From Candidatus Palauibacter australiensis (GTDB lineage Bacteria; Gemmatimonadota; Gemmatimonadetes; Palauibacterales; Palauibacteraceae): a stretch of DNA of 32,248 bases. The translations under genes were made by a program, and so were the position numbers. Position 1 is the first letter of the stretch; every line of letters starts with the position of its first letter. The notes below the pieces were generated by a model. The model made no database searches and had not been told where the DNA came from. It was given only the letters and a program-made list of their open reading frames with translations. Shown one piece after another: positions 1 to 32,248 of this stretch. Location: NCBI GenBank assembly GCA_026705295.1, contig JAPPBA010000184.1, positions 1 through 32,248 of the forward strand, read 5' to 3'.

Positions 1-50
1 GGTAAGACCTCCCCGCAGGTGACCCGCGACGCGCCTCAACCGCTCGCCCC

Positions 51-117
51 GGTGAGCAACCCCGGGTGAGCAACCCCGGGCGAATAACCCCGGATGAATA
101 ACCCCGGGTGAGCAACC
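51..117. repeat. 14-bp tandem repeat, about 4.8 copies
   Basis: Successive units start at 51, 65, 79, 93 and 107. The consensus is GGTGAGCAACCCCG. Units 1 and 2 are identical; units 3 and 4 carry GAATAA in place of GAGCAA; the last unit is partial. The array lies before the first gene, in a 199-base stretch with no supported gene. It could be the 3' flank of an upstream gene or a regulatory or structural repeat. I see no convincing promoter in the stretch. Confidence 0.85.
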
Positions 118-199
118 ATCGTGGCATCTACAGCCAGCAGACCATGGCAAAACCCCGCGTAAGCGGAACGCTGCGACGCAGAATCGGCAGGAGGCGGTA

Positions 200-667
200 A
201 TGAAGGTACGGGAGATCATGACCCGCGACGTGACCACGGTCCCTCCCGGAATGACGCTGGAGGATGCGGCGGACATGCTCGCGCGCAGGCGGCTCCGGGC
301 GATGCCGGTCATCGATGACGAGGGCCATGTGCTCGGGATGCTCACGGATCGCCTGTTGATCAGCCGTCTGCTCCCCGCGCTCGAGCGGGCGGAGTCGGGC
401 GCGCCGGCGACGGGAAGCACTCACGCCGGCAAGGTGCGCGACATCATGGAACGGGCCGTGATGTGCGTGAAGGAGGACGAACCGCTGGCCAACGTGGTCC
501 GTCTGATGCTGGACAGGGAAATCGAACGTCTGCCGGTCGTGCGCGAGGGCCAGCTCGTCGGGTTTCTGACGCGCGGCGACATCATCCGCAGGCTCCTGCT
601 GCGGGACACGGCAGCCGAGCCGGCGGACGAAGCGGCGGCCGAAACGAGAGAGACGAAAGGGGAGTGA
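200..667 (+). CDS. Tandem CBS-domain protein
   Basis: The protein has 155 residues and is almost entirely two CBS motifs. The first runs from about residue 3 to 58 (VREIMTRDVTTVPPG opening, then MPVIDDEGHVLGMLTDRLL). The second runs from about 77 to 132 (VRDIMERAVMCV, then LPVVREGQLVGFLTRGDII). CBS pairs bind adenine nucleotides or S-adenosyl ligands and usually act as energy or nucleotide sensors. No catalytic domain is attached, so it is a stand-alone sensor with unknown partner. The ATG at 200 follows AGGAGG at 189-194 with 5 nt spacing. The C-terminal ~20 residues are Ala/Glu-rich and look disordered. It is followed 4 bases later by ndk, so the two are probably cotranscribed. The nucleotide link between a CBS sensor and NDP kinase is suggestive only. 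Confidence 0.88.
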   Translation: MKVREIMTRDVTTVPPGMTLEDAADMLARRRLRAMPVIDDEGHVLGMLTDRLLISRLLPALERAESGAPATGSTHAGKVRDIMERAVMCVKEDEPLANVVRLMLDREIERLPVVREGQLVGFLTRGDIIRRLLLRDTAAEPADEAAAETRETKGE

Positions 668-671
668 AGCC

Positions 672-1097
672 GTGCAGACGATGACGCTCGCGATCATCAA
701 GCCCGATGCGTTCGGGTCGGGGAAGGCCGGCAGGGTCCTCGCCGCGCTCGAGGAGGCGGGCTTTCGCATACGGGGGTCGCGGGTGCTGCGACTCCGGCGC
801 GCCGGAGCCGAGGCGTTCTACGCGGTGCACCGGGAGCGGCCCTTCTTCGGGGCGCTCGTGGAGTTCATGACGTCGGGACCCTGCATGGCGCTCGCGCTCG
901 AACACGACCGGGCGGTGCCCTACCTGCGCGAGGTCATCGGCGCCACGGACCCGGCGGAGGCCGCGCCGGGCACCGTGCGTGCGCTGTACGCGGAGAGCAA
1001 GGAGCGCAACGCGATCCACGGCTCCGACTCCGACGAGAACGCGAGGGCGGAACTCGGCTTCTTCTTCGGACAGGTCGACCTCATCGAGAGCGCGTGA
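672..1097 (+). CDS. ndk: Nucleoside diphosphate kinase
   Basis: This enzyme transfers the gamma-phosphate between nucleoside tri- and diphosphates through a phosphohistidine, supplying NTPs and dNTPs in the cytoplasm. The 141-residue length is normal for the family. The N-terminal LAIIKPDA motif supplies Lys10, and the active-site signature NAIHGSDS gives the catalytic His116. The GTG start at 672 is preferred because GGGGAG lies at 659-664 with a 7-nt gap; an in-frame ATG at 681 would put the family motif almost at the N-terminus. The stop overlaps the GTG of the next gene (GTGA at 1094-1097), implying translational coupling. Family assignment is secure. Confidence 0.97.
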   Translation: MQTMTLAIIKPDAFGSGKAGRVLAALEEAGFRIRGSRVLRLRRAGAEAFYAVHRERPFFGALVEFMTSGPCMALALEHDRAVPYLREVIGATDPAEAAPGTVRALYAESKERNAIHGSDSDENARAELGFFFGQVDLIESA

Positions 1098-1777
1098 GCC
1101 CGCGTCGCGCATCGCCGCCGCCGGACCCGGCGGAAACTGCGCGAATCGGACTTGCGGGCCTCGACGCCGGCCCCATCGAGCGGGCGTTTCGCGTCGAGAC
1201 GCCGGGCGAATCGCTCGGGGCGTTGCCGCTCCCCTTCGAGTACGTCGACGTGGAGGTCGAAGTCCGGAGGGCGGATGGAGCCTCGGTGCGCGCCCGTGGC
1301 ACGCTCGGCGCGCGGGCCACGGTCGAGTGCCGCCGCTGCCTCGATCCGACCCGGGTCCGCGTGCGCGCCAGGTGGGACGCGCTGTACCGCCCGCCCGCCC
1401 GGGTCACGCCAGGGGAAGAGGGGGTGTGGGCGCTGGACACCGAAGCGGGCGAACTGGACCTGGCGGGGCCGATCCGGGAGGAGTTGTGGGTCAACGCGCC
1501 CGCCTGGGCGGAGTGCTCGCCCGAGTGCCCGGGGCTCTGCCCGGCGTGTGGCGCGCGGCTCGCGGAACAGGCGTGCCGCTGCCCGCCGCCGGAACCCGAC
1601 GCGCGCTGGGCCGCGCTGGAGGGGCTGGGAGGAAGTTTTGAGGGCGCCTCGGAGGGCGCCGCAGGGGACGCTCCGGAGGAGGCTTCGGGCGACGCTGCGG
1701 AGGACGCTGCGGAGGACGCTGCGGAGGACGCTGCGGAGGACGCTGCGGACAACGCTCAGGAGGACGAAATTCCTTGA
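1094..1777 (+). CDS. yceD: DUF177/YceD-family protein
   Basis: The protein has 227 residues. A Cys-x2-Cys pair (CRRC, about residue 80) and a second Cys cluster (CPGLCPACG, then CRC, about 143-165) match the metal-binding-like layout of bacterial DUF177. Members are typically encoded just before rpmF, as here, and are linked to large-subunit rRNA or ribosome maturation in plants and bacteria. The GTG start overlaps the ndk stop. The C-terminus from about residue 180 is a strongly acidic, low-complexity tail encoded by a 12-bp repeat and is unlikely to be folded. The stop TGA lies inside a TTGACA hexamer that may serve rpmF. Family assignment rests on the Cys pattern and position; the molecular role is not shown by the sequence. 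Confidence 0.87.
   Translation: MSPRRASPPPDPAETARIGLAGLDAGPIERAFRVETPGESLGALPLPFEYVDVEVEVRRADGASVRARGTLGARATVECRRCLDPTRVRVRARWDALYRPPARVTPGEEGVWALDTEAGELDLAGPIREELWVNAPAWAECSPECPGLCPACGARLAEQACRCPPPEPDARWAALEGLGGSFEGASEGAAGDAPEEASGDAAEDAAEDAAEDAAEDAADNAQEDEIP
1691..1750 (+). repeat. 12-bp coding tandem repeat (Asp-Ala-Ala-Glu tail)
   Basis: Five adjacent units of GACGCTGCGGAG begin at 1691, 1703, 1715, 1727 and 1739; the last ends in GAC. They encode repeated Asp-Ala-Ala-Glu in the tail of the DUF177 protein. Near-identity at nucleotide level suggests recent slippage expansion. Confidence 0.92.
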
Positions 1778-1806
1778 CATTCGAGGGTAAAAAGCGCCAG
1801 TTAACA
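1774..1806 (+). promoter_or_regulatory. Possible rpmF promoter and nearby palindrome
   Basis: A perfect TTGACA lies at 1774-1779, overlapping the DUF177 stop codon. No good -10 sits at the standard spacing; TTAACA at 1801-1806 is 21 nt away, which is long. A 10-bp palindrome, CGTTCGAACG, follows at 1812-1821 and could be an operator. The -35 match is clear but the promoter as a whole is weakly supported. Confidence 0.3.
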
Positions 1807-1864
1807 CGCTCCGTTCGAACGTCACGGAGTTCCAGTCGATGGATGCCAGGAGTGAGTTGACGAT

Positions 1865-2047
1865 ATGGCTGTTCCCAAGAGACGGACGTCGAAGCAGCGC
1901 AAGCGCAAGCGGCGTACGCACTACAAGGCAGCGGACAACGCGCGCCAGGAGTGCCCCAAGTGCGGGGATCCGAAGCGACCGCATCGCGTCTGCCCGACCT
2001 GCGGCTACTACGGGGACCGCGTGGTCGTTCAGATCGACGACTTTTGA
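1865..2047 (+). CDS. rpmF: 50S ribosomal protein L32
   Basis: This 60-residue basic protein of the large ribosomal subunit opens with [17 protein letters not shown], typical of L32. It carries two Cys-x2-Cys pairs (CPKC about residues 30-33, CPTC about 43-46), the zinc-ribbon form. The ATG at 1865 has AGGAG at 1848-1852, 12 nt upstream. The gene sits between DUF177 and plsX, the usual yceD-rpmF-plsX order that links ribosome and membrane-lipid synthesis. A strong hairpin follows directly after the stop. Confidence 0.97.
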
Positions 2048-2059
2048 AGCCCCCGAGCG

Positions 2060-2082
2060 CGGCCGCCGCCCTCCGGCGGCCG
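2060..2082 (+). other. Strong hairpin between rpmF and plsX
   Basis: A perfect 9-bp stem (CGGCCGCCG at 2060-2068 paired with 2074-2082) has a 5-nt loop, 13 nt after the rpmF stop. No T-run follows, so it does not look like a complete intrinsic terminator. It may act as an attenuator or an mRNA 3'-end stabiliser separating high L32 output from plsX. Confidence 0.6.
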
Positions 2083-2107
2083 GGCCGGGTAGGGTGAGCA
2101 GCCCGAA

Positions 2108-3091
2108 ATGATGCGGGTTGCGCTCGATTTGCTGGGCGGAGACGCCGCGCCGGAAGCCGTTCTGGAGGCCGCCGCGGGCGCGCTCGACGCCTGGCCGGAC
2201 GATCTCTCTCTCCTGCTCGTGGGGCCCGGCGATCTCCTGCGCCAGGTACGGACCCGCTTCCCGCGCGACCGCGTGGCGTGGCTCGCGGCGGAGGAGTTCA
2301 TCGGCCCGGCCGAGCCGCCCGCCCTCGCCGTGCGCCGGAAGGCGGACAGCACCGTGGTCCGCGGCCTCGAGGCCGTCCGCGACGGGAGGGCCGATGGCTT
2401 CGTGTCCGCCGGGCCGACGGGGGCCACGGTCGTGGCCTCGGTGCTCACGCTCGGCCTGCTGCCCGGCGTGGACCGGCCGCCCGTGGGCGCCCTCTTCCCG
2501 ACCGCGACCGGGCGCGTGCTCGTCATGGATGTGGGCGCCAACGTGGGCGTCCGCCCGCGGCAACTGCACCAGTTCGCACACCTGGGCTCGACCTATCTGC
2601 GCCGGACACTCTCGGTCGGGCGGCCGCGGGTCGGCCTTCTCAATATCGGGGTGGAGGGAGAGAAGGGGGGAGGCGCGATCGCGACCGCCCACCGCCTCCT
2701 CTCGGCCGACCCGAAGCTCCATTTCGTCGGCAACGTCGAGGGACACCAGATCGTGACCGGGGCCTGCGACGTGCTCGTGTGCGGCGGCTTCGTCGGCAAC
2801 GTGCTGCTCAAGTTCTACGAGTCGATCGCCGAGTTCGTGCTCGAGATCTTCCGCGACGCCGGCGTCGGCGAAGGAGGCGAACTCGGCGAGGCGCTGCGCT
2901 TTCTCGATTACACGGAGTACGGCGGCGCGCCCCTGTTCGGTGTGGACGGGGTCACGGTCATCTGTCACGGGACCTCCCCGGCGCGCGCGATCATGAACGG
3001 GATTCGCACGGCGGCGGACTGCGCCGCCTCGGGCTTCACGACCGTCACCCGCACCTCCCTCGCCCGGATGCCGCAGGAGAGCGGCGGGTGA
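2108..3091 (+). CDS. plsX: Phosphate acyltransferase PlsX
   Basis: PlsX converts acyl-ACP to acyl-phosphate, the donor for PlsY in glycerophospholipid synthesis; it is a peripheral membrane enzyme. The 327-residue length is normal. The N-terminus MRVALDLLGGDAAPE matches the family's opening MGGD-xAPE signature, and an SAGPTGA motif (about residues 100-106) and a VCGGFVGNVLLK stretch near residue 225 are also family-like. Two adjacent ATGs (2108, 2111) are possible starts; AGGGTGAG lies at 2091-2098. The stop overlaps the fabD GTG (GTGA). It heads the fatty-acid cluster. Confidence 0.95.
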   Translation: MMRVALDLLGGDAAPEAVLEAAAGALDAWPDDLSLLLVGPGDLLRQVRTRFPRDRVAWLAAEEFIGPAEPPALAVRRKADSTVVRGLEAVRDGRADGFVSAGPTGATVVASVLTLGLLPGVDRPPVGALFPTATGRVLVMDVGANVGVRPRQLHQFAHLGSTYLRRTLSVGRPRVGLLNIGVEGEKGGGAIATAHRLLSADPKLHFVGNVEGHQIVTGACDVLVCGGFVGNVLLKFYESIAEFVLEIFRDAGVGEGGELGEALRFLDYTEYGGAPLFGVDGVTVICHGTSPARAIMNGIRTAADCAASGFTTVTRTSLARMPQESGG

Positions 3092-4023
3092 GCGGGGTCG
3101 CGCTCCTCTTTCCGGGACAGGGAGCCCAGTACGTCGGCATGGGACGGGACCTGGCGGAGGACGACGGGTCGGTGCGGGAACTCTACGAGCGGGCGGACGA
3201 TACGCTCGGCATGCCGCTGAGCCGGATCTGCTGGGAGGGGCCGGAGGAGGAACTTCGGGCGACGGAGAACGCGCAACCCGCGATCATGCTCCACTCCTTC
3301 GCCATCTGGCACCTCATCGCCGCGCGCGCCGGGAAGGCCGGCATCGGAGCGGGACATTCGCTCGGGGAGCTGTCGGCGTACCTCGTGTCCGATGCCTTCG
3401 GCTTCGAGGACGGCCTCCGGATCGTGCGCGAGCGCGGACGGTTGATGGGGGCCTCGGGCGCGGACCGGCCGGGCACGATGGCCGCCGTACTCGGGTTGGA
3501 CGCCGAAGCCGTGGCCGAGGTCTGCGAGCGGGCGGGGGCGGCCGGTGGAATCGCCGTGCCCGCGAATCTCAACGCGCCGGGCCAGGTCGTCATCAGCGGC
3601 GATCTCGACGCCGTGGCCGAGGCGGGCCGCCTCGCTTCCGAGGCCGGCGCGCGCCGCGTCCTCCCGCTCAACGTGAGCGGCGCGTTCCATTCGCCGCTCA
3701 TGGCGACGGCGGCCGAAGGGCTGGCGGCGGCGCTCGAAGGCGCGGACTGGCTCGATCCGTCGTTTCCCGTCGTCTCCAACGCCACGGCGGCGCCCGTGAC
3801 GGACTCCGCGGAAGCGCGGCGAACCCTCATCCTGCAACTCACGTCGCCCGTCCGGTGGATGGAGGGGATCGACCGCATCCGCGAGACGTCAGCGACGCGC
3901 TGGCTCGAGGTCGGACCCGGCAACGTGCTCTCGGGCCTCGCCCGCCGCATCGATCGGAGTCTGCGCGTGACCGCGGTCGGAGATTCGCCGTCCGTGGACG
4001 CCTACCTGGGATCTTCGGACTAA
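3088..4023 (+). CDS. fabD: Malonyl-CoA:ACP transacylase FabD
   Basis: FabD loads malonyl groups from CoA onto ACP for chain elongation. The 311-residue product has the N-terminal FPGQGAQ motif (about 8-14), the nucleophile elbow GHSLG with Ser91, and the GAFHSPLM motif with catalytic His201. The GTG at 3088 is chosen over upstream in-frame starts because the FPGQGAQ motif then falls at its usual place, AGGAGA lies at 3074-3079, and the start forms a GTGA overlap with the plsX stop. In most bacteria fabH separates plsX from fabD; here they are directly fused by overlap. Confidence 0.96.
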   Translation: MSGVALLFPGQGAQYVGMGRDLAEDDGSVRELYERADDTLGMPLSRICWEGPEEELRATENAQPAIMLHSFAIWHLIAARAGKAGIGAGHSLGELSAYLVSDAFGFEDGLRIVRERGRLMGASGADRPGTMAAVLGLDAEAVAEVCERAGAAGGIAVPANLNAPGQVVISGDLDAVAEAGRLASEAGARRVLPLNVSGAFHSPLMATAAEGLAAALEGADWLDPSFPVVSNATAAPVTDSAEARRTLILQLTSPVRWMEGIDRIRETSATRWLEVGPGNVLSGLARRIDRSLRVTAVGDSPSVDAYLGSSD

Positions 4024-4050
4024 CCTCATGACACTGCACAGGGTGCCTGA

Positions 4051-4794
4051 ATGAGTGAACTGACGGGGGAGATCGCCATCGTCACGGGGGCGACGCGCGG
4101 CATCGGGACCGCGATCGCGGCGGAACTGGCCCGGGGGGGCGCGCGCGTGGCCGTGGTGGGCACCGGAGCCGACCGGGCCGAGGCCGTGGCCGAAGGTCTG
4201 CCCGGCGACGGACACGCGGGCTTCGGCTGCGACGTCTCCGACCCGGAGGCGTGCAAGCGGCTCGTGGCGGACGTCTCCGAGCGGCTCGGCGCCGCGACGA
4301 TCCTCGTGAACAACGCGGGGATCACGCGCGACAACATCCTCCTCCGCCTCAAGGACGAGGACTGGCGCTCCGTGCTCGACACGAATCTGTCGGGGGCCTT
4401 CTATCTCATGCGGGCCGCCGCCCGCGGCATGATGAAGCGGCGCGCCGGAAACATCGTGAACATCTCCAGCGTGGTGGGCTTGACGGGAAACCGCGGCCAG
4501 TCCAACTATGCGGCGGCCAAAGCGGCCCTGATCTCGCTCACCCGAAGCGTCGCTCAGGAGCTTGCGAGTCGGGGTGTGCGGGCCAACGCGGTCGCGCCCG
4601 GGTTCATCTCGACCGACATGACCTCGGGACTGCCCGAAAGCGTTCAAACAGCCATGTCGGAGAGGATTCCCCTCGGCCGGCCGGGGTCCCCGGAAGATGT
4701 CGCCACGGTGGTGCGATTTCTCGTCGGTCCCGGGGCTTCGTACGTTACCGGGCAGGTCATCGTCGTTGACGGCGGGATGGTCATGCAGTCCTAG
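4051..4794 (+). CDS. fabG: 3-oxoacyl-ACP reductase FabG
   Basis: FabG is the NADPH-dependent ketoreductase of fatty-acid elongation and a short-chain dehydrogenase. The 247-residue product has the dinucleotide motif TGATRGIG (12-19), NNAG (87-90) and the catalytic set Ser140, Tyr153, Lys157 (NISS, then SNYAAAK). The C-terminal [13 protein letters not shown] is typical. The ATG at 4051 follows AGGG at 4040-4043. Its place between fabD and acpP fits FabG rather than a paralogous dehydrogenase. Confidence 0.96.
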
Positions 4795-4843
4795 CCCCGC
4801 CGCCGCATATTCGGTCGCCTGAAAGGGTCGGGAAACGGCGGGG
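4795..4843 (+). other. Inverted repeat upstream of acpP
   Basis: CCCCGCCG at 4795-4802 is complementary to CGGCGGGG at 4836-4843, with a 33-nt loop. It occupies much of the fabG-acpP gap. No T-run follows and no clear promoter hexamers are visible. It could help set separate acpP transcript levels, but GC-rich complementarity by chance is possible. Confidence 0.35.
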
Positions 4844-4883
4844 CCGCGGGTCGGTCCCCTTCATACAAGGAGAACACGCAATC

Positions 4884-5114
4884 ATGGACAACGCGGCACG
4901 CGTGCGGGAGATCATCGCGCAGGAACTCGGCGTGGAGCAGGAGAAGGTGGTGGACGACGCGAACTTCGTCGATGATCTGGGCGCCGACTCGCTCGATACC
5001 GTCGAACTCGTGATGGCCTTCGAGGAGGAGTTCGGGATCGAGATCCCGGATGAGGACGCGGAGAGGATGCAGACCGTCGAGGAGGCCATCGCGTATCTGA
5101 ACGAGAAGGTCTAG
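4884..5114 (+). CDS. acpP: Acyl carrier protein
   Basis: This 76-residue acidic protein carries growing acyl chains on a phosphopantetheine arm. The attachment site is Ser36 in [12 protein letters not shown], followed by the helix III region [14 protein letters not shown]. Length and acidity are exactly those of AcpP. The ATG at 4884 follows AAGGAG at 4867-4872, 11 nt upstream. It sits between fabG and fabF and is flanked on both sides by hairpin-forming gaps, consistent with its usually much higher expression. Confidence 0.98.
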
Positions 5115-5128
5115 CGAGGCTTCGTACG

Positions 5129-5142
5129 GGGCGCCGGCGCCC
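5129..5142 (+). other. 14-bp palindrome between acpP and fabF
   Basis: GGGCGCCGGCGCCC is a perfect palindrome that can form a 5-bp stem with a CCGG loop. It is followed by a T-richer stretch (TTCATTTC) reaching the fabF start. It may be a weak attenuator or RNA-processing hairpin; this is not certain. Confidence 0.35.
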
Positions 5143-5157
5143 GCGGGCCTTCATTTC

Positions 5158-6408
5158 ATGAGAAGACGTGTAGCGATCACGGGGATCGGCCTCGTCACCC
5201 CGATCGGGCTCGACCCCGATTCGACCTGGGACGCTCTCCTCCGCGGCGTGAGTGGCGCGGGGCCCATCACCCTGTTCGATGCGGCCGACCACTCGGTTCG
5301 TTTCGCCTGCGAAGTGAAGGACTTCGATCCGGCGCAGTACATGGACCGGAAGGATGCCCGGCGCGCGGATCGTTTCCTCCATTTCGCGATGGCCGCGGCG
5401 GAACAGGCCGTGACAGAGGCGGGGTTCGCGGAGGGATTCGGGGAGCTGCCCCCGGACCGGGTCGGTGTGCTCATCGGCGTCGGGATCGGCGGGCTTCCGC
5501 TCCTCGAGGCCCAGCACGAGAAGCTTCTCGGCGGCGGACCCCGGCGCGTCTCCCCCTTCTTCATCCCCATGTTCATCCCGGACATGGCTTCCGGGATGGT
5601 GTCGATGCGGTACGGGGCGCAGGGCCCCAACTATGCGACCGTGTCGGCCTGCGCCTCCAGCGGCCATTCGGTCGGCCTCGCCTTCCGCTCGATCCGGAAC
5701 GGCGAGGCCGACGTGATGATCACGGGGGGCAGCGAGTCCACGATCACACCGCTCGCGGTCGCGGGCTTCGCGAACATGCGGGCGATGTCGACGCGCAACG
5801 ACGATCCGAAGCGGGCCTCGCGCCCGTTCGACGCGCACCGCGACGGGTTCGTGCTCGGGGAGGGCGCGGGGATGTTCATCCTCGAGGAACTCGAGCACGC
5901 GAGGGCGCGCGGGGCGCCGATCCTCGGGGAGGTGGCGGGCTTCGGGCAGAGCGCGGACGCCTACCACATGACCGCGCCGGCGCCGGATGGCTCGGGGGCG
6001 CGGCTCGCCATGGAGCAGGCGCTCGACGACGCGGGACTCGACCCGTCGGACGTCGGGTACATCAACGCGCACGGCACGTCGACGCCCGCGAACGACGTGT
6101 CCGAGACGAAGGCGATCAAGGATGTCCTGGGCGACCATGCCTACTCGATCGTGGTGGGTTCGACGAAGTCGATGACGGGACACACGCTCGGGGCGGCGGG
6201 GGCCATAGAAGGGGCGATCTCCGCGCTCGTGTGCCGCCGCGGGATCATCCCGCCCACGATCAACTTCGAGGAAGCGGATCCCGAGTGCGATCTCGAATAC
6301 GCCCACGGAGGCGTGCTGGAACGCGAGGTCGAGGTCGCGCTCTCGAATTCTTTCGGGTTCGGCGGCCACAACGTCTGCCTGGCCGTCCGGCGCTGGAACG
6401 GCGACTAG
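5158..6408 (+). CDS. fabF: 3-oxoacyl-ACP synthase II (KAS II)
   Basis: FabF condenses malonyl-ACP with acyl-ACP. The 416-residue thiolase-fold protein has the nucleophile Cys165 (VSACASSGHS), His305 (NAHGTSTPAND), Lys337 and His342 (KSMTGHTLGAAG), the full Cys-His-His set. The N-terminal RRVAITGIGLVTPIG is standard for FabF. The ATG at 5158 has no obvious Shine-Dalgarno sequence, but the family N-terminus fixes it. It closes the cluster; no fabH, fabZ or fabI is present in the window. Confidence 0.97.
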   Translation: MRRRVAITGIGLVTPIGLDPDSTWDALLRGVSGAGPITLFDAADHSVRFACEVKDFDPAQYMDRKDARRADRFLHFAMAAAEQAVTEAGFAEGFGELPPDRVGVLIGVGIGGLPLLEAQHEKLLGGGPRRVSPFFIPMFIPDMASGMVSMRYGAQGPNYATVSACASSGHSVGLAFRSIRNGEADVMITGGSESTITPLAVAGFANMRAMSTRNDDPKRASRPFDAHRDGFVLGEGAGMFILEELEHARARGAPILGEVAGFGQSADAYHMTAPAPDGSGARLAMEQALDDAGLDPSDVGYINAHGTSTPANDVSETKAIKDVLGDHAYSIVVGSTKSMTGHTLGAAGAIEGAISALVCRRGIIPPTINFEEADPECDLEYAHGGVLEREVEVALSNSFGFGGHNVCLAVRRWNGD

Positions 6409-6457
6409 CGGCCTTCCGCGCGGGTGGCGCCCGCGGCGGATGGGCCGGGAGGATGCG

Positions 6458-6862
6458 ATGAGTTCGGTACTGGTGATGATGGGGTCGGAGTCGGACATGC
6501 CCACCATGGACAAGGGCGTGGCGATCCTGCGCGAGCACGGGGTCGAGGTGCAGGTCGAGGTGAGTTCGGCCCACCGGCAGCCGAAACGGACCGCGGAGTT
6601 GGCGGAGGGGGCGGCGGCGGCCGGGCATTCCGTCGTGATCTGCGGGGCGGGCCTGTCGGCGGCGCTCCCCGGCGTCGTGGCGGCGCACACCTCGCTGCCG
6701 GTGATCGGCGTCCCCGTCTCCGCGGGCACGCTCGGGGGGCTCGACGCCCTCCTGTCGTGCGCGCAGATGCCGCCGGGCGTCCCCGTCGCCGCCGTGGGCA
6801 TCGACAACGCGAAGAACGCGGCTCACCTCGCCCTCCGCATCCTGGGCACGGGTCGGGACTAG
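6458..6862 (+). CDS. purE: PurE-like N5-CAIR mutase / AIR carboxylase, short form
   Basis: PurE acts in de novo purine synthesis, moving CO2 onto aminoimidazole ribonucleotide. The 134-residue protein has the opening MGSESDMPTM (8-17), SSAHRQP (36-42) and QMPPGVPVA (103-111). Two features differ from E. coli PurE. The AAHLPG signature reads SAALPG (67-72), so its His is absent, and the protein ends just after the AKNAAHLALRIL helix without the usual C-terminal tail of about 25 residues. ATG 6458 is chosen over ATG 6440 because GGGAGG lies at 6447-6452, 5 nt upstream. No purK is adjacent, so the substrate (N5-CAIR or AIR plus CO2) is open. Confidence 0.88.
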   Translation: MSSVLVMMGSESDMPTMDKGVAILREHGVEVQVEVSSAHRQPKRTAELAEGAAAAGHSVVICGAGLSAALPGVVAAHTSLPVIGVPVSAGTLGGLDALLSCAQMPPGVPVAAVGIDNAKNAAHLALRILGTGRD

Positions 6863-6874
6863 TGTCCGGGACAC
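6862..6874 (+). other. 13-bp palindrome between purE and ispF
   Basis: GTGTCCGGGACAC overlaps the end of the purE stop codon. It is nested in a wider GGGTCG/CGACCC complementarity (about 6850-6879). It could be an operator or a small RNA hairpin; there is no T-run, so it is not a clear terminator. Confidence 0.4.
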
Positions 6875-6904
6875 GACCCTAGCTGGGCCGGGGAGCTTCG
6901 GCGG

Positions 6905-7393
6905 GTGCGGACCGGCGTCGGGTACGATTCCCACCGCTTCGATGAGACGCGGCCTCTCGTGCTGGGGGGCGTGGCGATCCCCGACGCGCCCGGACTGAAG
7001 GGACACTCCGACGGAGACGCGGTCGCGCACGCGATCACGGATGCGGTCCTGGGCGCCGCGGGACTCGGGGACATCGGCGTCCTCTTCCCGGATACGGACC
7101 CCGCGTACGCGGGCGCCGACTCCATCGAACTCCTCGCCTCGGCGGTGCGCCGCCTGCGCGACGGGGGATTCCGGGTGGTGAACGTCGACGCGACCGTCAT
7201 CGCCGAGCGGCCCCGCATCTCGCCGCACGCCGAGGCCATGCGGGAGCGGCTCGGAGAGGCTCTGGGCACCGGGGCGGCCGGCGTGTCGATCAAGGGGAAG
7301 TCGAACGAGGGGATGGGGTGGATCGGACGGGGCGAAGGCCTCGCCGCCATCGCGGTCGCGACGGTGACCTCGGCTGCGGGGGACGGTGCCTGA
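6905..7393 (+). CDS. ispF: 2-C-methyl-D-erythritol 2,4-cyclodiphosphate synthase
   Basis: IspF makes the cyclic diphosphate of the MEP isoprenoid pathway and is a zinc-dependent homotrimer. The 162-residue product has the metal ligands Asp8 and His10 (GYDSHRF) and His42 (HSDGDAVAHA). The ILFPDTD-like segment reads VLFPDTDPAY. The C-terminal signature usually seen as KATTTEGLGF reads KGKSNEGMGW, so the two Thr of that loop are Ser and Asn. The GTG start follows GGGGAG at 6890-6895. The usual partner ispD is absent nearby. The gene overlaps the next by 8 bp. Confidence 0.95.
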   Translation: MRTGVGYDSHRFDETRPLVLGGVAIPDAPGLKGHSDGDAVAHAITDAVLGAAGLGDIGVLFPDTDPAYAGADSIELLASAVRRLRDGGFRVVNVDATVIAERPRISPHAEAMRERLGEALGTGAAGVSIKGKSNEGMGWIGRGEGLAAIAVATVTSAAGDGA

Positions 7394-8099
7394 GGTTCCG
7401 GGCGTTCAACCCCTCCTCGATTTCCTCCTCGCCCTGCCGGCGCTCACCGCCTACGCGCTCATCACCGCGGGCTCCGCGCTCGAGAACATCTTCCCGCCCG
7501 TCCCGTCCGACACGTTCGTCGTGCTCGGCGCCGTGCTCGCGGACCGGGGATCGCTCCAGCCGCTTCCCGTCCTGCTCTGCGCGTGGATCGCCAACTCCGG
7601 CGGCGCGATGGTCGTGTTCGGACTCGCGCGGCGGCGCGGCCGCGGCGCCTTCGAGACCGGCTGGGGCCGGCGGTTGCTCCGCCCGCACCAGTTCCGGCGC
7701 CTGGCCCGCTTCTACGAACGGCACGGGCTGTGGGCCATCTTCTTCGCCCGCTGCCTGCCGGTGCTGCGCGTGGTCGTCCCCACCTTCGCCGGGTTCACGG
7801 GGCTGGGCGCGGTGCGGGCGATGGCCCCGGTCGTCGCGGCGTCGCTGCTCTGGAACGGGCTCATGCTGGCGGGGGGCCTGTTCGCCTCGCGCAACGTGGA
7901 CCGGCTCCTGGAGCTGCTGAGCCAGGTGAACGCCTGGCTGCTACTCGTGGCCGCCATCCTCATCGGCGCCATCATCGGCTGGTGGATCCGAAGCCGTCGC
8001 GACGAGGCTCCGCGGACCCCGGAGTCCGGTGGCGACTCCGACGACGGGGGCGACGACGGGGGCGACGACGGAACCGGCGGGCCGGACGCGTCGCCTTGA
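7386..8099 (+). CDS. DedA/SNARE-associated family membrane protein
   Basis: This is a 237-residue integral membrane protein with several hydrophobic segments (about 10-60, 130-170, 180-205). The DedA signature is seen as ENIFPPVPSDTF (about 33-44), and FFARCLPVLRVVVPTFAGFTG (about 118-138) matches the family's arginine-glycine motif. DedA proteins are linked to membrane homeostasis, and some are undecaprenyl-phosphate or phospholipid flippases; the substrate here is unknown. The GTG start overlaps ispF by 8 bp. The C-terminus is an unusual Gly/Asp-rich tail (GDSDDGGDDGGDDG), from GGGGGCGACGAC-type repeats near 8044-8070. The stop forms a TTGA overlap with the recombinase gene. Confidence 0.9.
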   Translation: MPEVPGVQPLLDFLLALPALTAYALITAGSALENIFPPVPSDTFVVLGAVLADRGSLQPLPVLLCAWIANSGGAMVVFGLARRRGRGAFETGWGRRLLRPHQFRRLARFYERHGLWAIFFARCLPVLRVVVPTFAGFTGLGAVRAMAPVVAASLLWNGLMLAGGLFASRNVDRLLELLSQVNAWLLLVAAILIGAIIGWWIRSRRDEAPRTPESGGDSDDGGDDGGDDGTGGPDASP

Positions 8100-9010
8100 C
8101 GGGGGAAGGTCCGGACATCGAGCGCGCGTTCCACCTCGAATCCTTCCGGGACCATCTCGGCTTCGAGCGGGGACTCTCTCCGCGCACCATCGAGGCGTAC
8201 CTGCGCGAAGCCCGGCGCTTCGCGGCGTTCGCGGCCTCGGAGGGTGTCGAGGGGCCGGCCGGGGTCACGTACGGGCTGCTTCGCGACCACGTCGCGCGGC
8301 TGGCCGGCGCGGGGCGGGCGGCCTCCACGGTCGCGCGCAGCGTCTACGCGCTGCGCGGTTACTTCCGCTTCCTCGTCGTCGAAGACGCGGTCGAATCCGA
8401 TCCGAGCGAGCGCCTCGAAGCGCCGCGCGCGGGCCGCCCTCTCCCGGACGTGCTTTCCGTCCCGGAGATCGAGGCGTTGATCGCGGCGGGGGACCCGGAG
8501 AGCCGCACGGCGCGGCGAGACGAGGCGATGCTCGAGATCCTCTATGGCTGCGGGCTCCGCGTGTCCGAACTGGTCGCGCTGAAGGGGCGGGACATCGACC
8601 TCGACGAGGCCCTCGTGCGCGTGCGGGGGAAGGGGGGGAAGGAGAGGTTCGTGCCGGTCGGCGCGGCTGCGCGCTCGGCGGTGCGCCGATACCTTCGAAC
8701 CACCAGGCCGGCGCTCGACCGGGGAGGATCCGCCGGGCACCTCTTTCTCAACGCCCGGGGGGGTCCGCTGAGCCGGATGGGCGTCTGGAAGATCCTTCGC
8801 CGCCACGTCGAGCGCGCCGGCATCCTGAAGCACGTGACGCCCCATACGTTGCGCCACAGCTTCGCGACGCACCTGCTCGAGGGAGGCGCCGACCTCGCGT
8901 CGGTCCAGGAGATGCTCGGACATGCAGACATCTCGACGACCGAGATCTACACGCACGTGGACCGGTCGCACCTGCGGCAGGTGCACCGCAGCCACCATCC
9001 GCGTGGGTGA
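8096..9010 (+). CDS. xerD: Tyrosine recombinase XerC/XerD
   Basis: A 304-residue site-specific recombinase that resolves chromosome dimers at dif sites during division. The N-terminal SAM-like DNA-binding domain is about 10-105 and the catalytic domain about 120-300. All catalytic residues are visible: Arg155 (GCGLRVSEL), Lys179 (RGKGGKERFVP), His250-x2-Arg253 (HTLRHSFATHL), His276 (LGHADISTT) and Tyr285 (IYTHV). The TTG at 8096 is the only start that fits, and it forms a TTGA overlap with the DedA gene. XerC versus XerD cannot be settled from this copy alone. No integrase-type extensions or attachment sites are nearby, so it looks like the housekeeping enzyme. Confidence 0.93.
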   Translation: MTGEGPDIERAFHLESFRDHLGFERGLSPRTIEAYLREARRFAAFAASEGVEGPAGVTYGLLRDHVARLAGAGRAASTVARSVYALRGYFRFLVVEDAVESDPSERLEAPRAGRPLPDVLSVPEIEALIAAGDPESRTARRDEAMLEILYGCGLRVSELVALKGRDIDLDEALVRVRGKGGKERFVPVGAAARSAVRRYLRTTRPALDRGGSAGHLFLNARGGPLSRMGVWKILRRHVERAGILKHVTPHTLRHSFATHLLEGGADLASVQEMLGHADISTTEIYTHVDRSHLRQVHRSHHPRG

Positions 9011-9046
9011 CCACAGCGTGGTGAACGACATCGTGGGTGAACGTCG

Positions 9047-9589
9047 ATGAGGCTGACGCGCCTCCTCCACCTGTCGCGTAACCGGCGTCCGGTGCGGCGC
9101 TTCCGCGACCGGCTCGTCGAACCCGAGGTCGTGGAGACGGTGCTCGAGGCGGCCCGCTACGCGTCGTCCGCCCGGGAGGCGCAGCCGTGGCGCTTCGTCG
9201 TCGTGCAGGAGGCGCTGGCCCGCCACAGGATCGCGGCGGCCGCCTTCAACCATCCGCACGTGATGACGGCGCCCGTCGTCGTCGCCTGCTGCGCGCGGAT
9301 CCACTCGCACGTGAGCGGCACGGGCCGTCCGAGCTTCGCCATCGACCTCGCCGCCGCCGCCCAGACGATGATGCTGGCGGCGGCGGATCTCGGCGTGCAG
9401 TCGAGCTGGGTCTACGGCTTCCGGGAGGGCGATGTCCGCGAGATCCTGGGCGTTCCGGAGCACGTCCCGATCGTGGCCCTCTTCTGCCTCGGGTACCACG
9501 ATGGGCTGGCGGAGCTGCCGGAGCGGCTGCCGCGCGAGGAGGTGATCGCCTGGGACCGCTGGCGGACGGCGGTGAGGGCCGGCGAATGA
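9047..9589 (+). CDS. Nitroreductase-family FMN oxidoreductase
   Basis: This 180-residue flavoprotein has the FMN phosphate-binding start RNRRPVRRF (about 11-19), the SAREAQPWRFVVV segment (about 44-56), typical of the small nitroreductase fold, and the C-terminal ALFCLGYHDG (about 144-153). Such proteins reduce nitro compounds, quinones or act in cofactor metabolism; the substrate cannot be told. The ATG at 9047 lies 36 nt after the recombinase stop, in a gap made of imperfect GTGGGTGA repeats (9003-9040). It overlaps the next gene by ATGA (9586-9589). Confidence 0.87.
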   Translation: MRLTRLLHLSRNRRPVRRFRDRLVEPEVVETVLEAARYASSAREAQPWRFVVVQEALARHRIAAAAFNHPHVMTAPVVVACCARIHSHVSGTGRPSFAIDLAAAAQTMMLAAADLGVQSSWVYGFREGDVREILGVPEHVPIVALFCLGYHDGLAELPERLPREEVIAWDRWRTAVRAGE

Positions 9590-11154
9590 AGCGCCTCGCA
9601 ATCGCGGTCGCGCTCGCCGCGGCGGCGGCGGCCGGGCTGGCGGCCCCGGCGAGCGGGCAGGAGGTGTGGCTGGCGGAGGAGCCGCGGTCGGAGGCGCAGG
9701 CGGAGCTGGCGGCCTTTCTCGAAGCCGGTGGCTTCACGCTGTGGACGAGGGATACGGTCCTGGCCCGCGGAGATACGGTGCCGGGAGCCGTCCTCCTGCT
9801 CGAAGGCACCGCGCGCATCGCAGGGCGGATCGAGGGCGATCTCTACGTCGTCGACGGCGACCTCTTCCTGCGCTCCGGCGCGTCCATCGCCGGCGACGTG
9901 CTGGTGCTCGGGGGCGGGTTCTACGACTCGGACGTGGCAGAAGTCGAGGGGGCCGTCACCTACCGTCCGAGCGAGCCGCTGCGCGTCCGGCCCGCGCGGG
10001 CCGGGTTCGAGATCATCTCCGAAGTCGAGCCGGAGCCCGCCTTCGTCGGTTTCCATCTCCCCACCTACGACCGGGTGAACGGCCTTTCGATCCCGTTCGA
10101 CGCGCAGGCCCGGGGCTCCGTTTCCGGCCGGCCCGAACTCGCGGGTGGCGTCACCTGGATCCCGGCCCGCGAGGAGGTGGATTTTCGCCTCCGCAACTCG
10201 TGGCGCCTCGGCGAACGCGTCCGGCTGGGCCCCTACGTATCGAGCGCCGTGGTCAGCAACGAGGAGTGGATCCGCCCGACGTGGTACAACAGCCTCGCGC
10301 ACTTCGTGGCCGGCGACGACGTCCGCAATCACTTCCGCGCGAAGAGGATCGGTCTCGAAGGGGAGTGGACTTCTCCGGAGCCCGGCGTATGGGAGGAGAC
10401 GTCCCGCTGGCGGCTGGCGGTCGCCGCCGGGAGGGACATTTCGGAAGGACTCTCGGCCCGTGACGTCACCGTACTTTTCGGCGAGAATGCCGACGCCCCG
10501 GGCGCGCCGTATCCGAACCCGGGGATCGACTACGGCGACTTCTGGTTCGGGTTTGCGGGCTTTGAGTGGGCAGTCGACGGACGGCAGGGCCGGACCGCGT
10601 TGGGTCTCGGGATCGAGGTCGGGATCGAGGACGAGATCGGCGCTTTGGTGCTCGACGCGGATGGAACGGAGTCTCGCTACGACTTCGTCCTGGTCGAGGG
10701 GCGGGTCTCACTCCGGCGCGTGACTGCGCAGGGTCATGCCGTGGAGGGCTTTGCCATAGGGCGAGCGGATGTCGTCGGCCGTCTGCCGAAGCAGCGCTAC
10801 TCGGCGATCGGGGGCATCGGAACGTTGCCGACGATGCCGCTTCGGGGCCTGCGGGGCGCCCGCCTGCTCTACGCCGAGACGGCCTACGCCATCCCCCTCC
10901 TCGGCGACGTGGCGCTCGGGGGACTCGACGTCTTCGCGCGCGGAAGCGTCGGGGGCGTCGGTTCGGACGATGATGACTTCGGGCTGCACGGCGCGATCCA
11001 GGGGGGACTCGCCCTGCGGATGTGGGATTTACGGCTCGAATTCGGGGCCGCCGCCGGTTCCACTGCGGAGCCCGGCGATCCCGGTTTCATCGCCTTCGTG
11101 GACGTCCGCACCCGGCGTTCCGCGCGACCCACCCGCATGCCGCCGCCGCGCTGA
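9586..11154 (+). CDS. Exported protein: bactofilin-like repeats plus predicted beta-barrel
   Basis: The 522-residue product starts with a signal peptide (MKRLAIAVALAAAAAAGLAAP, then ASGQ, cleavage near residue 24). Residues about 60-115 show short beta-helical repeats (VPGAVLLLEGTARIAGRIEGDLYVV, written here in part: IEGDLYVVDGDLFLRSGASI), which resembles polymer-forming/bactofilin repeats. The rest, about 145-510, is alternating hydrophobic/polar strands rich in Trp, Tyr, Arg and Gly, like an outer-membrane beta-barrel or a surface-antigen-type domain. It is therefore probably anchored in the outer membrane with a small beta-helical periplasmic part. I do not recognise a named family. The final strand is followed by an Arg/Pro-rich tail (residues ~511-522) rather than ending on an aromatic residue. 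It is translationally coupled to the nitroreductase and closed by a terminator. Confidence 0.75.
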   Translation: MKRLAIAVALAAAAAAGLAAPASGQEVWLAEEPRSEAQAELAAFLEAGGFTLWTRDTVLARGDTVPGAVLLLEGTARIAGRIEGDLYVVDGDLFLRSGASIAGDVLVLGGGFYDSDVAEVEGAVTYRPSEPLRVRPARAGFEIISEVEPEPAFVGFHLPTYDRVNGLSIPFDAQARGSVSGRPELAGGVTWIPAREEVDFRLRNSWRLGERVRLGPYVSSAVVSNEEWIRPTWYNSLAHFVAGDDVRNHFRAKRIGLEGEWTSPEPGVWEETSRWRLAVAAGRDISEGLSARDVTVLFGENADAPGAPYPNPGIDYGDFWFGFAGFEWAVDGRQGRTALGLGIEVGIEDEIGALVLDADGTESRYDFVLVEGRVSLRRVTAQGHAVEGFAIGRADVVGRLPKQRYSAIGGIGTLPTMPLRGLRGARLLYAETAYAIPLLGDVALGGLDVFARGSVGGVGSDDDDFGLHGAIQGGLALRMWDLRLEFGAAAGSTAEPGDPGFIAFVDVRTRRSARPTRMPPPR

Positions 11155-11176
11155 TTTCACGGGCCGCTCGGGAGGG

Positions 11177-11210
11177 GCCGCGGCGCCCGCCGAAGGCCCG
11201 CGGCACTTTT
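11177..11210 (+). terminator. Intrinsic terminator, weak T-tract
   Basis: GCCGCGG (11177-11183) pairs with CCGCGGC (11198-11204). With one bulged C, the inner GCC/GGC adds 3 bp, leaving a 7-nt loop. ACTTTT follows at 11205-11210. It closes the upstream gene run. Its T-tract is shared with the -35 box of the next promoter. Confidence 0.65.
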
Positions 11211-11237
11211 GACAACCCCGGAGCGCGGGCCTAGCTT
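11209..11237 (+). promoter_or_regulatory. Sigma70-type promoter for the kdsB-lpt-rpoN operon
   Basis: A perfect -35 TTGACA (11209-11214), an exact 17-nt spacer and -10 TAGCTT (11232-11237) are followed by a predicted start near 11244, about 35 nt before the kdsB ATG. It is the best promoter match in the window. Confidence 0.75.
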
Positions 11238-11278
11238 TTCGCGATGCCGCTCCGGACCGTCTCCCGGCCCTCCCAGCG

Positions 11279-14565
<3,287 letters not shown>

Positions 14566-14585
<20 letters not shown>

Positions 14586-15147
14586 ACCTCCGATGGATCG
14601 CCGGTTGGCGGAGTCCGTCCGCTTCGTGTCCCTCGACGTGGACGGCGTGCTCACGGACGGTTCGATCTGGGTGGGCGCGGGCTCGGACCTCAGCACCCCG
14701 GGGGAGCTGCGTCGCTTTCACGCCCTCGATGGCCTGGCGATCCGGATGATGCAGCGGGCGGGACTCGTGGTCGCGTTCCTCAGCGGCAAGCGATCGGCCG
14801 CCGTCCGACTGCGGGCGCGGGAGCTGGAAATCGCGGAGGTTTCGCTCGGTTCCCGGAAGGGAAAGCTTTCGGCGCTTCGGGGTATGCTCGCGCGACGCGG
14901 TTGCACGTGGGACCAGGCCGCGCACCTTGGCGACGATCTCACGGACCTCGCGGTCATGGAACGGGTGGGGTTGCCGGCCGCGGTCATCGGCGCGGTGCCC
15001 GAGGTTCGGGCCGCTGCGCGGTGGGTGGGGACGGTGCCAGGCGGGGAGGGGGCGGTGCGCGAATTCGCGGAGGCCCTGCTCGTCGCCCGCGGAGAATGGG
15101 ACGGGCTGGTGACAGAGTTTCGGGAAGGAGGACGGTTTGCGGGTTGA
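14566..15147 (+). CDS. kdsC: Kdo-8-phosphate phosphatase KdsC-type HAD hydrolase
   Basis: This HAD-family phosphatase most likely removes phosphate from Kdo-8-phosphate. Motif I is SLDVDGVLTDG (catalytic Asp pair), motif II FLSGKRS and the C-terminal acidic motif HLGDDLTDLAVM. Length (193 residues from 14566, or 184 from ATG 14593) suits KdsC. The start is uncertain: ATG 14566 has GAGAG at 14551-14555 and overlaps kdsA by 20 bp, while 14593 lies 7 nt after the kdsA stop with poor ribosome-binding sequence. The kdsA neighbour makes KdsC far more likely than another HAD phosphatase. No kdsD isomerase is present in the cluster. Confidence 0.9.
15125..15131 (+). promoter_or_regulatory. Shine-Dalgarno fixing the lptC TTG start
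   Basis: AAGGAGG ends 5 nt before TTG 15137, inside the end of kdsC. It is a near-complete anti-16S match and is the reason the rare TTG is accepted as start. Confidence 0.8.
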
Positions 15148-16153
15148 AGGTGGGGGGCGCACGGGCCGCGCTGGCGCGCTCGGTGTGTTCGCCTGGGTTT
15201 CGCTGCTGCCCGTTCTCGCCGCGTGCGGGTCCGACGATGGGCCTCCTACGGCGGGCGAACCGCTGCCCCAGGGCGTGGATACCGCCGTGCGGGGGATGCG
15301 GACGTTCGTCACCCGCGACGGGATCCGGCGCGCCCTCGTGGAAGCCGACACGGCGGAATGGCGCGTGGGGAACCAGATTCACCTGCGGCGGATGACGTTG
15401 ACGTTCTTCAATCCGAGTGGACTGGAAACGACCGAGGTGACCGCGTTGGGCGGGATCTTCTTCCAGCTCACCGGCGACCTCGAGGCCGAGGAGCAGGTGG
15501 TCGTGGAGGACCGCGTGGACGACCAGCGTCTCGAGACGGAGCGGCTCGTGTATCGGCACGTGGCAGGTCGCCTGTACGGAGATACCGCGTTCCGTCTCCT
15601 GCACGACACGGAGGGTCTGACCCTCCAGGGGACGGGGTTCGAGTCGGACCCCGCGCTCGACTCGGTCATCGTCCTGAACCAGGAAGGAGAGATGCGGCCC
15701 GGGGTCGCCTTCACGGAGGCCGCGCCCCTGCCGGCGGTTCCGGCGGGGGATACGACGGGCGTGGACGCGGATCCGGCCGCTGGGGAGCAGGTTGCTGACG
15801 AGCCGGCGCCGGGGGATTCGATGGCGGCGGAGGTAGATCCGGCCGCGGGGGAGGTCGATCCGGCCGCGGAAGAGGTGGATCCAGCCGCGGACATCGACCC
15901 GGCGGCCGTCTCTGAGGACAGCCTGGAGGCGCCATCCGACACCACGGCGGCGGCCGCGCCGCCGGACAGCCTGGAGGCGCCGCCTGACACCACGGCGGCG
16001 GTCACGCCGGCGGACAGCCTGGAGGCGCCGCCCGACACCACGGCGGCAGTCACGCCGCCGGATAGCCTGGAGGCGCCGCCCGACACCACGGCAGCGGCCG
16101 CGCCGCCGGATAGCCTGGAGGCGCCACCCGATACCACGGCGGCGCGCCGGTGA
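15137..16153 (+). CDS. lptC: LptC-like LPS-export lipoprotein with repeat tail
   Basis: LptC bridges the inner-membrane LPS transporter to periplasmic LptA. The 338-residue product is much longer than usual LptC (about 190). It begins with a signal peptide and lipobox VLAACGS (Cys30), so it is probably a lipoprotein rather than TM-anchored. Residues about 45-190 form the LptC/OstA-like beta region (VRGMRTFVTRDGIRRA, then EADTAEWRVGNQIHLRRM). The remainder, from about 200, is disordered Ala/Pro/Asp/Thr sequence with VDPAA repeats and then a 16-residue repeat (DSLEAPPDTTAAxxPP). It overlaps kdsC by 11 bp and lptA by GTGA. Assignment relies on the N-terminal half and the kds-lptA-lptB context. 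Confidence 0.85.
   Translation: MRVEGGGRTGRAGALGVFAWVSLLPVLAACGSDDGPPTAGEPLPQGVDTAVRGMRTFVTRDGIRRALVEADTAEWRVGNQIHLRRMTLTFFNPSGLETTEVTALGGIFFQLTGDLEAEEQVVVEDRVDDQRLETERLVYRHVAGRLYGDTAFRLLHDTEGLTLQGTGFESDPALDSVIVLNQEGEMRPGVAFTEAAPLPAVPAGDTTGVDADPAAGEQVADEPAPGDSMAAEVDPAAGEVDPAAEEVDPAADIDPAAVSEDSLEAPSDTTAAAAPPDSLEAPPDTTAAVTPADSLEAPPDTTAAVTPPDSLEAPPDTTAAAAPPDSLEAPPDTTAARR
15917..16150 (+). repeat. 48-bp coding minisatellite, about 4.8 copies
   Basis: Units start at 15917, 15965, 16013, 16061 and 16109 and each encodes DSLEAP-x-DTTAA plus four residues, ending PP or PA. Units differ by few bases. A related degenerate VDPAA repeat precedes it (about 15835-15906). Confidence 0.93.
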
Positions 16154-18069
16154 CCCGCGGGGGCATCCGGTTCGCGAGTTGTCTCGTGGTGGCGGCAGGG
16201 CTCGCGGCCCCGCTCGCCGCGCAGGAGCCCGAGGCCGGCGTCGGATCGGCACTCGGCCAGTGCAGCCTCCGGTGGAGTCCGCTCGAAGCCGACACGAGGA
16301 GCGTCACGAACCGTGATGTGAGCGGTGCGCACGTCACGGTGCTCAGCGGCCGATACCTGTGGACCTGCGGAACCGCCACGATGGAGGCGGACAGCGCGAT
16401 AAAGCGCGACGGCCCGCGGCAGGTCGAACTCTTCGGCGCGGTGGTCTACGAGGACTCGATAAGGACGCTGCAGTCGGAACGGCTCCTGTACCAACAGCAG
16501 TCCGACTTCATCATCGCCGAGGAAAACGTGGAACTCGTGCGTCTGACGGATCGCTCCACGCTCGTCGGCCCCCGCGTGGAGTTTTTGCGAGCCGTCTCCG
16601 GCGTTGACGCCGTCACGACCGCGCCGGGGCGGCCGACCGTTACGTTCTATCCGACGAACACCGAGTCGCCGGAGCCGTTCACGATCGAATCGGAGACGGC
16701 CATCTTCGCCGGAGAGGACGAGGCCCGCTTTTATGGGGATGCGATCATAAGTCGGAGCGACCTGAACGCCCGGGCGGACAGCGCATTGCTGACCCGTACC
16801 GGCGGTCTCGGCGTCCTGTGGGGCGGGCCGTGGATCGAGGCCGAGGGGGTCCGGCTCGAGGGCGATTCGATACAGTTCGTTTCCCAAAACGAGGAACTCG
16901 AAGAGATTCACGCCGTCGGCAACGGCTACGCGTCCGGGGAGAGGTTCGAGGTGGCGGCGGAACTGATCGACATCGACTTGGCGAATCGAGAGGTGGAGCA
17001 GTTGCAGGCGCACGGGGAGGGTGTGAGCCGGGCGCTCTCCGGCAGCCACGAGCTTCACGGCGACTCGATCCATTTCGTGATGTACGGGAGCCAGATCGAC
17101 ACGGCGTACGCGTTCGGCGGTGCGGTCGCGGTCCAGAGCGACTCATCGTGGGCCGTGCCGCCGGCTCCGGAGCCGGCCGATTCGACCGCCGCGGATTCGG
17201 CGGCTGTGGATTCGACCCCCGCCGACTCGACCACAAGCGATTCAGCCGCCGTCGATTCGACGGTCGCCGCCCGGGACACGGCCGCGGCCGCTGCCCGGGA
17301 TACCGCCACAGCCCCCGCGGCGGATTCCACCGGAGTCGGCGCGGACACCACCGCCGCCCCAGCCGCCGCAGCGGACACCGTCGGCGCGGACACCACCGCC
17401 GCCGCAGCCGCGACCGACACCACCGGCGCAGACACGACTGAGGTCGCGGAGGAGGAGGCTGCGCCGGCCGAGATCGAACTGGCGACCGATGGCTCGGCGA
17501 ACTGGGCGCGCGGCGATACGCTCATCGCGATCTTCGAGCGTTCCGCCGCCCCTGTTGCGGACTCGGCGCTCGCGCCCGACCCGTTCATGCGACAACTCGT
17601 GCTCGACGGGAATGCGAGCGCCTTCTACCGAATGGTCCGGGATTCGACGACGAGCACGCGACCCTCGCTGAACTATATCGTGGCGCGGCGCATCCAGATC
17701 GACTTCGAGGCGGGAGCACCCACGGGAGTCGAAGGAGAGCACGCGATCGGCGCCTACCTGGAGCCGCGCGAAGCGTTCGGGACGCCGTCGCCGGCGGATA
17801 GCGCGGCCGCGGCCGACAGCGCGGCGGCCGTAGCCGACAGCGTCTCAGCCGCCGCCGACTCGCTCGGCGCGCCATCGGACACGTCGGACGTCCGGCCCGA
17901 CAGCACGGCGGCGCCGCCCGATACGGTCGGCGCGCCTCCGGACACCGTGCACCGTCGCGGGCACACCCCGAGCGATGTGCAACTCACCGCGCGTAACCGC
18001 CAACCGGGACGGGAGCGGCGCACGATTTCCGGCACGTCTCCGGCCCTCAGATCCGGGAGACCCCGTTGA
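16150..18069 (+). CDS. lptA: LptA/OstA-like LPS-transport protein with long Asp-Ser/Thr-Ala linkers
   Basis: LptA-type proteins form the periplasmic bridge for LPS. The 639-residue product has a signal peptide ([13 protein letters not shown], cleavage near residue 25) and an OstA-like beta-jellyroll region at about 45-330 (repeated sets such as [20 protein letters not shown] and [20 protein letters not shown], each cut here). A low-complexity block of about 338-440 ([14 protein letters not shown] and relatives) is followed by a second folded segment, about 440-545, again OstA-like ([25 protein letters not shown]). A further Asp/Ser/Ala/Pro tail runs to the end. Usual LptA is about 180 residues. 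The GTG start overlaps lptC; the stop overlaps lptB (TTGA). Confidence 0.83.
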
Positions 18070-18791
18070 GCAGTGTACTACGGGCCGAAGGCCTCGTCCG
18101 CTCCTTCAAGCGCCGCTGCGTCGTGAACCAGGTGGAGATCGAGGTGCGGCAGGGAGAGGTCGTCGGGCTGCTCGGCCCCAACGGCGCGGGGAAGACGACG
18201 ACGTTCTACATGATCGTCGGCTTGCTCAAGGCGGACGAGGGACGCGTCTACCTCGACAGCGACGAACTCACGAGCTGGCCCATGTACCGGAGGGCGCGAG
18301 CCGGTATCGGCTATCTCCCCCAGGAAGCGTCGATCTTCCAGAAGCTCACGGTGGAACAGAACGTGATGGCGATCCTCGAGACGATCAGGATGTCGCGGCA
18401 GCAGCGGCGCGACCGCCTGGAGGAGTTGCTCGACGAACTGTCCATCAAGCACCTTCGGGCGAACAAGGCCTATTCGCTCTCCGGGGGAGAGCGGCGGCGG
18501 CTGGAGATCACCCGGGCGTTGGCGACCCGGCCCAAGTTCCTGCTGCTCGATGAACCCTTCACCGGGGTCGATCCGATCGCGATCGACGACATCCAGCGGA
18601 TCGTGCGGGGCCTCCGGGACAAGGGTCTGGGGGTGCTCATCACCGATCACAACGTGCGCGAGACGCTGTCGATCACGGATCGCGCCTACCTCCTGTTCGA
18701 AGGCAAGATCCTGGTGCAGGGCGAGGCGGATCACCTCGTGAACGATCCGGAAGCCCGGCAACTGTACCTCGGGGAGGACTTCAGGCTCTGA
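18066..18791 (+). CDS. lptB: LPS export ABC transporter ATPase
   Basis: LptB powers LPS extraction by LptFG. The 241-residue ABC ATPase has Walker [11 protein letters not shown] (about 39-48), Q-loop YLPQEASIF, signature LSGGERRR (about 140-147), Walker [15 protein letters not shown] (about 162-175) and H-loop ITDHNVRET (about 196-204). The GVDPIA and DHNVRET wording is characteristic of LptB. TTG 18066 is supported by GGGAGA at 18055-18060 and the TTGA overlap. lptF/lptG are not in the window. The lptB-rpoN order that follows is widely conserved. Confidence 0.97.
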
Positions 18792-18793
18792 CC

Positions 18794-20245
18794 ATGGCAT
18801 CGGGACGGCCGAATCTCGCCGCGGGCCTCCACCTGCGGCAGGAGCAGAAGGCGCAGCCTCGCCTCTACCAGGCGATGGACCTTCTGCACATGCCGCTGCT
18901 CGACCTTCAGAGCCACCTGAGAGAAGCGCTCGTCGACAACCCGTTCCTCGACCTCGTGGAACCCGGCGACGAGCCGGCCGACCCTGTCGACGCCCCGCCC
19001 GATTCGCTGGCCGATGTGGGAGACGACCCCGGGGAGGAGTCGGAGGAGGCGGAGGCGGCGGAGGCGTCGGAGGAGGTGGACTGGGAGGACATCCTTCTCG
19101 ACGACTACGATGCGGGCGGGCGGCGGGAGGAATACGGGGACCGGGAGTACTACGCGCCCACGGCGGCCGCCGCTCAGACGCTCTGGGATCACCTCCACGA
19201 GCAGTTGAACCTCCTCCGTCTCGGCGAGCGTGAACTGCGGATCGGTGAAGAGATCATCGGCAACGTGGACCGCGACGGATTCCTCTCGTGCTCGCTCGAC
19301 CGGATTGTCGAAGCGCTGAACCAGGTTTCGCGGGCGGACGTGGAGGAGATGCTCGCCCGCATCCAGTCCTTCGACCCGAGCGGCATCGCGGCGCGGAACC
19401 TGCGCGAGACGCTCCTGCTGCAGTTGCGGGACCGCGGGCGGGAGGGGTCGCTGGCCTACCGGATCGTCGACCGAAGCTTCGATGATCTCGCCAACCGCCG
19501 GTGGCCGGAATTGGCGGAAGAGTACGGAGTCGAGCCGCCCGAGGTGCGGGCGGCGGCGGACGAAATCGCCAAGCTGGATCCCAAGCCCGGCCTCCGGTAC
19601 GCGGATGCGTCGGAATCCTACGTGATCCCGGATCTCACGGTGGAGAAGGTCGAGGGGCGGTATCGCGTCTCGCACGCCGACACGTCGCTGCCGCGGCTGA
19701 AGCTCTCGCCCGTCTACCGGGACGTGGCCGCGGATCGCGCCCGCTTCGAGGGCGAAAGCAGGGCGTTCATCTCTGAGAGGCTCAACAGCGCCCGGTGGCT
19801 GATCCAGGCGATCGAGCAGCGCCGGCAGACGATGCTGAAGGTGATGGACTTCATCGTCGAGCGGCAGCGCGACTTCTTCGAGAAGGGGGCCGAGCACCTG
19901 CGGCCGCTCACGCTTCGCGATGTGGCGAAGCACATCGAGATGCACGAGTCCACCGTCTCTCGCGTCACCAACGGCAAGTACGTCCAGACGCCGCGCGGAC
20001 TCTATCCGCTCAAGTTCTTCTTTTCGGGCGGCTATTCGACCCTCGGGGGAGAAGATCTGTCGGCGGAAGGCGTGCGCGCCCGGATCCGCAAGCTGGTGGC
20101 GGAGGAGGACCCGACGGCGCCGCTCAGCGACCACGAGATCACCGCCCGCCTGCAGGAGGAGGGCGTTCGGATCGCGCGCCGCACGGTGGCGAAGTACCGC
20201 GACCGGCTCGGGATCCTCTCGGCGCGGCTGCGCAGGCGCGTATGA
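18794..20245 (+). CDS. rpoN: RNA polymerase sigma-54 factor
   Basis: Sigma-54 directs RNA polymerase to -24/-12 promoters that need AAA+ activators. The 483-residue product has a region I (about 8-55, LRQEQKAQPRLYQAMDLLHM, LVDNPFLDL), an acidic region II (about 55-115), the core-binding domain, the helix-turn-helix TLRDVAKHIEMHESTVSRV (about 374-392) and the RpoN box ARRTVAKYRDRLGI near residue 460. Region I is less Gln-rich than in E. coli. It begins 2 nt after lptB and is therefore cotranscribed with the LPS-export genes. No hpf or ptsN follows, unlike the proteobacterial order. The stop overlaps the next gene by ATGA. Confidence 0.96.
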   Translation: MASGRPNLAAGLHLRQEQKAQPRLYQAMDLLHMPLLDLQSHLREALVDNPFLDLVEPGDEPADPVDAPPDSLADVGDDPGEESEEAEAAEASEEVDWEDILLDDYDAGGRREEYGDREYYAPTAAAAQTLWDHLHEQLNLLRLGERELRIGEEIIGNVDRDGFLSCSLDRIVEALNQVSRADVEEMLARIQSFDPSGIAARNLRETLLLQLRDRGREGSLAYRIVDRSFDDLANRRWPELAEEYGVEPPEVRAAADEIAKLDPKPGLRYADASESYVIPDLTVEKVEGRYRVSHADTSLPRLKLSPVYRDVAADRARFEGESRAFISERLNSARWLIQAIEQRRQTMLKVMDFIVERQRDFFEKGAEHLRPLTLRDVAKHIEMHESTVSRVTNGKYVQTPRGLYPLKFFFSGGYSTLGGEDLSAEGVRARIRKLVAEEDPTAPLSDHEITARLQEEGVRIARRTVAKYRDRLGILSARLRRRV

Positions 20246-21168
20246 GCGATCCGAGAATCTCGGTGCTCGTCCCGGCGTACGACGAAGCCGAGAACATGCC
20301 CGAGCTGTTCGCGGAACTCGCGGCGACGTTCGCGAAGCACGATCTCGCGGCGGAAGTCGTCCTGGTCGACGATGGTTCGGGCGACGGGACGGCCGAAGCC
20401 GCCGAGGCGGCGGCCAAGCGGGCGGGGCTGGGCGGTGGGGCCGTCGTGCTGCGGCATCGGGCGAACCGGGGCAAGACGGAGGCGATGCTCACGGCCGCCG
20501 CGGCCGCGCGCGGCGAGCTTCTCGTCCTCTTCGACGCCGATCTGCAACACTCCACAGAGGAGATTCCGCGCTTCGCGGCGAAGCTGGACGAGGGGTACGA
20601 CCTCGTCGCCGGCCGCAAGGTGGGGCGCTACGAGAAGCGCTTCACGTCGTCCATCTACAACCGGCTCGCGCGCGCGATCTTCAAGGTGCCCGTGCGCGAT
20701 CTCAACTCGATGAAGGCCTTCCGGGCCGACGTCCTCACGGGCCTCCGGTTGCGGCACGACTGGCACCGCTATTTCGTCGTGCTCGCCCATGCCCGGGGAT
20801 ACCGGCTCGGCGAGCTGGACATCGACCTTCTCCCGCGGCGGCACGGCGAGCCCAAGTTCTCGGGGCGGCGGCGAATCCTGATCGGGATGCTGGACATGGT
20901 GTCGGTGTGGTTCCAGCTCGTGTTCGGGCGCAAGCCGCTGCTCTTCTTCGGTACGAGCGGCCTGGCTCTGATCGCGGCGGGCTGCGTCACGGGGCTGACG
21001 GCGCTGGTCCTGCGCTTCTGGTTCGGCCTCGGGTATCGTCCGCTCCTCACGCTCGTCGTTCTCCTCGTCGTGGGAGGCCTTCTCCTCTTCATCCTCGGCT
21101 TCCTCGCGGAGACGATGGCGCAACTGCGCGACGAGATCGAGGATCTGAAGCGCGGCGGGTCCGGTTGA
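20242..21168 (+). CDS. GT2 polyprenyl-phosphate glycosyltransferase (DPM1/GtrB/CsbB-like)
   Basis: The 308-residue protein has an N-terminal GT-A domain (ISVLVPAYDEAENM from about 5; VDDGSGDGT about 43-51; LFDADLQHS about 97-105; DLNSMKAFR about 153-161) and two C-terminal membrane helices at about 233-260 and 270-292. This layout is that of enzymes that load a single sugar onto undecaprenyl- or dolichyl-phosphate (GtrB, ArnC, CsbB). The sugar cannot be predicted. It overlaps rpoN by ATGA and is followed directly by a GT-C transferase, which would use such a lipid-linked donor on the periplasmic side. Confidence 0.88.
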   Translation: MSDPRISVLVPAYDEAENMPELFAELAATFAKHDLAAEVVLVDDGSGDGTAEAAEAAAKRAGLGGGAVVLRHRANRGKTEAMLTAAAAARGELLVLFDADLQHSTEEIPRFAAKLDEGYDLVAGRKVGRYEKRFTSSIYNRLARAIFKVPVRDLNSMKAFRADVLTGLRLRHDWHRYFVVLAHARGYRLGELDIDLLPRRHGEPKFSGRRRILIGMLDMVSVWFQLVFGRKPLLFFGTSGLALIAAGCVTGLTALVLRFWFGLGYRPLLTLVVLLVVGGLLLFILGFLAETMAQLRDEIEDLKRGGSG

Positions 21169-21170
21169 CC

Positions 21171-22691
21171 GTGAGTGCCCCGCGGAAGGACAACTTCAAC
21201 CTTGTCGCCGCGGGCCTGGCACTCCTCCATTTCCTGCTGGGGTTGGTCGTCTTCGAACCCACGCTCTTTCCCGGTGGCGACAACGCCGCCTACCTCATCC
21301 TCGGGGAGGCGCTGAGGACCGGAGAGGGGTACCGCGACCTCTACCTGCCGGGGACGCCGCTGCACGACAAGTATCCGCCCCTCCTGCCGTCACTGCTTGC
21401 GCTGTCGGGCTGGGTCGGCGGCGTCATCGTGGCCAAGGTGCTCATGCTGGCCTTCACGTCGGGTGTCGTCTGGGTCACGGCGCACTTCGGGCGGCGGTGG
21501 GCGGGGAAGGGGCCCGCCCTCGCGGCCGCGGGTGTGCTGGCCGTCAACCCGACGCTGCTGGAGTACGGCCACTACATCCTCAGCGAAGCGCCGTTCACGC
21601 TGTTCGTCACGCTGGCACTCTGGATGGCCCTGCGCGGGGACAGGAAGAGCGTCGTGTTCGCGCTGGTCGCCGCAGCGTTGGCCTTCATGACCCGGACCGC
21701 CGGCCTCGCCCTGCTCGTCGCGTTGCCGCTGGCCTGGCTTCTCGAGGGACGCCGGGTCCGCGCGCTGGGGGCGGCGGGGGCCGCTGCCGCGGTCATCGGG
21801 GGGTGGGTGCTCTATCAGCGGTGGGTTGCGCCGGGCCGGGGCGGATACCTGGCCGAACTCCTGCTCGCCAACCCCTACGACGCCGGGGCGGGGAGCGTGG
21901 AGGTGGGCGGCCTGGTGGTCCGCGCCGCCGAGAACTCCTGGCGCTACGTGGAGTCCGTGCTTCCGCAGACGCTCGCCGGCCCGGGCACCCTCAGCGGGGC
22001 GGGCGGTGTCTCCATAGCCCTCGGCCTCGCGGTTGCAGCCGCGGCTCTGGCGGGATGGGCGCTGCGAGCGCGCGAAGGTTTGCGGCCGGTCGAGGTGTTC
22101 GCCTTTCTGTACACGGGCATCATCCTGACCTGGCCGACCGCGTGGACGGATCGCCGCTTCCTGCTCCCCCTCCTGCCGGTATTGCTCGTTTTTGCCTTCG
22201 TGGCCGTCTGGCGGCTGGCGTCTCCTTCCCGGGCGTGGATCGGCTGGGCGGCCGCCATCGTGATCGCCGTATTCGGCGTCTCCTGGGTCGCGGGGACCGC
22301 GCCGGATCGCATCGCTTGCGCCGCGTCCTATCGTGCCGGCCGGCCGTGCGATCGCCCCGCCGAGGCGAGCCTGTATGCCGCTGCCCGCTGGGCCCGGGAC
22401 CACACGCCTCCAGACGCGATCATCGTGAACCGGAAGCCTCGTCTCTTCTACTGGCACGCGCGCCGCGGCGGCGATGCGTATGCGTTCTCCTCCGATCCTG
22501 CCACCGTGATGCGCGGTCTCGAGGAGATGGGAGCGGACTACGTGGTCGTGGATCAGATCAGCGCGACGACGGGGCGGTATCTCGTCCCCGCGATCCAGGC
22601 GTACCAGACCCGGTTCGAGTTGGTGTACGGGGACGGGGAGCCGCCGTCGTACATCTTCCGCCTCCTGCCCGCGCCCGCATCCACTGACTGA
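21171..22691 (+). CDS. Multi-spanning GT-C (ArnT/PMT-like) glycosyltransferase
   Basis: The 506-residue membrane protein has about ten predicted hydrophobic helices. The first extracytoplasmic loop carries an acidic motif (FPGGDNAAYL, about 32-41) and KYPPLLPSLLAL (about 62-73), as in ArnT/PMT-like transferases that use polyprenyl-phosphate sugars. The C-terminal soluble part (about 400-505; NRKPRLFYWHARRGGD) is common in this class. GTG 21171 or the upstream TTG 21165, which would form a TTGA overlap with the GT2 gene, are both possible starts. The acceptor is unknown; lipid A, O-antigen or protein are all possible. Confidence 0.8.
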   Translation: MSAPRKDNFNLVAAGLALLHFLLGLVVFEPTLFPGGDNAAYLILGEALRTGEGYRDLYLPGTPLHDKYPPLLPSLLALSGWVGGVIVAKVLMLAFTSGVVWVTAHFGRRWAGKGPALAAAGVLAVNPTLLEYGHYILSEAPFTLFVTLALWMALRGDRKSVVFALVAAALAFMTRTAGLALLVALPLAWLLEGRRVRALGAAGAAAAVIGGWVLYQRWVAPGRGGYLAELLLANPYDAGAGSVEVGGLVVRAAENSWRYVESVLPQTLAGPGTLSGAGGVSIALGLAVAAAALAGWALRAREGLRPVEVFAFLYTGIILTWPTAWTDRRFLLPLLPVLLVFAFVAVWRLASPSRAWIGWAAAIVIAVFGVSWVAGTAPDRIACAASYRAGRPCDRPAEASLYAAARWARDHTPPDAIIVNRKPRLFYWHARRGGDAYAFSSDPATVMRGLEEMGADYVVVDQISATTGRYLVPAIQAYQTRFELVYGDGEPPSYIFRLLPAPASTD

Positions 22692-22782
22692 GGCGGCGGG
22701 GGATCACGGGCTTCGGGCGGGGCGGCCGCGTCCCATCGTCGTCATCGGTGCGTTCGTCTTCCTGCTGGCCGCGCTCGTCGCC

Positions 22783-23658
22783 GTGGCGGTCGCGCTTTCC
22801 GGCCGCTGGGACGCCTGGGCGGCGGTGGCCGGGGCGGAGGGTGTGGGTTGGCGGCTTCGCGCGCCGTGGCTCGTCGGAGCCGTGGCCTGCGAGGTCCTGG
22901 CCCTGTTGGCCGGCGCCGTCCTCTGGGCCTCCGTGTTCCGCGCCTGCGGTGCCCGCATGGGTGTGCGGGAAGGCGTCTCCGTGTGGCTCGGGTCGCAGCT
23001 CGCCCGGTACCTGCCGGGCAGGATCTGGCAGGCCACGGGTCTCATCGCCTACGTCCGCGCCCGCGGCGATTCCGGCGTGGTCGCGCTCACGGTGGCGCTC
23101 GTCCTGCAGGCGGGCACGCTCGCCACCGGGGTGGGCATCGGGGCGGCCGTGCTCGGCCCGGGCGCATTCGGCGCCATCGGACCGTGGTCGGCGGTGTTCG
23201 GCCTCCTCGTCATCGGCGCCGCCCTCGCGCCGCCCGTGCTTCGGGCCATGATCCGGCTGGGCCGCCGGCTGTTGCGGGAAGCGCCCGACTCCGAACCTCC
23301 CGCGGTGCGGGGAGGCCTCCTCCTCCGGGCCACGCTGGGGCGCCTCGTGCTATGGTTGCCACACGGCCTGGGCTTCTGGTTGCTGCTCGAAGGGATGCTC
23401 GTGTCCAACCCTCTGGGCCCGCTCCAGGCGATCGGAGTGTTCGCGACTGCCTACGTGGCCGGATACCTGGTCATCCTGGCGCCCGCCGGCATGGTCGTGC
23501 GAGAAGCGGCGCTGGCGAGTCTCCTCGGCGTTGCGGCCGGCCTTCCGATCGGGCCCGCGGCCGCGCTCGCCCTGGCCGCCAGACTCTGGTCCACGCTGGC
23601 CGAAGTCGTCGGGTTCGCGATCGCGGCGCTGATCGGGATGGGCGCGCGCCGGGGATAG
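22783..23658 (+). CDS. LPG-synthase TM-region / flippase-like membrane protein
   Basis: From GTG 22783 the product has 291 residues with about seven hydrophobic helices and the motif GSQLARYLPGRIWQ (about 69-82), followed later by APAGMVVREAAL (about 232-243). These match the lysylphosphatidylglycerol-synthase transmembrane region/UPF0104 (AglD C-terminal, 'flippase-like') family. The start is doubtful. The same frame is open from 22510 and codes a good membrane helix (IVVIGAFVFLLAALVAVAVA) immediately upstream of 22783, yet contains no ATG, GTG or TTG there. CTG 22684 is the best non-standard candidate and would overlap the previous gene. No catalytic synthase domain is attached. Confidence 0.78.
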   Translation: MAVALSGRWDAWAAVAGAEGVGWRLRAPWLVGAVACEVLALLAGAVLWASVFRACGARMGVREGVSVWLGSQLARYLPGRIWQATGLIAYVRARGDSGVVALTVALVLQAGTLATGVGIGAAVLGPGAFGAIGPWSAVFGLLVIGAALAPPVLRAMIRLGRRLLREAPDSEPPAVRGGLLLRATLGRLVLWLPHGLGFWLLLEGMLVSNPLGPLQAIGVFATAYVAGYLVILAPAGMVVREAALASLLGVAAGLPIGPAAALALAARLWSTLAEVVGFAIAALIGMGARRG

Positions 23659-23704
23659 TCGCCAAGCCGACGTCCCGTGGAGTTGCCCCGGGTCGGCCGG
23701 TACG

Positions 23705-23733
23705 TTGAGCGAGCGTTGGGCAGACCCGATAGA
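23705..23733 (+). promoter_or_regulatory. Weak promoter candidate before the YfhO gene
   Basis: TTGAGC (23705-23710), a 17-nt spacer and GATAGA (23728-23733) lie in the 99-nt gap before the YfhO-like gene. Both boxes are poor matches. The gap has no other visible feature. Confidence 0.25.
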
Positions 23734-23757
23734 AAGCGATGATGGACGGAGTCATGA

Positions 23758-26274
23758 ATGCCTTCGAGGGATAAACGGCGGCGCGGGCCCGAGCCGGCGC
23801 CTGGGCACGGCAGCGAAGGGGCGGATCCCGGACCTGCGGCCGTCGTGCCGCGTTGGGCTCCCTGGGTTCTGTTTCCCGGCCTCGGGATCGTGCTCTTCGC
23901 ATCCTTCATCTTCAGCGATGCGATGTTGGTGGGGACCGATACGCTCTCCGGCGGATATCACGCCCGCGCCCTCTACGCGGACGACATCAGGGAACTCGGC
24001 CGGGTGCCGCTCTGGCAGCCCGAGGTTCTGGGAGGCACTCCGTACATTGATGGGCTGAGCGCGGGCGACGCGCTCTATCCCCCGTCGTTGCTCCTTCTCC
24101 TTCTCACCGAGACGTACCGGTCGCTGGGCTGGAAGCTCATCCTGCACGTGATCGCCGCGGGATTCTTCATGTTCGGTTGGACCCGGGCCCTCGGCGTCTC
24201 GCGGAGTGCGGCCCTCGTGTCCGGGGTCGGTTACATGCTGGCCCCGGTGATGGTGAGTTTCGTCTACGGCGGGCATGACGGGAAGCTGTTCGTGACCGCC
24301 CTCGCGCCGCTCCTGTTTCTCTGTACGGAGCGCTACTTCCTCCGCCCCCGGTTGAGTTCGTTCACCGGCATCGCGCTCGTCGTGGCGGCGGTCATCCTGA
24401 CGCCGCACTTCCAGTTGGCGTACTTCCTGTTCGCCGCCGTCGGAGCGTTTGCGATCTTCAGGACGATCGGCTTCCTGCGGCAGAGAGCGGGGCACGAGGA
24501 GGAGACCTCCGACAGCGCGAGAGGTCTGTCCGGCGTGCGGAGCCGGCGGGCGTTCGGGCGTTTCGGACTCTTCCTGCTGGCTTCAGTCGTGGGTGCGGTC
24601 ATCGCCGCAGGACAGCTCATTCCCGCTGTCGGCTATGTGTCCGAGTTTTCCCGGCGCACGGCGACGTCCAGTGAACTCGCGGGAGAAACCGGCGAGGCGT
24701 GGTCGAGTTCGTGGTCGCTCCACCCCGAGGAAGTTGCTTCGCTGGTGATCCCGGAGTTCGTCGGCAGCAGCGTGGACGGGTCCGCCGCGTGGGCCGCGGG
24801 CACCTATTGGGGCCGGAATCCGTTCAAGCTCAATTCCGAGTACGCGGGATTGGTGCTTCTCCTGCTGGCGGCGGTGTCCTTCGCCGGCGGCGCACGACGC
24901 GGCACCCGCTGGTTCTTCGCGGGCCTGGCCGGCGCCGTGCTCCTGTTTGCACTCGGCGCGCATACGCCCGTGTGGCGCATCGCGTACGAAGTCGTGCCGG
25001 GCATCCGAATGTTCCGGGCTCCATCCACGGCGATGTTTCTGTTCGCATTCTCCGTGGCGACGCTGGCCGCCCTGGGTGTCGACCGTATTCGCGCCATCCG
25101 GAAGGAGACGCCGGCGTCCAGAAGGCCGCAGCGCGTACTCCTGTGGGGCGCCGGCATCCTGGGGGGGGTGGCGTTACTCGCCTCGGTCGGGAGCCTGACG
25201 TCCACATGGACGGCCGTCTTCGGGATCGGCGAAGGGCGCCAGGCGGCGCTCGCGGCAGCCGTGCCCCACATTGCGGCGGGCGCCTGGCTCGCGTTCGCGC
25301 TGGCGGGAGGTCTCGCGATCCTGGCGTGGGCCTACTGCGGGTCCCGCCTCGGCCCGGCCCTGCTCCTTGTCGGGCTCGTCGCCCTGGTGGCCGTGGACGC
25401 GCTGCGGGTGGACCGGGTCTTCGTTCAGACGACGGATTTCCACCAGTGGGCCGCTCCGGATCCGAACATCCAGGCGGTGCTGGAACGCGAGCGGGGGAAC
25501 GACGAGCCCTACCGCATGCTGTCCCTGCGGAGGGCCGGACAGGACCTCGATCCGGTCCTGAGCGGGATCGAAATGGCGGCCGGCCACCATCCAAACGACC
25601 TCGCCCGCTACCGCGAACTGATCGGGATGGCCGGTTCCGGGCTTCCGCTCAATCTCCTGCAGTCCGGCAAGATCCGGGCCCTGCTGAACGTGCGGTACAT
25701 CCTCTGGCCGGATCTCGCCATGGGGCAATCTCCGGCGGGACCGGTCCTCAGCCGCACGCAAACGCCGGACGGTCGGACCCTGGAGTCCGTCTTCGAGGAG
25801 GCGGGGCTGTCTCGTGCCCGCCTCGTGGGCTCCGCCGTCGTCAAGACCGACGAGGAGGCCGTGCCCTACATGCTGTCGCCGGACTTCGACCCGGAGAGGG
25901 AAGTGGTCCTGGCCGAGGCGGCGCCGCTGGAACTCGACGGGGGTTCGGTCAGTGGCGAGGTGACGTGGCGCGAGCGCGGACCCGATCGACTTCGGCTCGA
26001 AGTCATTTCCGAGCGGCCCGCCCTCCTTGTGGTGGCGGACAACTGGTATCCGGCGTGGAAGGCCCGCGTGAACGAGGAGAGCGTGCCGGTCATGCGCGCG
26101 TACCACACGCTGCGGACCGTGCCCGTGCCGGCTGGACGGGCCCAGGTGGAGATGTACTACGAATCCGGACTGCTGAGGTGGTCGTTCTGGCTGGGCATCG
26201 CGGTGCTGCTTGCCCTGCTCGTGGCGAACGGCGTTCAGTTCCGGCGAGCGCGCTCGGAGAGAAGTTCCGTGTAA
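23758..26274 (+). CDS. yfhO: YfhO-family GT-C membrane protein
   Basis: The 838-residue product is a large polytopic membrane protein with about 12-14 hydrophobic helices, a cytoplasmic basic N-terminus (MPSRDKRRRG) and a C-terminal extracytoplasmic beta domain (about 690-800) ending in one last helix (WSFWLGIAVLLALLVANG). YfhO-type features are the first-loop segment GGYHARALYADDIRELGRVPLWQPE (shown in part: DDIRELGRVPLWQPE, about 77-91), FRAPSTAMFLFAF (about 420-432) and ADNWYPAWKARV (about 760-771). In Bacillus and Listeria YfhO transfers a lipid-linked sugar to teichoic acid. GGAG at 23748-23751 supports ATG 23758. Its last 40 bp overlap the convergent GT4 gene. Confidence 0.85.
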   Translation: MPSRDKRRRGPEPAPGHGSEGADPGPAAVVPRWAPWVLFPGLGIVLFASFIFSDAMLVGTDTLSGGYHARALYADDIRELGRVPLWQPEVLGGTPYIDGLSAGDALYPPSLLLLLLTETYRSLGWKLILHVIAAGFFMFGWTRALGVSRSAALVSGVGYMLAPVMVSFVYGGHDGKLFVTALAPLLFLCTERYFLRPRLSSFTGIALVVAAVILTPHFQLAYFLFAAVGAFAIFRTIGFLRQRAGHEEETSDSARGLSGVRSRRAFGRFGLFLLASVVGAVIAAGQLIPAVGYVSEFSRRTATSSELAGETGEAWSSSWSLHPEEVASLVIPEFVGSSVDGSAAWAAGTYWGRNPFKLNSEYAGLVLLLLAAVSFAGGARRGTRWFFAGLAGAVLLFALGAHTPVWRIAYEVVPGIRMFRAPSTAMFLFAFSVATLAALGVDRIRAIRKETPASRRPQRVLLWGAGILGGVALLASVGSLTSTWTAVFGIGEGRQAALAAAVPHIAAGAWLAFALAGGLAILAWAYCGSRLGPALLLVGLVALVAVDALRVDRVFVQTTDFHQWAAPDPNIQAVLERERGNDEPYRMLSLRRAGQDLDPVLSGIEMAAGHHPNDLARYRELIGMAGSGLPLNLLQSGKIRALLNVRYILWPDLAMGQSPAGPVLSRTQTPDGRTLESVFEEAGLSRARLVGSAVVKTDEEAVPYMLSPDFDPEREVVLAEAAPLELDGGSVSGEVTWRERGPDRLRLEVISERPALLVVADNWYPAWKARVNEESVPVMRAYHTLRTVPVPAGRAQVEMYYESGLLRWSFWLGIAVLLALLVANGVQFRRARSERSSV

Positions 26275-27359
26275 ATCTCTTCGTGGCGGTCCGCGAGGCG
26301 CTCGTTGCTCCACTGCGAGACCACCCGCCGTCGCGCCTCGGCACCCAGGTCGGGCAGCCGCCCGCCGCTCAGCAGCCTTGTCACCAGCCGCGCCAGGCTC
26401 ACCGGGTCCGCGGGCTCGCAGAGTCCTCCGACGCTGTCGTCGACGATCTCCGGGAGGCCCCCGACGTTCGTTGCCGCCACCGGCAATTCGCACGCCATCG
26501 CCTCGAGCGCGGCCACGGATGTCGCCTCCATGAGGGAAGGGAAGACGGCGAGATCGCACGAGGACAGCAGTCGAGGCATCTCGGCGTGCGGTCGGGCCCC
26601 GAGGAAGCGCACCCGGTCCGAAACACCGAGTTCGCGCGCCAGCGCCTCGAGCCGGTCCCGTTCCGGGCCGTCGCCCACGATGAGCGCTTCCACGGCGACA
26701 TGTTCGGCGATGAGCGGGAGCGCGCGCACGAAGTACTCGACGCCGTTCTTCTCGAACAGGCGTCGCGGAGCGATCAGGCGAGCGGGTCGCTCCGTACGGC
26801 GCTTCGGCTCGGGCGCGCCGCTGCGACGGAACGTCACGGTGTCCACGCCGTTCGTCAGCGCCTCCACGTGCACCCCCGGAGCGATCGACTCGCCGACGCC
26901 CGCGATCTCCCGGCTCGCCGCGAGATTGTGGTCCGCCGCGCGCAGGAACCCGCGGAAAACCGGGCGCCAGAAGCGGGAGTCCGCACGCCGGAGGAAATGG
27001 CTCGTGTGGTAGGTGGTGACGATCGGGGTCTCGCTCGTGCCGCGCGCCACAAGGCAGGGGGGGACCGCAGCGATATCCTGCGCGTGGAGGATATCCGCCT
27101 CCTGGGCCCACTCGATGAAGCTCGGCAGCGACCCCAGCGCATGGGCGGCCCACCCCGGCGTGTTCCGTGCGGGAAGCCACGTCCTGCGAAGCTCCACACC
27201 GTCCATGGTCTCGAACGCCGGCAGACCGGGCAGCGAAGCGGACGTCACCACCCGCACCGTGTGTCCTCGCGCCGCCAGCGCGCGGCAGAGGAAATGCACG
27301 TGACTCTCCAGGCCTCCGACCTCGGGCGCATAGTAGACGGTGTGCATGAGGATGTTCAT
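26235..27359 (-). CDS. GT4 (GT-B fold) glycosyltransferase
   Basis: The 374-residue enzyme has the N-terminal glycosyl-acceptor domain start MNILMHTVYYAPEVGGLESHV, cut here, with the GG loop near residues 14-16, and a C-terminal nucleotide-sugar domain with the E-x7-E motif (EATSVAALE) and NVGGLPEIVDD. It belongs to the WaaG/PimA-like GT4 group and probably extends a surface glycan in the cytoplasm. The ATG at 27359 forms ATGA with the wecB-like stop and is preferred over TTG 27368. It is the last gene of a three-gene - strand operon. Its 3' end overlaps the YfhO gene tail to tail by 40 bp (26235-26274). Donor and acceptor are unknown. Confidence 0.9.
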   Translation of the reverse strand: MNILMHTVYYAPEVGGLESHVHFLCRALAARGHTVRVVTSASLPGLPAFETMDGVELRRTWLPARNTPGWAAHALGSLPSFIEWAQEADILHAQDIAAVPPCLVARGTSETPIVTTYHTSHFLRRADSRFWRPVFRGFLRAADHNLAASREIAGVGESIAPGVHVEALTNGVDTVTFRRSGAPEPKRRTERPARLIAPRRLFEKNGVEYFVRALPLIAEHVAVEALIVGDGPERDRLEALARELGVSDRVRFLGARPHAEMPRLLSSCDLAVFPSLMEATSVAALEAMACELPVAATNVGGLPEIVDDSVGGLCEPADPVSLARLVTRLLSGGRLPDLGAEARRRVVSQWSNERLADRHEEIYTELLSERARRN

Positions 27360-28516
27360 CCGGCCCAATCCTCGATTCGGCGCGTCCGGCCGAGCAGATC
27401 CGCGGCGAGGATGTCCGCGATCCGCTCGCCGGCCCGCCCGTCTCCGTACGGGTTGCGGGGCGGTTCAAGGCCGGGCTCACGAGAAAGGGCCGCACGGGCG
27501 CGCTCCGCGATGAGCCGGCGATCCGTCCCGACGAGTTCGGCGACGCCCGCCTCCACTCCCTCCGGGCGCTCCGTGACATCCCGCAATACGAGGACGGGGG
27601 CGCCGAAGGTCGGCGCCTCCTCCTGAATGCCGCCGGAATCGGTCATCACGAGCGCCGCGGATTCCAGCGCCGCTACGAGGTCCAGGTAGTCGAGCGGCTC
27701 GGTGAGGCGAATGCGCGGGTGGTCCGCCAGCAACTCGCGCGCCGGCACGAGGACGTTCGGGTTGGGATGGACGGGATAGAGCACGCACACATCGGGGTGG
27801 GCATCGGCCACGTCCCGAACGGCCCGGAAGATCTCGGTGAGAGGAGGGCCGAAGGCTTCGCGACGATGCGCGGTCAGCAGGACGAGCCGCGCCTCGCCAC
27901 CCCGTACCCGCGACCGGATCTCCGCCAGGGCGGGATCCTTTACGGGCCGCTTCCGGCGGGCGACGGAAAGCAGAGCGTCGACCACCGTATTCCCGGTGAC
28001 GAACACACTGTCCGGGGAGGCGTTCTCTCGCAGCAGCTCGTCGCGCGCCCGGATCGTCGGGGCGAAGTGGTACTCGGACGCGACATCCGTGAGCCGGCGC
28101 AGGATCTCCTCCGGGAAGGGCGCGTAGCGGTCGTGGCTGCGGAGCCCCGCCTCGACGTGCCCCACCTTCACCTGCTCGAGGAAACCCGCCAGCGAGGCGG
28201 CAAACACCGTCGCCGTGTCGCCCTGCACGAGGAGGACATCCGGCGCGGCCTCGCGCAGGATATCGCGCAGGCCAAGGAGGACGCGGCTCACGACATCCGC
28301 CACATTCTGGCCCTCCCGCATCACGTTCAGCCGGTAGTCCGGTGCCAGGCCGAAGATGTCCAGCGCCGGCTCCACGAGGTCGAGGTGCTGCCCGCTCAAC
28401 GCGAGCTTCGTTTCGAACGCCGGCTCGAGACGGCGGAGCGCGTCATGCACCGGCGCCATCTTGATCGCTTCCGGACGGGTCCCGATCACGATCAGGATTC
28501 GCGGGACGGTCGTCAT
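27356..28516 (-). CDS. wecB: UDP-N-acetylglucosamine 2-epimerase (non-hydrolysing)
   Basis: This enzyme interconverts UDP-GlcNAc and UDP-ManNAc, supplying ManNAc or ManNAcA for surface polysaccharide. The 386-residue GT-B-like protein has IGTRPEAIKMAPV (11-23), VEAGLRSHDRYAPFPEE (about 120-136) and DSGGIQEEAPTFGAPVLVLRD (about 291-311, shown to 311). All are standard for WecB/MnaA. It overlaps the upstream methyltransferase and the downstream GT4 gene by ATGA on each side. No dehydrogenase (wecC) is present, so the product may be used as ManNAc or the next enzyme lies elsewhere. Confidence 0.95.
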   Translation of the reverse strand: MTTVPRILIVIGTRPEAIKMAPVHDALRRLEPAFETKLALSGQHLDLVEPALDIFGLAPDYRLNVMREGQNVADVVSRVLLGLRDILREAAPDVLLVQGDTATVFAASLAGFLEQVKVGHVEAGLRSHDRYAPFPEEILRRLTDVASEYHFAPTIRARDELLRENASPDSVFVTGNTVVDALLSVARRKRPVKDPALAEIRSRVRGGEARLVLLTAHRREAFGPPLTEIFRAVRDVADAHPDVCVLYPVHPNPNVLVPARELLADHPRIRLTEPLDYLDLVAALESAALVMTDSGGIQEEAPTFGAPVLVLRDVTERPEGVEAGVAELVGTDRRLIAERARAALSREPGLEPPRNPYGDGRAGERIADILAADLLGRTRRIEDWAG

Positions 28517-29310
28517 TCCTCGTCGGCCGGCTTGACGATGAGGCCGCCGCTGCGCCCGACCCTGGTGAACGGCAAGCCGTGGCGGTCGGTGAATTCGGAA
28601 TATGCCTGGAGGGCGCCGTCCGCCCAGTCCGGTTCGATGCAGTCATCGACGACGAACCCGCCGCCGGGGACGACGAGGGGCCAGAGTGCTTCGAGTACCT
28701 CTCGCGTGGGAAGGTAGAGATCCACGTCCAGCAGGACCGCGCCGACCGGACCCGTGACGTCGGCCCAGTTCACCTTCGCGCAGTCGCCCGCGACGATGCG
28801 GTAGTTCGAATAGCCCAGGCGCGTGAGGCCGTGCTCGAACACCCGGCGGTCCAGGTAGGAATAGTCCGAGATCTCCGACCTCGTCTTGCGCCGCTCGCCG
28901 GTCTCATGCGCGATGCTCTCCGGAGTGAAGCCGTCGAAGGTGTCCACGAGAACCAGGTCCCGCGGGTCGCGGGTCGTCATGAGGTGTTCGAGGATGAACA
29001 CGGAGCTGTCTCCGCGACCGACGCCGATCTCCACGACGGCGCCTCCGGTCCGTCGCGTCACATCGATGAGGCCCAACATCGCCGCCAGCACCCCGGGATC
29101 CACCCAGTAGGGATACGTCGGCAGCATCACGTTCCGTAGCAGCGGGGTCCGGTACACGATGCGTCTGGCCGCGCCCACGAGACCGGGCAGCCGGCGGTGA
29201 ACGGCCCGGACGAACGAAGCGAGCCGTCCCGCCCGGCGCACGTCGCCCTCGGGCCGTCCGGTCTCGGGCCCTTCAATCTCGGGGGACGATTCGCGGAGCG
29301 GGGATGCCAA
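28513..29310 (-). CDS. TylF/macrocin-O-methyltransferase-like SAM enzyme
   Basis: The 265-residue class I methyltransferase-like protein has the SAM-binding motif VEIGVGRGDSSVF (about 91-103), VDTFDGF (about 122-128) and LLDVDLYLPTREVLEALWP, then GGGFVVDDC (about 189-222). The LDVDLYxxT and VVDDC wording is typical of the TylF family, whose members O-methylate sugars. It likely decorates the glycan made with the WecB and GT4 partners. The start is TTG 29310, supported by AAAGGA (29318-29323) with 7-nt spacing. The first ~45 residues are Arg/Glu/Pro-rich and not part of the fold. It is the first gene of the - strand operon. Confidence 0.85.
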   Translation of the reverse strand: MASPLRESSPEIEGPETGRPEGDVRRAGRLASFVRAVHRRLPGLVGAARRIVYRTPLLRNVMLPTYPYWVDPGVLAAMLGLIDVTRRTGGAVVEIGVGRGDSSVFILEHLMTTRDPRDLVLVDTFDGFTPESIAHETGERRKTRSEISDYSYLDRRVFEHGLTRLGYSNYRIVAGDCAKVNWADVTGPVGAVLLDVDLYLPTREVLEALWPLVVPGGGFVVDDCIEPDWADGALQAYSEFTDRHGLPFTRVGRSGGLIVKPADEE

Positions 29311-29451
29311 CCGGTGGTCCTTTCGGCCCGAGCCGCCGGCCGAATCGCGAGCGCGAGCGGGGGAACCTGGAGTGATCCTGGGGGATACAAAGGGCCAAGC
29401 TACGTTGCCGCCGAAACGCTGCCAACCGATCGACAGGGAGGAATGCCGCCA
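29311..29451. other. Divergent intergenic region
   Basis: This 141-nt gap separates the - strand glycan operon from the + strand LamG lipoprotein gene and must hold the promoter(s) of one or both. The + strand has AGGGAGG at 29435-29441, correctly spaced for ATG 29452. I find no pair of hexamers at good spacing on either strand. Confidence 0.5.
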
Positions 29452-30771
29452 ATGTCGCGCATCGCCCCTCCGCGCCTCCTCGCCCTTGCCGTGCTTCTCG
29501 GTTGCGGAGCGGAGGACGACTCGATCATGGATCCCGGCGCGGCGCCGCCGGCCACTCCGCCGAACCTGGCGCCCGTGGCCACCAGCGCCATCCCGGCGCA
29601 GTCCGTCCCCGCCGGTACCAACGCCACGCTGGATCTCTCGCAGTTCTTCCGGGACCCTGATGGCGATGCCCTGACGTACAGCGCCACGTCCTCCGATACG
29701 CTCGTCGCGGAGGCCGCGGTGTCCGGCGACCGGCTGATCCTCATTGCCCTCTCCCGGGGCGAAGCGACGGCCATGGTGACGGCCAGCGACGGGTTGGGCG
29801 GCGAAGCCCGGCAGTCGTTCTCCGTGACGGTGCCGAACATGCCGCCGATGGCGGAGGGCGAGATCGCTTCACGGACGCTCGTCACCGGGAGCACGGAAAC
29901 CCTCGATCTCTCCAGCTACTTCACCGACCCGGAAGGCGATTCCCTGACGTACAGTGCCATGTCCTCCCACCCGCTCGTCGCGGGCGTCTCCGTTTCCGGA
30001 AGCGAGTTGACAATGGTCGGCCTTGCCCCCGGCGTGGCGGAGGCGACGGTGACGGCGCGGGACGGGGAAGAAGCCGAGGCCCGGCAGAGCTTCGAACTGG
30101 CCGTCTGCGCCGTGCCGGCAGGCATCCTGCACTGGTGGTCGGCCGACGGCAGCGGCGCCGACCGTATCGGGGGCGTGGACGCGACGCTCATGCACGGAGC
30201 GGGCTACGCCGAGGGCGTTCCCGGCGCCGGGGAGGCCTTCTCCTTCGATGGCGTGGATGCGATCGCGCTCGTGCCGAACGCGCCCACCCTCAAGCCGGCG
30301 GGGCCGTTCTCCGTCATGGCGTGGGCCAAACCGGGACCGGACGAGGCCAGCGGCAGCGGCACCGCCCTCGGAAAGGGACACCCCTGGCAGGAGTCGTGGC
30401 TGCTCGACAACCACAACGGCCGGTGGAGGTCGGTCCTCAGAGTGCGGCCCGGCTTCGGCGGAGACGCGAGGGTCTCCGGACCGCGCCTTGTCGCCGGCGA
30501 GTGGACCCACCTGGCCATGACTTGGGACGGCCAGCGCCTCACGTTCTACGTCAACGGAGAAGCGCAGGGAACGCACCGCGCCGGGAGCATCAACCCGACC
30601 GACGGGCCCGTCGGCATCGGATCGCGAAGCGAGGAGGGGTTCTCGGACGACGCATTGGAGGTGGAGTTCGAGGGAGAGATCGACGAAGCGATGTTCTTCG
30701 GGCGGGCCCTCGGCGAGGAGGAGATAGGGTCGGTAGTCCGAAACACCGCCACCGGCTTCTGCAGATCCTGA
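29452..30771 (+). CDS. Lipoprotein with two Ig/cadherin-like repeats and a LamG-like domain
   Basis: The 439-residue product has a lipoprotein signal (LALAVLLGCG, Cys18), a short Pro-rich spacer and two homologous beta-sandwich repeats at about 38-127 and 128-218, each with an F-x-DPxGDxLTYSA motif and ending VTV or LAV. A C-terminal LamG/concanavalin-like domain at about 224-436 (WAKPG, GEWTHLAMTWDGQRLTFYVNG in its usual place, shown in part: WTHLAMTWDGQRLTFYVNG). It is probably a cell-surface carbohydrate- or protein-binding lipoprotein. ATG 29452 is preferred over ATG 29443, which sits only 1 nt from the Shine-Dalgarno. The two cadherin-like repeats share nucleotide identity, so they duplicated fairly recently. 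Confidence 0.83.
   Translation: MSRIAPPRLLALAVLLGCGAEDDSIMDPGAAPPATPPNLAPVATSAIPAQSVPAGTNATLDLSQFFRDPDGDALTYSATSSDTLVAEAAVSGDRLILIALSRGEATAMVTASDGLGGEARQSFSVTVPNMPPMAEGEIASRTLVTGSTETLDLSSYFTDPEGDSLTYSAMSSHPLVAGVSVSGSELTMVGLAPGVAEATVTARDGEEAEARQSFELAVCAVPAGILHWWSADGSGADRIGGVDATLMHGAGYAEGVPGAGEAFSFDGVDAIALVPNAPTLKPAGPFSVMAWAKPGPDEASGSGTALGKGHPWQESWLLDNHNGRWRSVLRVRPGFGGDARVSGPRLVAGEWTHLAMTWDGQRLTFYVNGEAQGTHRAGSINPTDGPVGIGSRSEEGFSDDALEVEFEGEIDEAMFFGRALGEEEIGSVVRNTATGFCRS
29563..30105 (+). repeat. Intragenic duplication of an Ig/cadherin-like domain
   Basis: Two units of about 270 nt, 29563-29832 and 29833-30105, encode homologous domains. The nucleotide stretch CCTGACGTACAG occurs in both (about 29670 and 29943), followed by near-identical GCCAYGTCCTCC and CTCGTCGCGG. 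Confidence 0.7.
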
Positions 30772-30964
30772 CCGGCACGAGTCGGCGTCACTGCGGACGA
30801 CCAGGACGTTGTCTTTTCTGATACGCAACCGCCTACCTACCGGTCTCTCACGCGTTGCGACGCCGGGCGTGGGGTATGAGGTTACCGGGAACCTGCGAAC
30901 TGTCGGCGGACCTTGTTCGTCACGCTCGTAGCGCAAATGCTGAACGCAAGCCACACAAGGTAGA
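30772..30964. other. 193-nt intergenic gap before the HD gene
   Basis: No gene, clear terminator or well-formed promoter is visible. TTGTTC (30913-30918) with AATGCT (30936-30941) at 17-nt spacing is a weak candidate promoter for the HD gene. AAGG at 30957-30960 is a short Shine-Dalgarno close to ATG 30965. Confidence 0.4.
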
Positions 30965-32170
30965 ATGGACCGTATGACGAATGCGGGACTGTCACTGGAC
31001 GCGGATGACGGGCGTGGCCTGCCGTTGTTTCCGGAGCTGGCGGCCCCGTCCCCGTTCCGACGACCGGCGGATGCGCAGTCCCCGTTCGAGGATCCCCTCC
31101 TTGAAGCGCTAACCCGGACGCGTCCCGTGCGTCGCCTCAAGCGGATCGGATTCCTGGGCGCGATTGATCGCACCAAGTCCCGAAACTGGCATAACCGCCA
31201 CGACCACAGCGTCGCCGTCGCACGACTGGCACTCCTGTACGCCACGCTTCGCAACCTGTCCCAACGCGACACCCGGGTCTTGGCGGTGGCCGGGCTGCTT
31301 CACGACGTCGGTCACGGCCCCTTGTCGCATACGCTGGAACCCATCTTCAAACGTCGATTCAACATCTCGCATCACAAAGTGGGATACCGGATCATTCGCG
31401 GGGAATCACGACTCGGGCGCCAGATCCCGAACCTGCTGTCTCGGTATCGTCTCGATCCCGACGAAATTATCGCGATGATCGACGGTACTCACGGAGGACC
31501 ACACGCATTTCTCTTCTCAAGTCCCATCAACTTCGATACGATCGATGGAGTCACGAGATTCCGTTCCTTCTTCCTGGGAAGAAGGCCGGAAGTTGGATCC
31601 GCTGCGGTGATCGTGCGGGCGATCTCCGTGACCGACGCGCTTCCGACGCGGACACTCGATGTTTTTTGGCATCTAAAGCACCAGATGTACAACTCGGTTC
31701 TTCACGGTCCGGCCGGTCTCCTATACGATGGCCTCGCACAAGCCGCGGCGACGCGGGACATTCATCGCTTCACACCGGAGGATTTTTTCAAGGACGAACC
31801 ACAGTTCCGGCGTCGTGAACCGAGACTCTTTGGATTGCTTGATCGGGCGCGGAAAGCTCCTCGCAGATTGCGAAGAGGCCTGTCCGATGCCATCCTCGAT
31901 CATGAGATCGACGCGCCTACGCGCACGTTCTTCCGTAACACCTCCGTCGAACTCAAGACGCCGGGCGATCTCGTCCGCCGCTATAAGCAGAGTAAAACGT
32001 TCCGTAAAGCGAGTATTAGCGAGTTGCTTCCAACAGAGGACCCAACAAATTGCCCCTGTCGCGTCATACAGCCAGCGTTCTCGATGCCTGCAGGGATCGC
32101 TCCGAGAAAGGCATCGGAACGATGCGGGAAGCCGCTAGAACCCTGTTTGGCGGCGAATCCGACTTCTTGA
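30965..32170 (+). CDS. HD-domain phosphohydrolase (SAMHD1/dGTPase-like)
   Basis: The 401-residue protein has a canonical HD metal site: HDHSVAVARLA with His81, LLHDVGHGPLSHTLE with His113-Asp114, and NFDTIDGVTRF with Asp191 as the probable fourth ligand. The LLHDVGHGPLSH wording places it with SAMHD1/YdhJ-like HD proteins, which hydrolyse dNTPs or other nucleotides; substrate is not determinable. The last ~40 residues, from about 362 on (CPCRVIQPAFSM and after), look unlike folded protein and overlap the next gene in another frame, so the natural end may be earlier or a frameshift may be present. Base composition is locally much lower in GC than neighbouring genes. Confidence 0.8.
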   Translation: MDRMTNAGLSLDADDGRGLPLFPELAAPSPFRRPADAQSPFEDPLLEALTRTRPVRRLKRIGFLGAIDRTKSRNWHNRHDHSVAVARLALLYATLRNLSQRDTRVLAVAGLLHDVGHGPLSHTLEPIFKRRFNISHHKVGYRIIRGESRLGRQIPNLLSRYRLDPDEIIAMIDGTHGGPHAFLFSSPINFDTIDGVTRFRSFFLGRRPEVGSAAVIVRAISVTDALPTRTLDVFWHLKHQMYNSVLHGPAGLLYDGLAQAAATRDIHRFTPEDFFKDEPQFRRREPRLFGLLDRARKAPRRLRRGLSDAILDHEIDAPTRTFFRNTSVELKTPGDLVRRYKQSKTFRKASISELLPTEDPTNCPCRVIQPAFSMPAGIAPRKASERCGKPLEPCLAANPTS

Positions 32171-32248
32171 TCGGAGTCAACGGAAGCTATGCCCGCAGAG
32201 AGGCTACAGGGGGCTCGGATGTCGACGTGTTCTTCCTGGCAACTGACA
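32050..32248 (+). CDS. Pol-beta-superfamily nucleotidyltransferase, partial (window edge)
   Basis: The frame starting at TTG 32050 (alternative ATG 32122) runs open to the window end. It encodes helical sequence (SVLDACRDRSEKG, MREAARTLFGG) followed by the active-site signature GVNGSYARREATGGSDVDVF, i.e. GS-x9-SDVD with two catalytic Asp. This is the minimal motif of GlnD-like, MNT-like or CD-NTase-like nucleotidyltransferases; the fragment is too short to decide. It overlaps the HD gene by 121 bp (or 49 bp from ATG 32122) in a different frame. The pairing with an HD phosphohydrolase suggests a joint nucleotide-based function. Confidence 0.72.
   Translation, partial: MPLSRHTASVLDACRDRSEKGIGTMREAARTLFGGESDFLIGVNGSYARREATGGSDVDVFFLATD

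Follow-up and report, generated by a model that had tools for sequence, protein, structure and literature searches.

An acquired HD phosphohydrolase-nucleotidyltransferase gene pair, probably an uncharacterized defense-type module, in Candidatus Palauibacter australiensis

A two-gene cassette of about 2.3 kb, encoding an HD phosphohydrolase (HD) and a Pol-beta nucleotidyltransferase (NT), has been gained in the genome of Candidatus Palauibacter australiensis (G000), where it is probably an uncharacterized anti-phage or toxin-antitoxin type module. The human antiviral enzyme SAMHD1 is an HD protein, and bacterial HD dNTPases are known phage defense effectors; to our knowledge, Clover is the one system for which the restraint of such dNTPases has been explained. 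No paper on the HD-NT pair described here was found in the literature searched.

The locus and its insertion site

The window is the entire contig C184 (32,248 nucleotides) of a fragmented assembly. The gene for HD, a SAMHD1-type phosphohydrolase, lies at 30965 to 32170 on the plus strand (401-amino-acid open reading frame; folded part, approximately residues 40 to 362), and its product matches PF01966 (HD; Pfam) at an E value of 2e-11. The H...HD...D metal site is intact (H81, H113, D114, D191), as the first-pass annotation had read it, and is accompanied by an HE dyad (H122/E125). The 5' part of the NT gene occupies 32050 to 32248 (plus strand), with a TTG start at 32050 behind AGAGGA (32035 to 32040) and a frame open at the contig end. 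That this frame begins an NT was also claimed at first pass and is supported by PF01909 (NTP_transf_2; Pfam), which matches the 66-amino-acid stub at an E value of 1e-4; the motif GSYARREATGGSDVD agrees with GS-x9-SDVD. The two genes do adjoin, HD before NT, but are not successive as had been thought: their frames overlap by 121 nt (32050 to 32170, plus strand), where the C-terminal tail of HD has low model confidence. The overlap is also long in the nearest relative, G078 (175 nt; L032:10127-10301), and at most other loci the genes overlap or abut by a few nucleotides; many HD-NT loci overlap by about 4 nt, against 121 to 175 nt in the window and G078. The start context AACAAA(T/G)TGCC(C/G)CT is common to the NT genes of these two genomes.

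The remainder of NT was located by a family search within the same genome; it lies on the minus strand of contig C120, at its right end. This part comprises 243 codons (L043, reverse complement 1-732), has the C terminus NPTIRALLL, and is 54% identical to the full-length G078 NT; assuming equal NT lengths, about 14 nt are absent between C184 and C120. The join is based on reading frame and synteny, and it is supported because left and right homology brackets the same site in relatives: in DNA alignments, homology ends on the left at or near window base 30771 and restarts at 846 to 894 of the C120 reverse complement, with about 20 bp between the two blocks in G046. The insert is about 2.32 kb long (GC content, 58.6%), and its right end lies near base 845 of the C120 reverse complement. 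Rightward extension, as had been suggested, yielded nothing readable on C184, whose whole length the window covers, but the NT was continued on C120. Downstream of NT on C120 are a polyprenol-phosphate mannosyltransferase-like gene (termed DPM1 here, by inspection of its sequence), an ion-channel-like protein, and others. The expectation that the module runs beyond the right edge is thus correct for the remainder of NT but not for anything after it, since an ordinary glycosyltransferase-like gene (DPM1) and others follow, and the module is therefore two genes.

The left part of the insert (30772 to 32248) begins directly after the stop codon of a LamG-type secreted protein gene (29197 to 30771, plus strand; longest open reading frame listed, with the true start probably later), which is syntenic in relatives and lies outside the module. 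Its GC content is 59.6%, against 70.3% ± 1.8% (minimum, 66.5%) in 586 other window stretches of the same length, and the 60-nt counts from which the first-pass annotation had described a low-GC patch (27, 26, 41, and 39 of 60) were exact. In four genomes of the same genus (G395, G046, G056, and G042) the site is empty, a methyltransferase-like left neighbor and DPM1 lying close together without HD or NT. Because both flanks are syntenic in these genomes while the site is empty, the cassette was gained in the window genome; the earlier proposal of an acquired two-gene module is upheld by the empty sites and low GC content, together with plasmid and phage-contig copies and the conservation of the pair, with fusions, set out below. 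A further genome, G162, carries a different insertion in the same LamG-DPM1 gap, consisting of MntA-like and HepT-like genes (L157:1149-2184), and the site is therefore probably an insertion hotspot.

Distribution, carriers, and neighborhood of the pair

When 84,980 species genomes were scanned with an NT alignment, 80 NT loci emerged, and HD adjoins NT in 62 of them (58 with separate upstream HD genes on the same strand, 3 with fused open reading frames [Pseudomonas], and 1 convergent), with a small gap or none at nearly all paired loci; a scan of genome contigs with the window HD alone gave no match. The possibility, raised at first pass, that the pair is conserved in no other genome fell with this count. 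Hosts of the pair include Alpha- and Gammaproteobacteria, Nitrospira, and Desulfobacteraceae. In the phylum sample, this HD type occurs in 2 of 395 genomes (G000 and G078), both with NT, and G078 (HD identity, 63%) has the same gene order followed by type III restriction-modification genes. In the NT tree, a branch of length 2.12 (support, 100/100) parts TIM-paired from HD-paired NTs, and the position of the window NT, inside a group that is mostly alphaproteobacterial, speaks for horizontal transfer. One NT of the HD-paired clade, in Halovulum marinum (L075:5887-6903), had no adjoining HD that could be found and is possibly a solitary NT or a decayed locus. A third gene, an alpha-ribazole phosphatase-like histidine phosphatase, lies directly downstream of NT in about 20 loci (L064-L074, L076, L088, L094, L101, L103, L105, L108, L120, and L126); a histidine phosphatase also adjoins the divergent NT of Rhizobium BT04 (L052).

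The pair is mobile. It is almost the sole cargo of the 4.5-kb ColE1-type Escherichia coli plasmid pISHS7_5 (L050), a find in 1 out of 5,426 complete genomes of that species, and it is carried, together with a histidine phosphatase, by a viral contig of 11 kb (IMGVR_UViG_3300035491_000331; L203:4854-7442) that has filamentous-phage genes for minor coat proteins and a Zot-like assembly protein. The latter copy was found with the HD alignment, its NT having been missed by the first NT scan; an NT-based search of phage records and viral contigs gave no match, though the NT of this filamentous-phage contig exists.

Among 124 neighboring open reading frames, the PADLOC families listed were PDC-M30A and PDC-M30B (five each), mads, and PD-Lambda-5, with further matches to Pycsar PycC, CBASS E2, AbiEi, type II methyltransferase, and type I specificity models; the tally, which covers the top families, is inexact. 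As a control, PADLOC matches were found in 2 of 58 neighbors of ordinary Enterobacterales dGTPase genes (other taxa and other genes), and defense-model matches were commoner beside HD-NT than beside these control genes. From genomic context, in which defense genes are frequent, we favor a defense or signaling role. TcmP (PDC-M30A-like) lies upstream of HD-NT in L056-L058, L062, and L064; two of these loci, L056 and L057, also have Gp37-like genes on the downstream side. On Phaeobacter pP14_b (L201:860-5147), a Gp37/Gp68 gene and TcmP directly precede a likely Clover pair.

Protein families and comparison with named systems

The best profile matches of HD were EF1143 and SAMHD1 (E = 2.9e-24), the Dgt-type SpdGTPase (9p8w) being far weaker (E = 2.5e-6), and a fold search with its AlphaFold model (core confidence, approximately 97) also placed it with EF1143 and SAMHD1. 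The structure 9mr6, initially a suspected defense HD, proved to be a fungal SAMHD1. The window HD has the fold and catalytic residues of SAMHD1/EF1143 (COG1078) dNTP triphosphohydrolases, and the metal residues and HE dyad are invariant in 51 of 51 paired HDs; it differs from those enzymes in four replaced pocket residues and an obligate NT partner. At the positions of SAMHD1 Q149, K312, Y315, and D319, paired HDs have F (51/51), T (51/51), G (50/51), and S, C, or F (D in 0/51), respectively, whereas unpaired relatives of the same phylum have Q, K, Y, and D in 29 of 29. Because these four pocket residues are replaced and the catalytic residues kept, the substrate of HD appears to have changed, and ordinary dNTP hydrolysis by the paired HD seems doubtful from the alignments. 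A canonical housekeeping HD relative is separately encoded in the same genome (contig C72).

In NT, G45, S46, D57, and D59 are invariant in 41 of 41 sequences, and the motifs IGGxxDxN, LLND.IRY.R, and RxxKLR are partly invariant. The best fold matches of the G078 NT model (pLDDT, 94.7) were DrrA (E = 4e-4) and both halves of GlnE (probability, 1.00; TM-score, approximately 0.5), which outranked aminoglycoside NTs, MntA, and HalB. On this model, NT would share its fold and the G-x11-D-x-D motif with the AMPylases GlnE and DrrA; its sequence relation to GlnE, DrrA, and GlnD is too weak for membership. A distant full-length relative is PDC-M70A of PADLOC (E = 1e-34 for the C120 NT part [P0010], 1.3e-42 for the G078 NT, and 5e-54 for the E. 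coli plasmid NT). Its usual partner, PDC-M70B, is a TIM barrel with a weak likeness to the phosphodiesterase CbiR. This barrel adjoins M70A at PDC-M70 loci (L044-L049, L051, L053, L117, L123, L125, L128, and L131-L133), whereas HD precedes NT in the window pair, and none was found beside the window NT or at the HD-paired loci checked. At the Mesorhizobium AR02 PDC-M70 locus (L051), split genes annotated as 5'-nucleotidase lie upstream. No mention of PDC-M70 by name was found in the literature searched.

NT and HD domains are likewise combined in GlnD, but with NT first, whereas here HD comes before NT. The first-pass annotation had allowed that NT might prove to be housekeeping GlnD; this was rejected on the reversed domain order and on a best UTase_glnD score of 27.6 bits (fused homologue) against a cutoff of 519.4, and the GlnD model had no match among the window proteins. 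Likeness to MntA-HepT type VII toxin-antitoxin systems lies in an NT beside a potential toxin and in the pair at the same site in G162; in those systems, however, the partner is a HEPN protein, not HD, and the window-type NT is about three times larger. Against the curated NCBIfam models for MntA and Hailong HalB (cutoffs, 60 and 190 bits), the window NT stub scored 12.8 and 15.1 bits and the full G078 NT 14.5 and 11.7 bits, all below cutoff. The CD-NTases of CBASS are not the nearest relatives, since CdnD matched by sequence at an E value of 1.3 and no CD-NTase ranked in the top 50 by fold.

Clover couples a Dgt-type dGTPase, CloA, to an NTase, CloB, which makes an inhibitory dinucleotide; CloA is activated by dTTP and inhibited by p3diT, and loss of NTase activity is toxic, the NT acting as inhibitor of the HD dNTPase (PMC12265719). 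The window pair is likewise a two-gene operon of an HD phosphohydrolase and a Pol-beta NTase in a defense-type context, with the H...HD...D metal site and an HE dyad whose spacing (8 and 3 residues) is that of CloA H126/E129. It differs in that its HD is SAMHD1/EF1143-type, not Dgt-type, and the dTTP and p3diT sites of CloA cannot be mapped onto it. The Clover reference was a pair on a Phaeobacter plasmid, recognized by 11 CloA residues at the same positions (catalytic residues match the published ones with a shift of five), with CloB taken as the NT adjoining the recognized CloA; Enterobacterales dGTPases and other plasmid dGTPases, searched for CloA/CloB, had no NT neighbor. The NT gave an hhalign probability of 3.8% and a BLAST E value of 0.18 against this CloB, and HD aligned with CloA over the generic HD core only (91 columns). 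Clover membership was rejected, since neither protein is specifically related to the Phaeobacter pair, the one Clover pair compared; the two systems, alike in architecture, therefore appear to be built from different families.

Candidate functions and their implications

Our preferred reading, held with about as much confidence as doubt, is a horizontally acquired effector-regulator module in which an HD phosphohydrolase effector is held off by its cognate NT and released on infection. HD, as a SAMHD1-type metal-dependent phosphohydrolase, would be the toxic or antiviral effector, hydrolyzing a nucleotide-type phosphoester; NT would restrain it in healthy cells, and infection would lift that restraint. 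MntA NMPylates HepT, and this precedent, with the GlnE/DrrA-like fold, suggests that restraint would most likely act by NMPylation of HD itself; alternatively, the Clover precedent suggests a nucleotide ligand, as CloB provides for CloA. We infer the effector role of HD, the direction of control, and the anti-phage function. As a counterpoint, the NT family has other partners (the TIM barrel PDC-M70B and histidine phosphatase), and regulation of HD as such may not hold. More tentatively, with doubt outweighing confidence, we propose an undescribed anti-phage system in which an AMPylase-like NT of GlnE/DrrA fold either controls an HD of SAMHD1 lineage with a re-tooled pocket or has its work reversed by that HD.

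The main rival to effector restraint, which we consider rather unlikely, is a cycle of opposing enzymes, a switch in which NT would nucleotidylate a third target, be it a protein or a small molecule, and HD would remove the nucleotide or destroy the product. GlnE and GlnD each carry both opposing activities, and such a cycle would suit the full-length alignment of the NT model with both GlnE domains and DrrA (probability, 1.00), the loss of dNTP pocket residues from HD while the catalytic center is kept, the phosphoesterase-like alternative partners of NT (the weakly CbiR-like TIM barrel and the histidine phosphatase), and the existence of HD-NT fusions. However, the TM-scores of the model against GlnE and DrrA reach only about 0.5, no target gene accompanies the pair, and its patchy presence and carriage as tiny-plasmid or phage cargo better fit a self-contained module.

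In CBASS and Pycsar, effectors are switched on by signals that NTs make, and by the same logic an NT product or modification made on infection could turn the HD effector on. The coupling of NT and HD, and the proximity of the pair to CBASS/Pycsar-type systems in some genomes, are in keeping with this, but NT is not CD-NTase-like in sequence or fold and Clover, the nearest architectural analogue, uses its NT as an inhibitor (PMC12265719), so we regard an activating signal as improbable. An ordinary metabolic or housekeeping pair, e.g., in nucleotide salvage, is very improbable: HD proteins and NTs are common and the pair sits among ordinary chromosomal genes in some loci, but its presence is patchy (HD type in 2 of the 395 phylum-sample genomes), sister genomes have empty sites, plasmid and phage copies occur, and a separate canonical HD relative is encoded in the same genome. 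That the pair is itself a Clover system (CloA dGTPase plus CloB) is scarcely credible, since the same HD and NT architecture and HE dyad spacing are set against an NT without similarity to the Phaeobacter CloB and an HD with a SAMHD1/EF1143-type profile that shares the common core only.

The replaced HD pocket predicts a new substrate, and the E. coli plasmid copy offers a ready-made test system. If the more tentative proposal of an undescribed anti-phage system is true, HD-plus-NT immunity would have arisen at least twice, independently of Clover, and with protein modification or a new nucleotide chemistry. A second, unrelated HD-NT pairing, natural fusions included, would mean that phosphohydrolases under nucleotidyltransferase control have evolved convergently.
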